From: Pseudomonas fluorescens
GTDB lineage: Bacteria > Pseudomonadota > Gammaproteobacteria > Pseudomonadales > Pseudomonadaceae
Length of the DNA: 64,000 bases
Assembly: GCF_019212185.1 (NCBI RefSeq)
Contig: NZ_CP078138.1
Coordinates: 3,330,501-3,394,500 of the forward strand
Direction of reading: 5' to 3'
Shown: in pieces, positions 1 to 64,000 of the stretch
Layout: the number at the start of each line of letters is the position of its first letter
Position numbering within the stretch: position 1 is the first letter of the stretch
Program-made: the position numbers and the translations under genes
The notes under the pieces: model-generated
Seen by the model: the letters and a program-made list of their open reading frames with translations, nothing else
Databases searched by the model: none
What the model was told of the DNA's origin: nothing

Positions 1-1260
1 GCCCATGTATTTCCAGTCGGGAATATTGTCGTAGCCCGGCGGCGTCGGCGCCTCCACCAGATACGGGCTGGAGGCGCTACGTTCGGCTTCGCCGTAGCCC
101 ACCATCAACTCGTGCTCGCGACCGAGCAATTGATAAGGCCCGGCAAAGTTGAAGTCATAAACCTCCATCTTTTGCTCGCCCTTCATATGGCTGCGATACG
201 CCACCATGCCGCTGCGGTCGTCGTTGGGGTAGCCGCCACCGCCGTAGTAGACCTTGCCGTCGGTGTCGCTTTCGCGATGGGTGTAGGCGGCTTTCATGTG
301 CCAGCCGTTGCCCAGGTTCTGATCGAGGTTGGCAAAGGCGGTCTTGTCCTTCAGCGGCCAGGAACTCCAACTGGTCGCCATGTTGGTCGAGCGTGGCAGA
401 TTGGCCTTGTCGCCATTGGAATTCCAGTACGGCACGGTGCCCCAGGAGGTGCCCTGGACCTGTTTGTCCTGATAGTCGTAACCCACCGCCAGCACGGTGT
501 CGTCGGTCAGATCGGCTTCGAGGATGCCGTAGCCGACCTCACGCTGCAGTTGATAGTGATCGCGGAAAGATTTGCTGTCGCGGTAGGCCAGTACACTGCG
601 ACCCCGCAGGCGACCATCGAAGGCCAGCGGTCCGCCGACGTCGACGTAGCTGTAGTAATCGTCGTAGCTGCCGCCGCTGACACCGGTTTTGGCTGCCCAT
701 TCATGGGTCGGGCGCTTGCGCACCATGTTGATGGTCGCGGACGGATCGCCGGCGCCGGTAGTCAGACCGGTCGCGCCGCGTACCACTTCGATGCGGTCGT
801 AAATGATGGTGTCGGAATCGGACTTCATGCGCCCGAAGGTATTGAGCATGCCATCGATCTGGAAATTGTTGATCGAGTAGCCGCGAGACGAATAGCTGAC
901 TCGGTCGGAATCGTTGTGCTGGACGACGATGCCGGTGGTCTGACTCATGGCTTCTGACAGCGTCGACAGCTTGAAGTCGTCCATCTGCTGGCGGGTGACC
1001 ACGGAAACCGACTGCGGCGTTTCCTTGATCGAAAGATTCAACCGAGTCGCGGTGCTCATCGCTCCGGTGGTGTAGGAATCGGTATTTTCGGTGGTGCTGC
1101 CAAGGGCGGCAGCATTGACGTTGGTGGTGTCCAACTCGAGTGCCTTGGCGGCAGGCTCCTGCTGTTTATCAGTCTCGCTGTCCGCATGGGCGGGAGGGCA
1201 CAGGGCAACACTGCACAGGCCCAGGGTCAGGGTCATGGAACGGGTAATGGGCGCGAACAT
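1..1260 (-). CDS. TonB-dependent siderophore receptor (N-terminal part, cut by window edge)
   Basis: Outer-membrane receptor that imports a ferric siderophore using TonB energy. The visible 420 codons read from an ATG at 1260 and stay open to base 1, so the C-terminal barrel strands lie outside the window. A signal peptide ends near AHA-D (residues about 1-27). There is no N-terminal STN signalling domain: a short linker leads to a plug with SIKETPQSVSVV (the TonB-box/plug entry), then IDGM, DRIEVVRGATGL and GDPSATINMVRK, which are typical of FpvA/FecA-type plugs, and then barrel strands. Absence of STN argues against a transenvelope sigma-factor cascade. The AT-rich inverted repeat just upstream suggests Fur control. 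The family is clear from sequence; the siderophore ligand cannot be told. Confidence 0.93.
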   Translation of the reverse strand, partial: MFAPITRSMTLTLGLCSVALCPPAHADSETDKQQEPAAKALELDTTNVNAAALGSTTENTDSYTTGAMSTATRLNLSIKETPQSVSVVTRQQMDDFKLSTLSEAMSQTTGIVVQHNDSDRVSYSSRGYSINNFQIDGMLNTFGRMKSDSDTIIYDRIEVVRGATGLTTGAGDPSATINMVRKRPTHEWAAKTGVSGGSYDDYYSYVDVGGPLAFDGRLRGRSVLAYRDSKSFRDHYQLQREVGYGILEADLTDDTVLAVGYDYQDKQVQGTSWGTVPYWNSNGDKANLPRSTNMATSWSSWPLKDKTAFANLDQNLGNGWHMKAAYTHRESDTDGKVYYGGGGYPNDDRSGMVAYRSHMKGEQKMEVYDFNFAGPYQLLGREHELMVGYGEAERSASSPYLVEAPTPPGYDNIPDWKYMG

Positions 1261-1341
1261 CGCAGCCGACTCCTTGTCTTCGGGTGGAAAAATTCCGTTT
1301 GCTCAAAGACGAAGGGCGATCAGAGAATTTAGGCTTATTGC

Positions 1342-1359
1342 GAATAATTATTAATATTC
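1342..1359 (-). promoter_or_regulatory. Fur-box-like inverted repeat upstream of the siderophore receptor
   Basis: The AT-rich imperfect palindrome GAATATTAATAATTATTC lies about 80 bases upstream of the receptor ATG, in otherwise GC-rich DNA. Position and composition fit an iron-responsive Fur operator, although the match to the GATAAT hexamer consensus is only partial. Inference. Confidence 0.42.
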
Positions 1360-1394
1360 TTTGCATTGGGCTGGCAGGGCTGCAAGCCCAACGC

Positions 1395-1421
1395 AAGAAA
1401 AGGGGGCTGTTACCCACCCCC
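1395..1421 (-). terminator. Rho-independent terminator of cptA
   Basis: Read on the minus strand, GGGGG and CCCCC arms enclose a 10-base loop and are followed by TTTTCTT. It begins 12 bases after the cptA stop codon. Confidence 0.65.
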
Positions 1422-1432
1422 GAGGTACGCAT

Positions 1433-3187
1433 CTATTGCTTGACGACGGCCGCTGCAGGCGCCTTCGGCTTCATCAGGCTGAAGTCGATCAGGGCTTTCT
1501 GTTCGACCTCGTAGGGATTGCCGATCAGCAGCGGGCGTGGCTTGAAGCTGTCGCTGACCAGGCTCTTGCTGCGGTCGAGTTCGTCGAAGCTCAACCCGGC
1601 GAGGTCGGCCCAGGTGTGGATCAGGTGCGAACTGCTGTAGGGCCGCTGCAAGTCACCGGCGAAGTTCCAGTCGTGGTTCGCACGCCATTTCGGCGAGGCC
1701 CAGGCCATGAACGGAATGGTGTACATCGGCGCGGTCGGCTTGGCTTCGTTACGGCCCAGGGTGTTATGGCCGGCCGAGTCGAACACGTCTTCGCCGTGGT
1801 CGGAGAGGTACAGCAGGAAGCCGTTCGGATCGGTCTTGGCGTAGTCCTTGATCAGGCTGGAGACCACGAAGTCGTTGTAGCGCACCGCGTTGTCGTAGCT
1901 GTTGTAGGTCGGCAACTGGTCATCGCTGACCCCGGGCGGTACACCCTGGCGATCCTGGAAGGTGTCGAAGGTCGGCGGGTAGCGGTACTGGTAGCTCATG
2001 TGCGTGCCCAGCAGGTGCACCACAATGAACTTGCGTGGCGCGCTGTCGGACAGGGCCTTTGCAAAGGGTTCCAGCACATCGCCATCGTATTGACGGGCGT
2101 TCTGGTTGCGGTTGTTGTTCAGGTACACCTGTTCATCGGCCTGTTCGGAGAAGGTCGTGAGCATGGTGTTGCGCTTGGTCATGGTCTGCTGGTTGGTGAT
2201 CCAGTAGGTCTTGTAGCCGGCCTGTTTCATCATGCTGACCAGCGACGGGGTCTTGAGGTAAAGGTCCGGGTTCTCTTCATCGGCAAAGGTCAGGACCTGT
2301 TGCAACGCTTCGATGGTGTAAGGACGCGGGGTGATGACGTTATCGAATACCGCCAGTTGATCCTTGAGCTTGTCCAGTTCAGGCGTGGTCTCGCGCGGAT
2401 AACCGTACAGGCTCATGCGCTGACGGTTGGTCGATTCGCCGATCACCAGCACCAGGGTCGCCGGCTGGTTGGCCATGGCGTCCTTGAAATTGTGCAGCGG
2501 CGGGACCTGGCTGGCGTTGTCGAGCATGCCTTGCATGCTGGCGAGGGTCTCACCATAGCGACGGTAGGCCACCAGCATCTGCCAAGGCACGGCCGGTTCG
2601 ATACGGGTTTCGAATTTCTCGTAGCCGGCGGCCAGGCTGCCGGTGCGCGCCGTCTGCTTGACCAGCGGGTAACCAACCACCGCCACCACAATCGCCGTGG
2701 CTGCCAGCAGCGCCTTGCCACGGGACAGGTACACCGGGCGCAGGCGGCTCCAGAGGAACAGCGCCACCAGGGTATGGGCGAGGAACGCGGCGACCATCCA
2801 CCAGGCAAAGTACTGCGTCATGTACTCGCCAGCTTCCGAGATGTTCGACTCGAACATGATGAAGATGACGCTTTGCGAGAACTCTTGCTGGTAGATGAAG
2901 AAGTAGCCCAGGCTGGCCATCGAGCAGGCCCAGAGGACGACGCCAATCACCGCCGCCAGCACCCGCGTACGTGCCGGAAACAGCAGCATCGGGGCCAGCC
3001 AGATGGCGCTCATCACGAAAGCCTGGCGGAAACCGCTGAAGCCCGCGGTGCCGGTCAGCAGGATCAGCAGTTGGGTGATTCCGGAAAAATACCAGAAAAA
3101 CAGGAACAGCCAGCCCAGGCCAGCCCAATCAAAGCCTTTTGCAGGCGTACTGCTGCGTTCTAACGTCGCCATCCAGCGCTCCAGCAT
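1433..3187 (-). CDS. cptA: Phosphoethanolamine transferase CptA
   Basis: Inner-membrane enzyme that transfers phosphoethanolamine from phosphatidylethanolamine to lipopolysaccharide (heptose or core in the CptA group), altering surface charge and resistance to cationic compounds. It is 584 residues, the usual length. Five hydrophobic segments fill roughly residues 25-185, followed by a periplasmic sulfatase-fold domain. That domain carries the nucleophile region VIGESTNRQRMSLYGYPRETTP (the threonine after GES), VVHLLGTHMSYQYRYP and a C-terminal LSDHGED metal-binding motif. The segment FESNISEAGEYM matches CptA better than EptA/MCR proteins. It stands alone, with a terminator behind it and an unusual leader in front (ColR-like motif and terminator-like hairpin). 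The family is certain; the exact acceptor sugar is inferred. Confidence 0.9.
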   Translation of the reverse strand: MLERWMATLERSSTPAKGFDWAGLGWLFLFFWYFSGITQLLILLTGTAGFSGFRQAFVMSAIWLAPMLLFPARTRVLAAVIGVVLWACSMASLGYFFIYQQEFSQSVIFIMFESNISEAGEYMTQYFAWWMVAAFLAHTLVALFLWSRLRPVYLSRGKALLAATAIVVAVVGYPLVKQTARTGSLAAGYEKFETRIEPAVPWQMLVAYRRYGETLASMQGMLDNASQVPPLHNFKDAMANQPATLVLVIGESTNRQRMSLYGYPRETTPELDKLKDQLAVFDNVITPRPYTIEALQQVLTFADEENPDLYLKTPSLVSMMKQAGYKTYWITNQQTMTKRNTMLTTFSEQADEQVYLNNNRNQNARQYDGDVLEPFAKALSDSAPRKFIVVHLLGTHMSYQYRYPPTFDTFQDRQGVPPGVSDDQLPTYNSYDNAVRYNDFVVSSLIKDYAKTDPNGFLLYLSDHGEDVFDSAGHNTLGRNEAKPTAPMYTIPFMAWASPKWRANHDWNFAGDLQRPYSSSHLIHTWADLAGLSFDELDRSKSLVSDSFKPRPLLIGNPYEVEQKALIDFSLMKPKAPAAAVVKQ

Positions 3188-3230
3188 GATTCATGACTTC
3201 CAGCACCGGACGAGTCAGGGCGCTGATCAA

Positions 3231-3254
3231 AAAAAACGCTCGAAAAACGAGCGT
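3231..3254 (-). terminator. Terminator-like hairpin in the cptA leader
   Basis: On the minus strand ACGCTCG-TTTTT-CGAGCGT is a perfect 7-bp stem followed by a run of at least six T, which is a textbook intrinsic terminator. It sits 44 bases upstream of the cptA ATG. No minus-strand gene lies immediately upstream that it could end, so it may attenuate cptA or terminate a short leader RNA. Confidence 0.6.
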
Positions 3255-3264
3255 CAACAGTGCC

Positions 3265-3301
3265 TTACAGTATCTGTAACGGCATGTGAAAAGTTCGTGA
3301 A
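3265..3301 (-). promoter_or_regulatory. Putative cptA control region: 15-bp palindrome and ColR-like motif
   Basis: TTACAG-TAT-CTGTAA (3265-3279) is a perfect 6-bp inverted repeat. Next to it, minus-strand TTCACGAACTTTTCAC (3286-3301) resembles the binding sequence recalled for the response regulator ColR, whose core is TTTTCAC after a short spaced half-site. ColR is known to activate phosphoethanolamine-transferase genes in P. putida. The assignment is inference from motif and neighbour. The remaining bases up to 3412 hold the start region of the divergent giant gene. Confidence 0.4.
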
Positions 3302-3412
3302 GTACGCCACCGAAGGTACCGGGTTACCGCACCCGGGGCCCGCCAATGGCATTACATGGGGGGCTGCAGGCGAGGGCGCCTGCATGCGAACTGACGACAA
3401 CAGGACGTTGCA

Positions 3413-6400
3413 ATGACAGACACCGAGCTACCTTTCGAACACTACTCCGACACTCTGGCCCAAGCGGTCCAGGCAGAATTCAAGGGCCGGCCCATCGTGG
3501 TGACGGCGGCCCTGAAGCAATTCACCCGTGCACTCAATAACCGTTTCCCGGGGCAGACTATCGATGTGTTGAGCACCTCCCTCAATTCGCCCAACTGGGT
3601 GCAGGGCTCCGGCCCGGAGACCGGGAAAATCGACGGCCATACCACGACACCGTTGCTGGAAGTCATGACTCATGCCATCACCGGCCGCGCGCAATTGCTC
3701 TTCAGCAATGAGCATTACCTGACCGATGGGCGCGACCGCCGTCTTGCGCTGGACATGCGTGAAGTCGAAGACCTCTTGCGTCGTCTGCCCAGGGTGCTGG
3801 TTGCCGCCATGCAGGAGGCTCTGACGGATTATTGGAATGAACCGGCGCTTGATGGCACGCAACGCTGGCAATGGCTCAGCGACGTGCTCAGGAGCGCTGC
3901 GCTGGTGAGCATGGGGCCGGCGGGCAGTGCCGCGTTCCTTGACGAAGCCCAGGCCGATAGCGTGCTGCAGGTCCTGCGTTGCCCGGTCAAGGAGGATCGG
4001 GCCCAACTGTTCGGCGCCGATTGCACCCGGGTTTATCTGATCGATTACCACGCTCGCGCCGGCACTGCCGAAAACGCCCACTTGGCGGTTGACCTGTTGC
4101 TCGTGCGCAAGTTGGCTCAGCGCGAACTGGTGCTGAGCCTGAACACCGCCGGGAACATAGAAAGCTATGGCAGCCTGCAGGCATTTGCCGATGCCGAGGG
4201 CGACAAATGGGGGCGCAGGCGGGCGATCGATACCCTCCAATTGCAGCCCTATGAGTCGATTGGCGATGCTTTTGTGACTCAGGCCCAGGCGTTGCTGAAT
4301 AACCAGTTGGAGGGCTTGAACTTCTTCGGCGCCGTTGCAGGCCAGGACTTGAGCGTCCTTGAAGATCGGTTGGCGCGCCTCACCGACCTGGCCCCCCACC
4401 TGCTGAAAAACAACCCTGGCGCTTATGAGCAAGTCCTCTACCAGGAAGTCAGCAACCAGCTTCCCGACTGGCTGATTCAGGCCTCGCCCCGTCAGGCGCA
4501 GGCCTACAGCCGCTATTTATTCAGGCTCGGCGCGTTGCAGCAGGCCACCAAAGGCCAGGCCTACAGCCACGATATTCCGAGTGCAGAACAATTCGCCCGG
4601 CAGGCCTTGCGCAGTGCGATGACCCGTTTTGGTGAAGGGGTCGACCCGGACCTGATCGAAATCACCCAATACCGCAACGAGGATGGATTGCTGGTGATCG
4701 TCGGGCCGGCGACCGGGCGCTTCACCGGCGAGACCCTGAGCCTGACCCGACGCGCCCTGAATAATCTGGCGGGGATTCCATTCCTGGCGTCCGAATTCAA
4801 GTGCAAGGACGGCTCGCCGGCCCCGGCCTGGATGACCCTGGACAGGGTCAGGGCGCTGATAACGGCCGCCGACATCGGCAAAGCCTATCCGGCGCTGGTC
4901 AAGCGCCTGCTGCTGGATGAGCCGCTGGAACGGGCATCCCGGGAAAGGTTGTTCAGCGAACAATTGCGCATTCAGTTACCGATGTTGGCCTTGGAAAACA
5001 GCATCCGCGGCCGCTCGGGTTGCAGCGAAGCCGGCTATCGCTGCCTGGCCGCCGCGCTGCAGGCGGATCCCCAGGCCCGGCGCGTCAGTGGCCAGGTGAT
5101 GGTGACCAAAACCCTGGCCTTCAAGGCCGATGTATCGAACGACAGCCACAGCGTGAGCAACATGTTCATCTTCGGCCCTGAGGACGCGCAAGCCGGGCCG
5201 CACATTCTCTACCGACCGCTGTACCCCGAGGCGCTGATCGAATTTGCCTCCCTGGACGCCTTGCTGGCAGAAATCGTCAGCGACAGGCCGCGGCCGGACA
5301 ACCCGCAAGCGCCATCACTGCAGAAGACCGTCCTCGCCTGGATGAGCCCCGAGGCGCAGAGAATCTACGGTAACGGCGGCTTCCTTGAGCCCCATCCGGT
5401 GGGTGTGCTGTTTGGCGCCGACCTGCTGCCCTCACATCCCGCCAGATTGGCCTTGTCCACCCTTGAGGGGGATGTCGTGGCGCAGTTGTATGTCGCCAAC
5501 GCCAACGTCCTGGCTCAACTGGCGGACGAGCAAACCGTGTCTAACGCCGAGCAGCGCTGGAACACCCTGCAGCAACTGGGCGAGGCCGTATTCAATGGCC
5601 TGCTCAACGCGGTGCTGCCTTTTCTCAGCGGTCCGGCGGCGACGGTGGGCTGGCTATTGACCATGGAACTCTCGACGCTGCAAGCCCTTGAGCCGCTGAC
5701 CCAGGACGATGCAGAACCGTTGAAAGCATTTACCTTCAACCTGCTGATCAATCTGGCAGTGAGCTTGCTGGTCCAGCGCCTGTCGTCGGTGATCAGTGCG
5801 CCGGTCAAACCCTTCGATCATCACTCGACGCTGCCGCGCCGCGGGGCGGTGCAGGTCAGCGCCACCCTCAAACATCCGATCGGGCCTGGCGCGGCCAGTG
5901 CCATCAGCGACAGTGCGCTGGATTTCTCGACCCCGGTCAGCGCCGACTCGCGACAGTTACTCGAACGTTTCCTGAACACCGCCCAGGCCGGTCGCGGGGC
6001 GGTCATCGACACGCCGGCGCCGCCAGACGTGGCGGTGGTGAGCGGGCGCTGGTATGTCCAGGTGCCGGCTCGACTCAGGGGCTATGGCTGGGCCAATGTC
6101 GAGCCGGCGGAAAACGGCAATTTGCTGGTTCTTGATCATTTGGGTCGGCGAATTAACGGACTGGAGCTTAGCCCCCATGGGCAGGGCTTCTGGGATATCG
6201 CCCCGCAAATGCGTGTGCGCGGTGGCGGGCCGGGTATGAGTCGCTATCTGTCGGACGTCTTCGCCGATTCGGCGTTGCGCGCGCGGCGTGCCGAGACGGC
6301 GCTGAAAGTCAGAAAGTTGAATGAGCGTATCGGCGAACTGGATGCCAGCATTGCCCAGGCAGAGGAGATAGGTCAGGCGGCTCGGCGCAATGCTCAGGCT

Positions 6401-8284
6401 CTGGCCGATGAAATCGCGCGGATTAACCAGCAAATCGAGACGGCCAGCGACGACCGGCAGAATCGATTGAAGGACGAGCGTGCGACCTTGCGCAAAAAGC
6501 TGCACGGTGCCGATATCGACTACAAGAAAAAGGCCAGGGTGTTTATTAACGGCTATCTGGACCGAATCAAGTTGGGCGAGGAGGTCGCTGCGTTGCTGGC
6601 AAAAGATCCGGATTACCAGCGCGAGGCCATTTTCGCCAACCTGCTCGACCTGGTGAGCTGCTACGGCGCGGTCGATGAAAACCTGATCAGGGTCACGTCC
6701 GTGTGGTGGGAGTTGGGCCTGTCGGTGCGCAGCGTGTTTCCGCTGGCATTCGAACAACGCACCGTGCAGACCGACGTGCCCTACAGCGTATTGCTGGAAA
6801 CCCGCAAGCGCGTGCTCAACGGTTTCCCGGAGCGCATCCGCATCAGTGCCGCGCTGGAGCAGTCCATGACCGAGCTGGAAGCGCTGGATCGCAGTCTGCG
6901 CAAAGGCTATCTGCAAAGAACCGGCTACCTTTCGCCGGAAACCCAACGACTCAAAGCGCTGGTCGACAAGCGAGACAAGAATACCGACTGGCTGATCCTG
7001 CATGAGCTGATGTGCCTGCGCGGTGCTCTGGCCGGTGATGCGGCGCTGGAACCGAGCCTGGCAGAACTGGCCGGGCTGGAGGGCCTGGCCAAGGCCCGGC
7101 TGGGAGCGGTCACCGATGGCGTGCTGCGGGTGCGCGCGACCCAGGGTTTTGATCCACGGCAGCGGGTGGAGTTTCTCCAGGAAGCGATCAGCGTCTATAA
7201 CGATGCGCAGTTACTGGCGGCCAACCTGCGCAAGGTCGGTGATCGACCCAGCTACGTCGCGCAGTTGTTCCTGGAGAAGTTCCTCGAGGCCCTGGCACGG
7301 ATGCGTGCCATTGCCGAAGCCGAACTGGGTGAGTCGATCAATGAAGACGTCGAGCAGGCGCCGGAACAGCCAGAGCAGGAACCGGCGGTCACACCTGCGC
7401 TGAAAAAAAGCCGCAAGCGCACCCGGCGGCCCAATGAGCGACTGATCAAGACGGCAGAAGGCTTTCGCGTCGGCGATGTGCGCGAGTCCAGTGACAGTGA
7501 GCCGGACGAAACGGTGGTGGTGCATGACCAGGCCACCGAGCAACAGATCATTTTCTACAAGGACAAGGAACAGGACATTTACCGCCAGCGCCCAAATGCG
7601 CCGGTCGAGCCGCCGCTGCCCGTCAGGCCCACTCAGGCCCTGAAAACACTGATGGACAGGGGTAATGCAATGCTCAGCGGGCTGGACCTGTTGATTGCCA
7701 ACTACAGAAAGGACGCCTTTCGCTACCGCGAGCCCGCCAGCCTGGAAGATCGCTTTTTATCGCAGACGAACAAGTTCAACGAGTTGGCAACTCAGGTCCG
7801 ACAGGCCATGCAAAACAAGAAGGGTGAGGAGTGGGCCAGCGCAGTCAAGGTCTTTCAGGAACTGAAAAACGCCGGTGAACAGTTGGCCAAAGAGGGTCGC
7901 AGGCTGCGCATCGAATTGACCAAACAACTGCCGCCGACCGCCGGAAGCTTCGAATACCTGCTGCGTGAGGGGGTGGTGCGGATCGAGAATCCGACCTGGA
8001 CCGACAAGTCCACGCCCGCCCAAGCGGACTTTTTGCTGGAGTACGAGATCATCGACAGCAGCAGTCGCGGTCGCCGCCAGGTGTTGTGGTATGCCCACTT
8101 CCATGGCTCCGCTCGTTCGGTTCAGCGGTTGACCGAGGGCCACTTGAAACTGGCGCGTCTACGCTTTGTCACCGTGCGCGATCAGGTGCAGCATCCTGAA
8201 CTCTATGCCGATGTGGTGTATCCGGGCGGTATGCGGATGGCGTTCGCCAGGCAGCACTTTTTCGATCTGCTGCCTGCGGCGTGA
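3413..8284 (+). CDS. Giant dermonecrotic-toxin-like protein (ToxA_N / DUF6543 family)
   Basis: A 1623-residue protein without a signal peptide. Its first ~700 residues have the character of the DUF6543 (dermonecrotic toxin N-terminal, ToxA_N) proteins common as large single genes in Pseudomonas. A hydrophobic pair around residues 720-790 (EAVFNGLLNAVLPFLSG and LLINLAVSLLV) could be a membrane-insertion hairpin. Residues about 960-1045 form a charged coiled coil. A Lys/Arg-rich stretch (KKSRKRTRRPNER, about 1330) and a proline-rich linker precede a C-terminal region of about 200 residues that I cannot assign. No vgrG, PAAR, Tc or Mcf partner is adjacent. The only small neighbour, on the opposite strand downstream, is a conserved coiled-coil protein and need not be an immunity factor. 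Toxin activity and secretion route are inferred from family only. Confidence 0.7.
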   Translation: MTDTELPFEHYSDTLAQAVQAEFKGRPIVVTAALKQFTRALNNRFPGQTIDVLSTSLNSPNWVQGSGPETGKIDGHTTTPLLEVMTHAITGRAQLLFSNEHYLTDGRDRRLALDMREVEDLLRRLPRVLVAAMQEALTDYWNEPALDGTQRWQWLSDVLRSAALVSMGPAGSAAFLDEAQADSVLQVLRCPVKEDRAQLFGADCTRVYLIDYHARAGTAENAHLAVDLLLVRKLAQRELVLSLNTAGNIESYGSLQAFADAEGDKWGRRRAIDTLQLQPYESIGDAFVTQAQALLNNQLEGLNFFGAVAGQDLSVLEDRLARLTDLAPHLLKNNPGAYEQVLYQEVSNQLPDWLIQASPRQAQAYSRYLFRLGALQQATKGQAYSHDIPSAEQFARQALRSAMTRFGEGVDPDLIEITQYRNEDGLLVIVGPATGRFTGETLSLTRRALNNLAGIPFLASEFKCKDGSPAPAWMTLDRVRALITAADIGKAYPALVKRLLLDEPLERASRERLFSEQLRIQLPMLALENSIRGRSGCSEAGYRCLAAALQADPQARRVSGQVMVTKTLAFKADVSNDSHSVSNMFIFGPEDAQAGPHILYRPLYPEALIEFASLDALLAEIVSDRPRPDNPQAPSLQKTVLAWMSPEAQRIYGNGGFLEPHPVGVLFGADLLPSHPARLALSTLEGDVVAQLYVANANVLAQLADEQTVSNAEQRWNTLQQLGEAVFNGLLNAVLPFLSGPAATVGWLLTMELSTLQALEPLTQDDAEPLKAFTFNLLINLAVSLLVQRLSSVISAPVKPFDHHSTLPRRGAVQVSATLKHPIGPGAASAISDSALDFSTPVSADSRQLLERFLNTAQAGRGAVIDTPAPPDVAVVSGRWYVQVPARLRGYGWANVEPAENGNLLVLDHLGRRINGLELSPHGQGFWDIAPQMRVRGGGPGMSRYLSDVFADSALRARRAETALKVRKLNERIGELDASIAQAEEIGQAARRNAQALADEIARINQQIETASDDRQNRLKDERATLRKKLHGADIDYKKKARVFINGYLDRIKLGEEVAALLAKDPDYQREAIFANLLDLVSCYGAVDENLIRVTSVWWELGLSVRSVFPLAFEQRTVQTDVPYSVLLETRKRVLNGFPERIRISAALEQSMTELEALDRSLRKGYLQRTGYLSPETQRLKALVDKRDKNTDWLILHELMCLRGALAGDAALEPSLAELAGLEGLAKARLGAVTDGVLRVRATQGFDPRQRVEFLQEAISVYNDAQLLAANLRKVGDRPSYVAQLFLEKFLEALARMRAIAEAELGESINEDVEQAPEQPEQEPAVTPALKKSRKRTRRPNERLIKTAEGFRVGDVRESSDSEPDETVVVHDQATEQQIIFYKDKEQDIYRQRPNAPVEPPLPVRPTQALKTLMDRGNAMLSGLDLLIANYRKDAFRYREPASLEDRFLSQTNKFNELATQVRQAMQNKKGEEWASAVKVFQELKNAGEQLAKEGRRLRIELTKQLPPTAGSFEYLLREGVVRIENPTWTDKSTPAQADFLLEYEIIDSSSRGRRQVLWYAHFHGSARSVQRLTEGHLKLARLRFVTVRDQVQHPELYADVVYPGGMRMAFARQHFFDLLPAA

Positions 8285-8292
8285 CGATGGGC

Positions 8293-8321
8293 GATGCGCC
8301 TGCTGCAACGGCAGGCGCATC
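8293..8321. terminator. Bidirectional hairpin between convergent genes
   Basis: GATGCGCCTGC and GCAGGCGCATC form a perfect 11-bp stem with a 7-base loop between two convergent stop codons. There is no clear T-run on either side, so termination efficiency is uncertain. Confidence 0.55.
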
Positions 8322-8327
8322 CGAGGG

Positions 8328-8501
8328 TCAATCCAGAGGGCGTAGCAGTGCTGGCTGTGCGCTATCAACGCGTAATTGTTGGCGCAGTTGCGCGACTTCC
8401 TGGAGCAAGCGCTCACGGTCGGCCTTGAGTTGCTGCAGTTCGTCACGGCGAATGGTGACGTACAGGGTCTGTGGCGGCAGTGCGTTGACGACGGTGCCCA
8501 T
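8328..8501 (-). CDS. Small conserved coiled-coil protein, 57 aa
   Basis: Starts MGTVVNALPPQTLYV and continues with a heptad-rich helix (RDELQQLKADRERLLQEVAQLRQQL, residues about 19-43), which predicts a short coiled coil or leucine zipper. It ends in a loose tail. I recognise it as a conserved small Pseudomonas protein without assigned function. It is convergent with the giant toxin-like gene and shares a terminator hairpin with it. The start was chosen at the only ATG that gives the whole helix. A role as antitoxin or immunity protein is possible from position but nothing in the sequence proves it. Confidence 0.6.
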   Translation of the reverse strand: MGTVVNALPPQTLYVTIRRDELQQLKADRERLLQEVAQLRQQLRVDSAQPALLRPLD

Positions 8502-8770
8502 TGATTACCTCGCTGTTTTGACACGGTGGTTCGAGCGCCAAGGCGCATTCGAGACCACTTTCGGCGCCGATTCTGATTTCTTTTGCCTGTCAATGGAACT
8601 TTTTTATTTTACGTTGTCCTTGTGTCTTCGTCATCGTTTGGGACGTTATCCCTAGAGTTCAGGCAAAATGCCCGGAAACTATGTAGCAGCGCACTGGACT
8701 AAGCTTGACTGAGTCCGGGGTACTATTGACCTTTTGACACACATTTATTCGCAGTAAGGAGCATCAGCAC

Positions 8771-9751
8771 ATGCAATTGGGGATCATTGGACTGGGCCGC
8801 ATGGGCGGCAACATTGCACGGCGCCTGATGCTCAACGGGCATAGCACTGTGGTCTATGACCGCAACACCGCGTTCGTTGACACTCTGGCCAAAGAAGGCG
8901 CTACCGGCGTTGCCGACCTGCCGGCATTGGTTGCCGCCCTCGAGCAGCCGCGCGCGGTCTGGGTGATGTTGCCCGCCGGCGCACCGACCGAAGACACCAT
9001 CGACGCCCTGAGCGAATTGCTCGACGCCGGTGACGTGATCATCGACGGCGGTAACACCTTCTACAAAGACGACATCCGCCGGGCGAAAACCCTCGCCGAA
9101 AAAGGCCTGGTATACATCGACGTCGGTACTTCCGGCGGCGTCTGGGGCCTGGAGCGTGGCTACTGCATGATGATTGGCGGTGATGCCGAGCAGGTGTTGC
9201 GTCTGGACCCGCTGTTTGCCGCACTGGCGCCGGGCATGGGCGATATTCCTCGGACCAAGGATCGGGTCTCCAGCGATGACCGTGCCGAGCGTGGCTACAT
9301 CCATGCCGGCCCAGCCGGTGCCGGGCACTTCGTGAAAATGATTCACAACGGGATCGAATACGGAATGATGCAGGCCTTCGCCGAGGGCTTCGACATTCTC
9401 AAGACCAAATCCTCGGAAATCCTCCCGGAAGATCAGCGCTTCGACCTGAACGTCGCCGACATCGCCGAAGTCTGGCGCCGTGGCAGCGTGGTTTCCTCGT
9501 GGTTGCTCGACCTGACGGCCGACGCCCTGGCCAGCGATCCGAAGCTCGACGGTTTCTCCGGCTCCGTGGCCGACAGCGGTGAAGGTCGCTGGACCATCGA
9601 AGCCGCCATGGAGCAGGCCGTACCGGTGCCGGTATTGTCCAGCTCGCTGTTCTCGCGTTACCGCTCGCGCCAGCAGGGCGCTTACGGTGACAAGATCCTG
9701 TCGGCCATGCGCTTCGGCTTTGGCGGCCACGTCGAGACCCCGAAAAAATGA
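8771..9751 (+). CDS. gnd: 6-phosphogluconate dehydrogenase (decarboxylating), short form
   Basis: Oxidative pentose-phosphate enzyme that converts 6-phosphogluconate to ribulose 5-phosphate, CO2 and a reduced nicotinamide cofactor in the cytosol. At 326 residues it belongs to the short (YqeC/GntZ-like) branch rather than the ~470-residue NADP enzyme; that branch is often NAD-preferring. It shows the Rossmann motif [14 protein letters not shown] at residues 6-19, the sugar-binding [14 protein letters not shown] around 118-131, and the catalytic Lys/Asn segment [16 protein letters not shown] around 182-197. Its last four bases (ATGA) overlap the zwf start, so the two are translationally coupled. 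The ATG at 8771 follows a GGAGC ribosome-binding site. Confidence 0.93.
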
Positions 9752-11268
9752 CCGCGATCCGCAAGAAGTCCAAGGTTCAACCCGCTCCACCGACCACGCT
9801 GTTTCTGTTCGGTGCCCATGGCGACCTGGTCAAGCGCTTGCTGATGCCGGCGCTGTACAACCTCAGTCGCGACGGATTGCTGGGGGACGGCTTGCGGATC
9901 ATTGGCGTTGACCATAACGCCAGCACTGACGGTGAGTTCGCCGGCAAGCTCGAAGCGTTCATTCGCACCGAGGCGGCCAACAAGGTCGGCAACGGCCATG
10001 ATTCCCTGGATCCGGCGCTCTGGGCCCAGCTGGCCAAGGGCATCAGCTATGTCCAGGGCGATTTTCTCGACGACAGCACTTACCAGGCGCTGGCGGCGAG
10101 CATCGCAGCCAGCGGCACCGGCAACGCGGTGTTCTACCTGGCGACAGCGCCGCGCTTCTTCAGTGAAGTGGTGCGCCGGCTCGGTGCCAATGGCTTGCTG
10201 GAGGAGGGCCCCGAGGCCTTCCGCCGGGTAGTGATCGAGAAACCCTTCGGTTCCGACCTGCAGACCGCCGAGGCCTTGAACGCCTGTCTGCTCAAGGTCA
10301 TGTCCGAGAAACAGATCTACCGGATCGACCATTACCTGGGCAAGGAAACCGTGCAGAACATTCTGGTCAGCCGGTTTTCCAACAGCCTGTTCGAAGCCTT
10401 CTGGAACAACCACTACATCGACCACGTGCAGATCACCGCTGCCGAAACCGTTGGCGTGGAAACCCGGGGCAACTTCTACGAACACACCGGCGCCCTGCGG
10501 GACATGGTGCCCAATCACCTGTTCCAGTTGCTGGCCATGGTGGCGATGGAGCCGCCCGCGGCCTTTGGTGCCGATGCGGTGCGTGGCGAAAAGGCCAAGG
10601 TGGTCGGGGCGATCCGCCCGTGGTCGACCGAAGAGGCCCGGGCCAATTCGGTGCGAGGTCAGTACACATCCGGCGAAATTGCCGGCAAACCGGTGGACGG
10701 TTATCGCGATGAACCCAAGGTGGCTGCGGACAGCAGCACGGAAACGTTCGTCGCCTTGAAAGTGATGATCGACAACTGGCGCTGGGTCGGAGTGCCGTTT
10801 TACCTGCGTACGGGCAAGCGCATGAGTGTGCGTGACACCGAAATCGCCATCTGCTTCAAACCTGCGCCCTATGCGCAGTTTCGCGACACCGAAGTCGACG
10901 AGTTGCAACCGACTTACCTGAGAATTCAGATTCAACCCAATGAAGGCATGTGGTTCGACCTGCTGGCCAAGCGCCCAGGCCAGGCTTTGGACATGGCCAA
11001 CATCGAACTGGGCTTTGCCTACAAGGATTTTTTCGAGATGCAGCCCTCGACGGGCTACGAGACGCTGATCTATGACTGCCTGACCGGCGATCAGACCCTG
11101 TTCCAGCGCGCCGACAATATTGAAAACGGTTGGCGCGCGGTGCAACCCTTCCTCGATGCATGGCAGGAAGACGCCAGCGTGCAGTCCTACGCTGCCGGCG
11201 AAGACGGCCCAAGTGCCGCCGACGAGCTGCTGACCCGTGACGGTCGGGCCTGGCATCGCCTGGGTTGA
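9748..11268 (+). CDS. zwf: Glucose-6-phosphate 1-dehydrogenase
   Basis: Oxidises glucose 6-phosphate to 6-phosphogluconolactone. The 506-residue length is usual. The active-site block RIDHYLGKE lies at residues 192-200 with the catalytic His in DHYLGKE, and KPFGSDL lies about 165-171. The nucleotide-binding motif reads [11 protein letters not shown] instead of the common GASGDLTKRKL, so cofactor preference may differ from the main Zwf that Pseudomonas keep beside hexR-pgl-eda. That main locus is not here, so this is probably a second Zwf. It is coupled to gnd by a 4-base overlap, giving both dehydrogenases from one message. A strong bidirectional terminator follows. Absence of pgl nearby is normal for this pair. 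Confidence 0.95.
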
Positions 11269-11275
11269 ATCACCC

Positions 11276-11301
11276 AAACCCCGGCGCGAACGCCGGGGTT
11301 T
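11276..11301. terminator. Bidirectional terminator between zwf and nhaB
   Basis: AAACCCCGGCG-CGAA-CGCCGGGGTTT is a perfect 11-bp stem with a CGAA tetraloop, A-rich and T-rich at its ends, lying between two convergent genes. Confidence 0.85.
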
Positions 11302-11306
11302 GTCGT

Positions 11307-12809
11307 TTACAGCCAGTAACTCACCGCGTACCAGCCCAGCACGCCCATGACGCAGGTGTAGGGCAGTGCCATCCAGACCATGCGCCCGTACGACAGGCGA
11401 ATCAGCGGGGCAATGGCCGAGGTCAGCAGGAACAGGAATGCGGCCTGGCCATTCGGAGTCGCAACGCTGGGCAGGTTGGTGCCGGTATTGATGGCGATCG
11501 CCAGGGTCTCGAAATGCTCGCGGCTCATGTGCCCGGCGGCAAACGCCTGCTTGACCTCGGTGATGTAGATCGTCGCGACGAACACGTTATCGCTGATTGC
11601 CGACAACAGGCCGTTGGCAATAAATAACATGCCTGGCTGCTGCTCAGCCGGCAGGGCCAGCACCCACTCGATCAATGGCCGGAACAGTTGCTGGTCGTGA
11701 ATCACCGCGACCACGGCGAAGAAGGTCACCAACAGTGCGGTAAAGGGCATGGCGTCCTTGAATGCGCTGCCGATCCGGTGCTCGTCAGTGATCCCGGTGA
11801 AACTGGCGATCAGCACGATGACCATCAGGCCGATCAGCCCGACTTCGGCGATATGCAAGGCCAGACCGACAATCAGGATCAGCGCCGCCATGCCTTGCAC
11901 CAGCAGCGCCGCTCGTTGCCGGGCGGTGCGTTCGGCATTGTCCTGGGCCGCATAGTCGGCCAGCACGGCGCGCACGTTGTCCGGCAACAGGGTGCCGTAG
12001 CCGAACCAGCGGAGTTTTTCCAACAGCACGCAGGTCACCAGGCCTGCGGCAAACACCGGCAGAGAGACGGGCGCGACCTTGTGGAAAAACTCGGCAAAGT
12101 GCCAGCCCATCTCATGACCGATCAGCAGGTTCTGTGGCTCGCCCACCAGGGTGCAGACACCGCCCAGGGCTGTGCCCACGGCGCCGTGCATCAACAGGCT
12201 GCGCAGGAACGAGCGGAACTGTTCGAGGTCGGCGTGGTGCAATTGCGGCAGGTGCTGGTCATCGCTGAACTCACTGTCCTGACGCGGATCGTTGCCCGAC
12301 GCCACCCGGTGATAAACCGAGTAGAAACCCACGGCCGCACTGATGATCACCGCCGTTACGGTCAACGCATCGAGAAATGCTGAAAGAAACGCCGAGAGAA
12401 AGCAGAACATCAGCGCCAGTAAGGCCTTGGAACGCACCCCCAGCAGTAGCCGGGAAAACAGGAACAGCAGCAGGTCCTTCATGAAGTAAATCCCTGCCAC
12501 CATGAACATCAGCAGCAGGATCACCGGAAAGTTGTGTTGCAGCTCGTCGTACAGCGCCTGGGGCGTGGTCATGCCGAGCAGCAGGGCCTGGATCATCAAC
12601 AGTCCGCCGGGCAGCAGCGGGTAGCATTTGAGGGCCATCGCCAGGGTGTAGATAAACTCGGCCACCAGCAGCCAGCCAGCGGCCACTGGCCCTGCCGTCC
12701 ACAACAGCAGCGGATTGATTATCAGAAAAGCGAGAATGCTCGCCTTGTACCAGCGCGGTGAATGCCCGAGGAAATTATGTGCAAACGCCTGGGCCATTGA
12801 ACCGGACAT
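11307..12809 (-). CDS. nhaB: Na+/H+ antiporter NhaB
   Basis: Inner-membrane antiporter exporting Na+ in exchange for H+, for sodium tolerance and pH homeostasis. At 500 residues with about 12 hydrophobic segments it matches NhaB in length and sequence, from N-terminal [15 protein letters not shown] through [12 protein letters not shown] and [19 protein letters not shown], a segment typical of the family, to [21 protein letters not shown] near the C-terminus. The ATG at 12809 follows AGGAGTCGCCG. It is a single gene, convergent with zwf. Confidence 0.95.
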
Positions 12810-12904
12810 CGGCGACTCCTTTGTTTAAGAAGCGCGCAACTTGCCGTAACACTCGGGGAAGATCAAGTTCTTGAGTTTTATTGCTGTTCATGAGCGCCAG
12901 ACAT

Positions 12905-14203
12905 TTACGCCCGGTAGCGCACCAGCACCGCGCGATAGTGGCCGTCCAGCGAATACCCGGCGACCACAACGCGCTGGCTATCCTGCAGCGCTATCGCCGT
13001 GGCGGTATCCAGGCTGCGGCCCAGGCGCGTGCGGACCCAGCCGTTACCCTCAGCGAACTCCAGGTCCGGGCGGCCATCCGGCAGGTGGCGGGCGAGAATG
13101 AAGTCGGCCTCCACGCCGCCAACGGTTGCTCCCACGCTGTACACGCGGCCATCAGCGCTCGCCGTGGCGGCGGTCCATTGGCTTGGGCTGTGGCCGATAA
13201 TGGTCAGACGCGGCAGCCCGGCATTGCTGCGGCTGTCCGCACGACCATCGCGGCGAACCGTCAATGACAGGCAGTGCATGGGATCGCGACTGCTGCCAAA
13301 ACACAGCAGGTTGCCATTGGCCTGCTCAATCACCTGACTGACCTGGGCGCTGCGTCCATCAATGCTGAAACCGAGAAAACCGTGTTCACCGAAGCGGCCG
13401 TCCAGTTGTCCGTCCGAGTCAAAGCGTGCCAGCAACCCTTGTTGCGGTGTGTCGATGGATCCGGCGACGACAATCGCCCCGTCTTTCTGCACCAGCAAGC
13501 TGGACAGCCAAGTGTTGAGCAATAGATGGCGCACCATCACAAAGCCCCGGCCATTGAACGATGGGTCCAGATCACCTTGCGCAGTCAGGCGAATAACAAT
13601 GCCGACGTGGTCGGAGAATTCGTATTGGTGGTTGGCCAGCAACAGTATCCGCCCGTCGGCCTGCACCTGTACATCACACGCCTCGGCGCCCGGCACACCG
13701 GGCGGCAGCCAGGGATCCCGCACGCCCTGGGACAGATTGCCGGGCAGGCGTACGACCTTGATGCCCTGATCGCAAAAGGACCGGTCCAGGTTGCCGTGCT
13801 GATCAAACAGCGCGAGAGCGGGCAGGGTGCATTGGGGATTTTCATACATGAGGCCGGACAGCAGGATGCGGCCGTCGGCCAATAACTGGATTTTGCCAGC
13901 GGTCGACTCGCAGCCCGGTTCGAATTGCCCTACCAGGCTGCCCCCGGCGGCGAAACTCTGGTCCAGCGAACCGTCCGCCTGCAGACGGGTCAGGCCATAT
14001 TGGCAACCGTGCTCACCCGCGACCTTGGCGGCGACCACCAACCGGCCTTGCTGGTCGACGACGACATCATTGGCCATGCTCCAGAGGCTGCCTGGAAAGT
14101 CGAGCCAGGCTTTGCCATTGCAAGCAAAGGCCGTGTCGAGTTGCCCTGACGCATCAAAGGGGAGACGGAATGCAATGGTGTCGTGGATGGAATGGACTGA
14201 CAT
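12905..14203 (-). CDS. Delta-60 repeat (beta-propeller-like) protein
   Basis: A 432-residue protein of at least six delta-60 type repeats, each containing a G-x-L-D-x-x-F-x-x-x-G signature about 45-65 residues apart (GQLDTAFACNG, GSLDQSFAAGG, GNLDRSFCDQG, GDLDPSFNGRG, GQLDGRFGEHG, GRPDLEFAEGN) alternating with xxDGRILLxG strands. Repeats of this kind usually fold as a propeller. There is no signal peptide, transmembrane segment or catalytic motif. Proteins like it are annotated only by the repeat and no function is established. It is monocistronic and lies 95 bases after nhaB's start, reading in the same direction. Confidence 0.8.
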   Translation of the reverse strand: MSVHSIHDTIAFRLPFDASGQLDTAFACNGKAWLDFPGSLWSMANDVVVDQQGRLVVAAKVAGEHGCQYGLTRLQADGSLDQSFAAGGSLVGQFEPGCESTAGKIQLLADGRILLSGLMYENPQCTLPALALFDQHGNLDRSFCDQGIKVVRLPGNLSQGVRDPWLPPGVPGAEACDVQVQADGRILLLANHQYEFSDHVGIVIRLTAQGDLDPSFNGRGFVMVRHLLLNTWLSSLLVQKDGAIVVAGSIDTPQQGLLARFDSDGQLDGRFGEHGFLGFSIDGRSAQVSQVIEQANGNLLCFGSSRDPMHCLSLTVRRDGRADSRSNAGLPRLTIIGHSPSQWTAATASADGRVYSVGATVGGVEADFILARHLPDGRPDLEFAEGNGWVRTRLGRSLDTATAIALQDSQRVVVAGYSLDGHYRAVLVRYRA

Positions 14204-14400
14204 GACGCTTCTCCTTGCGAGTCGACCAGATCCAGTACCGAGGAGGTGGTTTCACATTGGAGTTATTCAAGCGCTGAATGAAATAGTGCACAACTGTCTG
14301 AAATCACCGACGGTGCGGCGTTATGTGCCAGAACAGTGTCTTTGTAACCCGAAGTTGCAAGTTAAGGTAAAAACAGTCGTTTATTGTTGATGGGCAATAA

Positions 14401-14432
14401 AACAGCGGACCACCGAGCAGTGATCCGCTGTT
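14401..14432 (-). terminator. Terminator of the 87-residue orphan gene
   Basis: AACAGCGGA and TCCGCTGTT form a perfect 9-bp stem. On the minus strand it is followed by TTTTATTG and lies 6 bases after the stop codon of the small gene. Confidence 0.75.
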
Positions 14433-14438
14433 GTTTAC

Positions 14439-14702
14439 TTAGTGCGGCATGGACCAGCCCTGCAACTGATAACCTTTTTCTTTAAGTTCGCTGCGGGCTT
14501 CGTTGAGCAGTTTTTCAAGCTGTGCCGGATCGATGTTGCTGCTGGACAATTGCTTGTCGAGGAGGCGATTACTTGTACGGTCGATAACGGTCAGTGTCAC
14601 CGGGCCGGTGCCGTCCTGTAGCGCCCAGGCTACGCATTGGAAAGGAGTAAATGCGCGGTCGGCAATCAAAAGAGCTTCGTTCATACGGAGCGGAGCGTTC
14701 AT
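14439..14702 (-). CDS. Hypothetical protein, 87 aa
   Basis: I do not recognise a named family. The ATG at 14702 (MNAPLRMNEALL) was preferred over longer versions because the extra N-terminal residues look like non-coding sequence and an AGAGAGAAG precedes this ATG. The protein is soluble and predicted alpha/beta: QCVAWALQDGTGPVTLTVIDRTSNRLL is strand-rich and the C-terminal half (PAQLEKLLNEARSELKEKG) is a helix. A good terminator directly behind it supports a real transcript. Confidence 0.6.
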   Translation of the reverse strand: MNAPLRMNEALLIADRAFTPFQCVAWALQDGTGPVTLTVIDRTSNRLLDKQLSSSNIDPAQLEKLLNEARSELKEKGYQLQGWSMPH

Positions 14703-14908
14703 GGGGTCTTCTCTCTCAAGTGCCCAATCAAGATCTTCGAGGTGCCGGCGGTTGGGCGTACCGTGCGGCGGGTTACTTGTACTGATGCACGCAAGCAGGG
14801 GGCAGGTCACACATATTCCGAATAAATTTCATCTTTCTTTCAAAGTCACTTGAATGGCGGCTAGTTTGAAAGCCTGGTGAAAGGTTGGCCGCCTTTGCCG
14901 TTGATTCT

Positions 14909-14993
14909 TGTGGGAGCGAGCTTGCTCGCGAAAAGAACCATCGGCACCGCGTACTCGTTGAACATCTTCGCGAGCAGGCTCGCTCCCACAGGG
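14909..14993. repeat. REPIN: two REP sequences in inverted orientation
   Basis: TGTGGGAGCGAGCTTGCTCG (14909-14928) and its inverted partner GCGAGCAGGCTCGCTCCCAC (from 14970) flank about 40 bases of spacer, forming a long hairpin typical of P. fluorescens REPINs. The surrounding gap 14703-15158 contains this element, an AT-rich stretch with the presumed promoter of the downstream activator gene, and no convincing ORF. Confidence 0.85.
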
Positions 14994-15158
14994 ATGCCTG
15001 TTGCATAGCAGGCTAAGTAAAGTTCTTATAGCTAAAAGCTCATTAGCCTTATAGTTAAACGATACAAGCCAGTGTCAAGTTCTTGCTAATGTTACACCCA
15101 GGCCTGCCAAACGACTGTTTCTAATAACTTTTCCATAATTTGGCGCCAAGGAACAGTC

Positions 15159-16484
15159 ATGATTGAAACGCCTGCTACGCGACGTCTATTGGTGGTCGAT
15201 CCCTGCGAGGATTGCCATCAGTTGCTGCCAGGATTGCGCGCCATCGGCTGGGATGTCGACAGTTGCAGCCTGGAAAATGCCGGGGACCGCAGCTGCGATG
15301 TGGGGCTCTTGCGATTGCAGCCCTTTCACCTGGAACGTCCCGAAGCGGTCAAGGACATGATCAGCCGCAGCGGCACCGAATGGATTGCCGTGCTCAGCCC
15401 GGAGGTCCTGCGCCTGCAGAAAGTGGGCGACTTCGTTTGCGAATGGTTTTTCGATTTTCACACCTTGCCTTTCGATGTTTCCCGGGTCCAGGTCACCCTG
15501 GGTCGGGCCTTCGGCATGGCGCGTCTGCGTGGCCAGGGCACCATCCATGTCGATCAGCCCGAGCACGAACTGCTGGGTGACAGCAAACCGATTCGCGAGC
15601 TACGCAAGTTGCTGAGCAAACTGGCGCCCACCGAATCCCCGGTGCTGATCCGCGGCGAAAGCGGTACCGGCAAGGAACTGGTGGCGAGAACCCTGCACCG
15701 GCAGTCGCAACGCCACAGCAAACCCTTTGTCGCGATCAATTGCGGGGCGATCCCGGAGCACTTGATCCAGTCCGAGTTGTTCGGCCATGAAAAGGGCGCG
15801 TTTACCGGCGCCCATCAACGCAAGGTCGGGCGTATCGAGGCGGCCAACGGTGGCACCTTGTTTCTCGATGAAATCGGCGATCTGCCGCTGGAACTGCAGG
15901 CCAACCTGCTGCGTTTTCTCCAGGAAAAACACATTGAACGGGTCGGCGGCAGCCAGCCCATTCCGGTGGACGTGCGGGTGCTCGCCGCGACCCACGTCGA
16001 CCTTGAGGCGGCGATTACCGTCAAACGCTTTCGCGAAGACCTGTATTACCGGCTCAACGTGCTGCAGGTGGTGACCGCGCCCCTGCGCGAGCGCCATGGC
16101 GACCTGGCGATGCTGGCCAGCCATTTTTCCCACTTCTACAGCCTGGAAACCGGGCGCCGGCCACGCAGCTTCAGCGAGGATGCGCTGGTGGCCATGGGCA
16201 AGCATGACTGGCCGGGTAACGTCCGCGAACTGGCCAACCGGGTGCGACGTGGCCTGGTGCTGGCCGAGGGCCGGCAGATCGAGGCGCGTGACCTGGGCTT
16301 GCTCAGCCAGCAGGCCGTGGCGGCGCCCATGGGCACCCTCGAAGACTACAAGACCCGCGCCGAACGCCAGGCGTTGTGCGATGTATTGAACCGGCACAGC
16401 GACAACCTCAGTGTCGCCGCCCGGGTACTCGGCGTGTCCCGGCCAACGTTCTACCGATTGCTGCACAAGCACCAGATCCGCTAG
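15159..16484 (+). CDS. Sigma-54-dependent transcriptional activator, VpsR/FleQ-like, linked to fap
   Basis: A 441-residue bacterial enhancer-binding protein. The N-terminal ~130 residues resemble a receiver fold, but the phospho-acceptor position in CDVGLLRLQP is Arg, so it is not a normal phosphorelay target. The AAA+ domain (about 140-375) has Walker A GESGTGKE, the sigma-54 contact loop GAFTGAH, Walker B GGTLFLDEIGD and the arginine-finger region RFREDLYYRLNV. A C-terminal Fis-type helix-turn-helix (NLSVAARVLGVSRPTFYRLL) binds DNA. It is convergent with fapF, and a good sigma-54 promoter lies upstream of fapA, so regulation of the amyloid operon is the obvious inference. VpsR-type proteins can respond to c-di-GMP; this has not been shown for this protein. 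Confidence 0.88.
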   Translation: MIETPATRRLLVVDPCEDCHQLLPGLRAIGWDVDSCSLENAGDRSCDVGLLRLQPFHLERPEAVKDMISRSGTEWIAVLSPEVLRLQKVGDFVCEWFFDFHTLPFDVSRVQVTLGRAFGMARLRGQGTIHVDQPEHELLGDSKPIRELRKLLSKLAPTESPVLIRGESGTGKELVARTLHRQSQRHSKPFVAINCGAIPEHLIQSELFGHEKGAFTGAHQRKVGRIEAANGGTLFLDEIGDLPLELQANLLRFLQEKHIERVGGSQPIPVDVRVLAATHVDLEAAITVKRFREDLYYRLNVLQVVTAPLRERHGDLAMLASHFSHFYSLETGRRPRSFSEDALVAMGKHDWPGNVRELANRVRRGLVLAEGRQIEARDLGLLSQQAVAAPMGTLEDYKTRAERQALCDVLNRHSDNLSVAARVLGVSRPTFYRLLHKHQIR

Positions 16485-16500
16485 GGCGCGGAAAAGTGAA

Positions 16501-16535
16501 AGGCCCGCTGCGAGAGGATCGCAGCGGGCCTTTTG
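16501..16535. terminator. Strong terminator between the activator gene and fapF
   Basis: AGGCCCGCTGCGA and TCGCAGCGGGCCT form a perfect 13-bp stem with a 5-base loop, followed by TTTT on the plus strand and preceded by A-rich sequence for the minus strand. Confidence 0.88.
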
Positions 16536-16549
16536 CTGTGTGAAGCGGG

Positions 16550-17863
16550 TTAGAAGTAGTACGGGAATTTCAGGCTGAAGGTGAAATCCGGGGCGTCGTC
16601 CGTCAAACCAATCGACAGGTTGGGCACGATGGTCAGGTTGTCGCTGGCGGCCACCGTCATGCCAACGTTGAAGTAGCCGGCGTTGGCATCGCTGGAGGTA
16701 ACCGATTGCCAGTCGCCGCCGTCGGCCTTGAGCTTGCTCTTGCGTTGCACCAGGTCGGAGACCGAGAACGACATACTCATTTTTTCGTTCAGGGCAAAGG
16801 CGACACCCGCGCCGATCTGGAAGCTGTCGCCCAGACGAACCTTGCCGGGGGTATCGACGTTGACCGTGGAACTGATGTCATCAAACGATTCCTCCAGGTT
16901 GTGGGTATAGGACAGAGAGCCGAACAGCACGGCCGGGTCGAAGGTCTTGACCAGGGAAATCCCCGGGGTAATCGACCAGACGCCGTTACCGGTGGGCAGG
17001 TCATCCGGGACGAACAGGTTGCTGTTGCTGTCAACCTGGCGCAGCTTGATGCCAAAGGGCTCCTTGCCGGTCGGCGCCTTGACCCGCAGGGTAAACACCG
17101 CATCCGGGGAACTGACCGACTCGTCGAGGAACTTGTAGGCGACACCGAAGTTGACGTCGCCGATGGTCGGATCCTGGGTCACGGTCTCTTCGGAGGTCAC
17201 GTTCGCCGCGCCGCCGGACGCGCCGCCGGACTGGTAAGTCGACTCGCGATAGACCACCGGCACGTTGAGGTCGAACTGCCAGCGATTGTTCAGGTTGTAG
17301 CGGCCAGTGATGTCAAAGGTCCAGTTGTCAGCCTTGATCCGATCCAGGTTGATGTTGCCGAGGAAAATCGAGTCCAGGGCTAGGAAGCCGTTGAGAATCA
17401 GCGTGCGGGTGTCGTAACGGGCGTAAGTCACGCCGGTTTCGAGGCTGAATTTGCCGCCGCCGAAGAAACCGCTGGCCTCGTCATACAGGTTGGACACGCT
17501 TTGTGCCGGCTGGCTGTCATCCGATAGCGATTGGCCGTACGAACTGCCGGTAGCCCCGGCGCCCCCTGCTGCACCCCCCGATGCCGCTGCTGCCCCAGTC
17601 CCCGCAACCTGGGTATTGCCGCGCATGTCGGCAGGTGATTTGGCAAGACGCTTGGGTGGTGGTTCGGCGGGTTGTTCTTCTACCTGTCGGACTCGTTGTT
17701 CCAATACCGCCAGGGCCTTTTGCTGGACTTCGTAGCGTTGCTTCAGCTCCAGGAGTTCTTGTTTTAGGGCCTCTACTGCCGGATCGGGCGCTGCCTGCAC
17801 CAGTGCCGCGGGAAGTAGAGTACTCAGACATACAACCGTGCGAAGTGACACCGATCGATACAT
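16550..17863 (-). CDS. fapF: FapF, outer-membrane exporter of functional amyloid
   Basis: Trimeric outer-membrane beta-barrel through which Fap amyloid subunits leave the cell. Residues 1-24 form a signal peptide (cleavage near VQAAP). A coiled coil follows (about 30-62, [19 protein letters not shown]...), as in the FapF trimerisation domain. A Gly/Ala/Ser-rich linker (about 85-115) leads to roughly 300 residues of alternating amphipathic strands ending SLKFPYYF, with the C-terminal Phe expected of BAM substrates. It is the last gene of fapABCDEF, 46 bases after fapE. Length (437) and order fit the known operon. Confidence 0.93.
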
Positions 17864-17909
17864 GAATCAAGCCGTCCCTTTGAGCCCAATGGTCGAAAGT
17901 CAGCGTAGT

Positions 17910-18671
17910 TCAATATCCCATATTGCGTAGGCCTTTGAGTTGACTCAGGTTGCAATCCAAAGCGCCAGGGCTTGGGCCGTTGTTATTGAGTACCACGTTG
18001 AGCTGAGTCAGGTTGTTCACCATGTTGCTGTCGCCAAGCAGGCGAGTGTTTTGCAGCAAGCCACCCTGAGCAACCTGTTGCAGGGTACTGCCTTGGTTGT
18101 TATTGGCCGCGATGGCCATCTGGATACCGCCACTGTTGGCCGAAATGGCAATGGAACCGGCGGCGTTGCTGGCATTGATGGTGTTACCGGCGGTCAACAC
18201 CTGGCTGCCAGGAGGCGGGGCGAGTGGTGCGGGGGCGCTGGACGCTTCTTTCACGTCAATCGCGACATTGTTGTAGGCGGTGTTGCCGTCGCCGGCGGCG
18301 CGCACGCTTTGCGTAACGCCCTGGGTACTGCTCAGCGCTGCACCGCCATAGATGTTGCCGGTGCCCTGGGATTGCGAGTGTCCTTTGTTACCTGAACCTG
18401 GCTCATTCACGGTCGAGACGTAAAACTGCGGTTTGACCGTGGAAGCCTGAATCTGCATTGAGGTCGACGCCCCAATCATGTCACCGCTGGCGTTGCGCCA
18501 GGTGCTGCTCATGACCACGCCAAAGCTGATGATCCGTCCTGGCATGACATAGCGACCGCGCAACTCGGAGAGCTCCGAGTCCTTGATCTCGATGGGCTTG
18601 AATCCTGCGTGGGCAAGCGTCGGCAAACTCGCAGCCAAGCATGCGGCGACCACCCAATGTGAAGTTTTCAT
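17910..18671 (-). CDS. fapE: FapE, minor amyloid component/export factor
   Basis: Secreted protein of the Fap system, found in mature fibrils in small amounts in studied strains. The signal peptide covers residues 1-22 (AHAGF). The body is rich in Asn, Gln, Ser and Gly with amyloid-like segments (AGNTINASNAAGSIAISANSG and LLQNTRLLGDSNMVNNLTQLNVVLNN). The C-terminus ends in DCNLSQLKGLRNMGY with a single Cys. At 253 residues it has the usual FapE size, and it lies between fapD and fapF. Confidence 0.9.
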   Translation of the reverse strand: MKTSHWVVAACLAASLPTLAHAGFKPIEIKDSELSELRGRYVMPGRIISFGVVMSSTWRNASGDMIGASTSMQIQASTVKPQFYVSTVNEPGSGNKGHSQSQGTGNIYGGAALSSTQGVTQSVRAAGDGNTAYNNVAIDVKEASSAPAPLAPPPGSQVLTAGNTINASNAAGSIAISANSGGIQMAIAANNNQGSTLQQVAQGGLLQNTRLLGDSNMVNNLTQLNVVLNNNGPSPGALDCNLSQLKGLRNMGY

Positions 18672-18717
18672 CTTCGGCTCCTGGAGCGTCCAACTGCTCC
18701 TTTGTTTTTGTGAGCGC

Positions 18718-19398
18718 CTAGAAGAAATCGCTCTGAATAAAACCGAAATCCATCAACTCGGCATCTTTGACCGGATTGAAGTTATCCAGCTTGTTCTTGG
18801 CAGTCAGCGGCATCGGAGGATCGATCAAGGCATTGGCCTTGTCGTAACCGGGACCGATGATGGCAAACACAATGCCGTTCCAACCATTGACGAAGTCATC
18901 GTGGGAGTAGCGTTTATGGCCCAGGACCGGATCACCGATGTACACCCAGTCTTTATCGGCCCGCTGCAACACCACGAAGTGCTTGTAGCCGCGAACATCC
19001 ATCAGAACCACCACCGGGATCGTCACCGCTTGCAGTTTCTCAGGCGGAATACGATAGCCCCGCGCACGCATGCCGATGCTTTCGATGTAGCGCTTCATGT
19101 CGAGCATGGAAAACCCCTGGGTACGAACCAGGTCCTGGTCAGCACTGACCAGCATGCCCTTGATGATGTGCTCTTCATCGACATCCAGCCAATAAGCCTG
19201 GCGCAGGATGGTAGCCAGTGTGGCAGCACCGCAGCTGAAGTCGGTTTTCTGTTCGACCAAGTCGGCAAACTTGCGCTCACGCAGGCTTTGCACTTCCTTG
19301 TAGACCATGACACCGCCGGGGAGGGCGGCCACGGGCATCTGTGCAGCCTGAGTCAGGCCAGACAGGCAAAGCAGGAGGGAGAGGGCAGCAACTCGCAT
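18718..19398 (-). CDS. fapD: FapD, C39-family papain-like cysteine protease
   Basis: Periplasmic peptidase that processes the Fap system. The start was placed at the ATG at 19398 because it begins a clean signal peptide (MRVAALSLLLCLSGLTQAA); upstream in-frame sequence looks non-coding and runs into the fapC-fapD hairpin. The catalytic residues are visible: Gln/Cys in TDFSCGAATLATIL (Cys about 55), His in YKHFVVLQ and Asp in YIGDPV, the order seen in C39 peptidases of bacteriocin exporters. Length 226 residues. Substrates are presumably FapF or secreted Fap proteins; known C39 enzymes cut after GG motifs, which is not demonstrated here. Confidence 0.92.
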   Translation of the reverse strand: MRVAALSLLLCLSGLTQAAQMPVAALPGGVMVYKEVQSLRERKFADLVEQKTDFSCGAATLATILRQAYWLDVDEEHIIKGMLVSADQDLVRTQGFSMLDMKRYIESIGMRARGYRIPPEKLQAVTIPVVVLMDVRGYKHFVVLQRADKDWVYIGDPVLGHKRYSHDDFVNGWNGIVFAIIGPGYDKANALIDPPMPLTAKNKLDNFNPVKDAELMDFGFIQSDFF

Positions 19399-19426
19399 GG
19401 TCGTTACGCCTTGTGAGGTCAGAAGA

Positions 19427-19448
19427 AAAGCCCCGTTTCCGGGGCTTT
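19427..19448 (-). terminator. Intercistronic hairpin between fapC and fapD
   Basis: AAAGCCCCG-TTTC-CGGGGCTTT is a perfect 9-bp stem located 15 bases after the fapC stop; on the minus strand it is followed by TTCTTCT. It looks like a partial terminator or RNA-stabilising hairpin that would let fapABC transcripts outnumber fapDEF. Confidence 0.65.
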
Positions 19449-19462
19449 CAGGTGCGTCGCAG

Positions 19463-20440
19463 TTAGAAGGTGTTGCCGCCTTGGCAAGCCTTGCAACCTG
19501 CAGCGATGGACAGCGAGTTGCTTTGTTGGTTACCCACGCCAGCTGCGACGTTGGTACCACCATTACCCGAGAAGCCATTCATCGAGTTGGTCATCGACGC
19601 GTTGTTCACCACTGGGTTTTTCCAGCCATCTTTGGTCAGCACTTGCTGAGTCCAGTAGCCAGCCAGCTCAACACTTCCTTGTTCCTTGAAGGTGAACTTC
19701 TGATCTTTGTCCTTACCACCACCGTATTTGTAGTCATCATGACCTTTTTTGTCACCTTCGATGGTGCCATAGCCGGTGCCTTTGTAGCTGCCGGTAGCTT
19801 TGAAGCTGCCTTTGAGGTCAACCACTTTGTTCACACGGTCAGCTTTGTTGTCTACATCCAGGCCAGAGGAGGTCTGGTTGGCTGCAGCGGCTGCGGTGGC
19901 TACGCGACCGGCCGATACAGCAATGGCCAGGTTGTTTTTCTGTTGGTTCAGGTCGCCGGCGGCAGAGTTGACGCCGATGTTGCCGGAGCTGCCATTGCCA
20001 ACGTTGTTGACGCTTGCGAGGTTTTGCGTGGAGCGGTTGGTCACACTGTTGTCCATGCTGTTTTGCGTAGCGCTGGACAGGGCAACCGCACTACCGAAGA
20101 TGAATTTTTCATCGGCGGTGGCGATCGCTGCGACGTTGTCTTGTTGGTTGCCGTTACCGGCTGCAACGTTGGCGCCCATGTTACCGCTGGAGCCGTTGAG
20201 CGAGTTGTCGGCCTTGGCGGTGTTTTTGGTGCCTTGGTTGAGCACGCTGTTGTTGTTGCTGTCCTGTTGATCAAGGACCGCTGCGCCTGCACCGGCGGTG
20301 ATCGAGAGGATTTGATCCAGGGTTGGACCCTGTGGTTTAGGTTGTGGATGATGACGTTTGCCGCCATCGGCCTGAGCCGCAATTGCCATGACCGCTGCCA
20401 GAGCGAAAACCAGTGGTTTCAGAGCTGTTGTAGGTTTCAT
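19463..20440 (-). CDS. fapC: FapC, major functional-amyloid subunit
   Basis: Main structural protein of Fap fibrils in biofilm. The signal peptide ends near AQAD (residue 24). Three imperfect amyloid repeats rich in Asn/Gln/Gly/Ser are visible at about residues 72-106, 138-174 and 279-314, each ending in a GNxGxNxAAGxxNQQxN motif. The linker between repeats 1 and 2 is short; the one between 2 and 3 is about 105 residues and contains a Lys/Gly-rich segment (FKATGSYKGTGYGTIEGDKKG). The C-terminus carries the CxxC motif CKAC at 316-319. At 325 residues it is longer than the ~250-residue Pseudomonas sp. UK4 protein, mostly because of the second linker. Confidence 0.95.
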   Translation of the reverse strand: MKPTTALKPLVFALAAVMAIAAQADGGKRHHPQPKPQGPTLDQILSITAGAGAAVLDQQDSNNNSVLNQGTKNTAKADNSLNGSSGNMGANVAAGNGNQQDNVAAIATADEKFIFGSAVALSSATQNSMDNSVTNRSTQNLASVNNVGNGSSGNIGVNSAAGDLNQQKNNLAIAVSAGRVATAAAAANQTSSGLDVDNKADRVNKVVDLKGSFKATGSYKGTGYGTIEGDKKGHDDYKYGGGKDKDQKFTFKEQGSVELAGYWTQQVLTKDGWKNPVVNNASMTNSMNGFSGNGGTNVAAGVGNQQSNSLSIAAGCKACQGGNTF

Positions 20441-20506
20441 GGTGTTTCTCCGTGCTTATTAGTTGGTTAAGTGTTGGTACTTTCTAATTGCACTGCGGGA
20501 TTTGGG

Positions 20507-21085
20507 TCAGTCTGCGACCCGGATGCTCAGGGTGTTAGCCATGCGGTTCCCCACCCCAGCACTCTGGTTCACCTGAATCACTCCTCGGCTGCCGGTGAAG
20601 GCCTGGTCGCTTGTCACGACCTGGCGACTGCCTTGCGAAGTGCCAGTTGCTCCTGAGCTCGGTAACAACGCCACGTTCTGTTGCGACAGGGCGCTGTCAT
20701 CAATGCTCTGCGGCGCGGCGCTGACGCTGATCCGCATGGCATTGATCATTTGGTTGTTGGCCCCGGCGGACTGGTTCACGCCCAGTGCGCCGTTGCCGTT
20801 GCTGAAAGAATTGCCACCGATGGAACTGGTTGCGTTCATCGAACGATCGGCGGGCGTGGTGATTTTCTGCGTGATGCTGCCGGTGGCCGACGCCTCGGAG
20901 CCGATGGCGATGGCCCGGTTGTTGATCTGTTGCTGCTGGTCGCCGGCGGCCTGGTTCATCATCAGGTTGCCTTTGTAGTTGGCGCCGGAGTTATCCAGGG
21001 TTGCGTTGTTCACCGTGTTGACAGCCGAGTCAGCCATGGCCGAGGTGCTGCTCAACAGGGCGAGGAAAATAAGCGTCCGATTCAT
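20507..21085 (-). CDS. fapB: FapB, minor amyloid subunit/nucleator
   Basis: Secreted amyloidogenic protein thought to nucleate FapC polymerisation. It has a signal peptide (residues 1-18, SAMA) and three Fap repeats that resemble those of FapC, each built around GxxxxNQxAGxxNQxxN (YKGNLMMNQAAGDQQQQINN, GALGVNQSAGANNQMINA, GVIQVNQSAGVGNRMANT). At 192 residues it is of normal size. It starts one base after the fapA stop, so the two are tightly coupled. Confidence 0.92.
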   Translation of the reverse strand: MNRTLIFLALLSSTSAMADSAVNTVNNATLDNSGANYKGNLMMNQAAGDQQQQINNRAIAIGSEASATGSITQKITTPADRSMNATSSIGGNSFSNGNGALGVNQSAGANNQMINAMRISVSAAPQSIDDSALSQQNVALLPSSGATGTSQGSRQVVTSDQAFTGSRGVIQVNQSAGVGNRMANTLSIRVAD

Positions 21086-21086
21086 C

Positions 21087-21533
21087 TCATTTCCCCATAT
21101 TGGTCAAAGGCGAAAGACCAATGTTGATGGAGCGGGTGATGGTGCCGGAGATCGCGCTGCCGCTACCGCCGCCGTGGCCGGACTGCATGCCTGGCAGACC
21201 ATTGGGATTGGTCACCACGTTAATCCCGGCGCCGCTGTTGGAATTGGGCACGATGTTGCGATTGATGATGCTGGCGCCGCTGCTGATGCCCGCAAAGTCA
21301 CCGTCGTTGAGTTCCGAATTGGTGACCTGGACGATCCGTTCGGATGGATTGGCATTGACCGTGGTCGGGTAGGGGTCTTTGGCGAACGGCTGGCGGCCGA
21401 TGGCGCGAGGTTGCACATCGCGTTGCAGAACAATCACCCCGTTGCCTTCGGCCTGCACCGGCAGGCTGAGCACAGAGCTGAGCGCGCATCCGAGCATCAG
21501 GAGGCGGGTAGTGCCTTTTTCGATAGTCCCCAT
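21087..21533 (-). CDS. fapA: FapA, amyloid-system chaperone-like protein
   Basis: First gene of the operon. In studied strains FapA influences which subunit enters the fibril and is thought to be a periplasmic chaperone. The ATG at 21533 was chosen over a TTG at 21551 because it is preceded by AAGGAG at the right distance and gives MGTIEKG. A signal peptide ends near VQAEG. The mature part has Asn-rich segments (IINRNIVPNSNSGAGINVV and SGTITRSINIGLSPL). Length 148 residues. It lies about 45 bases downstream of the predicted sigma-54 start site. Confidence 0.9.
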   Translation of the reverse strand: MGTIEKGTTRLLMLGCALSSVLSLPVQAEGNGVIVLQRDVQPRAIGRQPFAKDPYPTTVNANPSERIVQVTNSELNDGDFAGISSGASIINRNIVPNSNSGAGINVVTNPNGLPGMQSGHGGGSGSAISGTITRSINIGLSPLTNMGK

Positions 21534-21587
21534 GTCTGCACTCCTTCTCAAATTTGCCGCTGGCCCTGTCAGCGTTGTGAGGGAGAG

Positions 21588-21603
21588 AGCAGGAGCTGTG
21601 CCG
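21588..21603 (-). promoter_or_regulatory. Sigma-54 (-24/-12) promoter of fapABCDEF
   Basis: Minus-strand CGGCACAGCTCCTGCT matches the RpoN consensus TGGCAC-N5-TTGCW with exact GG-N10-GC spacing. Predicted transcription would start near 21578, about 45 bases before the fapA ATG. The neighbouring sigma-54 activator gene supports it. Confidence 0.75.
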
Positions 21604-21650
21604 CTTTTGATTTTTACTTGGAATTCAGAGGGTTGGATTTGGTGGGGGAA

Positions 21651-21719
21651 ATTGGCCGGTTAAATCTGTTTCAGCCGTGAGACAGGCGCGAGGGCAGCTT
21701 GACCGCTATTGGCCGGCTA
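21651..21719 (-). promoter_or_regulatory. Candidate enhancer (UAS) of the fap operon: direct repeats
   Basis: ATTGGCCGGTTA (21651-21662) recurs as ATTGGCCGGCTA (21708-21719), 57 bases apart and about 50-115 bases upstream of the -24 element. This is the usual place for activator sites at sigma-54 promoters. The rest of the gap up to 21902 also holds a bulged hairpin (about 21857-21900) with no T-run. Inference. Confidence 0.4.
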
Positions 21720-21902
21720 TCAGCGTCGGGATGCTCTGGATCAAGGGTTGGGGCGAGACTGTTTCAGTGGCTTAACACTGCATGTGTCAAGCCGATGAAC
21801 CCCTTGTACGCAGGCCGTTACACCCTTGCGCAGTGTTTCAGGAACGGACACTTGCACCCCCAAAACAGGGGGAAAGTGGGGGTAAAGCGTTGTTTTGAGG
21901 GG

Positions 21903-22427
21903 CTAAAACTTGAGCAATTGCTCTACCGCAAGCAGTGCCTGACGGCGTCTTTCGCTCCAGTCGCCCTCAATAATCTGCAGCGCACGTCGGTGGTTGCGCA
22001 GCCATTCGCAGGTTGCCTCGAAGAATGCCTGGCGCTGGCTCAGTTCAGGCTGGCAACGTTGGCCATCGTCGGTCCACTCCACCATTTGCGGGGAAAGCAC
22101 CAAGTGCAGGTCGTAGTGGCGGGCCAGCAGTTGTTCTTCGATCCAGGCCGGACAGTCGCCAAACAAGGTCTGGCTCCAGAGCATGTTACTTAGCAGATGG
22201 GTATCGAGGATCAGCAGGGCTGGCTGCTGCGCGCGGGCACTGTCTTCCCAGGCCAGTTGCCCGCGGGCGATGGCCGGGATGTCCGCCAGGCAGGTGTCGC
22301 GCGGATTCTGCTCGATGAAATAGCGCACGTATTCGCCCACCAGCAGCCCGCCGAACTGCTGCTGCAACTCGGCCGACAGCCAGCTCTTGCCGCTGGATTC
22401 AGGACCGCTGAGCACCAGTACTTTCAT
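21903..22427 (-). CDS. NadR-like nucleoside kinase (AAA ATPase)
   Basis: Cytosolic P-loop kinase, 174 residues, resembling the ribosylnicotinamide-kinase half of NadR but without the adenylyltransferase half or the DNA-binding domain. Walker A is GPESSGKSWL (residues 8-17). DTHLLSNMLWSQTLFG matches the Walker B/substrate region of NadR kinases, and EYVRYFIEQ follows the usual NadR pattern EYAREYIE. Its start overlaps pnuC's end by four bases (ATGA). The pair would import nicotinamide riboside and phosphorylate it to NMP, so the family match and neighbour agree. Confidence 0.85.
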   Translation of the reverse strand: MKVLVLSGPESSGKSWLSAELQQQFGGLLVGEYVRYFIEQNPRDTCLADIPAIARGQLAWEDSARAQQPALLILDTHLLSNMLWSQTLFGDCPAWIEEQLLARHYDLHLVLSPQMVEWTDDGQRCQPELSQRQAFFEATCEWLRNHRRALQIIEGDWSERRRQALLAVEQLLKF

Positions 22428-22987
22428 GTGCGCAGTGCCGGGTCAGCACGCCACTCACGCAGGCCCTGGACCGCCAGCGCGGTGAACACCGCGTACAAGC
22501 CGGCCGTCAGGTACAGGCCCTTGTAGACGAACAGGCCGACGAAGATCACATCCACGGCAATCCACAGCGACCAGCATTGCACGCGTTTTTGCGCCATCCA
22601 CCACTGGGCGACCAGACTGAAGCCGGTCAGGGCGGCGTCCAGCCACGGCTGCGCGGCATCGGTCCAATGGGCCATGGCCGCGCCCAACAGTAGGCTGCCG
22701 ATGGCGCCCAGGGCCAGGTCGCGAGTGACTGTGCCTGCGCCCAGGCGGGTGACCTCGCGGCCATGATGGGTGGCGCCCCCGCGCGTCCATTGCCACCAGC
22801 CATACAACTGCAGGCCGGCGTAGACCACCTGCAGCAACATGTCCGAGTAGAGTTTGACGTCGAAGAAAATCCAGCTGTAGAGCAGCACCATCACCAGGCC
22901 GATTGGCCAGCACCAGGGGTTCTGCTTGACCGTCAACCAGACAGCGATCACGCCGAGCGTGGCGGCAAACAGTTCAAGCCCGGACAT
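22424..22987 (-). CDS. pnuC: Nicotinamide riboside transporter PnuC
   Basis: Inner-membrane facilitator for nicotinamide riboside, 187 residues with about seven hydrophobic segments. Family features are the N-terminal LFAATLGVIAVWLTVKQNPWCWPIGLV, YSDMLLQVVYAGLQLYGWWQW (the PnuC Y-x-W-x-x-W block) and QWWMAQKRVQCWSLWIAVDVIFVGLFVYKGLYLTAGLY near the C-terminus. It heads a two-gene operon with the NadR-like kinase, which would trap the substrate by phosphorylation. Confidence 0.93.
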   Translation of the reverse strand: MSGLELFAATLGVIAVWLTVKQNPWCWPIGLVMVLLYSWIFFDVKLYSDMLLQVVYAGLQLYGWWQWTRGGATHHGREVTRLGAGTVTRDLALGAIGSLLLGAAMAHWTDAAQPWLDAALTGFSLVAQWWMAQKRVQCWSLWIAVDVIFVGLFVYKGLYLTAGLYAVFTALAVQGLREWRADPALRT

Positions 22988-23070
22988 GCAGATTCCTTGG
23001 TCAAGTCGAAGAGGGCGCCGATTGTACCCAGAGTGGGCGGCCAGGCGTTAGCGCCCTCAGTGTTGGCGAG

Positions 23071-24705
23071 TTACACCCGGAACTGCTTGAGCGAGGCATT
23101 GAGCTGTTCACTCAACGCCCGCAGGTGTTCGCTCGCCGTGCTCGATTGTTCGGCCGCCAGCGCGGTGCTGTGGGACAGCCCGGCCGCCTGGGTGACGTTC
23201 TGGTTGATGTCCTCGACCACCTGCGCCTGTTGCAACGTGGCGCTGGCGATGGAGGCGTTGAGACCATTGAGGTTGTGCAGCGCCTGGCCAATGGCGCTCA
23301 GGCTGGCACCGGCGAGGCCGGCTTGTTCGATGGTCAGTTGCGAGGCACGGCTGCTGTCGCCGATGACTTTGACGGCGGCCTCGGAGTGGTTCTGCAGGCG
23401 TTCGATCATGCCCTGGATCTCGGCGGTGGACTTCTGCGTGCGCTGGGCCAGCAAGCGCACCTCGTCCGCTACCACGGCAAAACCACGGCCCTGCTCACCG
23501 GCCCGCGCCGCTTCGATCGCGGCATTCAGGGCCAGCAGGTTGGTCTGCTCGGCAATCGAACGGATCACCTCCAGCACACTGCCGATCTGCGTGCTCTCAG
23601 TGGCCAGGGTGCGAATCACCTGCACCGCCTGGTCGATGGTCGAGGACAGTTGGTCGATCTGTTGCAGGCTGGCATCGATGTTGACCTGGCCTTGTTGGGC
23701 CTGGACCTGTGCATCGCGCATTTCGCTGGCGGCATGCTCGGCATTTTTTGCCACGTCCTGCACGCCGTAGGTCACTTCATTGATCGCGGTCGCTACCTGT
23801 TCCATTTGCTGTGACTGCTGCTGACTGCGCGCCTGGGCCTGGGCGGCGTTATCGCCCAGATCGCTGGAGGACTGCCCCAGGGCGCTGGCTGACGCTTGCA
23901 GTTCGCCGATGACCCCGCGCAACTTGGCGGTGAAGGCGTTGAAGTGACGGGCCAGTTGAGTCACTTCGTCCTGGCCGTGGGTATCGAGGCTGCGGGTCAG
24001 GTCGCTTTCGCCGCTGGCGATATTGGCCATGGCGTCGACGGTTTCCTGCAACGGTCGAACGATGCTGCGGGCAATGACCATCACCAGCAGTGCCATCAGC
24101 ACGGCAATGCTCAGGCCAACCAGCGAGGCCTGGCGCACCTGGCTCTGGAACTCGACCTGCATGTCGTCGATGTACACGCCCGAGCCGATGACCCAGCCCC
24201 AGGGTTCGAATAGTTTGACGTAGGAAGTCTTCTGCACCGGCTCGCTGGCACCCGGCTTGGGCCAGCGATAATCGACCATGCCGGCGCCCTTGGCCTTGGC
24301 GATGGCGACCATCTCGTTAAACAGCGCAAAGCCATCCGGGTCCTTGATCGCCGAGAGGTTCTGCCCGTCGAGCTTGGGATTGGTCGGGTGCATGACCATG
24401 ACCGGCGTCAGGTCATTGATCCAGAAGTAGTCGTTCTGTTCATAGCGCAAGCCGCGAACCACACTCAGCGCCTGCTGTTGCGCGGCGTCGCGGGTGAGGG
24501 TGCCGGCGGTTTCCAGTCGATGGTAATAGTCCAGCACGCCGCTGGCAGCCTGGACCACATGCCGGGTTTTTTCCGCCTTGGCCAGGTACAGGTCCTGGTG
24601 AATCTGCTTGAGCATCAGCAGGCCCAGGGTTAATAGCATCAGCACAGCCACCACCAGGATCAGCCACAACCGCCGGCTGATCGACATACTGCGCAAGCTA
24701 TTCAT
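23071..24705 (-). CDS. Methyl-accepting chemotaxis protein with single Cache sensor
   Basis: A 544-residue transmembrane chemoreceptor. TM1 spans about residues 13-31. A periplasmic sCache_2-like domain follows (about 35-190; [29 protein letters not shown] and [14 protein letters not shown] are hallmark segments). TM2 is about 196-216, with HAMP after it and a long signalling coiled coil. The conserved CheA/CheW tip is present ([21 protein letters not shown]). There is no C-terminal pentapeptide tether. Receptors of this design in Pseudomonas (McpP, for example) sense small organic acids such as acetate, pyruvate or lactate, a plausible but unproven ligand class here. Monocistronic. Confidence 0.92.
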
Positions 24706-24996
24706 AGCGTGTCACTCCCGTTTCTTGTTCTTGTCATAAAGCGTTGCCAGCATTCAGGCATGCTTTGGCCACTACGCCAATGCGACTGTAGTCCTATAAC
24801 GGCGCAGCGTTGTCAGGGCATGTCTGATAGGATTTCGGCCGCACACGGGAGAACCTGAGCCCGTGTTGATTTTTCACAGGATTTTTACCTTTTTCGGTAG
24901 ATTCTGTGCGCCTTGTCCTTCAGCTACGCTGATCGCAGTGAACACTCAAAAAATATTAACGGGGCATGCCTGGGGGCATCGCTTCATGGGGGATTG

Positions 24997-25827
24997 ATGG
25001 ATCTTTGGACGGCCGCACAGGCTTTGATTCTTGGAGTTGTAGAAGGGCTGACGGAGTTTTTGCCCATTTCCAGTACCGGGCACCAGATCATCGTCGCCGA
25101 CTTGCTCGACTTCGGTGGCGAACGGGCCATGGCGTTCAACATCATCATCCAGCTCGGCGCGATTCTCGCCGTGGTCTGGGAGTTTCGCCGCAAGATCCTC
25201 GATGTGGTCATCGGCCTGCCGACCCAGAAAAACGCCCAGCGTTTCACCGCCAACCTGCTGATCGCCTTTCTGCCGGCGGTGGTGCTTGGGGTGATCTTTG
25301 CCGATCTGATCCACCACTACCTGTTCAACCCGATCACGGTGGCGACCGCGTTGGTGATTGGCGGGATCATCATGTTGTGGGCCGAACGCCGGGTGCATAC
25401 CGTGCGCGCCGAAACGGTCGATGACATGGTCTGGACCGATGCCCTGAAAATCGGCTTCACCCAGTGCCTGGCGATGATTCCGGGGACCTCGCGTTCCGGC
25501 TCGACGATCATCGGTGGCCTGTTGTTCGGCCTGTCGCGCAAAGCCGCCACCGAGTTTTCATTCTTCCTCGCCATGCCAACCATGGTCGGTGCCGCGGTGT
25601 ACTCGGGCTACAAGTACCGTGACCTGTTCCAGGCCTCCGACCTGCCGGTGTTCGCCATCGGCTTCGTCACCGCATTCGTTTTCGCGATGATCGCGGTCAA
25701 GGGCCTGCTCAAGTTCATCGCCAGCCACAGCTACGCCGCGTTTGCCTGGTACCGGATCGCCTTCGGCCTGCTGATTTTGGCGACCTGGCAGTTCGGCTGG
25801 ATCGATTGGGCAGCGGCCAAGCCGTGA
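24997..25827 (+). CDS. uppP: Undecaprenyl-diphosphatase UppP (BacA)
   Basis: Membrane phosphatase that recycles undecaprenyl pyrophosphate to the monophosphate carrier used in peptidoglycan and O-antigen synthesis; it also gives bacitracin resistance. Both catalytic motifs are present: [14 protein letters not shown] (about 17-30) and PGTSRSGST (about 160). About eight hydrophobic helices. The ATG at 24997 (MDLWTAAQ) follows GGGGG and gives the standard 276 residues; an upstream in-frame start would add 28 non-membrane residues. Its stop overlaps the GTG of the next gene. The 291 bases upstream hold the divergent promoters of this gene and the chemoreceptor. Confidence 0.95.
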
Positions 25828-26213
25828 GCCTGGAGATCCAGCATCCACGGCTCAAGGGCCTGATCTTCGTCGCGCTGTGCGCGCTGCCGGGGATCGGCTC
25901 GACCCTGATGTGGTTGCGTGGCGTCTCGCTGATCCCGCTGACGGCCTACGGGCTGATGAGCCTGGTGGCGTTCCTGCTGTACTGGAGCGACAAACGCAAG
26001 GCGCGCGCCGAGCAGTGGCGCACCCCGGAGAACGTTCTGCACGCGCTGGAACTGGCGGGTGGCTGGCCGGGAGCGCTGCTGGCCCAGCAGGTGTTCCGGC
26101 ACAAGACCCGCAAGGTTTCGTTCCAGTTGGTGTTCTGGCTGATCGTGCTGGCGCATCAGGTGTTCTGGATCGACCAATTGTTCCTCGACGCCGGCTTGTT
26201 CAGCCTGTTCTAG
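25824..26213 (+). CDS. DUF1294 family small membrane protein
   Basis: A 129-residue protein with two or three hydrophobic helices ([46 protein letters not shown]) and the DUF1294 core YWSDKRKAR...[32 protein letters not shown]. Some homologues carry an N-terminal cold-shock domain, which is absent here. The start is taken at GTG 25824 because GTGA overlaps the uppP stop, giving translational coupling. Function unknown. Its stop codon overlaps, on the opposite strand, that of the next gene (CTAG). Confidence 0.8.
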
Positions 26214-26569
26214 AGCAACAAACCAACTTGCACGCGTTTGGGCAACTTACTCACTACCAGTTGATGGGAACGTTGCAGCAAGCCTTGCAGCTCGTCGGCG
26301 CCCAGCGGGTAGGGCAGTTGCATGATGATCCACTGGGCCCGCGCCAGATACGGCGCCGGGCTTATGCCGGGACGGTCGACATGGCCCAGGAACAGATCCT
26401 TGTCGACCTTGAACGCCAGAGAGTCGCCCCGCAGGTTTTGCAGGGCGAACATTTTGGTGCCGGCCACCGAAAACACCCGCACACCGCCCCATTTATAGTC
26501 TTCCCGGGCACCCGGCAGTGCCAGGCAGAACTGCGCCACGGCGTCCTCGGTCATGGTTGCAGCCTTCAT
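26210..26569 (-). CDS. MmcQ/YjbR family protein
   Basis: A 119-residue protein of the YjbR (CyaY-like double-wing) fold. Recognisable features are the opening AQFCLALPGAREDYKWGGVRVFSVAGTKMFAL, then LAFKVDKD and ARAQWIIMQLPYPLG near the C-terminal half. The family is widespread and its role is unknown, with DNA binding proposed from fold. The ATG at 26569 overlaps the stop of the upstream LysR gene (ATGA), so the two share a transcript. Confidence 0.82.
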   Translation of the reverse strand: MKAATMTEDAVAQFCLALPGAREDYKWGGVRVFSVAGTKMFALQNLRGDSLAFKVDKDLFLGHVDRPGISPAPYLARAQWIIMQLPYPLGADELQGLLQRSHQLVVSKLPKRVQVGLLL

Positions 26570-27495
26570 ATCAGACGATCCCCGCAGCTGTTGAACGACT
26601 CGGCCAAATGCTCGATCCAGGCGCGTACCGCCGGCAGTACACCCCGACGATGAGGGTAGACCGCCTGCAGCCAACCGCCGGGCAATGACCATTGGGGCAG
26701 TAATTGCACCAGCGAGCCGTTGGCCAGCTCCTCCTCGCAGTACATCATCGGCAGGATGGTGAAGCCCAGCCCCGCCAGGGTGCAGGCCTTGCGCACCAGA
26801 AAGTCGTCGATACCCAGACGCGCTTCCAGGCTCAGGTCACAGGTCTGTCCCTGTTCGCCAATCATGCGCAAATGCACCAGGCGGTCGGCTTCCAGGGCGC
26901 CAAGCACTGGCACCTGTTTCAGGTCGTCCGGGGTGTTGATCTGGCGTTCGCGGACAAAGCTCGGAGCGGCGACTATCACAGTCTGCGCCTGGCGTAGGCG
27001 GCGGGTCACCAGCAAAGGGTCTTCATCGCCGAGCTCGCGCACCCGCAGGGCGACATCGATGCCCTCTGTCACCAAATCAACGCGACGATTGAGCAACTGC
27101 ATTTCCAGCTGCACCTGGGGGAAACGCTGGAGAAAGCTGCTGATCACCCCTGGCAGAAATTCATGAGCCAAGCCCACCGGGCACGACACCCGCAGTCGTC
27201 CCCGTGGCTCGCTGGTCATGCTCGCCACGGCTTCGTCGGCCATCTCGGCTTCCAGCAGCATCGCCTGGCAATGGCGCAGGTAGCGTTCGCCGACGGCGGT
27301 CAGATTGAGCTGGCGGGTGGTGCGCTGCAGCAAGCGCGCACCGAGACGTTCTTCGAGCTCGGCGATGCGCCGTGACAGGCGTGACTTGGGAATACCCAGC
27401 AGGCGGCCGGCGGCAGCGAAACCGCCGGCTTCGACCACCTTGGCGAAGTAATAGAGGTCGGACAGATTTCGGGCGGTGCCCTCTGTCAATGTCAT
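26566..27495 (-). CDS. LysR-family transcriptional regulator
   Basis: A 309-residue regulator. The N-terminal winged helix-turn-helix is clear (DLYYFAKVVEAGGFAAAGRLLGIPKSRLSRRIAELEERLGARLLQRTTRQ, residues about 12-61), and a two-lobed effector domain follows (RGRLRVSCPVGLAHEFLPG...). The start at 27495 (MTLTEGTARNL) is preferred because AGGCGAG precedes it and the longer version adds non-conserved residues. LysR proteins usually control a divergent gene; here the divergent side is the end of the Pst-linked HAD gene, so the target is unclear. The co-transcribed MmcQ-like gene gives no hint. Confidence 0.9.
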   Translation of the reverse strand: MTLTEGTARNLSDLYYFAKVVEAGGFAAAGRLLGIPKSRLSRRIAELEERLGARLLQRTTRQLNLTAVGERYLRHCQAMLLEAEMADEAVASMTSEPRGRLRVSCPVGLAHEFLPGVISSFLQRFPQVQLEMQLLNRRVDLVTEGIDVALRVRELGDEDPLLVTRRLRQAQTVIVAAPSFVRERQINTPDDLKQVPVLGALEADRLVHLRMIGEQGQTCDLSLEARLGIDDFLVRKACTLAGLGFTILPMMYCEEELANGSLVQLLPQWSLPGGWLQAVYPHRRGVLPAVRAWIEHLAESFNSCGDRLI

Positions 27496-27581
27496 GAAAG
27501 CTCGCCTGTTAATTGGAAAGGATAGGGGGCCGATCAAACGGCCCGGCGCTAATGATCCAACAAATTCAGGCGAGACGACAC

Positions 27582-28217
27582 TCAGGAGTAAACGGCGCGT
27601 GCACCTTGTGCCACGGCTGGCGAGTGATCCAGCGCATGTTGCCGCGCAACCTGTGCCTGGACCACGGCAACCGCATCGAGCACCTTCTGCGCCCAGTGCT
27701 CGTCCTGCGGATCGACTACGACCACGCGAAAGCCGTAGTCATGGCCTTCCATGCGCACACCTTCGGAATCATCGACGTGCAAGTCGATATCGAAAGCCGG
27801 CGGCAGCTTCGATGGCGAGTTCGATAAGCCACGGGCCGCCAGGGCTTCGTTATGCAAGACACTGTTGACCACGCCGTCGACGCGAATGCCGTACAGCAAC
27901 AACCAGCGGCGAATGTAGGAAGGCGTGCGACCGGACGAGGTGTAGACCCAGATGCTGCAGCCCTGGCGACGCAACTCGCGGGTCAAGGCGCGAGTGCCGA
28001 TGCGCAGCGGTTCAGTCAGCGAGCTGTGCAGACGCTCCGCCAGCCAGTTCGGCTCGACGTCGCTGTGCTCGGGTTGGCAGGCCAGGGTGTCATCGATATC
28101 GAAGGAAATGCGGATGCGCGGGGCCTTATCCGCTGCGCCAGGGACGGCACGCTGCATCGCTTCCCAGCCACGGGAGGCAGACATGCGGCATTTTTCGAGC
28201 AGTGGATAGCCGTTCAT
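27582..28217 (-). CDS. HAD-superfamily hydrolase at the end of the pst operon
   Basis: A 211-residue HAD-fold protein. Motif I is SFDIDDTLA (nucleophile Asp40, acid/base Asp42), motif II is VYTSSGRT (around 91-98), motif III Lys lies in SPSKLP (137) and motif IV is VDDS (149-151), so all catalytic positions are present. The segment between motifs I and II is small and helical, suggesting a small-molecule or protein phosphatase. The ATG overlaps the stop of the Fic-like gene by one base (TGATG), giving tight coupling. It is the last gene of pstSCAB-fic-HAD. Function is not known; phosphate release or reversal of a modification made by its neighbour are inferences. Confidence 0.8.
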   Translation of the reverse strand: MNGYPLLEKCRMSASRGWEAMQRAVPGAADKAPRIRISFDIDDTLACQPEHSDVEPNWLAERLHSSLTEPLRIGTRALTRELRRQGCSIWVYTSSGRTPSYIRRWLLLYGIRVDGVVNSVLHNEALAARGLSNSPSKLPPAFDIDLHVDDSEGVRMEGHDYGFRVVVVDPQDEHWAQKVLDAVAVVQAQVARQHALDHSPAVAQGARAVYS

Positions 28218-28915
28218 CAACGTCCCCCCTGAGAGATCGGCAAGGGCTTGTCCTTTAGAAAAAACGTCTTCGGATCAGGCGCCTGATCTTCCAGGAAAGC
28301 GGCGTACTTTTTCTTGATCTTGGGCAACTCGTACAACGCCTTGACTCCATGTTTGGCAGAATTTCGGATAACCGACGACGGGTTGAAGTAACCCATCGCG
28401 TTTTCCAGCGACAGCACGAACGGTGGCAGGCCGTCGCGCATCAGCAAATAGCTGACGATCAGCGAACCGCTGCGGTTGTTGCCCTCGATAAACAGTTGCG
28501 GCTTGCTGAGGATGCGCACGTAGACCCCCGCAGCGCGCTTCCACACTGATTCGCTGTGATGCTTGCAATACCAGGCGTGGAGATCCTTGATGCCACCCTC
28601 GACGTTGTTGAAGAAGTGCTCTTCGGTTGCCGTCAGGTGCTGGGCGAATTCCAGGCGGCGCGCCGGGTCGTTGCCGCAGAGCACGGTGGCGTTGATTTCC
28701 AGCATTAAGTCCAGGTGCTGCAGGTCGAACAGGTCAACGCCACGGGCCACATACTCGTCAACCAGGGCGTAGCCTGCGATCACATTTTCCAGCACCTCGT
28801 CGGTCATGGGATCGCGCTGCTCGGTGAAGTGCAGGCTCAACTCGTCGAAACGGGCCTGGACTTCACGCAGGGCGCGCTCAACCGCGACTAAATCAAGACG
28901 ACGCTGGGTTGGCAT
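28217..28915 (-). CDS. Fic-fold protein with degenerate active site, linked to pst
   Basis: A 232-residue protein whose second half contains LFIEGNNRSGSLIVSYLL (141-158). This aligns with the Fic motif H-x-F-x-D/E-G-N-x-R-x-x-R: F142, E144, G145, N146 and R148 match, but the catalytic His is Gln140 and the final Arg is Ser151. Fic proteins transfer AMP or other nucleotide parts to Ser/Thr/Tyr hydroxyls, and loss of the His usually abolishes that, so this may be a binding protein or use different chemistry. Its ATG overlaps the pstB stop (TAATG), and its own stop overlaps the HAD gene. It occupies the place where phoU normally sits. Confidence 0.68.
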   Translation of the reverse strand: MPTQRRLDLVAVERALREVQARFDELSLHFTEQRDPMTDEVLENVIAGYALVDEYVARGVDLFDLQHLDLMLEINATVLCGNDPARRLEFAQHLTATEEHFFNNVEGGIKDLHAWYCKHHSESVWKRAAGVYVRILSKPQLFIEGNNRSGSLIVSYLLMRDGLPPFVLSLENAMGYFNPSSVIRNSAKHGVKALYELPKIKKKYAAFLEDQAPDPKTFFLKDKPLPISQGGR

Positions 28916-29736
28916 TAGCTGAACTTGCCGCTGATGTAGTCGCTGGTCATTTGCTCGCGCGGATTGTCGAAAATCTGCGTGGTCGGGCCCATTTCCACCA
29001 GATAACCGGTGCGCGTACCCTGGGAAATATCAACCGAGAAGAACGCCGTGGTGTCGGCCACCCGAATCGCCTGCTGCATGTTGTGGGTGACCAGGGCGAT
29101 GGTGTAGTCCTTCTTCAGCTCGACCATCAACTCTTCGACCCGGCGGGTAGCGATCGGGTCAAGCGCCGAGCATGGCTCATCGAGCAATAGCACTTCCGGC
29201 TCGGTAGCGATGGCGCGGGCAATGCACAGGCGTTGTTGCTGGCCGCCGGACAGCGACAGGCCGCTGACCTTGAGCTTGTCCTTGACTTCATCCCACAGCG
29301 CCGCGCCCTGCAGCGCGTGCTTGACGCGATCACCCAGGTCGCCCTTGTAGCGATTCAGGCGCAGGCCAAAGGCGACGTTGTCGAAAATGCTCATGGAGAA
29401 CGGGTTGGGCTGCTGGAACACCATGCCGATGTAGCGGCGCACCACCACTGGGTCCACACCCTTGCCGTAGACATCCTGGCCGAGGAAGTGCACGTGGCCT
29501 TCAAAGCGGAAGCCTTTGACCAGATCGTTCATCCGGTTGAGGCTGCGCAGTACCGTACTCTTGCCGCAGCCGGAAGGTCCGATGAAACCGGTGATCTTGT
29601 TCTTTTCGATCGGCACATGGCTGTCACGGACCGCCAGGAAGTTACCGTAGAAAATTTTGTCCAGCTTGCAGTCCATGACCACAGGCGCCGGGGTAACGAT
29701 AGGAGCGGCATTCAGTTGTGCAGTTGAAAGGTTCAA
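28915..29736 (-). CDS. pstB: Phosphate ABC transporter ATP-binding protein PstB
   Basis: ATPase of the high-affinity phosphate importer. It is 273 residues with Walker [10 protein letters not shown] (about 53-61), Q-loop VFQQPNPF, signature LSGGQQQR and Walker [15 protein letters not shown] 40-residue N-terminal extension precedes the ABC core, as in many Pseudomonas PstB proteins. It works with PstA and PstC in the inner membrane. The stop codon overlaps the start of the Fic-like gene by one base, so translation is coupled. Confidence 0.96.
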
Positions 29737-29755
29737 AATTCAGGTGCTCCCGTTC

Positions 29756-30652
29756 TCAATACTTGGGCTTGCCGAAAATACGGCTGACGATATTCACGAC
29801 CAGTACGATCATTACCAGCACCAGCGAGGCCGCCCAGGCGAGCTCCAGCTGGTTGTCGAATGGCATGCCGGAGAAGTTGTAAATCAGCACGGCAAGGGAT
29901 GCCGTTGGATTCATCACTGCCAGGTCGCCGTCGTGGAAGATCCAGTAGTTGCTGAACAGCGCGGTAAACAGCAGGGGGGCGGTTTCGCCGGCGGCACGTG
30001 CCACCGCGAGCATCACGCCGGTGAGGATCGCCGGCAGGCCGGTTGGCAGGACGATTTTCCAGATCACTTGCGAGCGGGTGCAGCCCATGCCGTAGGCCGC
30101 GTCCTTCATGATTTTGGGCACCATCTTCATCGACTCTTCGGCGGTCAGCACGACGATCGGCAGCATCAGCACCGCCAGCGCCACACCACCGGCCGGGGCC
30201 GAGTAGGTGCCGGTGGTCATCACCACCAGGGCATAGGCAAACACACCGGCCAGGATCGACGGCAGGCCCGTGAGCATTTTTGCGGCAAAGCGCGCGGCAT
30301 TGGCCAGGCGGCTGTGCGGACCCAGCTCGGCCAGGAACACCGCCGCCATAATGCCCACCGGCACGGCGATGGCGGCGGCGATGCCGACCATGACGAACGT
30401 ACCGGCCATGGCGTTACCGAAGCCGCCACCGGTTTCAAAACCGGTGGGTGGCAGCTCGGTGAAGACTTCCAGGCTCAGGCGCGCACCGCCACGGGTGATC
30501 AGCATGTACAGCACGGAGATCAGCGGCACGCTGGCCAGCAGCGCACCGGCCCAGACCAGGGTGGTCAGCACCAGACTGCGCAGGGCGCGGCCTTCGAACT
30601 TGCGCTGCAGGCTCGGCAGGGCGGCTACAGGGGTAGAGAGGTCCGTCATCAT
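29756..30652 (-). CDS. pstA: Phosphate ABC transporter permease PstA
   Basis: Inner-membrane permease, 298 residues with six hydrophobic segments. The PstA/BPD loop is present (ESMKMVPKIMKDAAYGMGCTRSQVIWKIVLPTGLPAILTG, about 180-220), and the N-terminal periplasmic segment (EVFTELPPTGFETGGG) is typical. It begins at a double ATG overlapping the pstC stop (ATGA) and ends 19 bases before pstB. Confidence 0.95.
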   Translation of the reverse strand: MMTDLSTPVAALPSLQRKFEGRALRSLVLTTLVWAGALLASVPLISVLYMLITRGGARLSLEVFTELPPTGFETGGGFGNAMAGTFVMVGIAAAIAVPVGIMAAVFLAELGPHSRLANAARFAAKMLTGLPSILAGVFAYALVVMTTGTYSAPAGGVALAVLMLPIVVLTAEESMKMVPKIMKDAAYGMGCTRSQVIWKIVLPTGLPAILTGVMLAVARAAGETAPLLFTALFSNYWIFHDGDLAVMNPTASLAVLIYNFSGMPFDNQLELAWAASLVLVMIVLVVNIVSRIFGKPKY

Positions 30653-31614
30653 TTATTACCCCGCTGGGCGTAGAGCATGATCATCGAGCCGAGGACGTTC
30701 ACCAGCAGGGTGATCATCATCAGCACCAGTGCGGCGTACATCAGCACTTCGATTTCGTTCGGCCCGGCTTCCGGGAAGTTCAGCGCCAGCAAGGCCGCGA
30801 GGGTGTTGGCCGGGGCGAACAGCGACAGGGAAATGTTGTTGGCATTGCCCACCAGCATGGCCAGGGCCATGGTTTCGCCCAGCGCCCGGCCCAAACCGAG
30901 AACCAGCGAGCCAAAGATGCCGGTAGCAGCAGAAGGCACCATGACCTTGAGAATCGCTTCCCAATGGGTGGTCCCCATGCCGTAAGCGGCCTGTTTGGTT
31001 TTCATCGGCACGGCGGTCAGGGCGTCCTGGGACACCGCGGCAATGGTCGGCAGGATCATGATGGCCAGCACCAGTGCTGCGGGAAGCAGTCCGGGGCCAC
31101 TCAGTGATGTGCCGAAAAAAGGTACCCAACTGAGCTCGGTGTGCAACCAGGTGGTCAGCGGGCGGATCGCCGGAATGACCACGTAGATGCCCCACAGGCC
31201 GTAGACGACGCTGGGGATCGCGGCGAGCAATTCGACGATGGTGCGAAATACGGCGGCGAGTTTCGCCGGGAGGAAATCCTGGGTCAGGAAAATCGCCATG
31301 CTCACGCCGAAGAAGCCGGCGATCAGCAACGCGATAAAGGCGCTGTACAGCGTGCCCCAGATGGCCGGGAGGATGCCGTACTTGCCTTGGTTAACGTCCC
31401 AGACACTGCCAAAGAGCACGTCAAAGCCATGCTTTTCCATGCCCGGCAATGCCTTGCGACCGACTTCGAAGACCAGCGCGAAGACTAACGCCAGCACCAG
31501 CACCACACCGACGCGCGCGAACGCACGGAAGGTACGATCAACAAGGAAGTCTTTGGTCGAGGGCGGCTGGCAGGCGGAGTCCGGATTAACCGGTACGCTA
31601 AAGGGTCTGTTCAT
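30649..31614 (-). CDS. pstC: Phosphate ABC transporter permease PstC
   Basis: Inner-membrane permease, 321 residues with six hydrophobic segments. It shows the family segments DVLFGSVWDVNQGKYGILPAIWGTLYSAFIAL and IPSVVYGLWGIYVV, plus the cytoplasmic coupling loop KQAAYGMGTTHWEAILKVMVPSAATGI. The ATG at 31614 (MNRPFSV) was preferred over an upstream start that would add 19 non-conserved residues. It lies 75 bases after the pstS stop and overlaps pstA. Confidence 0.95.
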   Translation of the reverse strand: MNRPFSVPVNPDSACQPPSTKDFLVDRTFRAFARVGVVLVLALVFALVFEVGRKALPGMEKHGFDVLFGSVWDVNQGKYGILPAIWGTLYSAFIALLIAGFFGVSMAIFLTQDFLPAKLAAVFRTIVELLAAIPSVVYGLWGIYVVIPAIRPLTTWLHTELSWVPFFGTSLSGPGLLPAALVLAIMILPTIAAVSQDALTAVPMKTKQAAYGMGTTHWEAILKVMVPSAATGIFGSLVLGLGRALGETMALAMLVGNANNISLSLFAPANTLAALLALNFPEAGPNEIEVLMYAALVLMMITLLVNVLGSMIMLYAQRGNK

Positions 31615-31689
31615 TGGCTGATTCCGGAACAAGAGAGGGGAAGCGCTCCCGGTGTGGCGGGTAGCGCACACCGAGAAGCCTCACGTGCC

Positions 31690-32718
31690 TTACTGAATGT
31701 TGGCGGAAGCTTTGCGAACCTGATCGATCACCGACGGCGGCAGCGGGATGTAACCCATCGAGTCGGCGATCTTCTGACCTTCGGTCAGGCTGTACTCGAC
31801 CATGTCGCGCATGGCCTTGGCTTTGGCCGGGTTGCCGTTGTCCTTGCGGAAGATCATCCAGGTGTAGGAGGTGATCGGGTAGGACTTGGCACCGTCCGGA
31901 TCCGGCAGCCAGGCCACCAGGTTCTCTGGCATTTTCACCGCGGCCAGTGCTTCGGCGCCGCTTTCGGCATTCGGCACTACGTACTGACCGGCCTTGTTCT
32001 GCAGTTGGGCGAAGTCAACCTTGGCCAACTTGGCGAAGCCGTACTCGATGTAGCCGACAGCACCCGGGGTCTGGCGCACGGTAGCGGTCACGCCATCGTT
32101 CTTCGGCGACTTGATGAATTTGTCGCTGGCCGGCCAGTTGACCGTGTTGCCTTCACCCAGAGTGGTGTTGAACTCGGTGTTGATGGCTGCCAAATGCTTG
32201 GTGAACACAGCGGTAGTACCGCTGGAGTCTGCACGCACGACCACGGTGATCGGCATGTCAGGCAGTTTCAGTTCCGGGTTGGCTGCAGCGATCTGTGGAT
32301 CGTTCCACTTGGTGATCTTGCCCAGGAAGATGTTGGAGTACACCTCGCGTGGCAGCTTCAGGCCTTTAGGATTGCCTGGCAGGTTGTAGGCCAGAACGAT
32401 TTCGCCGGCGGTCATCGGCAGCAACTGGGCGCCTTCGGCTACTTTGGCAATGTCTTCGTCTTTCATTGCCGAGTCGCTGGCGGCGAAGTCGACGGTCTTG
32501 TTCAGGAAGTCCTGTACACCTGCACCGCTGCCTTTGGATTGGTAGTCGACGGTGACGCCTTCGGTCTTCTTGCTGAAGTCCTTGAACCAGGTGAGGTAGA
32601 TCGGCGCAGGGAAGCTGGCGCCGGAACCGGTCAGGCGAACATTATCGGCAGCGAATACGGAGCCGGCACAAAGAGTGGCTGTAACGGCGAGGGCAACGGA
32701 CTTCATCAAGCTTTTCAT
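31690..32718 (-). CDS. pstS: Periplasmic phosphate-binding protein PstS
   Basis: Periplasmic receptor delivering phosphate to PstCAB. It has a signal peptide (residues 1-23, VFAAD), then TGSGASFPAPIYLTWF, SKGSGAGVQDFL, ASDSAMK and RADSSGTT, which are the phosphate-binding loops of the E. coli-type PstS (346 aa there, 342 here). This E. coli-like type differs from the main PstS of P. aeruginosa, so this is probably a second Pst system like the one in P. putida. A Pho-box array lies about 35-65 bases upstream. Confidence 0.96.
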   Translation of the reverse strand: MKSLMKSVALAVTATLCAGSVFAADNVRLTGSGASFPAPIYLTWFKDFSKKTEGVTVDYQSKGSGAGVQDFLNKTVDFAASDSAMKDEDIAKVAEGAQLLPMTAGEIVLAYNLPGNPKGLKLPREVYSNIFLGKITKWNDPQIAAANPELKLPDMPITVVVRADSSGTTAVFTKHLAAINTEFNTTLGEGNTVNWPASDKFIKSPKNDGVTATVRQTPGAVGYIEYGFAKLAKVDFAQLQNKAGQYVVPNAESGAEALAAVKMPENLVAWLPDPDGAKSYPITSYTWMIFRKDNGNPAKAKAMRDMVEYSLTEGQKIADSMGYIPLPPSVIDQVRKASANIQ

Positions 32719-32751
32719 CGAAAGGACTCCTTGTGATATCGGGCTCGCGCA

Positions 32752-32784
32752 CTTTGCAGCAGTTTTGTTACGGTTTTATGAATG
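32752..32784 (-). promoter_or_regulatory. Pho box (three 11-bp repeats) upstream of pstS
   Basis: On the minus strand CATTCATAAAA, CCGTAACAAAA and CTGCTGCAAAG follow one another directly. The first two match the PhoB half-site pattern CTGTCAT followed by A-rich spacers, and the 11-base periodicity is exact. The position, 34-66 bases upstream of the pstS ATG, fits activation under phosphate limitation. Confidence 0.7.
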
Positions 32785-32856
32785 GCGTTTATGGCGCGGC
32801 GAAATGCCACCTTCGTAGAGACCTCGTAAGCCAGTCGCTAGCCGAGTCGTACGGCA

Positions 32857-32960
32857 CTGTCCTACAGAAGAAGCGAAAATCATTGTCCTATCAGTAGGAC
32901 GAACCATCACATTATTGCTGACTTATCACTGATTAATCGCATCTGTAGGATTGTCCCTAC
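32857..32960. promoter_or_regulatory. Cluster of three TAGGAC-type palindromes between pstS and azoR
   Basis: CTGT-CCT-ACAG (32857-32867), GTCCTA-TCAG-TAGGAC (32885-32900) and GTAGG-ATTGTC-CCTAC (32945-32960) share the core GTCCTA/TAGGAC. The last lies about 40 bases before the azoR ATG. They look like repeated operators of one regulator that controls azoR and perhaps touches the pst promoter. The regulator is unknown. Confidence 0.5.
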
Positions 32961-32998
32961 TTGATCGCCCAGTGGCGGTCCTCACTTGGAGATCCCAC

Positions 32999-33610
32999 AT
33001 GAAACTGCTGCACATCGATTCCAGCATCCTCGGCGACAACTCGGCCTCCCGTCAGTTGAGCCACGACGTGGTCCAGGCCTGGACTGCCACAGAACCTGAA
33101 GCTGTGGTCACCTACCGCGACCTGGCCAGCGATGCCATCAGCCACTTCAGTGCAGCGACCCTGGTGGCAGCGGGCACCAGTGCCGAGTTGCGCAACGCCG
33201 CGCAACAGCACGAAGCCGACCTCAGCGCCTCGACCCTGGCCGAATTCCTCGCCGCCGATGCCGTAGTGATCGCCGCGCCGATGTACAACTTTTCGATCCC
33301 GACTCAGCTCAAGGCCTGGATCGACCGTATCGCCGTCGCCGGCCAGACGTTCCGCTACACCGAAGCCGGTCCTGAAGGCCTGTGTGGCAACAAGAAAGTC
33401 GTGGTGGTGTCGACCGCCGGTGGCCTGCATCAAGACCAACCGACCGCTGTCGGCCATGAGGAGTACCTGAAAGTCATGCTCGGGTTTATCGGTATCACCG
33501 ACATCGAGTTCGTCCGTGCCCACGGCTTGGCCTACGGTGATGACGTACGCAGCAAAGCCATGAGCGATGCGAAAGCCCGGATCAGCGAGCAGTTGTTCGT
33601 CGCTGCCTGA
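32999..33610 (+). CDS. azoR: FMN-dependent NADH-azoreductase AzoR
   Basis: Cytosolic flavodoxin-fold quinone/azo reductase, 203 residues. [21 protein letters not shown] is the FMN-phosphate loop, [19 protein letters not shown] the conserved flavin-binding block and VSTAGGLHQ the isoalloxazine-contact segment. The ATG at 32999 follows GGAG and gives the family's usual N-terminus; an upstream in-frame start adds 16 residues without conservation. Enzymes of this group defend against quinones and electrophiles. It is monocistronic, with a strong terminator behind it and TAGGAC palindromes ahead. Confidence 0.95.
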
Positions 33611-33653
33611 GCCTGCCGGTAAAAGGTTCAGCCGCAGCGGCTGTAACCACTGG

Positions 33654-33701
33654 ACTCCGCGCCCGGATCGAGAGTAAAACGATTCGAGCGCGGAGTTTTT
33701 T
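33654..33701 (+). terminator. Terminator downstream of azoR
   Basis: ACTCCGCGC and GCGCGGAGT form a 9-bp stem around a partly structured 25-base loop, followed by a run of six T. Confidence 0.8.
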
Positions 33702-33839
33702 CATGAGTGCCATTTTCACGCCATCCCGGACATTGGCCCGGCTTATGCAGCACTGGCGGATGGCACCGTTGTCATCTCGGCTGAACCCCGCGATTGTGGA
33801 CACACGGTTAATCACTCGGGTATTACGCTGGGGCTTCCC

Positions 33840-34877
33840 ATGTCACGTCTGTGGGCGTTGTTACTGTTCTGCCTACTCGGCAGCCTGAATTCGGTGCACG
33901 CCGCGCCCGCACCGCACCCGCACTGGAGTGTCGGCTACCACCACCTGAGCTTTCTTGACCCATTGGACCTGCAACCAATGGGGGCGATTGCCTTTTATCC
34001 CTCTACCGGTATCGAGCACTCGAGCACGCTTGAGGGCTATCAGGTCGAGGCCACGCAAGATGCGCGTGTCGCCATCGGCCGCTTCCCGATGCTGATGCTG
34101 TCCCACGGCAACACCGGCACGCCGCTCGCCCTGCATGACCTGGCCACCTCGCTGGCGCGCAAGGGTTTCGTGGTGGTGGCGGTAATTCACCCCGGCGACA
34201 ATTCCACCGACCACAGCCGTCTTGGCACCTTGAGTAACCTTTACGGACGGCCGATCCAGATTTCCGAAGCCATCACCGCGACCCTCGCCGACCCGATGCT
34301 GGCGCCATTCGTCAATCCCGAGCAGGTCGGGGTGATCGGCTACTCCGCCGGCGGCGAAACTGCGCTGATTCTGTCTGGCGCCACCCCTGACCTGGACCGC
34401 TTGCGCCGCTACTGCCAGGAGCGCCCGGCCGATCACGACGCCTGCAATACCCAAGGCGAACTCATTGCCGACCGCGACGACCTGCAACCGGTGGCCGACC
34501 CCAGGGTTCATGCACTCATGCTCATGGCACCGCTGAGCCTGAAATTCGGCCGCCAGACCCTGTCCGGGGTCCACGTCCCGGTACTGCTCTACAGCGGCGA
34601 CGGCGACCAACTGGTCGCCGTCGACAAAAACGCCGCCGCCTTGGCGCGCAAACTCCCCACCGCCCCCAACTTCAAACTCCTGGCCGGCGCCGGCCACTTC
34701 ATCTTCATGGCCCCCTGCAACGAAGCCCAAACCCAAAGCATGCCGGCCCTGTGCACCGACCCCGACGGCGTCGACCGCGCCGACATCCACCGCAACCTCA
34801 TCACCGAAGCCGGCCACTTCTTCACCCATGCCCTGGCACGACCAAGCCGGGCGGGGATGCAGACGGCGGATCAGTAG
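33840..34877 (+). CDS. Exported alpha/beta hydrolase (dienelactone-hydrolase-like)
   Basis: A 345-residue protein with a signal peptide (MSRLWALLLFCLLGSLNSVHAAP, cleavage about residue 22), so probably periplasmic. The alpha/beta-hydrolase fold is indicated by LMLSHGNTGTP (oxyanion region), the nucleophile elbow GYSAGGE (Ser about 167), LLYSGDGDQLV (Asp) and AGHFIF (His). Four cysteines in the region after the nucleophile (RRYCQERPADHDACN and later) may form disulfides. Homologues are annotated as dienelactone hydrolases or platelet-activating-factor acetylhydrolase-like; the substrate is unknown. The 236 bases after it are low-complexity GC-rich sequence with the likely promoter of the following operon. 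Confidence 0.85.
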   Translation: MSRLWALLLFCLLGSLNSVHAAPAPHPHWSVGYHHLSFLDPLDLQPMGAIAFYPSTGIEHSSTLEGYQVEATQDARVAIGRFPMLMLSHGNTGTPLALHDLATSLARKGFVVVAVIHPGDNSTDHSRLGTLSNLYGRPIQISEAITATLADPMLAPFVNPEQVGVIGYSAGGETALILSGATPDLDRLRRYCQERPADHDACNTQGELIADRDDLQPVADPRVHALMLMAPLSLKFGRQTLSGVHVPVLLYSGDGDQLVAVDKNAAALARKLPTAPNFKLLAGAGHFIFMAPCNEAQTQSMPALCTDPDGVDRADIHRNLITEAGHFFTHALARPSRAGMQTADQ

Positions 34878-35113
34878 GAACAAGCCGACCGCCAGGTCGC
34901 TGTGCTTTGGCTCTTGATCTGGTTCTTGATCTTGATCCACCGGCCCCGTTACCGCAGGAATGGATGCGTACACGCTTAGGCCGCTATCGCCCGATGCAGC
35001 AAACACCCCCCAGCTTTTTCCTTGCCCCCAACTACATAAATCATCATTTCGCTAAATCCCCGCCCCGAACAGAATGCGCCCAACACCCCACCAACTTTCA
35101 GAAGTGCGCAGAC

Positions 35114-36442
35114 ATGACAGTTGAAAAAATCCAAATCGATACCCTCGTTGTCGGTGCCGGCCAGGCCGGCGTGGCCATGAGTGAGCACCTGGGCAAGCTC
35201 GGCGTGCCGCACCTGGTGGTGGAGCGCAAGCGCGTTGCCGAGGCCTGGCGCACGGCGCGCTGGGATTCGCTGGTGGCCAATGGTCCGGCCTGGCACGACC
35301 GGTTCCCGGGCATGGAATTTCCCGGCCTCGATCCGGATGCCTTCGCTTCGAAAGGGCAGGTGGCCGAGTACTTCGAAGCCTATGCGCGGAAAATCAACGC
35401 GCCGATTCGCACCGGGGTCGAGGTGCAAAACGTCCAGCGCAACGCCGCGCGTCCAGGCTTTACCGTGCAGACCAGCATTGGGGTGATCGAAGCCCGGCAT
35501 CTGGTGGTGGCTACCGGGCCATTCCAGTGCCCGGTGATTCCGCCGATTGCTGGCGAAATCACCGGGGTCACGCAGATCCATTCAGCCCAATACCGCAACC
35601 CCGGGCAACTGGCCGACGGCGCGGTACTGGTGGTAGGTGCCGGTTCGTCGGGGGTGCAGATTGCCGATGAACTGCAGCGCGCCGGCAAGCAGGTGTATCT
35701 CTCGGTAGGTGCCCACGATCGCCCGCCGCGCAGCTATCGCAACCGCGATTTCTGCTGGTGGCTGGGTGTACTCGGCGACTGGGACGCCGAGGCCATGCAA
35801 CCGGGCAAGGAACACGTGACCATCGCCGTCAGCGGTGCCCGTGGCGGCGAGACCATTGATTTCCGCCGGCTGGCCCAGCAGGGCATGACCCTGGTCGGCC
35901 TGACCCGCGCCATTGACGGCGGCGTGGTCCGCTTCGCGGAGAATCTGGCGGAGAACATCGCTCGCGGCGACGAAAACTACCTGGCGCTGCTCGACGCCGC
36001 CGATGCCTACATCGCCCGCAACGGCCTCGACCTGCCGCTGGAGCCGGAAGCGCGGCAGATGTTGCCCGATCCCGTGTGTGTGACCCAGCCGATCCTCGAG
36101 CTCGACCTGCACGCGGCTGGCGTCAGCACGATTATCTGGGCCACCGGATACTCGGTCGATTACAGCTGGCTGCAAGTCGATGCCTTCAAGGACAACGGCA
36201 AACCGCAGCACCAGCGTGGCGTGTCGAGCGAGCCGGGGGTCTACTTTGTCGGCCTGCCGTGGCAGTCACGCCGGGGTTCGGCCTTCATCTGGGGTGTCTG
36301 GCACGACGCCAAGCATATCGCCGATCACATCGTGAAGCAGCGCAGCTATCTGGCCTACCGCGATGCCGGACAACGCCAGGCCGACGCCGAGCAATCAATC
36401 ATTTCACTGATTCAGCCTGCCAGCCTCATGGGAGTCCGTTGA
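35114..36442 (+). CDS. Flavin-containing monooxygenase-like oxidoreductase
   Basis: A 442-residue cytosolic FAD/NADPH oxidoreductase. The FAD Rossmann motif VVGAGQAGVA is near residues 12-21 and the NADPH motif VVGAGSSGVQ near 176-185; WRTARWDSLVANGPAWHDRFPG and IWATGYSVDYSWL match FMO/CzcO-type enzymes. The start at 35114 is the ATG directly before the FAD domain. It heads a four-gene operon: the stop TGA overlaps the ATG of the Rid gene. Oxidation of an amine or N-acyl substrate is likely, given a Rid protein, DUF1028 and a deacetylase behind it, but the substrate is not identifiable. Confidence 0.87.
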   Translation: MTVEKIQIDTLVVGAGQAGVAMSEHLGKLGVPHLVVERKRVAEAWRTARWDSLVANGPAWHDRFPGMEFPGLDPDAFASKGQVAEYFEAYARKINAPIRTGVEVQNVQRNAARPGFTVQTSIGVIEARHLVVATGPFQCPVIPPIAGEITGVTQIHSAQYRNPGQLADGAVLVVGAGSSGVQIADELQRAGKQVYLSVGAHDRPPRSYRNRDFCWWLGVLGDWDAEAMQPGKEHVTIAVSGARGGETIDFRRLAQQGMTLVGLTRAIDGGVVRFAENLAENIARGDENYLALLDAADAYIARNGLDLPLEPEARQMLPDPVCVTQPILELDLHAAGVSTIIWATGYSVDYSWLQVDAFKDNGKPQHQRGVSSEPGVYFVGLPWQSRRGSAFIWGVWHDAKHIADHIVKQRSYLAYRDAGQRQADAEQSIISLIQPASLMGVR

Positions 36443-36852
36443 TGCCTACTCACACCCGCATCCGCATGTTCAATACCAAAGATACCTACCCCAACCAGAC
36501 CCTGGACAACGACCTGTGCCAGGCGGTGCGCGCCGGCAACACGGTGTACGTGCGCGGTCAGGTCGGCACCGATTTCGACGGGCAACTGGTGGGTCTTGGT
36601 GACCCCCGGGCCCAGGCCGAACAGGCGATGCGCAACGTCAAGCAGTTGCTGGAGGAGGCGGGCAGCGACCTCAGTCATATCGTCAAGACCACCACTTACC
36701 TGATTGACCCGCGCTACCGCGAGCCGGTCTATCAGGAAGTCGGCAAGTGGCTCAAGGGCGTGTTCCCGATTTCCACCGGGCTGGTGGTCAGCGCCCTCGG
36801 ACAGCCGCAGTGGCTGATGGAAATCGATGTGATCGCTGTCATCCCCGAATAA
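36442..36852 (+). CDS. RidA/YjgF family protein of a divergent subgroup
   Basis: A 136-residue Rid-fold protein (YjgF/YER057c/UK114) that usually forms trimers. Core signatures are VYVRGQVGTD, AEQAMRNVKQLLEEAGSDLSHIVKTTTYLIDPRYR and MEIDVIAVIPE. In RidA proper an Arg in PARS binds the imine carboxylate; the matching position here (FPISTGLVV) is Ser, so it is probably not a classical 2-aminoacrylate deaminase but one of the Rid4-7 type subgroups often found with oxidases. It overlaps the monooxygenase gene by one base and sits 10 bases before the DUF1028 gene. Confidence 0.87.
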   Translation: MPTHTRIRMFNTKDTYPNQTLDNDLCQAVRAGNTVYVRGQVGTDFDGQLVGLGDPRAQAEQAMRNVKQLLEEAGSDLSHIVKTTTYLIDPRYREPVYQEVGKWLKGVFPISTGLVVSALGQPQWLMEIDVIAVIPE

Positions 36853-36862
36853 GGAGAGTGTC

Positions 36863-37537
36863 ATGACCTTTTCCATCGTCGGCCGCTGTGCTGAAACCGG
36901 GCAACTGGGGATTGCGATCAGTTCCTCGAGCATCGCCGTCGGCGCCCGTTGCCCCTGGCTTCGAGCCGGGGTAGGGGCGGTGTCGAGCCAGAACATTACC
37001 CTGCCGGCGCTCGGTCCGCAGATCCTTGACGGCCTGGCTTCGGGTTCGGCGCCGGCCCAGGCGCTGGATCACGCACTCACGCGCAATGGCTACAGCCAGT
37101 ACCGGCAGGTCGCGGTGATTGATGCCCAGGGCCGCACCGCGCTGTTCAGCGGCAGCCAGGCACTGGGCACCTACCATGCACTGGCTGGCGAGCAGTGTGT
37201 GGCGGCCGGCAATCTGCTGTCCGATCGTGCGGTGATCGAGGCCATGGTGGCGGCGTTCGAGCAAAGCGAAGGCTGTCTCGCCGCACGGCTGCTAAGCGCC
37301 TTGCAAGCCGGGCAAGCGGCCGGTGGCGAAGCCGGCAGTGTGCATTCGGCGGCGTTGTCGGTGGTCGAGGACCTGACCTGGCCAATCGTGGATTTGCGGG
37401 TCGATTGGGCCGACGAAGATCCCATCGGCCAGTTGGCTGAGCTGTGGCGCGCTTATCAGCCGCAACTGCAGGACTACTTGACCCGTGCCCTCAACCCGAC
37501 CCTGGCACCCAGCTACGGGGTGCCCGGTGATGAGTGA
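36863..37537 (+). CDS. DUF1028 family protein
   Basis: A 224-residue protein of the DUF1028 family, which has an Ntn-hydrolase-like fold. Visible signatures are the N-terminal TFSIVGRCAETGQLGIAISSSSIAVGARCPWLRAGVGAV, SQNITLPALGPQILDGLASG and RQVAVIDAQGRTALFSGSQ. In true Ntn hydrolases Thr/Ser/Cys becomes N-terminal; here residue 2 is Thr after Met, a possible nucleophile if Met is removed. Function unestablished. It overlaps the following deacetylase gene by 8 bases, so it belongs to the same pathway. Confidence 0.85.
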   Translation: MTFSIVGRCAETGQLGIAISSSSIAVGARCPWLRAGVGAVSSQNITLPALGPQILDGLASGSAPAQALDHALTRNGYSQYRQVAVIDAQGRTALFSGSQALGTYHALAGEQCVAAGNLLSDRAVIEAMVAAFEQSEGCLAARLLSALQAGQAAGGEAGSVHSAALSVVEDLTWPIVDLRVDWADEDPIGQLAELWRAYQPQLQDYLTRALNPTLAPSYGVPGDE

Positions 37538-38687
37538 GCTGCGCAGTCGCGCGCTGCTCGCAAAACTGGTTGGCTTCGCCACGGTCAGCCGTGATTCCAA
37601 CCTGGGGCTGATCGAGTTCGTGGGTGACCACCTGCACAGCCTGGGCGTGGCGTGCGAGTTAATCTATAACCGCGAGCGGACCAAGGCCAATCTGCTCGCT
37701 TCGATTGGCCCGGCGGTAGCCGGCGGGGTGGTGTTGTCCGGGCACACCGACGTGGTGCCGGTGGACGGCCAGGCCTGGACGGTCGAGCCGTTTTGCCTGA
37801 GCGAGGCCGACGGCAAGTTGTTCGGCCGTGGTACCGCCGACATGAAAGGCTTCATTGCCTCGGTGTTGGCCGCTGTGCCCATGTTTCTCGCCGCCGACCT
37901 GCGTCGCCCGGTGCATCTGGCATTGTCCTATGACGAGGAGGTGGGGTGCCTGGGTGTGCGCAGTTTGCTCGAGATTTTGCCGCAGCGAATCGTCGCGCCG
38001 GCGCTGTGCCTGATTGGCGAGCCCACCGAACTCACGCCGGTGCTCGGGCACAAGGGCAAACTGGCGATGCGGTGCCATGTGCGCGGCGCTGCCTGTCATT
38101 CGGCCTACGCGCCTTCTGGGGTGAACGCCATCGCCCAGGCTGCGAGGCTGATTGGCCGGCTCGATGAGATTGGCGCCACCCTGGCCGAACCTTCGTTGCG
38201 CGACGAGCGATTCGACCCGGCGTATTCCACGGTGCAAGTCGGGGTGATAGAGGGCGGCACGGCGTTGAACATCGTGCCTGCCGATTGCCGTTTCGATTTT
38301 GAGATCCGCGCCTTGCCGGATTTTGCGCCGCAAGCGGTGGTCGACGAATTACAGCAGTACGCCCAAACCTCATTGTTGCCCGCGATGCAGGCCGTGCAGC
38401 CCGACACCTCGATTCAATTCGAGCCGCTGTCGGCCTATCCGGGCCTGGCGACTTCCGCCGATAGCCCGGCGGCGCGGCTGTTGGCTCAGCTATGTGGCAG
38501 TGATGCCTTCAGCACTGTGGCCTTTGGCACCGAGGGTGGGTTGTTTGACCAGGCAGGAATCCCGGCGGTGGTCTGTGGGCCCGGGAGTATGGAGCAGGGG
38601 CATAAGCCCGATGAATTTGTCAGTGTCGAGCAGATGGCCGCTTGTGATCGGTTGATGGATCGGCTGGCTGATTGGCTGTGTGAATGA
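37530..38687 (+). CDS. M20-family deacetylase (ArgE-like acetylornithine deacetylase)
   Basis: A 385-residue zinc-dependent amidohydrolase of the ArgE/DapE family. Metal and catalytic residues are visible in SGHTDVVPVDG (His, Asp), GRGTADMKGF (bridging Asp) and SYDEEVGCLG (Glu base and ligand), plus GEPTE and a C-terminal VCGPGSMEQGHKPDEFV with the last His ligand. The ATG at 37530 lies within the end of the DUF1028 gene. As Pseudomonas make ornithine through ArgJ, and the gene sits in a monooxygenase-Rid-DUF1028 operon, it more likely deacylates a catabolic N-acyl intermediate than serves arginine synthesis. Inference from context. Confidence 0.87.
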   Translation: MSELRSRALLAKLVGFATVSRDSNLGLIEFVGDHLHSLGVACELIYNRERTKANLLASIGPAVAGGVVLSGHTDVVPVDGQAWTVEPFCLSEADGKLFGRGTADMKGFIASVLAAVPMFLAADLRRPVHLALSYDEEVGCLGVRSLLEILPQRIVAPALCLIGEPTELTPVLGHKGKLAMRCHVRGAACHSAYAPSGVNAIAQAARLIGRLDEIGATLAEPSLRDERFDPAYSTVQVGVIEGGTALNIVPADCRFDFEIRALPDFAPQAVVDELQQYAQTSLLPAMQAVQPDTSIQFEPLSAYPGLATSADSPAARLLAQLCGSDAFSTVAFGTEGGLFDQAGIPAVVCGPGSMEQGHKPDEFVSVEQMAACDRLMDRLADWLCE

Positions 38688-38730
38688 GACCCGGCTTACC
38701 GGCGATGGCGGTCCATCAGACAGATTGCCA

Positions 38731-38755
38731 TCGCGGGCAAGCCCGCTCCCACAGG
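38731..38755. repeat. REP sequence
   Basis: TCGCGGGCAAGCCCGCTCCC followed by ACAGG is the classic Pseudomonas REP hairpin, here between convergent genes where it could also help terminate transcription. Confidence 0.75.
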
Positions 38756-38785
38756 GGATCGCGGTGATGCAACAAGAAATACCGC

Positions 38786-39730
38786 TTAATCCCCCAACGG
38801 CACCACCAGCGTCACCCAACTGTTCCAACCATCCGGCCGGTTCTGCGCGTCGAACTCGTAATAACCCTTGAGGTTGACGTACCACATATCCTTGCCAACC
38901 TTGAAAAAATGCCCGGCCTGGGGACCGATGGCGCTGACCCGGGATTTGAAATCACCGAGGGTCGCGCCGCTGCCACTGTCGCCGGTGACCTGATGGAACA
39001 CATAGCCCACCAGCCCCAGTTGGGTCTGGTCGGTGATGAAGTGCGAGGCGCTGAGATCGAGGTGCGCGTCGATACCGTTCTGGTAATGGGTGTCGGAATT
39101 CTCCCAGTTGTAGGTCATACCCATGACCGCGGAGAACTCGTTTTTCTTGTCGAAATAGGTGTAGCCGCCACCGGCATCCAGCGCTGCGTGCCCCAGGCCG
39201 ATGTTCACCAGGCGATCAGGATCGTAGGCGCCCACCGGCAGGTTGCCCATGCTGTAAACCATCAGGTTGTGCACGCCGTAGTTCCACTTCAGCGTGCCCA
39301 GGCCATACATGTCGCTGCCGCCCTTGAGCGCATCGTCGGTGCCGCCGGAGAAACCCCGTCCGGCGGGGCCGGTGCGGGTCAGGTCGACGCTGGCTTCACT
39401 GCGACCCACGGCAGCAATCACCGAGATCGCGGCCTGGGCACCGAGTAGCGGTTCGGCAAAGGTGTAGGTGGGGCTGGCGAACAACAGGTCAGCGCTGGCA
39501 TCCAGGCCAAAGGTGGTGCGGCCGCCCCGTGGCGCGGCCTTGTTGCGGTCGTCGCTGGCACTGACGTGGTAATAGATCAGCGGCAGGCTCCAGCCCGGCG
39601 TGGTCGGCACTGCGGCAAGCGCACCGAATTGCCCGGGCAGCCAGAAGCTGATGCCTCCGTCATCCGCCAACGCGGGCATGCTTGCCAGCACAATCGCCAA
39701 CGCTGGCAAGATCCTTGTATTTACTGTCAT
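38786..39730 (-). CDS. SphA/MetA-pathway family outer-membrane protein
   Basis: A 314-residue exported protein. It has a signal peptide (residues 1-22, PALADD) and a pattern of amphipathic beta strands, with SFWLPGQFGALAAVPTTPGWSLPLIYYH at the N-terminus and NSWVTLVVPLG at the end, as in the SphA / phenol MetA-degradation family of putative porins. These often sit beside catabolic operons and are thought to admit hydrophobic substrates. Here it is convergent with the monooxygenase-Rid-DUF1028-deacetylase operon, so a link is possible but not shown. Confidence 0.8.
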   Translation of the reverse strand: MTVNTRILPALAIVLASMPALADDGGISFWLPGQFGALAAVPTTPGWSLPLIYYHVSASDDRNKAAPRGGRTTFGLDASADLLFASPTYTFAEPLLGAQAAISVIAAVGRSEASVDLTRTGPAGRGFSGGTDDALKGGSDMYGLGTLKWNYGVHNLMVYSMGNLPVGAYDPDRLVNIGLGHAALDAGGGYTYFDKKNEFSAVMGMTYNWENSDTHYQNGIDAHLDLSASHFITDQTQLGLVGYVFHQVTGDSGSGATLGDFKSRVSAIGPQAGHFFKVGKDMWYVNLKGYYEFDAQNRPDGWNSWVTLVVPLGD

Positions 39731-39851
39731 CGAGTCCTCGTTTCTCGGCGGGCCAACGGTCGGCTTAGAACTTATAGCTTAGTTACTGTAGGAATACATA
39801 GCGCATTAGGCAGCGAGGCGATCCAAGCCTCGCACCGTCAGTACCCACGCC

Positions 39852-39880
39852 TTGGCGAGCAGGTTCGCTCCTACAAGGGG
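39852..39880. repeat. REP-like sequence
   Basis: TTGGCGAGCAGGTTCGCTCC followed by TACAAGGGG is a diverged REP in the gap between the porin-like gene and the diguanylate cyclase gene. Confidence 0.65.
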
Positions 39881-39911
39881 GGGCGGCGCTCTCTCTGGGT
39901 TTGTGTCAACT

Positions 39912-41471
39912 TCAGGCGGCATCCACACAACAACGATTACGCCCGGCGCGTTTCGCTGCGTACAGGCAGGCATCCGCCGCTTTCAACAGGGAGGCGGGGC
40001 TGACGCTCTCGCGGCTCGGCTGGCAGGTGGTGACGCCGGCGCTGGCGGTGACCTTGCCCAAGGGGTGCGCCGAGTGTTCGATTTCCAGGGCGCGAATTGC
40101 CTGCAAGATATCCTCGGCGACCTGCAGGGCGCCGCTGCTGTCGGTGTTGGGCAGCAGCACGGTGAATTCTTCGCCGCCGTAGCGCGCGGCCAGGTCGCTC
40201 GGGCGCCTGATCGCCTCATGGATCGCGCCACCTACCGCGCTCAAACAGTCGTCGCCGGCGGCATGCCCGTAGCGGTCGTTGTAGCGTTTGAAGTGATCGA
40301 CATCGAGCATGATCAATGACAGCGCCGAGCCCTGGCGTTGCGCCAGGCGAATTTCATCCTCCAGTGCACTGTCGAGCCAGCGTCGGTTGCCCAGGCCGGT
40401 GAGGCTGTCAGTCAGCGCCATGTCGTGCAGGGTCTGGTGGGCGCGACGCAACTCCCGGGCAATGCGCATTCTTTGGCGCAACTGGCTGAGCACGATCAGG
40501 CCGAAAATGCCGAACGCGGTAATCAGCGACAGCAGCACGATTCCGGTCTTCAGCAGATCTGCGCGCCAGGGCGCAATGATCGACTCACGCGACAGTCCGG
40601 CCTCGATCACCAGCGGATAGGACTGCAGGGCGCGGTAGGCGTAAAGGCGCTCAGTGTCGTCCACCACCGCCTTGACCTCGGCGAAACCCTGATCCGCCAG
40701 CGGCAGGTAGCGCTGAAAGATCTCGCTCTGCGCCAGACTCTTGCCGACCACATCGGCAAGGAAGGGCCGCCGTACCAGAATCGTGCCGTCGCGCAGCGCC
40801 AAGACCAACGCGCCCTTGTCATCAATCTTGAAATCGCCGTAGTAGTCGACGAAATAACTGACCTTGACCGTGCCCAGCAACACACCGGCGAAGGAGCCAT
40901 CGGGATTGTTCAGGCGCCGCGAGATTGGAATGATCAGGTCCTCGGTGGAGCGGCTCTTGACCACCTGGCCGATGCGCATGCTGCGGTCGTCATGGCTGCG
41001 GTGGTACTGGAAATAATCGCGGTCGGCGTTGTTCGCTGGATCGGGAATCGCCTCTTTGTCGGTGACTATCCATTGCCCGTCCGGGCCGTAGATAAACAGC
41101 CCATGCAACTGCGGCATGATGGTCGATTGCAACACCAGCAACTTGTGGATGCGTTGCACATTGATGCTCTGCAAACCGTCGCCTTCGACCCGCTCGGCCA
41201 GGGCGGCAGTCAGCACATCCATCTGGCGAATGGTGTCTTCGGCGTGCTGGGCGGTGGCCCGCGCCAGGTTGGTCACCGAATCCCGGGCAGTGGCGAAGGC
41301 GGCGCGGTAGTCGCGCCAGGTGCGCCAGCCCTCGACGGCGAGAAAGGCGATGATCACCGCCAGCATGAAACTGACAATCAGGCGAAAGGTGGCTCGGCCC
41401 CTGATGGGTTTGCCCGCAGTCGGTACGCTGAGAGGATCGAGAATGAGCGCTGGCGGCTTGCGACCGGGCAT
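39912..41471 (-). CDS. Membrane diguanylate cyclase with periplasmic sensor
   Basis: A 519-residue protein making c-di-GMP. TM1 is about residues 29-47, a periplasmic Cache/PDC-like sensor about 50-305 (GLFIYGPDGQWIVTDKE, DYFQYHRSHDDRSMRIGQ), TM2 about 309-332, and a GGDEF domain runs to the end. The active site reads RYGGEEF (GGEEF at 432-436), and an RxxD inhibitory site (RPSD) lies five residues before it, so product feedback is expected. The substrate-binding segment DVDHFKRYNDRYGHAAGDDCL is intact. It is monocistronic. Sensor ligand unknown. Confidence 0.93.
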   Translation of the reverse strand: MPGRKPPALILDPLSVPTAGKPIRGRATFRLIVSFMLAVIIAFLAVEGWRTWRDYRAAFATARDSVTNLARATAQHAEDTIRQMDVLTAALAERVEGDGLQSINVQRIHKLLVLQSTIMPQLHGLFIYGPDGQWIVTDKEAIPDPANNADRDYFQYHRSHDDRSMRIGQVVKSRSTEDLIIPISRRLNNPDGSFAGVLLGTVKVSYFVDYYGDFKIDDKGALVLALRDGTILVRRPFLADVVGKSLAQSEIFQRYLPLADQGFAEVKAVVDDTERLYAYRALQSYPLVIEAGLSRESIIAPWRADLLKTGIVLLSLITAFGIFGLIVLSQLRQRMRIARELRRAHQTLHDMALTDSLTGLGNRRWLDSALEDEIRLAQRQGSALSLIMLDVDHFKRYNDRYGHAAGDDCLSAVGGAIHEAIRRPSDLAARYGGEEFTVLLPNTDSSGALQVAEDILQAIRALEIEHSAHPLGKVTASAGVTTCQPSRESVSPASLLKAADACLYAAKRAGRNRCCVDAA

Positions 41472-41584
41472 TCGGGTGTCCTTGGTTAAGGCAGGTCACT
41501 GCAGTCTAGAACAGGCGGGTGGAAAGTCCGCGAAATGCCGCCTCCCGCTTTGTTAGACTCGGCATCTTTTGCCCTGAGGGCGCT

Positions 41585-42490
41585 ATGCAGATCAAAGGTG
41601 AACGCGCCGCCACGGCTTGTGGGTTGGTGGCAATTCTTTTATGGAGCACGGCTTCCGGATTAATCAGGAGCGTCAGCGAAATATTCGGCCCCTTGGGCGG
41701 GGCGGCGTTGATCTATAGCCTCGGCGCGATAATGCTGGTGATGTTCCTGGGACGCCCGCGCCTGCGTTCCACTTCGTCCTTCTACCTGATCATCGGCACG
41801 GCGTTGTTCGTTGCCTATGAAGTGTGCCTGTCCCTGGCCTTGGGCTATGCGAGCAACAGCAATCAGGCGATCGAGCTGGGGGTGGTGAATTACCTCTGGC
41901 CGTGCCTGACGGTGTTGCTGGCGATTGTCATGAATGGGCAGAAGGCGCGCTGGATCATCGTACCCGGTACCGTGCTGGCGCTGTTCGGGATTGTCTGGGT
42001 GGTCAGTGGCAATGGCCTGTCATTGCCCGCAATCATGGCCAACGTTGCATCCAACCCGCTGAGCTACAGCCTGGCGCTGGCCTGCGCGATCACCTTCGCC
42101 CTTTACTGCAACGTCACCCGGCGCTATGCCGGCGGGCAAAGCCTGGTGGGGCTGTTCTTTATCGTCACTGCCGCGCTGTTGTGGATCAAGTACGGCTTAA
42201 GCAGCGAAGTGCTGCCGGCCTTCACCTTGGGCGGCGGCCTGCAGCTGCTGGCCGCCGGGATTGCCATGGCCGGCGGTTATGCGCTGTGGAATATCGGCAT
42301 CATTCGCGGCAACCTGACCTTGCTGGCGACCGCGTCCTATTCGGCGCCGGTGCTGTCGTCGGCTTTTGCTGCTGTGTGGCTGGGCGCCAGTTTGACCCTG
42401 CAATTCTGGCAGGGGGCGGTGCTGGTGACGGTGGGCTCGCTGATCTGCTGGCTGGCCACTCGCGAGCGCAGCGCTTCACAGACCAAGTGA
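41585..42490 (+). CDS. yddG: EamA/DMT-family exporter, YddG-like
   Basis: A 301-residue inner-membrane transporter with about ten hydrophobic helices of the drug/metabolite transporter superfamily. It resembles the aromatic amino acid exporter YddG in length and segments (CGLVAILLWSTASGLIRSVSE at the N-terminus, LGYASNSNQAIELGVVNYLWPCLTVL and AGGYALWNIGIIRGNLTLLA). It would export aromatic amino acids or related solutes. Its 3' end overlaps the convergent small gene by 15 bases. The specificity is by family resemblance. Confidence 0.85.
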   Translation: MQIKGERAATACGLVAILLWSTASGLIRSVSEIFGPLGGAALIYSLGAIMLVMFLGRPRLRSTSSFYLIIGTALFVAYEVCLSLALGYASNSNQAIELGVVNYLWPCLTVLLAIVMNGQKARWIIVPGTVLALFGIVWVVSGNGLSLPAIMANVASNPLSYSLALACAITFALYCNVTRRYAGGQSLVGLFFIVTAALLWIKYGLSSEVLPAFTLGGGLQLLAAGIAMAGGYALWNIGIIRGNLTLLATASYSAPVLSSAFAAVWLGASLTLQFWQGAVLVTVGSLICWLATRERSASQTK

Positions 42491-42793
42491 CTGGTACCAA
42501 TCCGCGTAAGGCGTGTGGCGGACCTGGCGTTGATTGAAGTCAGGGCTGCCATCGTCCCACCACACCGGCCCGCGCTCCCCCAGCGCGACCTTGGCCTGAT
42601 CCACTGCGGCGCGTGCCCCCGCCAGCTGTTCGGGATCCTCCGATTTTTTCGCCGCCTTCACCGCCCGCCGTGCGTCCATCAACTGATTGACCAGTTGTTG
42701 GCGCAGCGCTTCATCCAGCGCCGGATTGGAACAGCGCCAGAGCTGGCCCTTGACCACGAAGTAACGACCGTCAGGGGTGCGGGGGTAGTTCAT
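42476..42793 (-). CDS. Conserved hypothetical protein, 105 aa
   Basis: A soluble protein with an N-terminal MNYPRTPDGRYFVVKGQLWRCSNPALDEALRQ, a central charged helical hairpin (LMDARRAVKAAKKSEDPEQLAGARAAVDQAKVALGERGPVWWDDG) and a Trp-containing C-terminus. I recognise the pattern as a conserved proteobacterial hypothetical protein without known function. It is the last gene of the hydroxylase-FMN-reductase operon, starting 12 bases after its neighbour, and its stop lies inside yddG on the opposite strand. Confidence 0.75.
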   Translation of the reverse strand: MNYPRTPDGRYFVVKGQLWRCSNPALDEALRQQLVNQLMDARRAVKAAKKSEDPEQLAGARAAVDQAKVALGERGPVWWDDGSPDFNQRQVRHTPYADWYQSLGL

Positions 42794-42805
42794 CAGTGCT
42801 CCTGT

Positions 42806-43402
42806 TCACATGCCGTTGGCAAACTCCGGATCGTCCGGCCTGAGCCGTTGATTCAGCCCGGCCATTGCCCCCGCATACTCGGCCAGGACCTTGAGCGACC
42901 AGTCGGCACGGTGGCGGATCCTCCTGTCTTCGACATCGATGGCGTCGGCACCGTTCATCACCGATTCCACCTGACGCACGATCAGTTGCTCGGGCAGGTA
43001 GCAAATGCGGCAATTCTTGTAGCTCGACGCGCGCAGCTCGGACAGTGGGTAGGTGCCGCCCTGGCCCGCGGAAATCCCCACCAGCAGCGCCGGTTTATGG
43101 CCAAGCTCGCGGTAGCCGGCGTGGACGAACAGGTTCTTCAGCGCCGGGCAGGCCATGCCGTGCCATTCCGGGCTTAGCACCACCAGTGCATCGGCTTCGC
43201 GCAGCAGGGCACCATGGTCGGCCCAGATGCCCTGGTCGTCCTTGGCCGGCCATAACGGTAGGGGCGCGCGGCCTAGGTCGATGATCTTTGGTGTGGCGCA
43301 TAGCTGCAGGGCTTGCAGGCGTCCGGCGAGGTAGTCGGCGACTTTTGCCGATTGGCTTTCAACCTGGCTGGAGCCGGCAATCAACACGATGTTCAGGCTC
43401 AT
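42806..43402 (-). CDS. NADPH-dependent FMN reductase-like protein
   Basis: A 198-residue flavodoxin-fold oxidoreductase. The FMN-phosphate loop is IAGSSQVESQSAK (about residues 8-20), and LVVLSPEWHGMACPALKNLF (about 75-94) matches the flavin-contact region of the NADPH_FMN_red family. It could supply reduced flavin or electrons. It overlaps the upstream fatty-acid hydroxylase gene by four bases (ATGA), so it may be an electron donor for that di-iron enzyme, which is an inference. Confidence 0.87.
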   Translation of the reverse strand: MSLNIVLIAGSSQVESQSAKVADYLAGRLQALQLCATPKIIDLGRAPLPLWPAKDDQGIWADHGALLREADALVVLSPEWHGMACPALKNLFVHAGYRELGHKPALLVGISAGQGGTYPLSELRASSYKNCRICYLPEQLIVRQVESVMNGADAIDVEDRRIRHRADWSLKVLAEYAGAMAGLNQRLRPDDPEFANGM

Positions 43403-44253
43403 TTGGCGAACTCCCCGGTGGTGGCTTGAGGCACTTTGGTTTTTTTCCGGCGGGCCAGCGGCCAGAACAGTTCTTCCTGCCAGGTCACCGGGCGCATGTT
43501 TTCAATGCCGTACTGCTCGGGACGGCGGCGAGTGATTTTCGCCGAGCCGAACAGCACGTCCCAGAAGAACAGCAAGTTGCCGAAATTGCCTTTGTAGTGG
43601 GTGACCCCGTCGTCGGCGTTCAGGCCGTGGTGGGCGGAGTGGGTGGCGGGAGTGGAGATGGTCCGTTCCAGCAGCCACATCAACGGGCGCAGGAGGCGGA
43701 TGCGGTACAGCTTGTCGTCCCAGGGCACGCTGCTGTGGGCGGCAAAAATCACCAGCATCTTGACGATCAGGTAGCCGAAATACACGGGGGCCAGGCCCAT
43801 GTACAGCAGCACGCCGGAGAACCACAGGCCGGGCATCAACAGGTAGTAGAAGCTGTTGTTGCGGTAAACGATGCGGATGCTCATATAGGGCGCCGAGTGG
43901 TGGGCGCGGTGCAGCGAATAAAGGAAGGGCACCTTGTGGCTGAGACGATGCCACCAGTACTGGGTCATGTCGTCGAGCACCAGGAACAGGGCGAGGCCAA
44001 GCGTCCAGTGCAGGCCGCTGAGGCTGCCTTTCAGTTGCGGGGCGAAATAGCCGAGCAGGGCGCTGCTAAGGAAGGTCACCAGCGGCAGGGTCACGCCCAT
44101 CAGCAAGCCGGAGCCAAGGATTTCGATGATCACATCACGCCGCTGGCCACGGGGTTGGCGAAAGCAGGCGCAGGTGATTTCGAGGAGGATGAAAGCGATC
44201 AGGATGGCGGCGATGATCGGGATCGGACTGTTGGTTATTGTTGTTGTATTCAT
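43399..44253 (-). CDS. Sterol desaturase / fatty acid hydroxylase family membrane enzyme
   Basis: A 284-residue integral membrane di-iron oxygenase. The histidine boxes are visible: HRLSHK and HRAHHSA in the first cluster and HSAHHG near the C-terminal third, with four or five hydrophobic segments. The start at 44253 (MNTTTITNSP) was chosen because the longer version adds 21 charged residues before the first membrane helix. It heads a three-gene operon with an FMN reductase and a small protein, divergent by 50 bases from an AraC regulator. The substrate lipid is unknown. Confidence 0.88.
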   Translation of the reverse strand: MNTTTITNSPIPIIAAILIAFILLEITCACFRQPRGQRRDVIIEILGSGLLMGVTLPLVTFLSSALLGYFAPQLKGSLSGLHWTLGLALFLVLDDMTQYWWHRLSHKVPFLYSLHRAHHSAPYMSIRIVYRNNSFYYLLMPGLWFSGVLLYMGLAPVYFGYLIVKMLVIFAAHSSVPWDDKLYRIRLLRPLMWLLERTISTPATHSAHHGLNADDGVTHYKGNFGNLLFFWDVLFGSAKITRRRPEQYGIENMRPVTWQEELFWPLARRKKTKVPQATTGEFAK

Positions 44254-44303
44254 GGCACTCTCTGGTTGCGACCGATAATGGCAATGCCCTCCAATAAGAA
44301 ACC

Positions 44304-45278
44304 ATGAGTCCTGCACCTGCTATGCGCGAAACGGACAGAATCCCCCGAGAACCGGCCAACCCCGCGCCGGAACACTTTCACCGTGGTCCGCTGGGTCGGG
44401 TGCTCGAGCGCTACCTGCAAAGCCGCAGCGCGCAACTGCGCAGCAACTACAGCATGGTCGCGCTGGAGCAACTCTGGGCCAGGGCCGCCGTCCACGATCC
44501 GGCAATCGGCCTGCACCTGTTCGGCCATTTCAGCCGCCAGGATTGGCATATGCTGGCCCACGCTTGCCTGTACAGCACCGACCTAGAGGAGGCAATTCAT
44601 TTCTGGGCGCGCTATGCGCCATTGGCCTCGGACATGGACAGCATCGTGTTGATCGAGGAGGGCGATGAATTGGGGGTGGAACTGCGCATCGACGCGCCAC
44701 CCAACCTGGTGCGTTATGTGGTCGAGCACTACTGCGTGATGTCCCTCAGCGTGCAGCGCTTGGGTACCGGCGTGACGCTGGTGCCTGCACGCGCCTGTTT
44801 CGCCCATCCGCGTCCGGCTTATCACGCGCAATACACACAATGGTTCGGCGACACTGTCCAGTTCGATTGCGGGTACAACCGCCTGTATTACCCGCGCTCG
44901 AGTCTGAAGATTGAGCTGCAGACCCACAATGCCGGGATGATGGAGGTACTGCGCCAGGAGCTTGACCGGCGCCTGGCCCAGCAGCAGCGCCTCAGCGGCT
45001 GGGCGGGCAGGGTGGCGCAGGGCATCCGCCAGCAATTGCTGGCCGGCCAGGCACCCAGCCTGGAGACTCAGGCGCAGATTCTGCACCAGAGCCCACGGAC
45101 CTTGCGCCGCCGCCTGGAAGAGCAAGGTTTGACCTTCCGCCATCTGCTGGACCAGGTGCGCGCCGAGTTGGAGCAGTACCTGGAGTTGCAGGGCAATAGT
45201 CGTACGCAGATTGCCGAGCAGTTGGGCTACAGCGATCTGGCGGCTTACCTGCATGCGCGTAAGCGTTGGCGAGGGTAA
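44304..45278 (+). CDS. AraC-family regulator with Arabinose_bd-type N-terminal domain
   Basis: A 324-residue activator. The N-terminal ~200 residues show the pattern of the OruR/ArgR-like Arabinose_bd domain (LHLFGHFSRQDWHMLAHACLYSTDLEEAIHFWARYAPL). A C-terminal AraC helix-turn-helix pair follows (LETQAQILHQSPRTLRRRLEEQGLTFRHLLDQVR and RTQIAEQLGYSDLAAYLHARKRW). It is divergent from the hydroxylase operon with only 50 bases between starts, so it most likely controls it. The inducer may be a fatty acid or related molecule (inference). Confidence 0.9.
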   Translation: MSPAPAMRETDRIPREPANPAPEHFHRGPLGRVLERYLQSRSAQLRSNYSMVALEQLWARAAVHDPAIGLHLFGHFSRQDWHMLAHACLYSTDLEEAIHFWARYAPLASDMDSIVLIEEGDELGVELRIDAPPNLVRYVVEHYCVMSLSVQRLGTGVTLVPARACFAHPRPAYHAQYTQWFGDTVQFDCGYNRLYYPRSSLKIELQTHNAGMMEVLRQELDRRLAQQQRLSGWAGRVAQGIRQQLLAGQAPSLETQAQILHQSPRTLRRRLEEQGLTFRHLLDQVRAELEQYLELQGNSRTQIAEQLGYSDLAAYLHARKRWRG

Positions 45279-45283
45279 GTCGG

Positions 45284-46477
45284 CTACACCGCATTGACTT
45301 CATCGCTAGCAGGCGAGCTCCCACTCGCCAGCACTGCCAGACCCGCCGCGATCAGCAGCAACAGCGCACTCACTTCAAAGGTCGCGCGGTAGCCGCTGAA
45401 ATCGAACAGCAACCCACCCACGGTGGCGCCGGCTGCAATCGCCAACTGGATGATCGCCACCATCAGCCCGCCACCCGCTTCGGCGTCATCCGGCAGAGTG
45501 CGGGCCAGCCATGTCCACCAGCCGACCGGCGCGGCCGTGGCCACCAGGCCCCAGAGTCCAAGCAGCAGCGTGGTGCCCAATGCCGAGCTGCCAAACGAAA
45601 TCAGTGCGAGGGCAATCACCGCCATCAGCAGCGGAATAACCGCCAGGGTGCGGAACAGGCTGGTTTTCACGAAAGCTTCAATCAGGAAGGTTCCCGCCAG
45701 GCCTGCAACCCCGAGCACCAGCAACATCAGCGAGAGCATCGAGACGCTGACCTGGGTGACGCTTTCCAGGAACGGGCGCAGGTAGGTAAAGAGCATGAAC
45801 TGGCCCATGAAGAACACACTGACGGCGAGCATGCCCAAGGCCACCGGCAGACGTTTCATCAGCCGCAACAGGTTGCCGCTGGCTGCCACGGTCGGGGTTT
45901 TGATCGCCGGCATGCTGACCAGCAGCCACAGGCTGGCAAGCAGGGCAACCGGGACTACGCACAGAAACGCCCCACGCCAGCCGATCAACGCACCGAGGTA
46001 GCTGCCCAGCGGCGCGGCGATCACTGTCGCCAGGGCGTTGCCGCCGTTGACGATGGCCAGGGCCCGGGTCACTTCGCCGGCCGGGACCAGGCGCATGGCG
46101 GTGGCTGCCGACAACGACCAGAAGCCGCCGATGGCGATCCCGATCAACGCGCGGCCAAGCATGAAGGTCGTGTAGTTGGGGGCGAAGGCAACGACGCTGC
46201 CGGAAACGATCATCAACAGAGTGAGGGACAGTAGCAGCTTCTTGCGATCGACCCGTGCCGCCACCGAGGCGATCAGCAAGCTGGTGATCAAGGCGAACAA
46301 TCCGGACACGGCAATGCCCTGGCCGGCCTGTCCTTCGCTGACCTGCAGATCGGCGGCAATCGGGGTCAACAGGCTGACCGGCATGAACTCCGAGGCGACC
46401 AGGGCAAAGGCGGCGAGCGACATGGCGGACACCGCGCCCCAGGAGGACTGGGGGCTGGATTGAGGGTTTTGCGACAT
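45284..46477 (-). CDS. MFS exporter, DHA1 family (AraJ/NepI/PbuE-like)
   Basis: A 397-residue inner-membrane transporter with 12 predicted helices. Family marks are the first helix AVSAMSLAAFALVASEFMPVSLLTPIAADLQVSEGQAGQ, the A-motif-like loop RVDRKKLLL, and GRALIGIAIGGFWSLSAATAMRLVP. The ATG at 46477 (MSQNPQSS) fits; upstream in-frame extension reads as non-coding. Homologues export purine nucleosides, arabinose-like compounds or drugs. It is convergent with the AraC gene, so there is no operon hint to substrate. Confidence 0.87.
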   Translation of the reverse strand: MSQNPQSSPQSSWGAVSAMSLAAFALVASEFMPVSLLTPIAADLQVSEGQAGQGIAVSGLFALITSLLIASVAARVDRKKLLLSLTLLMIVSGSVVAFAPNYTTFMLGRALIGIAIGGFWSLSAATAMRLVPAGEVTRALAIVNGGNALATVIAAPLGSYLGALIGWRGAFLCVVPVALLASLWLLVSMPAIKTPTVAASGNLLRLMKRLPVALGMLAVSVFFMGQFMLFTYLRPFLESVTQVSVSMLSLMLLVLGVAGLAGTFLIEAFVKTSLFRTLAVIPLLMAVIALALISFGSSALGTTLLLGLWGLVATAAPVGWWTWLARTLPDDAEAGGGLMVAIIQLAIAAGATVGGLLFDFSGYRATFEVSALLLLIAAGLAVLASGSSPASDEVNAV

Positions 46478-46650
46478 GGTTTGAGTCCTGTGAAGCGGGG
46501 CGTTTGACTGACGCCCATTGTCCAGAACCTTCCCTGTGCGCTGAAGTGCATTGCGCTGGAATACTTGCCTGATTCTCTGACTGTCCATGCCTGCTGGCGA
46601 TGAACCCTGGACCACTGCGTGCATCCAGACAGCACGCAGTACCTCTGGTT

Positions 46651-48066
46651 TCAGCTGAACTGCCCAGCTGAACCTGTCGCCGTTTTCGAGCGCTTGAAAT
46701 GGCTTAACTGATAGGCAATCGCCAACCACACAAACCAGCCCGGCATCACCATCAACGCAATCCGCGTATCGGGTCGCAACGCCAGCAGGCACAGGACGAA
46801 GCCGAGGAACGCCAGGGTGAACCAGGCCATCGGCACGCCGCCGGGCATTTTGTAGATCGACTGCGCGTGCAGGTCGGGCATACGTTTGCGGTAGGCGATG
46901 TACGAGGCGAGGATGGTCGACCAGGTGAAGATCACCAGGATCGCCGACACGGTGGAGACGATGGTGAACGCGGTCATGACTTCCGGGACGATGAACAGCA
47001 ACAGCACGCCAATCAGCATCAACACCGTGGTGAACGCCAGGCTCATCAGCGGCACGCTGTTGCCCGACAGACGCCGGAAAATCCGTGGCGCGTTGTTTTG
47101 ACTGGCCAGGCCGAACAGCATGCGGCTTGAAGAGAACACCCCGCTATTGGCCGAGGACGCCGCCGAGGTCAGCACCACGAAGTTGACGATGCCGGCGGCG
47201 GCGGGAAAACCGGCGACCAGGAACAGCTCAACGAACGGGCTCTTGCTCGGTGACACCTGCTGCCAGGAGGTCACAGCTATGATGCAGCCCAGGGCCAACA
47301 CGTAGAACAGGATGATCCGCAGCGGAATCGAGTTGATCGCCTTGGGCAGGGTTTTCTCCGGGGCGCGGGTTTCCGCGGCGGCGGTACCGATCAGCTCGGT
47401 GCCGGCGAACGAGAAGATCGCCATCTGGAAGCCGGCGAAGAAGCCGAACAGACCATTGGGGAAGGCCGCCTGTTTATCCAGCAAGTGGTTGAGCGAGGCG
47501 GTGACACCCGTCGGCGAGACGAACGAACTGGCGATCAGTACCAGGCTGACGCCGATCAGGGTCAACACGGCAATGATCTTGATGATCGCAAACCAGAACT
47601 CCACTTCGCCGAACAGCCGTACGGTGAGCACGTTGAGAGCGAACAGGGTAAGCAGCATGCCAATCGCGGGGATCCACGCCGGCACGTCCGGAAACCAGTA
47701 CTGGAAGAAACCGCCGACCACCACTGCATCGCCGATCACCGCGACGCTCCAGCTCAGCCAGTACGACCAGCCGAGAAAAAACGCTGCGCGAGGCCCGAGG
47801 TAAGCGCCGGCAAAGTCGGCGAAGGTCTTGAACTTGAGGTTGGACAGCAGCAGTTCGCCCATGGCGCGCATGACGAAATACACGAACAGGCCGATGATCA
47901 TGTAGATCAGGATGATCGAGGTGCCGGAGAGCGCGATGATCTTCCCGGAGCCCATGAACAGGCCGGTGCCGATGGCGCCACCCATGGCCATTAACTGGAT
48001 ATGACGATTGCTCAGCGTACGCTGCAGCGCAGGCTGTTCAGCCCGTCCTGAGGAATGTGTGTTCAT
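46651..48066 (-). CDS. Amino acid permease (CycA/AAT-type)
   Basis: A 471-residue APC-superfamily transporter with 12 hydrophobic helices. QLMAMGGAIGTGLFMGSGKIIALSGTSI is the signature loop of the amino acid transporter (AAT) family, and FAGTELIGTAAAETRAPEKTLPKAIN follows the CycA pattern. It is 94 bases after the acetylpolyamine-amidohydrolase-like gene in the same direction, probably one transcript, with an Lrp-type gene divergent from both. It resembles D-serine/D-alanine/glycine permeases most; substrate not certain. Confidence 0.9.
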   Translation of the reverse strand: MNTHSSGRAEQPALQRTLSNRHIQLMAMGGAIGTGLFMGSGKIIALSGTSIILIYMIIGLFVYFVMRAMGELLLSNLKFKTFADFAGAYLGPRAAFFLGWSYWLSWSVAVIGDAVVVGGFFQYWFPDVPAWIPAIGMLLTLFALNVLTVRLFGEVEFWFAIIKIIAVLTLIGVSLVLIASSFVSPTGVTASLNHLLDKQAAFPNGLFGFFAGFQMAIFSFAGTELIGTAAAETRAPEKTLPKAINSIPLRIILFYVLALGCIIAVTSWQQVSPSKSPFVELFLVAGFPAAAGIVNFVVLTSAASSANSGVFSSSRMLFGLASQNNAPRIFRRLSGNSVPLMSLAFTTVLMLIGVLLLFIVPEVMTAFTIVSTVSAILVIFTWSTILASYIAYRKRMPDLHAQSIYKMPGGVPMAWFTLAFLGFVLCLLALRPDTRIALMVMPGWFVWLAIAYQLSHFKRSKTATGSAGQFS

Positions 48067-48160
48067 TGCAAAACCTCTTGATTTTATGATTTTGAGTTTT
48101 GGCAGTAGAGGGGTTGAAGCGCTTTATTGTTGGAATGGCTGATCACACAGACGGCCAGGA

Positions 48161-49204
48161 TCAGCCGCGTTTGCTCTCGTAGCCATGCAGCACGTTGACC
48201 GCGTTGATGCCGATCTCATCGACCATGTAGCCGCCTTCCATGATGAACAAAGTCGGGCAGCCAACGCCGGCAATCAGTTCGCCGATGCCGATGAAGTCTT
48301 CGCTTTCGAGGAGGAAGTGGCTGATGGGATCGTCCTTGAAGGTGTCGACGCCCAGGGAAATCACCAGCACTTCAGGAGCAAACGCCTGCAGTTTGCGGCA
48401 GGCATCGACCAGCGCTTCACGGTAGGCGCCGCCGCTGGTGTTTTTCGCCAAAGGGTAGTTGAGGTTGAAACCTTCGCCCTTGCCGCTGCCACGCTCATCG
48501 CGGTAGCCCGAGTAGTAGGGGTAGGACACCGCCGGTTCGCCGTGTAGCGAGACGAACAGCACGTCATTGCGTCCGTAGAAAATGTTCTGCGTGCCGTTGC
48601 CGTGGTGGAAGTCGACGTCCAACACCGCGACCTTTTGCGCCCCGCGGGTGATCGCCTGCTGGGCGGCGATGGCGGCGTTATTCAGGTAGCAATAGCCGCC
48701 CATGTACTCGCGGGCGGCGTGGTGGCCGGGTGGGCGGCACAGGGCGAAGGCGCTGTCATGGCCTTCGTCGAGCAACGCCAGGCCGGTGAGGGCGATATCG
48801 GCGCTGGTGCGCACCGCTTGCCAGGTGGTGGCGGTGATCGGCGAACCCGCGTCCATGGCATAGAAACCCAGCTTGCCGTCGATGAATTCCGGTACATGCT
48901 CGTTGGCGAGGTCGCGCACCGGCCACACCAGCGGCAGAGCATCGTGGGTGCGACCGGTGGCGGTCCATTCGGTCCAGGCGTTTTCGAGGAAGGTTACGTA
49001 GCGCTCGCTATGGGCGTTCACATAGCAGGCACGGTCGAACGCGCGCGGCTCGATGATCTGCCCCAGCCCGACCTGCTTGACCCGGGCATGCACGGTGTCG
49101 GCGCGGCTGGGCTGTTCGAAGGAGGGCTTGAGCACGCCGTCTTTCAGTTCGGTGCCGTGGTGCAAGCGGTGGGAATCGCTGAAAACTGTAAACATCGTGC
49201 GCAT
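48161..49204 (-). CDS. Histone-deacetylase-like amidohydrolase (acetylpolyamine amidohydrolase type)
   Basis: A 347-residue zinc amidohydrolase of the HDAC fold, similar to AphA/AphB of P. aeruginosa, which remove acetyl groups from acetylputrescine or acetylcadaverine. Catalytic residues are in place: His161-His162 (PPGHHA), zinc ligands Asp198 and His200 (DVDFHHGNG) and Asp287 (SLGVDTF), and Tyr325 in MEGGYM. An in-frame second ATG three codons in gives 344 residues, the length of the studied enzymes. It is followed by an amino acid permease and divergent from an Lrp/AsnC gene, suggesting catabolism of an acetylated amine. Confidence 0.88.
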   Translation of the reverse strand: MRTMFTVFSDSHRLHHGTELKDGVLKPSFEQPSRADTVHARVKQVGLGQIIEPRAFDRACYVNAHSERYVTFLENAWTEWTATGRTHDALPLVWPVRDLANEHVPEFIDGKLGFYAMDAGSPITATTWQAVRTSADIALTGLALLDEGHDSAFALCRPPGHHAAREYMGGYCYLNNAAIAAQQAITRGAQKVAVLDVDFHHGNGTQNIFYGRNDVLFVSLHGEPAVSYPYYSGYRDERGSGKGEGFNLNYPLAKNTSGGAYREALVDACRKLQAFAPEVLVISLGVDTFKDDPISHFLLESEDFIGIGELIAGVGCPTLFIMEGGYMVDEIGINAVNVLHGYESKRG

Positions 49205-49314
49205 CCATTGTTGTGAGCCAGTGCAACTATTTTGTTCTGCTCGGGGTGCGCTTTCTTTGCTTTATCTTTAGGCTGTTGCAGGAATTCAGGGCGATATTTC
49301 TAACGGATAGGGTC

Positions 49315-49815
49315 ATGCAGAAAAGAAATTCCAAACGCATCAGCCTCGACGAAACTGATCTGGCGATTCTTGAACTGCTGCAGGAAGACGCCAGTATCTC
49401 CAATGCCGAACTCAGCGAGCGTCTGTCCCTGAGCCTTACGCCGTGCTGGCGCCGGCGCAAACGAATGGAGGAGGCGGGGGTGATCAAGGGCTATCAGGCT
49501 AACCTCGATCGACGCATGCTCGGGCTGGATATCATGGCCTTCGTGCATATCCGCTTTTCCACCCACGCCGACCATGCCCCCGATGCCTTTGAAGCGGTGA
49601 TCAAGCAACTGCCGCAAGTGCTGGCCTGCCACAAAATCACCGGCGATTCCGACTACGTCCTGCAAGTGTTGGCCGAAGACCTCGACAGCTACAGCGATTT
49701 CATCGAACAAGTGCTACGGCGCCAGGTCGGCATCGCCTCGATCCAGTCGAGCCTGGCCCTGCGCGAGGTCAAGGCCGGGAGCCGGATGGCGATACCGAAG
49801 GCCAGTTCGGATTGA
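49315..49815 (+). CDS. Lrp/AsnC-family transcriptional regulator
   Basis: A 166-residue regulator. The winged helix-turn-helix is ISLDETDLAILELLQEDASISNAELSERLSLSLTPCWRRRKRMEEAGVIKGYQANLD (about residues 9-66) and the RAM effector domain follows, with LACHKITGDSDYVLQVLAEDLDSYSDFIEQVL. The start at 49315 follows GGATAGGG; the sequence before it is not conserved. It is divergent (111 bases) from the deacetylase-permease pair and probably responds to an amino acid that the permease imports. Confidence 0.9.
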   Translation: MQKRNSKRISLDETDLAILELLQEDASISNAELSERLSLSLTPCWRRRKRMEEAGVIKGYQANLDRRMLGLDIMAFVHIRFSTHADHAPDAFEAVIKQLPQVLACHKITGDSDYVLQVLAEDLDSYSDFIEQVLRRQVGIASIQSSLALREVKAGSRMAIPKASSD

Positions 49816-49844
49816 GCGCCACGGCATTTGTACCTGGCCCAAGA

Positions 49845-49873
49845 CCGGTGGGAGCTGGCTTGTCGAATCGTCG
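49845..49873. repeat. REP-like sequence
   Basis: CCGGTGGGAGCTGGCTTGTC followed by GAATCGTCG resembles the variant REP GGTGGGAGCTGGCTTG common in fluorescent pseudomonads. It lies between convergent genes. Confidence 0.6.
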
Positions 49874-49893
49874 CAGCGCAGCGATGGGGCACA

Positions 49894-50760
49894 TCAAACC
49901 ACCAACCCCTGCAACACCGGCCGCAAGCGCTCCAGAGTCATCGCCCCACACACCTGCATCGGCTCGCGCAGTTCGTTGGCCATGAAGCCCTGGACACTCA
50001 GGGCAGCCTTGACCACCGCAGGATTAGGCTCGGCGAAGGCGATCTGGATCCACGGTAACAATTGCCGGAAGCTGGCACGCGCCGCAGCCAGTTCACCGTG
50101 CTCCATCTGTTGCATCAACTGCACATACAGATTCGCGTGAACATTGGCCGACGCCGAAATCGCCCCGGCGCCGCCCAGGGCCAGGTGGCCGAGTATCTGG
50201 ATGTCCTCGCCCGTCAGCACCTCGACCTGAGCGTCGGCGATCAACGCCAGGGTCGTCTCGATATCGCCGCCGCAGTCCTTCACCGCCGCAATGTTCGGAT
50301 GGCGCACGATTCGCCGCAGCGTGTCGCGCTCGATCCGCGCACCGGTGCGATAAGGAATGTCGTAGAGCACCAGCGGCACCGACGACGCATCCGCCACACG
50401 CTTGAAAAAGGCCTCCAGACCTTGCTGCGAAGGGCGGATGTAATAGGGCGCCGGCACCAGCAGGCCTGCCAGCTCACGGCGCTGGATCTGCTCCTGGAAA
50501 GCAAGGATGTCCTGCAGATTGTTGCCACTCAGGCCCATGATCACCTGGCTGGAAGGCGCCCATTGCAGCACTGCATCCAGCACCGCCAGTTGCTCGTCCT
50601 CGCTCATGGCCGCCGCTTCACCGGTGGTGCCACACACCACCAGGCCCCTGACGCCGTCCGCGAGAAGCTTGTTGACCAAGCCCTGCAGCGCCTCGAAATC
50701 GACCTGCCCGCAACGAAACGGCGTGGCCAGTGCTACCCAGATCCCGCGAAAATCAGACAT
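49894..50760 (-). CDS. Dihydrodipicolinate-synthase-family aldolase (DapA-like)
   Basis: A 288-residue TIM-barrel Schiff-base aldolase of the DHDPS/NAL family. VCGTTGEAAAMSEDEQ is the pyruvate-binding GTTGE loop, LYDIPYRTG carries the catalytic Tyr and IAAVKDCGGD the Schiff-base Lys (about 162). The typical DapA context (bamC, purC) is missing here and the gene stands alone, so it may be a paralogue acting on another keto-acid rather than the lysine-pathway enzyme. Confidence 0.87.
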   Translation of the reverse strand: MSDFRGIWVALATPFRCGQVDFEALQGLVNKLLADGVRGLVVCGTTGEAAAMSEDEQLAVLDAVLQWAPSSQVIMGLSGNNLQDILAFQEQIQRRELAGLLVPAPYYIRPSQQGLEAFFKRVADASSVPLVLYDIPYRTGARIERDTLRRIVRHPNIAAVKDCGGDIETTLALIADAQVEVLTGEDIQILGHLALGGAGAISASANVHANLYVQLMQQMEHGELAAARASFRQLLPWIQIAFAEPNPAVVKAALSVQGFMANELREPMQVCGAMTLERLRPVLQGLVV

Positions 50761-51324
50761 GCATGTACTCCCAAGTCAGACCGATGAGTCGTCGTCAGAG
50801 GAGTGATAGGAATCAAGCAGGGGGAGGGGTCGCCGGGTGCCTTGTGTCCTGTCAGCTCATCTGACGGGACAGCGCCCCGGTCAAATGAGCGACTGTTTCT
50901 TCGATTTATTGGCAACCGACACGCATGCGACAGCCTGGGCGATAAAGCCCGGGTCGGTCAGCAGGGAGTCGGTGATGCGGATCATGGAGGATCGCTTGCC
51001 AAAATGTGTTGCCGGATAATGCGTGGGCTCGATGAGGGATGTCAACGAGGATTTTCGCCCTGATCGAACAGGGCGCTTGCACGCTATTGACCAACCGAAG
51101 AACAAACCTACCCGGCTTGTCCGCCAATTCAGTTACCTGAGCGAGCCACCGCTGTGTCTGAAATCGATACCGGCAGGCGCTGTATTCACCCGAAAAACCA
51201 TTGGATTAACGCCAGCAGCAGGCTGGTGAAAACACCAGTTTCAGCTAGCGTGAAGAAACCAGCAATTCGGCCTGCGCCCAATCAGGGCGGGCCACAAACG
51301 CCGCGCATCGGAGACGACTGCATC
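50761..51324. other. Intergenic region of about 560 bases without a convincing gene
   Basis: Divergent gap between the DapA-like gene and the DUF2252 gene. Several short overlapping ORFs exist on both strands (for example one ending at 50881 on the minus strand whose last 35 residues begin MIRITDSLL), but none has a good ribosome-binding site plus protein-like composition that I trust. The local GC is lower than in the flanks. It probably contains the two promoters; a small RNA cannot be excluded. Confidence 0.5.
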
Positions 51325-52725
51325 ATGGCATCCACCCGCAAATCTTCACGCAAGCCGGAGCAGGAAAACCAAGCTCACCCGACATTCCGTTCCCGGGAAG
51401 AACGGCTCGATGACGGTAAACGTATGCGCAGTCAAATCCCGCGGGAGGCGCATGCCAAGTGGCAAACGCCCGCTCGACAGCGTGACGTCGTGGCCATCCT
51501 CGAACAATCCAATCGTGACCGCCTGCAGGAGCTGGTGCCGATTCGCTACGGGCGAATGTTGCGCAGTCCCTTTACTTTCCTGCGGGGCTCGGCAGCGCTG
51601 ATGGCCCATGACTTGTCCAAAGGGCCGAATATCGGCGTGACGGTGCAGGCCTGCGGCGACTGTCACCTGCTGAATTTCGGCCTGTTCGCCACCCCTGAGC
51701 GCAACCTGGTCTTCGACCTCAATGATTTCGACGAAACCCTGCCGGCGCCCTGGGAATGGGACATCAAGCGCCTGGTGGTGAGCTTTGCCGTGGCCGCCCG
51801 TGACGGTGGGGCGACTGACGCCCGTGCGCGCAAGATTGCGATTGCCTGCGCGCGCGGCTACCGCGAACACCTGCGGCGCTTCTCGAAAATGAAACCGCTG
51901 GAGGTCTGGTATTCCCGACTCGATGCCCAGGAGTTGCTCGATACCGCACCCGACGCCAAGGCCCTGAAATTCCGCCAGCAACTGTTCGAGCGTGCCCGCG
52001 AGCGGGTCATGGAAAGCGTCTTTCCGAAAATCGCCGGGCAGGTCGCCGGCCAACCGCGCATCGTCGACCAGCCGCCGGTGATCCAGCACGTCGCGGACCC
52101 CGAGTTCATGGTGCGGGTGCATCAGGGCATGGCGGCGTATCGGCAAAGTCTCAGCGACGAGCGCCGGGTCCTGCTCGATCGCTATCGCCTGGTCGACGCC
52201 GCACTCAAGGTAGTCGGCATCGGCAGCGTCGGTACACGCTGCTACATCATGTTGTTGTTTTCCGAGGAAAACCACCCGCTGATCCTGCAGTTCAAGGAAT
52301 CCTGCCGCTCGGTGCTGGAGCCCTATGCAGGCAAAAGCCAGTTTGACAATCAAGGCCAGCGGGTGGTGATGGGGCAGCGCCTGATGCAGTCCTCCAGCGA
52401 CATTTTCCTCGGCTGGGTGCGCGGCCCCGGGGGCTATGACTTCTTCGTGCGGCAGTTACGCGACATGAAGATGTCAGTGCCACTGCAGAACATCAGCGCC
52501 ACCCAGCTGGAACGCTACGCCGAGCTCTGTGCCCTGACCCTGGCACGGGCCCATGCCAAGTCCGGCGACGCGGCGACCATCTCCGGCTACCTGGGTAAAA
52601 GCGAGGTGTTCGACGAAGCGGTGGGCGACTTTGCCTTGCTCTATGCCGACCAGACCGAACGTGACCATGCGCAACTGCTCAAGGCTGCTCGCAGTGGTCG
52701 GGTGAATGTATTGCATGAGGAGTGA
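51325..52725 (+). CDS. DUF2252 family protein
   Basis: A 466-residue cytosolic protein of the DUF2252 family, whose fold is related to aminoglycoside phosphotransferases and protein kinases. Typical blocks are FLRGSAALMAHDLS, VQACGDCHLLNFGLFATPERNLVFDLNDFDETLPAPWEWDIKRLVVS (GDCHLLNFG and DLNDFDE resemble the catalytic HxDxxxxN and metal-binding D motifs of kinases), then VGIGSVGTRCYIMLL and LARAHAKSGD. The ATG at 51325 has a GGAG 12 bases upstream. It is followed 5 bases later by an AspT-like exchanger, so the two are an operon. Kinase activity is suggested by the motifs but not established. Confidence 0.87.
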   Translation: MASTRKSSRKPEQENQAHPTFRSREERLDDGKRMRSQIPREAHAKWQTPARQRDVVAILEQSNRDRLQELVPIRYGRMLRSPFTFLRGSAALMAHDLSKGPNIGVTVQACGDCHLLNFGLFATPERNLVFDLNDFDETLPAPWEWDIKRLVVSFAVAARDGGATDARARKIAIACARGYREHLRRFSKMKPLEVWYSRLDAQELLDTAPDAKALKFRQQLFERARERVMESVFPKIAGQVAGQPRIVDQPPVIQHVADPEFMVRVHQGMAAYRQSLSDERRVLLDRYRLVDAALKVVGIGSVGTRCYIMLLFSEENHPLILQFKESCRSVLEPYAGKSQFDNQGQRVVMGQRLMQSSSDIFLGWVRGPGGYDFFVRQLRDMKMSVPLQNISATQLERYAELCALTLARAHAKSGDAATISGYLGKSEVFDEAVGDFALLYADQTERDHAQLLKAARSGRVNVLHEE

Positions 52726-52730
52726 CACGG

Positions 52731-54422
52731 ATGCTCGATTTTTTCCTCCACGCCCTGCGTGCAAATCCAGAAATTGCGGTATTCCTGGCCATCGCCTTGG
52801 GCGTGCTGATCGGCCGAATCCAGATCGGCAGCTTCCATCTGGGCTCGGTGGCCGGTGCCTTGCTCATGGGCCTGCTGATCGGCCAGATCGGCCTTGAGGT
52901 GCCGGCGGGTCTGAAGTCGGTGTTCTTCGTGATGTTCATCTACGCGGTCGGCTTCAAGAGCGGGCCGGAGTTTTTTGGCAGCCTCAATCGCGGCACCCTG
53001 AAGCTGGTGGCGTTGTCGTTTGTGCTTTGCGCAACGGCACTGGGCGCGATCCTGTTGATGAACGCGATCTTCGACTTTGACGCCGGGTTCACCGCCGGCC
53101 TTGGCGCTGGCGCGCTGACCGATACGGCGATCATGGGCACCGCCACCAGCGCTATCAATCAACTGGCTATCGATGAGGCAGCCAAGGCGCAACTCAACAG
53201 CCATATGGCGATCGCCTACGCCATCACCTACCTGTTCGGCACCATCGGCCTGATTGTGTTTGTCGGCAGCATTGCGCCGAAGTTGCTCGGGGTGGACCTC
53301 AAGGCCTCGGCGCGAGAGCTGGAACTGGAGTTGGGCATCGCCAAGGACGAAGAAGCGATCAGCATTCCTTACACGCGGATCGTGGTGCGCGCCCATCAGG
53401 TCTCGGTCGAGGGCCAGGCCAACGGCCAACGCATTGCCGATCTCGAGCGCCAACACGAATCCCTGAGCATCGAGCGGGTGGTGCGGGCCGGGCAGGTGAT
53501 CGAACGCGACGAGGGCTTCGTGCTCATGGCCGGGGATATCGTCGGTGTGTACGCGCTGCGCGAGGCAGTCGGCACCCTCGGAGAGTGGGTGGGGCCGGAA
53601 ATCGACCACGCCGAGTCGTTGTCGTTTGCCACCCGCCAGGCGGACATCGTCCTGACGTCCAAGGAGTTTGCCGGCAAGACCATCCATCAAGCGCGGGAAC
53701 ACCTGGAAAACTCCCGGCGCCTCGGTTGCTTCCTGATTTCCATCACCCGCCAGGGCTATGACCTGCCGCTGTTGCCCAACACCGTGCTGCGCCGTGGCGA
53801 CGTGATCAGCGTCACCGGGCGCACTGCCAGTGTCGATGCGTTGGCCAAGCGTCTGGGCCGGGTGCGCGAGAGCAACTACAAAAGTGACATCGCCATGCAC
53901 ACCCTGGGCATGGTGATCGGCTCGTTGCTCGGGCTGCTGTCGACCCATATCGGCATGATCCCGGTGGAGCTCGGCGTGGGCGGCGGGGTGTTGGTTGCCG
54001 CACTGGTGATCGGCTGGTACAACTCGCGGCATCCGGAAATCGGCGCCTTGCCGCCAGCGGCACAGTGGGCGTTTTCCGAGTTCGGCCTGACCGCCTTCGG
54101 CGCAGTGGTCGGCCTGCTGGCCGGTCCTGCAGCTTTTGCGGCGATGCAGGAACAGGGCCTGGCGCTGTTGGTGTCGGGCGCGGTGGTGACTATCCTGCCA
54201 CCGTTTGTGGCCCTGTATTTCGGTCGCTATGTGCTGCGCCTGCACCCGATGGTCCTGTTTGGCGGCCTGGCCGGGGCACAGACCGAGGCGGCGTCGATGA
54301 ACAAGATCATCGAACAGTCCGGCAGCAATACCCCGGTAATCGGCTTTACCGTGTGCTATGCGATCTCCAACGTGCTGTTGGCGGTGTGCGGGCCGATCAT
54401 TGTGTTCATGGTGGCGGGATGA
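52731..54422 (+). CDS. AspT/YidE-like aspartate-alanine exchanger family transporter
   Basis: A 563-residue inner-membrane protein of the AAE family with duplicated AspT membrane repeats. The N-terminal half (FLAIALGVLIGRIQIGSFHLGSVAGALLMGLLIGQ; GLKSVFFVMFIYAVGFKSGPEFF; GAGALTDTAIMGTATSAI) is mirrored in the C-terminal half (GMVIGSLLGLLSTHIGMIPVELGVGGGVLVAALVIG; GLAGAQTEAASMNKIIEQSGSNTP). TrkA-C/RCK_C-like cytosolic domains lie between them (about residues 205-385). ATG 52731 follows AGGAG. It could exchange aspartate/alanine or other amino acids, and coupling with the DUF2252 kinase-like gene is unusual. Confidence 0.88.
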   Translation: MLDFFLHALRANPEIAVFLAIALGVLIGRIQIGSFHLGSVAGALLMGLLIGQIGLEVPAGLKSVFFVMFIYAVGFKSGPEFFGSLNRGTLKLVALSFVLCATALGAILLMNAIFDFDAGFTAGLGAGALTDTAIMGTATSAINQLAIDEAAKAQLNSHMAIAYAITYLFGTIGLIVFVGSIAPKLLGVDLKASARELELELGIAKDEEAISIPYTRIVVRAHQVSVEGQANGQRIADLERQHESLSIERVVRAGQVIERDEGFVLMAGDIVGVYALREAVGTLGEWVGPEIDHAESLSFATRQADIVLTSKEFAGKTIHQAREHLENSRRLGCFLISITRQGYDLPLLPNTVLRRGDVISVTGRTASVDALAKRLGRVRESNYKSDIAMHTLGMVIGSLLGLLSTHIGMIPVELGVGGGVLVAALVIGWYNSRHPEIGALPPAAQWAFSEFGLTAFGAVVGLLAGPAAFAAMQEQGLALLVSGAVVTILPPFVALYFGRYVLRLHPMVLFGGLAGAQTEAASMNKIIEQSGSNTPVIGFTVCYAISNVLLAVCGPIIVFMVAG

Positions 54423-54425
54423 TGT

Positions 54426-56522
54426 TCAGAAGCCGCTCTCGCGCATGAACACCGCCGCCAGGTGAGTGGCACCGTCGGCCAACAGGCTGCGCCGTTCGCC
54501 TTCGATCTTCAGATGCCCCCGAGTTTCGCGCAGGCTCGGCAAGGGCTCATCCAGTTGAACCAACACCTGGAACAGCGCGCTGCCCGGCACCAGCGCGTGC
54601 TCGGCGTCGGTGGTCACCACCGGGCCACCGAAACGCGACGACAGCATGCGATGGGACAGTTGCCCGGCGCGGGTGCTGCCGATCTGCAGGACGTGACCGC
54701 GCAGCGGACTGGCCTGGCCGTCCGGGTAGAAGCGCACCGGGTCACCGACCGCCATACGATGGACCTGGTCTTGCGCGACATAGGCATCGACCTGCCAGCT
54801 GCGCGGGTCGATCAGGATCCCCAGCGGCTCCTGGCGACCGATCCACTGGCCGGGTTTCCAGTCTGGATTGACGTCCATCCAGATTCCGGCAAACGGCGTT
54901 TGCAGGTTCAGCCGAGCCATCTCCGAACGAGCGGCGCGAGCCTCTTCGAATTGCACGTTGAGGCGCTGGCGGGTCACCGCATCCTCGGCCAGACCACCGG
55001 GATCGGCCAACAACCCCGATAACCGCGCCGCATAGCTGCGGGCATTGGCTTCGCTGCTGCGCAGGCGCGAGGCGATGTCCGGCTCGTCGAGTATCACCAG
55101 ATTCTCCCCGGCCTGGACCGGGCCGCCCGTGCGGATCGACTGCAACCGGGCCGGGTAGGGTGCATAGACCCGCAGTTGCTGCTCAGCGCGGGCGACGCCC
55201 ACCCCATCGATCTGGCTATGCCAGGGAATCGCCAAAACCCCGAGCAGCAGTATCAGCGCTGCGTAGAACAGCAGCTTGCGTTTACCCGGCACGGCGGCGC
55301 GTTGTTGCCACCAGTGCTTCAACTCGCGCAGCACCGGCATGGCGATAAACCAGGACAGTTCGACCATGAACAGGATGATCCCCAGCAGTTTGAAAAAGAA
55401 CAGGTACACCGCCAGGGCGATCCCGAGGAACAGCACCAGCCGGTATAGCCAGGTGACGATGGCAAAAGCCACCAGCAGCCGGCGTTGTCGTGGCGGGAAG
55501 GCCTCCGGCCAGGCTTCCTGCAAGCCCAACAGATTGCGCCGCAGAGTGACCCGAGCCAGCGCCGACGAGCGTTCATGCAGGTTGGGAAAATCCAGCAGGT
55601 CGGAGAGGATGAAGTAACCGTCGAAGCGCATGAACGGACTGGCATTCAGCGCCAGCGACAGCAGCCAACTGGTGGTCGCCAGATACAGCAGGGCATTGCG
55701 CAGCGCGCCAGGATCACAGAGTGCCCAGCCCAGTGTGGAGAGTCCGGCCAGCGACAGCTCGGTGATGATCCCCGCCGAAGCAATCGCCAGGCGTTGGCGT
55801 GAGCGGCTGAGCTTCCAGCTTTCGCCGGTGTCGGTGTAGAGCATTGGCCACAGCACCACGAAGGCAATGCCCATGTGCCCGACACGCAATCCCAGTCGGG
55901 TCGCCACCAACGCGTGCCCCAGTTCATGAAGGGTCTTGGCGACGATCAGCGCCAAGGCAAAACTCAACAGGCCCTCGGTGGAAAATGACTCGACCACGGC
56001 ATGGGTGAACACGTCCCACTGCTGCAGCACGAGGATGATCCCCAGCAGGCTCAGGCCGAGCACCAATAGCCCGGTCAGCGGGTGAAACAACCAGCCCAGG
56101 GCGCGAGCCAAGTGCTGCAACGGCTGTTGCGGACGCAGCAGCGGAATGCGGAAAAACAGGTAATGGTGCAGCCACCAGCGCCAGCTCAACCAACTGCCTT
56201 CTTCGCCTTTGGCTTGCAATTTCGCCAGGGCGGCAGGACCGGCCCGCAGCAACTGGTGCTGCTCGAGAAATTGGCGGAAGTCGAGGACCTGTTCAACGTC
56301 CGGCTTGAGCGCGGTGCCTTCGCCGATCTGCTGGCTAATCTGCCGGGGCGATTGACCCCAGCGCAGCAGGCATTCGAACTCCAGCCAACCGATGCGGTAG
56401 AAGCGATTGATCACCGTGTCCTGGATCACCCAGGCCGGTTCGCCATTGCTGCCATGGGCGGCTTCGCTCAGGCGCAGGTCCTCGCGCAACGGTGGCACCG
56501 GCAGATCGGCGGGATCGAGCAT
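54426..56522 (-). CDS. Polytopic M50 (site-2-protease-like) metalloprotease fused to an HlyD-type domain
   Basis: A 698-residue hybrid. Residues 1-100 resemble a PqqD-type domain (PAWVIQDTVINRFYRIGWLEFECLLRWG). Several helices then surround the zinc motif HELGHAL (about 199-205), with the second M50 motif FMRFDGYFILSDLLDFPNL (Asp ligand) around 300. More helices follow (about 355-440), and then a periplasmic HlyD/biotinyl-lipoyl-like part with a barrel-sandwich split by a helical hairpin (about 450-690). Such proteins are unlike normal exporters because they carry no ATPase. It is last in the operon adhesin-tolC-hlyD-hlyD2-M50. The start is taken as the ATG at 56522, which overlaps the stop before it by one base; TTG and GTG lie just upstream. 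Confidence 0.85.
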   Translation of the reverse strand: MLDPADLPVPPLREDLRLSEAAHGSNGEPAWVIQDTVINRFYRIGWLEFECLLRWGQSPRQISQQIGEGTALKPDVEQVLDFRQFLEQHQLLRAGPAALAKLQAKGEEGSWLSWRWWLHHYLFFRIPLLRPQQPLQHLARALGWLFHPLTGLLVLGLSLLGIILVLQQWDVFTHAVVESFSTEGLLSFALALIVAKTLHELGHALVATRLGLRVGHMGIAFVVLWPMLYTDTGESWKLSRSRQRLAIASAGIITELSLAGLSTLGWALCDPGALRNALLYLATTSWLLSLALNASPFMRFDGYFILSDLLDFPNLHERSSALARVTLRRNLLGLQEAWPEAFPPRQRRLLVAFAIVTWLYRLVLFLGIALAVYLFFFKLLGIILFMVELSWFIAMPVLRELKHWWQQRAAVPGKRKLLFYAALILLLGVLAIPWHSQIDGVGVARAEQQLRVYAPYPARLQSIRTGGPVQAGENLVILDEPDIASRLRSSEANARSYAARLSGLLADPGGLAEDAVTRQRLNVQFEEARAARSEMARLNLQTPFAGIWMDVNPDWKPGQWIGRQEPLGILIDPRSWQVDAYVAQDQVHRMAVGDPVRFYPDGQASPLRGHVLQIGSTRAGQLSHRMLSSRFGGPVVTTDAEHALVPGSALFQVLVQLDEPLPSLRETRGHLKIEGERRSLLADGATHLAAVFMRESGF

Positions 56523-57865
56523 CACCAACCGCTCCAGGCGCGCAGCGTCGCCAGTGGCCGACGCAGCAGGTAATAGCCGAGCATCACCCGGCCGCCATAC
56601 AGCTTGGCGGTGCCGTGCAAGCCGAGACGCGCGTGTTCCGGCGTGCCGTCGATGCTTGCCAGCAAACGGTAGGCGACCACGCCCTCATCGCTGGGCCGGG
56701 CCTGGTAGCTGGTCTCAAGGATTGTGCCCTTGAGCGGGCTCAATGGATACGCGGTGAGAAACAGCGTGACCTCGGCCCCGGGTTCGAGGGCGATGGCATC
56801 GGCCACCGCCAACTGGATTTGCATCGCCGGCTGGCTCGGGTCAGCCACCTGCATGATGCGCTCGCCGGTGACCACCGGCTTGCCCAGCCAGTCGTTGGGG
56901 TCGCTGAATACGGCGACCCCGGCACGCGGCGCCACGACCTGGGTGCGCTTGAGCTGCGCCTGCACCGCCGCCAGTTCGGCCCGGCGTTGCTGGACACGGC
57001 CCTGGAGCAGGGTCAGTTCGCTTTTGCTTTGCGGGTTGTCAAAGGCGCGCTGGCTGGCGGCGAGCAGTTCGGCGTCGGCCACCGCGACTTCCTTGCCGAG
57101 CACTTCGGCGCGGCTGCGCAAAGTGGTTTCGTCGAGGGAGAACAGCGGCGTGCCGAGTTCCACCGGCTGGTTGGGGCGGACTTTGATCTGTTCGATGACG
57201 CCGTCGATGGGCGAGCTGATGATCTGCGCCTGACGGGAGACGATTTCGGTCGGCGCCAAGGCGGTTTGCCGCACAGGCAGAAACAGCAGCGCGCCAAACA
57301 GCAGCAGGGTCACGAGCGCCTGTCGGCGACTGGGGCGCCAGCGACTCAGGCGACGTTGACGAGTCAGCGCCGCCCAGCAGTAACCCCAGGTCCCCACCAG
57401 GCCCTTGAGGTGCTGCCACAACACGGGCGGCGGTTCGCGGTCGAGCAACAACAGCAACAGCCCCAGGCGCTGACCCTGCTGATTGGCAATCGGAATGCAC
57501 CACAGGCCGGTCGGCCACCACTCACTCCAGCCGTCGCTGATGTCCGCCGGCGGGGCCTTGCTGTCCTGGGTCAACCACAGCGGCTCCTCCATCACCTGAG
57601 CAGCAACCCAGCGGCTGGCCCGGCGCAGCCAGACCAGGTAGGGCGAGTCCTCGCTGGGCCGCGACAGCCCGGAAACGTTAAGCAGTTCCAGCGACCTGTC
57701 ACGCTCGGCGAACACCAGCGCCTGATGGAATTTGAGCAACGGGTACAGGTCATTGGCCATGCTGAACGCCAGCGCATTCAGGGTATCAGCGGCCAGCGCC
57801 TTGTCCCGCAGGGCATCAAGCTCGAGCAGCAGGTGAGGGTGGGGTAACGACTCGTTCATGGTCAT
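56522..57865 (-). CDS. Membrane-anchored HlyD-type adaptor with cytosolic GAF-like domain
   Basis: A 447-residue protein. Residues 1-180 have a cytosolic GAF-like character (LNALAFSMANDLYPLLKFHQALVFAERDRSLELLNVSG; WPTGLWCIPIANQQGQRLGLLLLLLDR). One transmembrane helix follows (about 190-206, ALVTLLLFGALLFLP), and the remainder is a periplasmic adaptor of the HlyD/MFP type: IISSPIDGVIEQIKVRPNQPVELGTPLFSLDE is the lipoyl half-motif, then a helical hairpin of about 60 residues, VVAPRAGVAVF the second half, and beta-barrel. The ATG at 57865 overlaps the preceding stop (ATGA). A cytosolic sensor fused to an adaptor is unusual. Confidence 0.82.
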   Translation of the reverse strand: MTMNESLPHPHLLLELDALRDKALAADTLNALAFSMANDLYPLLKFHQALVFAERDRSLELLNVSGLSRPSEDSPYLVWLRRASRWVAAQVMEEPLWLTQDSKAPPADISDGWSEWWPTGLWCIPIANQQGQRLGLLLLLLDREPPPVLWQHLKGLVGTWGYCWAALTRQRRLSRWRPSRRQALVTLLLFGALLFLPVRQTALAPTEIVSRQAQIISSPIDGVIEQIKVRPNQPVELGTPLFSLDETTLRSRAEVLGKEVAVADAELLAASQRAFDNPQSKSELTLLQGRVQQRRAELAAVQAQLKRTQVVAPRAGVAVFSDPNDWLGKPVVTGERIMQVADPSQPAMQIQLAVADAIALEPGAEVTLFLTAYPLSPLKGTILETSYQARPSDEGVVAYRLLASIDGTPEHARLGLHGTAKLYGGRVMLGYYLLRRPLATLRAWSGW

Positions 57866-58644
57866 GGCTGGGAACTGTCGTGCTGGGCCGTTTCCTCGGT
57901 GAAGCGCGCGGTGCCGCTCATGCCGGCCATCAGTTCCGGGTATTTGTTGTCGAGGCGCGCTTCCAGCTCGACGGTTTGCGCCACCGCATCGACCCGCGAG
58001 TTGATCGCGCTGATTGTGGCCGTATAGCTCTTGCCGGTCTCATGGATGTTGACCTGTAACGGCAGGCCGGGCTTGAGGGTTTTCAGCAGGGTCGACGGCA
58101 CATTCAAGCGCACCTTCAGTGCGCCGTCGCTGACCAGGTCGAACAGCGGCGTACCCGCGGTGACGGTCTGGAAGGGTTTGACGTAGACCTTGGCGATGCG
58201 CCCGGAAAACGGCGCCAGCACCTGGCAGTAACCGCTCTGGGCCTGGCCCATCGCGCGGGCGCCGTCGGCCTTTTGCACTTCGGTGTTGGCCATCGACACT
58301 TCAATGTCGCCCACAGCATTGAGTTTGCGCAGTTGCTTCTTGGCTTCCAGATTCTGCCGGGCCATGGTCAGCTCGGCGGCGGCGACCTTGCTGCGGGCGT
58401 CGGCTTCGCTGCAGTTGAAACGGGCCAGTAATTCGGCCTTCTTGACCTGCTCGCCAAACCCGGCCGGCAACTCCGCCAAGGTGCCGCTCATCTGGCTGGA
58501 CAGGGTGGTTTCCAGTTCGGCGGCCAGCAACACGCGAATGGCGCTGGCGCTTTCCGGCGCGGGTGTGTCGTCGGCATGCACCGACAACAGTGGACAGACC
58601 AACAACAGAGCCCCGGCGAGGGACTCAAGGGCGGTTTTGCGCAT
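57862..58644 (-). CDS. HlyD/RND-type periplasmic adaptor protein
   Basis: A 260-residue adaptor with a signal peptide (MRKTALESLAGALLLVCPLLSVHADD, about 25 residues). Lipoyl-type segments (MSGTLAELPAGFGEQVKKAELLARF and VLAPFSGRIAKVYVKPFQTVTAGTPLFDLV) flank a helical hairpin of about 60 residues, and a C-terminal beta-barrel (SRVDAVAQTVELEARLDNKYPELMAGMSG) follows. The ATG at 58644 has AGGA in front, and its 5' end overlaps tolC by 20 bases. It would bridge the inner-membrane part to the TolC-like channel. Confidence 0.88.
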   Translation of the reverse strand: MRKTALESLAGALLLVCPLLSVHADDTPAPESASAIRVLLAAELETTLSSQMSGTLAELPAGFGEQVKKAELLARFNCSEADARSKVAAAELTMARQNLEAKKQLRKLNAVGDIEVSMANTEVQKADGARAMGQAQSGYCQVLAPFSGRIAKVYVKPFQTVTAGTPLFDLVSDGALKVRLNVPSTLLKTLKPGLPLQVNIHETGKSYTATISAINSRVDAVAQTVELEARLDNKYPELMAGMSGTARFTEETAQHDSSQP

Positions 58645-60160
58645 TCGACGTTCCTTGCTGGGTGATGAGCAGGCGTTGCTGCTCCTGTTCATTCAATGTG
58701 CGCTGGATTTCCCGGGACAGGGTCTTGATGTCGTGCTTGTCGATTTCGCTCGGCAGCACGTCCAGGCCAATCGAGTTATACAGCCGGCCCCAGGCCGCCT
58801 GGGCACTGGAGAACGCCGCCTCGCGCTGGTAACGCGAAAGCAGGTAACGGCCTTCGGAACGAATCACCTCCAGTTCCGAACCCAGGGCGCCAGTTTTCGC
58901 CGCCTGGGCGTAGTCGAGCAGGCTGCGGTCGACCCGCAGGCTTTCCTCGGTGAACTCGACCTCCTGACGCGCCAACTGATAACGCAGGGTGCCGACCCGC
59001 ACCTGAGTCAGGATCGCCATCGACAGCGCGACACGCCGGGTATCGTCGGTCTCGCTCTGGGACTGTTGCGCGGCGTTGAGGGACGGCAATTGCAGCAGGC
59101 GCAGCAGGTTCATCGACACCTGCACGCCGGTGTTCATCCAGTCGCTGTTGTACAGGTACTTGTTGGAATCATAGCGATAACCGAAGTCCACGCTGACGTT
59201 GGGCCAGAGTTGCGCCTTGGCAATGTCCAGGTCTTTCTGGTTAACCCGTTTGCGGTACCACTCTTCCATGATTTCCGGACGGTGCTCCAACGACAGCTGT
59301 TCGAGCTGAGCCATGCTCTGCCGGACCTCCGGCAGGCGCGGATCCGTGGTGTCGGCGAGGACCATCTTCGAGCCCGGCGGCAGCGACATCAGGGCTGCCA
59401 GTTCGGCCTGGGCGAATTCCAGATCCTGGCGACGCACGGTCAGCAGGTAGATCGAATCAAGCAGGGCCCGCTGGTAGGCGAGAATTTCCTGCTGCGGCAA
59501 CAGGCCCCGTTGCTCGGCCTCGCGGGCTGAGGTCAGTGCGGTGTGGGTGCGCATCAGCAGCTTGTCGACTTCCGGCATCAGCCGTTGCGCGCCCAGGGCC
59601 CGCCAGTAAGCATTGCGCACGTCCTGCAAGACGTTCTGCGCGACTTTGCGCCGGCGCTCTTCGGCCATCAGGATCTGGTCGGATTTCTGCTGGGTACGGT
59701 AGTAGGCCACGCCGAAGTCCAGCAGGCTCCAGCTCAGGCCCAGTCCATAGAGCTGGCGATAACGCTCTTCGGAGGTCGAGGGCCGCAAGCTGACTTGGCG
59801 GTCTTCGATGCCGATCGAGGTACCGCCGGAGTCATTGTTGCGCCCGGCGTAACCGGCCGAGGCCACCAGTCGCGGGAGCATTTCGTGGCTGGAGACGTCG
59901 CGCAAGTCCGAGGCCAGGGCGCTTTCCATCAGTTTCAAGCGGTAGTCGAGGTTGTATTTCAGGGCCCGGGCGGCCGCATCGTAGAAGGTCAGGGGCGCGG
60001 TCACCGGTTCCTGGGCGGAATACATGCGCGACTGGTCGGCAAGAATGCGTTGACGGTTTTCCTCCTCGGTACTCGGCTTGGGCTCCAGTGAAGAACAGGC
60101 ACTGAGCAGCAGGGTCGAGACGAGGGCGCTACTGAGAATCCGATGGGCATTTTTCTGCAT
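58625..60160 (-). CDS. TolC-family outer-membrane lipoprotein
   Basis: A 511-residue outer-membrane efflux/secretion channel with a lipoprotein signal (MQKNAHRILSSALVSTLLLSAC; lipobox LLSAC, Cys about 22). Two OEP repeats of long helices are visible (LTFYDAAARALKYNLDYRLKLMES... and VALSMAILTQVRVGTLRYQLARQ...). The ATG at 60160 follows AAAGGA six bases upstream, so it is preferred to one at 60166. It starts 43 bases after the VCBS adhesin gene and is followed by both adaptors, making one operon. Confidence 0.92.
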   Translation of the reverse strand: MQKNAHRILSSALVSTLLLSACSSLEPKPSTEEENRQRILADQSRMYSAQEPVTAPLTFYDAAARALKYNLDYRLKLMESALASDLRDVSSHEMLPRLVASAGYAGRNNDSGGTSIGIEDRQVSLRPSTSEERYRQLYGLGLSWSLLDFGVAYYRTQQKSDQILMAEERRRKVAQNVLQDVRNAYWRALGAQRLMPEVDKLLMRTHTALTSAREAEQRGLLPQQEILAYQRALLDSIYLLTVRRQDLEFAQAELAALMSLPPGSKMVLADTTDPRLPEVRQSMAQLEQLSLEHRPEIMEEWYRKRVNQKDLDIAKAQLWPNVSVDFGYRYDSNKYLYNSDWMNTGVQVSMNLLRLLQLPSLNAAQQSQSETDDTRRVALSMAILTQVRVGTLRYQLARQEVEFTEESLRVDRSLLDYAQAAKTGALGSELEVIRSEGRYLLSRYQREAAFSSAQAAWGRLYNSIGLDVLPSEIDKHDIKTLSREIQRTLNEQEQQRLLITQQGTSNAQNRP

Positions 60161-60203
60161 GTGCATTCCTTTGTGTGCTTGGAAAATGGTGGGCCAGTTC
60201 ACG

Positions 60204-63200
60204 TCAGTTGCCCTTATTGGTCGGGTGCAGGCGCTGGCCGGCGTTGCGCAGTTGCGCGCTGAAGCCGCGTCCCTGCTGCTGTTCGTGGCGGGCCTCGACC
60301 TGCGCCGAGCCACGCAGCATGTCCGGTGCACCATTGGCAAACAGCGACGGGTCGCCGAGCAAGCCGTCGGCGGTCAGATCGGTGCGGCCCTGGCGACCGA
60401 GGATCCACAGCAGGTCGAGCTCGCTTTCGATGCGGCTTTCGCGTACCGCTGCGGCGACGAACTGACCGGGCACCACGCCCAGGCCATCGCCCAGCGAGTC
60501 GCTGCGCAGTTCGCCGGTCAAGACCAGCGCCATGTTGCTGCCGCCGGTATCCCAGGAGGAGAGTTCATTGAGCCGGGCATTTCGCTCGACCACCGGGGTG
60601 ATGAACACCGCCGGCTGCGGGTCGGGGGGCAGCAGGTTGCGGTTCTGGTTGTTCGGGTCCCGGGCGAAGACATTGATGGCCGGTGCCGGTATGAAGGGTG
60701 TGGCGATGTCCAGGGTGATCTGCAGTTCAGCCTGGTCGCTGGCACCGCTGAGGTCATTGACGGTGTAGGTGAACACGTCCTGCAGGACCTGGCCGAGACC
60801 GGCAGCGGCAAGAACCTGCGGGTTGCTCTGGTCGATGGTGTAGGTGTAGCTGCCATCGGCATTGAGCACCAGGGTGCCGTAGAGCCCTGCAATCGGCTGG
60901 CCGATCACCCCGGCAGTGCCGCTGCCAGACTCGGCGCCGCTGCGCACCGCAACCACGTGCAGGCGGTCGTTGCCGTCGACGTCGCCATCGTTGGGCAGTA
61001 CGTTGCCGGTGGCTTGCGGCGCGGGCGTCTGGTCGCTGGCGGTGTTGCTGTCGTTCTGCGCTACCGGGGCATCGTTGGCACCCTGGATGACCACCGTCAG
61101 CCGTGCATCGGCGGTAGCCCCGGCCGTGTCGCGCATGCGGTAGGTGAAGGTTTCGCTGAGGGTTTCGCCGGCGGTGCGCAATGCCTGCACGGTGGGATTG
61201 CTGTTGTCGATCAGGTAGCTGTAGCTGCCATCGGCATTCAGGGTCAATTGGCCGTAACGGCCGATCAGCACCTGGCCGGCCGCGGCGGACTGGCCGGTTT
61301 CGCTGCTGACCTGCAGCACCTGCTTGCTCTCGCCATTGGCCACGCTATCGACATCGCTGTCGTTGCTCAGCACATTGCCGATGCCGTTGCTGCCGGGGGT
61401 GCCGTTGGCCACGCCGCCGGCTTCGACGGCGATGGTGCCGTCGTCCACGGCGACCGGGGTGTCGTTGCGGCCGTCGACAGTGATCTGCAACTGTGCCTGG
61501 CTGGTGGCACCAAAGATGTCGACCACCGTGTAGCTGAACACTTCGCTGAGGGTCTGGCCGCTTTGGCGCAAGGCTTGTACGACCGCGAGGCTGTTATCAA
61601 CGGTATAGGTGTAGCTGCCGTCGGCATTGATCAGCAGGTCGCCATATTGCCCGCGCAGTGGCGTGCCCAGGCTGCCGACGGTGCCGATGTCGGTAATGGG
61701 ACCGGTATGGATGCCGATCAAGTGCAGGGCGTCGTTCTCGTTATCGCGGTCGTTGTCCAGTACGTTGCCGCTCGGGTCGATACCGGGCTGGCTGTTGTCG
61801 ATTCCACCGGCCTCGATCGCGGTGGCGGCATCGTCGGCGGGAATCGGCGCGGTGTTGCGGCCACGGATGATGATATGGATTTCGGCCAGATCGTTCTGCC
61901 CACCACGGTCGGTCACCTGGTAGGTGAAGTGTTCGTCGAGGAACTGCAGCGGCCCCAACGCCAGTACCGTTGGATTGAGGGAGTCGAGGTCATAGGTGTA
62001 GTTGCCGTCGGCACCGATGATCAATTGCCCGTAGAGCCCATTGACCAGAGTGCCATTGCTGTTGTCTGTGCCTGAATTTACGCCTGCCAGGCTGCCGCCC
62101 GCCGTTTCAGTGCCGAAACGAATGCCGGTGACCAGCAAGCTGTCACCCTGGTCGACATCGGTGTCATTGGGCAAGACATTGCGCGTCGGGTTGACCCCGT
62201 TGCCGGAACCGTCATCGGCCACCGCCAGGGCGAGGTCGTTGTTCGCCACCGGGGCATCCCAGGCGCCGTCGATGCGGATGCTCAGCTGCGCGTCGTCGGT
62301 GGCGCCGGCGGTGTCACGCATGCGGTAGGTAAAGGTTTCTACCAGGGTGTCGCCGACTTTCAGTGCCTGCACGGCGGCCAGGTTGTTGTTGACGACGTAG
62401 CTGTAAGTGCCGTCGGCATTGATTGTCAGGGTGCCGTACAGGCCTGTGAGGCTGTGGCTGATGCCAACCGTGTCGAACGCACCACCGGCAGTTTCCGAAC
62501 CGCTACGAATATCAGTCACCTGCTTGCCGTCGCCGGCATCGACGTCGGTGTCGTTGCCCAGTACATTGCCGGAGGGATCGAGCCCCGGTGTGCCATTGAA
62601 GGTGCCGCCGGCTTCGACGGCGACGGTGCTGTCGTCGACGGCCACCGGGTTGTCGTTGGCCCCTCGAATGGTGATGGTCAGGGTCGCGGTGCTGGTAGCG
62701 CCGGCAAGATCGAGAATGCGGTAGGTGAAGGTTTCCGTCAGGGTATCGGCGTTGGTGCGCAGGGCCTGCACTTGCGGGTTGTTATTGTCGACCACGTAGC
62801 TGTAATTGCCGTCGGCCTCCAGGGTCAGGGTACCGAACGCGCCGGCGAAAGCAGTGCCGATCACGCCTACCGACGCGCCCTGGTTGAGCTCGACCACCGT
62901 CAGGACTTCGCCGTTGCCGTCGACGTCGCTGTCGTTGGCCAGCACGTTGCCGCCGGGGTTGACGCCGGGGCTGGCGTTGGCCTGACCGCCGGCCTCGATG
63001 GCGGTGGCACTGTCGTTCTGTGCAATCGGCGTGTCATTGCGCCCTTGAATACTGATGTTCAGTGTCGCGACATCGGTGGCGCCACTGGCGTCGATCACCG
63101 TGTAGTTGAAGGCATCGGCCAGGCTGTCGCCGGCGCGCAGTGCCTGGACTTCAGCCATGGCGTTGTCGAGGCGATAGCTGTAGCTGCCGTCAGCATTCAA

Positions 63201-64000
63201 GGTCAGCCAGCCATAGGTGCCGCGCAGTTCACTGCCCAGGGTTCCGGTGGTGCCGGCGCTGTTTTCGATGCCGGTGCGCACCGAATCAACGGCGCGGGTT
63301 TCGCCATAGTCGTGAGCGGGCAGGTCGCTCGGCACTTCGCCGCCGTCGACGTCGGTGTCGTTGGTCAGCACATTACCGACCGGGTCGACCCCCGGCTGGT
63401 TGTTGTTCAAACCGCCGGCTTCGATGGCCGTCGCACTGTCGTCGGTGGCGATCGGGTTGTCGTTCTGGCCGCGAATCAGCACGAAGATATTGGCAGTATC
63501 GGTTTCCGGAGTTGGCCCGACTTCATCGCTGATGGTGAAGATAAAACGTTCCAGCAGCAGATCGCCGCCGGTGCGCAAGGCTTCCACATCGGCATTGCTG
63601 TTATCGACTTCGTAGGTGTAGCTGCCGTCGGGGAAGATAGTCAGCCGGCCATACAGACCCGTGACGGTGGTACCGGCCGCGACGACCGCTACAGGCGTCC
63701 CTCCGTCGAACTGGATGAAGGTCACATTCAACGGGTCGCCGTCCGGGTCGATGGAATTGAGCATGGCATCGCCCGAGGGATCGACGCCTGCCGTGCCGTT
63801 GGCCACTCCACCTTTTTCCGTGGCAATCGCCACGACGTTCTGCGCCACCGGCGGGTCGTTGACCCCATGCACGGTGATCACCAACTGCGCAGTGTCAGTC
63901 AGGCCGTTGGTGTCGGTGATCTGGTAGGTAAAGAACTCGGTCAGGGTTTGCCCGGCCGAGAGTGCCTGTACATCGGCATTGGTGCTGTCGACATCGTAGA
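60204..64000 (-). CDS. Giant VCBS-repeat surface protein (C-terminal part, cut by window edge)
   Basis: The reading frame runs off the window, so only the last ~1265 residues are visible; the N-terminus and length are unknown. Eight full VCBS-type (cadherin/bacterial-Ig-like) repeats of about 125-140 residues are seen, plus the end of another at the edge. Each has NDxPVAxDDS...EAGG...GNVLxNDxDVD, then GxYGxLTLNADGSYxYxxDN, then TLxExFTYRxxDxxGA. The repeat near 62.2 kb lacks EAGG, and the last before the C-terminus is shortened. The ~150 residues after the last repeat end in NAGQRLHPTNKGN and have no RTX nonapeptides. Secretion is presumably by the TolC/HlyD/M50 set directly downstream. Likely an adhesin, with the DNA repeats prone to recombination. 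Confidence 0.88.
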   Translation of the reverse strand, partial: YDVDSTNADVQALSAGQTLTEFFTYQITDTNGLTDTAQLVITVHGVNDPPVAQNVVAIATEKGGVANGTAGVDPSGDAMLNSIDPDGDPLNVTFIQFDGGTPVAVVAAGTTVTGLYGRLTIFPDGSYTYEVDNSNADVEALRTGGDLLLERFIFTISDEVGPTPETDTANIFVLIRGQNDNPIATDDSATAIEAGGLNNNQPGVDPVGNVLTNDTDVDGGEVPSDLPAHDYGETRAVDSVRTGIENSAGTTGTLGSELRGTYGWLTLNADGSYSYRLDNAMAEVQALRAGDSLADAFNYTVIDASGATDVATLNISIQGRNDTPIAQNDSATAIEAGGQANASPGVNPGGNVLANDSDVDGNGEVLTVVELNQGASVGVIGTAFAGAFGTLTLEADGNYSYVVDNNNPQVQALRTNADTLTETFTYRILDLAGATSTATLTITIRGANDNPVAVDDSTVAVEAGGTFNGTPGLDPSGNVLGNDTDVDAGDGKQVTDIRSGSETAGGAFDTVGISHSLTGLYGTLTINADGTYSYVVNNNLAAVQALKVGDTLVETFTYRMRDTAGATDDAQLSIRIDGAWDAPVANNDLALAVADDGSGNGVNPTRNVLPNDTDVDQGDSLLVTGIRFGTETAGGSLAGVNSGTDNSNGTLVNGLYGQLIIGADGNYTYDLDSLNPTVLALGPLQFLDEHFTYQVTDRGGQNDLAEIHIIIRGRNTAPIPADDAATAIEAGGIDNSQPGIDPSGNVLDNDRDNENDALHLIGIHTGPITDIGTVGSLGTPLRGQYGDLLINADGSYTYTVDNSLAVVQALRQSGQTLSEVFSYTVVDIFGATSQAQLQITVDGRNDTPVAVDDGTIAVEAGGVANGTPGSNGIGNVLSNDSDVDSVANGESKQVLQVSSETGQSAAAGQVLIGRYGQLTLNADGSYSYLIDNSNPTVQALRTAGETLSETFTYRMRDTAGATADARLTVVIQGANDAPVAQNDSNTASDQTPAPQATGNVLPNDGDVDGNDRLHVVAVRSGAESGSGTAGVIGQPIAGLYGTLVLNADGSYTYTIDQSNPQVLAAAGLGQVLQDVFTYTVNDLSGASDQAELQITLDIATPFIPAPAINVFARDPNNQNRNLLPPDPQPAVFITPVVERNARLNELSSWDTGGSNMALVLTGELRSDSLGDGLGVVPGQFVAAAVRESRIESELDLLWILGRQGRTDLTADGLLGDPSLFANGAPDMLRGSAQVEARHEQQQGRGFSAQLRNAGQRLHPTNKGN

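Follow-up and report, generated by a model that had tools for sequence, protein, structure and literature searches.

The window analysed here is a stretch of 64,000 nucleotides from Pseudomonas fluorescens, and all positions below are on its scale. Towards its end, five consecutive genes lie on the minus strand in the order adhesin, TolC-family channel, HlyD adaptor, GAF-like/HlyD adaptor and M50-HlyD hybrid. The C-terminal part of a VCBS adhesin occupies 60204..64000, and its gene continues to window-scale position 75176. The adhesin stop (60204) is separated by a 43-base gap from the gene of a 511 aa TolC-family outer-membrane channel (58625..60160), which matches OEP above cut-off and, by eye, has a lipobox-like N terminus. 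Genes then follow for a 260 aa HlyD adaptor of the RND_mfp type (57862..58644; TIGR01730 above cut-off), a 447 aa GAF-like/HlyD adaptor (56522..57865) and the 698 aa hybrid (54426..56522), with overlaps of 20, 4 and 1 bases at the last three junctions. These coordinates confirm the tight five-gene packing described in an earlier note on this DNA. Because HlyD_3 and OEP both score above their Pfam cut-offs, a HlyD adaptor and a TolC channel of T1SS type are present in the operon.

HlyD and TolC proteins are the classical partners of ABC exporters. The earlier note had reported that no ABC ATPase was visible, and extension of the sequence past 64,000 was the test set beforehand. Past the adhesin lie OprD, MFS, Rieske oxygenase and reductase genes, and a two-motif scan of both flanks found no ABC-type ORF within approximately 18 kb past the adhesin start or within 20 kb past the hybrid, so the absence held. 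An ABC-type ORF of import character, as judged by eye, is located about 28 kb past the adhesin.

The hybrid combines an N-terminal RRE/PqqD-like domain (residues 8-94; 56241..56501, minus strand) with an M50 membrane protease and a HlyD adaptor, Pfam Peptidase_M50 and HlyD_3 both scoring above cut-off. Its HELGH zinc motif (residues 199-203; 55914..55928) and Asp301 of the RFDGY motif (55620..55622), which we take from its role in site-2 proteases to be the third zinc ligand, had been called intact from the sequence alone. On comparison, the H, E, H and Asp residues are invariant in 20 rows, and the HExxH...RFDGY pattern is present in 80 of 80 related loci. The PqqD-like assignment of the N-terminal domain is likewise supported by homology and by the AlphaFold2 model (pLDDT 80.9), in which an RRE-like predicted fold is placed before the M50 domain. 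Pfam PqqD gives little or no match in type-1 hybrids, the class to which this operon belongs, and a PDB sequence search with the domain gave no matches, while the 50 matches listed by Foldseek for the whole hybrid are adaptor proteins. Model NF041824, which describes the daptide peptidase MpaP, matches hybrid residues 31-395 (1.6e-45) with 155.9 bits, below its cut-off of 300. HlyD Pfam matches are found in both separate adaptors. The proposal that the second adaptor carries a GAF-like domain fared less evenly: the region aligns to the GAF region of the sister-family adaptor, but Pfam GAF has no match at E<=1 in 16 of 16 type-1 members, leaving a GAF-like identity plausible.

At its full length of 4,990 aa the adhesin begins at 75176 and carries the tag LEPRILFDGAA at residues 22-32, followed by DUF4347; the protein also contains 18 Cadherin_4 stretches and 17 Big_9 stretches. 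The NCBIfam model NF045619 (BapA/Bap/LapF) matches the protein, NF012209 (LEPR-XLL) stays below its cut-off of 17 with 12.8 bits, and no retention-module family is found among NCBIfam matches at E<=0.1. No RTX family was detected by Pfam at E<=0.01, bearing out the earlier observation that an RTX C-terminus is lacking; we therefore rejected RTX/T1SS as a reading of this protein. Near the C-terminus lies GFSAQL (residues 4971-4976; 60249..60266, minus strand). This motif class (FxxQL) occurs in 67 of 70 type-1 adhesins versus 33 of 564 control ORFs, in a count that began with 83 loci, from which L020-L022, L058 and L062 were excluded by hand and eight had no closed plus-strand ORF of 900 aa. 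By eye, it was not seen in the giants of type-2 loci.

The operon is conserved in 75 of 80 loci, and across genomes the hybrid and DUF4347 occur together. DUF4347 is present in 64 of 69 genomes with a full hybrid versus 23 of 328 without (G096, G180, G227, G273, G297 and G369 among these 23 being left out of the reading), in 34 of 36 genera with the hybrid versus 18 of 195 without, and, within the genus of the window, in 8 of 8 genomes versus 0 of 6. Scoring was limited to the two best hybrid candidates of each genome, so that type-2 copies are undercounted and the 13 genomes classed as hybrid-free may hold a divergent hybrid that was overlooked. The N-terminal tag follows the hybrid in the same way, being found in 76 of 78 N-termini with the hybrid versus 0 of 15 without and in 0 of 788 other ORFs; the 98 N-termini read were a chosen subset of the DUF4347 places among the matches listed, later batches were hand-picked, and the tag count omits five loci in which DUF4347 rows were repeated. 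The two untagged DUF4347 proteins from genomes with the hybrid are at L121 and L202. The 20 kb read around each of the two hybrids of G057 showed no tagged giant, and neither did the plasmid loci L257 and L258. Conservation of the operon, coupling of tag to hybrid and, in the loci read, a match of tag class to hybrid type are thus established as correlations. Because the tag ties the hybrid to the adhesin, a processing role of the M50 unit is likely. This upholds part of the earlier proposal that the unit processes or releases the adhesin; release at the surface gained no support.

A sister class of loci, type 2, is distinguished by a SecA-like gene: 17 of 19 type-2 loci have it next to the hybrid, and 0 of 84 type-1 loci have it. 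Further type-2 loci were picked by their SecA-like gene (L257-L259 by their hybrid) and therefore add nothing to the 17 of 19. Profile comparison matches the type-1 hybrid to the sister hybrid at 100% and the GAF-like adaptor to its GAF-bearing sister at 99.8%. The tag also occurs on type-2 giants annotated without DUF4347, and among the loci read its class (FDGA vs LLS) goes with the type of the hybrid. LEPR-XLL is the annotation of one type-2 plasmid giant; LEPR-XLL proteins (NF012209) share with the window's adhesin a short N-terminal LEPR motif on giants, but are of the LLS class whereas its tag is of the FDGA class.

Kamneva, Poudel and Ward described in 2015 a secondary SecA_DEAD locus in which SecA takes the place of the motor; in their proposal SecA supplies the ATPase, and the M50 protein may form the pore (PMC4452313). 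In the sections covered, that locus shares with the window M50-HlyD, GAF-HlyD, a further HlyD, sometimes OEP, and the lack of an ABC gene, but has an adjacent secondary SecA_DEAD gene that our operon lacks. The route, which the earlier note had called undescribed, is therefore not wholly new, although the sections covered leave the substrate unnamed, and the words adhesin, LEPR, PqqD and Pseudomonas do not appear in the main text (PMC4452313). A second relative is MpaP (NF041824), for which the parts of the daptide paper covered give the leader motif ELExMEAP and RRE-dependent removal of the leader (PMC10036551). Both proteins place an RRE N-terminal to an intramembrane site-2 protease, whereas the hybrid is fused to HlyD and, where MpaP has a short peptide, has a giant adhesin as its partner; the operon showed no daptide modification genes. 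The LapA/LapBCE T1SS shares a large repetitive adhesin, TolC and HlyD, but the present operon lacks an ABC gene, and its adhesin has no RTX family and bears another N-terminal tag. No publication joining the LEPR tag or DUF4347 with an M50-HlyD hybrid was found in open-licence PubMed Central, mostly among titles and the beginnings of abstracts.

In known cases RRE-type domains are cytosolic, and the leader segments that they bind are unfolded. Together with the N-terminal position of the tag, this suggests that the hybrid acts on the adhesin at the inner membrane, either ahead of export or while export is under way. The account that we find somewhat the likelier is that giant adhesins cross the envelope by a dedicated route without an ABC ATPase, in which the N-terminal tag is the guide and the SecA family gives the push. 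The RRE/PqqD-like domain would bind the LExRxxFDGA tag in the manner of RiPP enzymes with their leader peptides, and the membrane zinc site would cut at or near it. The chain would then thread the HlyD domains, including the hybrid's own, and TolC; the conserved C-terminal FxxQL motif would be the last part to exit and may serve to anchor the adhesin at the surface or to stall it there. The motor would be a SecA-family protein rather than an ABC ATPase: in type 2 the SecA-like neighbour, whose presence beside the hybrid is shown by comparison, and here probably housekeeping SecA. SecA_DEAD matches the window's genome once, at C1:5169329, a long way from the operon.

Export could instead be powered in trans by a LapB-type T1SS ABC transporter encoded elsewhere, the hybrid only maturing the adhesin and adding an adaptor ring. 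Three LssB-type ABC genes above cut-off lie outside the operon in the window's genome, and LssB exceeds its cut-off in 40 of 69 hybrid genomes. However, at least 8 of the 69 lack LssB, PrtD and HlyB over curated cut-offs, with 15 of intermediate LssB score left aside, and one 95% complete genome (G088) has no PrtD or HlyB match even at 1e-40. Furthermore, an ABC ORF is found in 0 of 80 operons (6 of the 80 loci have one elsewhere in the stretch), and the adhesin is devoid of RTX families. We consider this explanation unlikely.

Somewhat less likely still, the adhesin may be exported by Sec or another route, with the hybrid serving later at the envelope as a protease that releases or anchors it, in a LapG-like role. 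In favour are the presence of an intramembrane protease and the hydropathy of the N-termini, which does not tell tagged proteins from untagged ones and leaves room for a Sec-like role of the tag and for a signal-like N terminus; some untagged DUF4347 proteins also have N-termini that look Sec-like by eye. Yet the tag is N-terminal, where an RRE-type domain would meet it in the cytosol, the hybrid brings a HlyD barrel of its own and shares its operon with TolC, and a SecA-like ATPase adjoins the type-2 hybrid. That the tag is simply inherited with the DUF4347 family and uninformative on the route is very improbable: the DUF4347 tree (two of the 98 N-termini dropped as too short) offers few well-supported independent changes, with two independent pairs on starred branches that are concordant in most of 200 pairings and too few for a test, but the best tree requires 8 tag changes, tag class tracks hybrid type among the loci read, the tag is carried by the type-2 giants noted above and by adhesins without DUF4347 adjoining the hybrid (G082, G188 and G244), and in G165 one DUF4347 protein on the hybrid's stretch is tagged and another, unlinked, is untagged.

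A tag-guided, ABC-less route might, more tentatively and with some doubt on our part, be a secretion system of its own kind. In it, the inner-membrane gate for giants of approximately 2,000 to 15,000 residues with an N-terminal LEPR tag would be an intramembrane protease that combines a RiPP-type domain for leader binding with a built-in HlyD collar; SecA-family motors would push and TolC would release. Tag and gate would have co-diverged (FDGA without SecA, LLS with SecA), and one gate could serve several unlinked tagged proteins in the same genome.

For this class of TolC/HlyD loci, a substrate and a targeting signal are now offered, neither of which is named in the literature found, along with a possible way for a TolC/HlyD set to work without an ABC pump. 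The leader recognition that serves small RiPP peptides may extend to the sorting of some of the largest proteins that bacteria make, and mutation of one short tag offers a test of the long-standing question of what is secreted by these loci.

The gene set described in the earlier note, five consecutive minus-strand genes in a 6.34 Mb genome of one contig, was borne out by matches to the OEP, HlyD_3 and Peptidase_M50 families. It comprises a VCBS adhesin of 4,990 aa (stop at 60204, start at 75176 on the window's scale), TolC (58625-60160, OEP match), HlyD (57862-58644), a GAF-like/HlyD adaptor (56522-57865) and an M50-HlyD hybrid (54426-56522) with Peptidase_M50 and HlyD_3 matches. Family searches of the adhesin found DUF4347 and many cadherin/Ig-like stretches, with matches to TIGR01965 VCBS and NF045619 BapA/Bap/LapF. 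No RTX family was found in it, in line with the suggestion that it lacks an RTX C-terminus. Very long plus-strand frames lie opposite the adhesin repeats at 60054-64000 (e.g. 60078-62075, 665 aa), and are probably a by-product of repeat codon bias.

The DNA past the adhesin start, where ABC genes might have been expected, encodes OprD, an MFS transporter, a Rieske oxygenase and a reductase, while an Asp-Al_Ex permease lies on the operon's other side. A two-motif scan of about 18 kb past the adhesin and 20 kb past the hybrid gave no ABC-type ORF; by eye, one of import character is found about 28 kb past the adhesin.

A scan of species genomes, from which the best 80 of more than 590 loci were kept, identified Pseudomonas as the source of the closest named loci. 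Among these best 80, the M50, HlyD, TolC and VCBS combination recurs: all four export genes are present in 75 and an adhesin match in 70, the adhesin lying downstream of the hybrid in four loci (L020-L022, L062). The HELGH and DG motifs noted as intact in the window are retained as an HExxH...RFDGY pattern in 80/80. An ABC-motif ORF occurs somewhere in the stretch in 6/80 and within the operon in 0/80. Homologous operons with tagged giants, the tag being a short N-terminal LEPR-like motif, occur on Escherichia coli, Azospirillum and Cupriavidus replicons and in Niveispirillum. Plasmid loci of Caballeronia and Indioceanicola (L257, L258) carry the C-terminal motif described below; no tag was seen in these two. 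Escherichia coli IncFIA/IncFIB plasmids (L087/L090; NZ_CP081687.1, 44829-64580) hold a full type-1 (window-like, SecA-less) operon whose tagged giant has 4,459 aa. Among 5,426 complete genomes of E. coli, 24 have the hybrid gene, and 21 of its 25 places are on plasmids.

The window adhesin begins with MQKSDRPVFAAHLRPQRQALALEPRILFDGAA. Across 397 Pseudomonadota genomes, a full hybrid (>500 bits, the type-1 call) was present in 69, DUF4347 in 87 and both in 64, leaving DUF4347 in 23 of the 328 genomes without a full hybrid. By genus, DUF4347 was found in 34/36 with the hybrid versus 18/195 without, and within the window's genus in 8/8 versus 0/6. Of 98 DUF4347 N-termini, scored by one regular expression, the tag was present on 76/78 from type-1-hybrid genomes, 3/5 from genomes with a divergent hybrid only, and 0/15 from 13 genomes lacking a detected hybrid; the chance level was 0/788 other ORFs of the loci. 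One genome (G165) has a tagged DUF4347 protein on the hybrid's own stretch and a second, untagged and unlinked. Five genomes have the hybrid without DUF4347. Because a tagged adhesin adjoins the hybrid in three of these (G082, G188, G244), it is the tag, not DUF4347, that goes with the hybrid. In G169 the adhesin frame leaves the stretch. G057 has two hybrids, and the 20 kb around either showed no tagged ORF. The best DUF4347 tree has 8 tag changes, with only two independent pairs on well-supported branches; both are concordant in most of 200 pairings, and two are too few to reach significance.

On visual inspection, untagged DUF4347 proteins (L153, L154, L161-L163, L168) seem to follow other routes. 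Features noted among them are Sec-like N termini, hydrophobic C-terminal anchors that have basic tails, and a C terminus of barrel-like or T1SS-like character. DUF4347 looks like a module independent of export route.

A C-terminal motif, (S/A/G/T/P)(F/L/M)xxQ(L/V/I/M) within the last 75 residues, was found in 67 of 70 type-1 adhesins, which include close relatives and so are not independent, versus 33 of 564 control ORFs. In the window adhesin it reads GFSAQL (60249-60266, minus strand). By eye, none was seen in the giants of type 2, the sister loci with a divergent hybrid and a SecA-like gene.

Type 2 was sampled as 19 loci in which the hybrid matched less strongly (161-302 bits). All but L236 and L237, 17 in total, have a SecA-family gene beside the hybrid or overlapping it; of these 17 genes, three have weak scores, one is a fragment and one lies inside a longer frame. 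All 4 SecA-like genes scanned match the SecA_DEAD, preprotein-binding and P-loop domains. Type-1 loci contained a SecA-family gene in 0/84 (two of the 84 being the same plasmid), and 48 of the 69 type-1 genomes, the window's among them, have one SecA_DEAD match (E<=1e-15). Seven additional loci picked by the SecA-like gene all held a type-2 hybrid. The DUF4347 giants on the contigs of these loci had LLSG or MLSG tags in 7/7 cases (L194, L198, L206, L247-L250). The L194 and L206 giants (G006:C1:2731072 and G014:C29:23633), with this tag class, have frames of 14,920 and 11,649 codons.

Four Alphaproteobacterial plasmids picked by SecA (L260-L263) encode a giant, DUF3467, adaptor(s), hybrid and SecA-like gene; three hybrids are annotated as PqqD family and the fourth, annotated as hypothetical, is a putative hybrid. 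Each of the four giants has an LEPR-LL tag; the regular expression matched three of these tags, and the fourth (LEPRVLLNAD) was recognised by eye. NCBI names one of the giants LEPR-XLL. The small DUF3467 gene lies between giant and first adaptor in 4/4. In the type-2 hybrid, HExxH and the Asp are intact; Pfam PqqD exceeds its cut-off in 2/5, and GAF matches occur in 5/5 adaptors (over cut-off in 4). Profile comparison of type 1 with type 2 gave 100% for the hybrid and 99.8% for the adaptor, which joins the two types.

The route had been put forward as undescribed, which holds only in part. A related locus with a secondary SecA_DEAD gene and M50, HlyD and GAF proteins was published by Kamneva, Poudel and Ward in 2015 (PMC4452313), who suggested that SecA serves as the ATPase and that the M50 protein could form a pore. 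The main text of that paper makes no mention of an adhesin, LEPR, PqqD or Pseudomonas, and the locus it describes differs from the window type, which is SecA-less.

By correlation, the tag tracks the hybrid, and in the loci compared tag class (FDGA in type 1, LLS in type 2) tracks hybrid type. Comparison shows an RRE-like predicted fold and an intact zinc site in the hybrid, and a SecA-like gene beside it in the sister type. We propose that the RRE would bind the tag, that the zinc site would cleave near it, and that the chain would exit via HlyD and TolC, the adhesin perhaps being anchored or stalled by its C-terminal motif. The SecA-less type may be driven by housekeeping SecA. A T1SS ABC encoded elsewhere could instead power export in the window's genome, which has three LssB genes; as a general motor it is unlikely, since LssB, PrtD and HlyB over curated cut-offs are absent from at least 8 of the 69 hybrid genomes. 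One genome (G105) has 8 DUF4347 matches and at least two hybrids, two being the most scored per genome, which would fit one gate for many substrates.

The window locus is a real, conserved SecA-less variant of the little-studied SecA/M50/HlyD locus, and it now offers testable signals in the N-terminal tag and, in type 1, the C-terminal motif.
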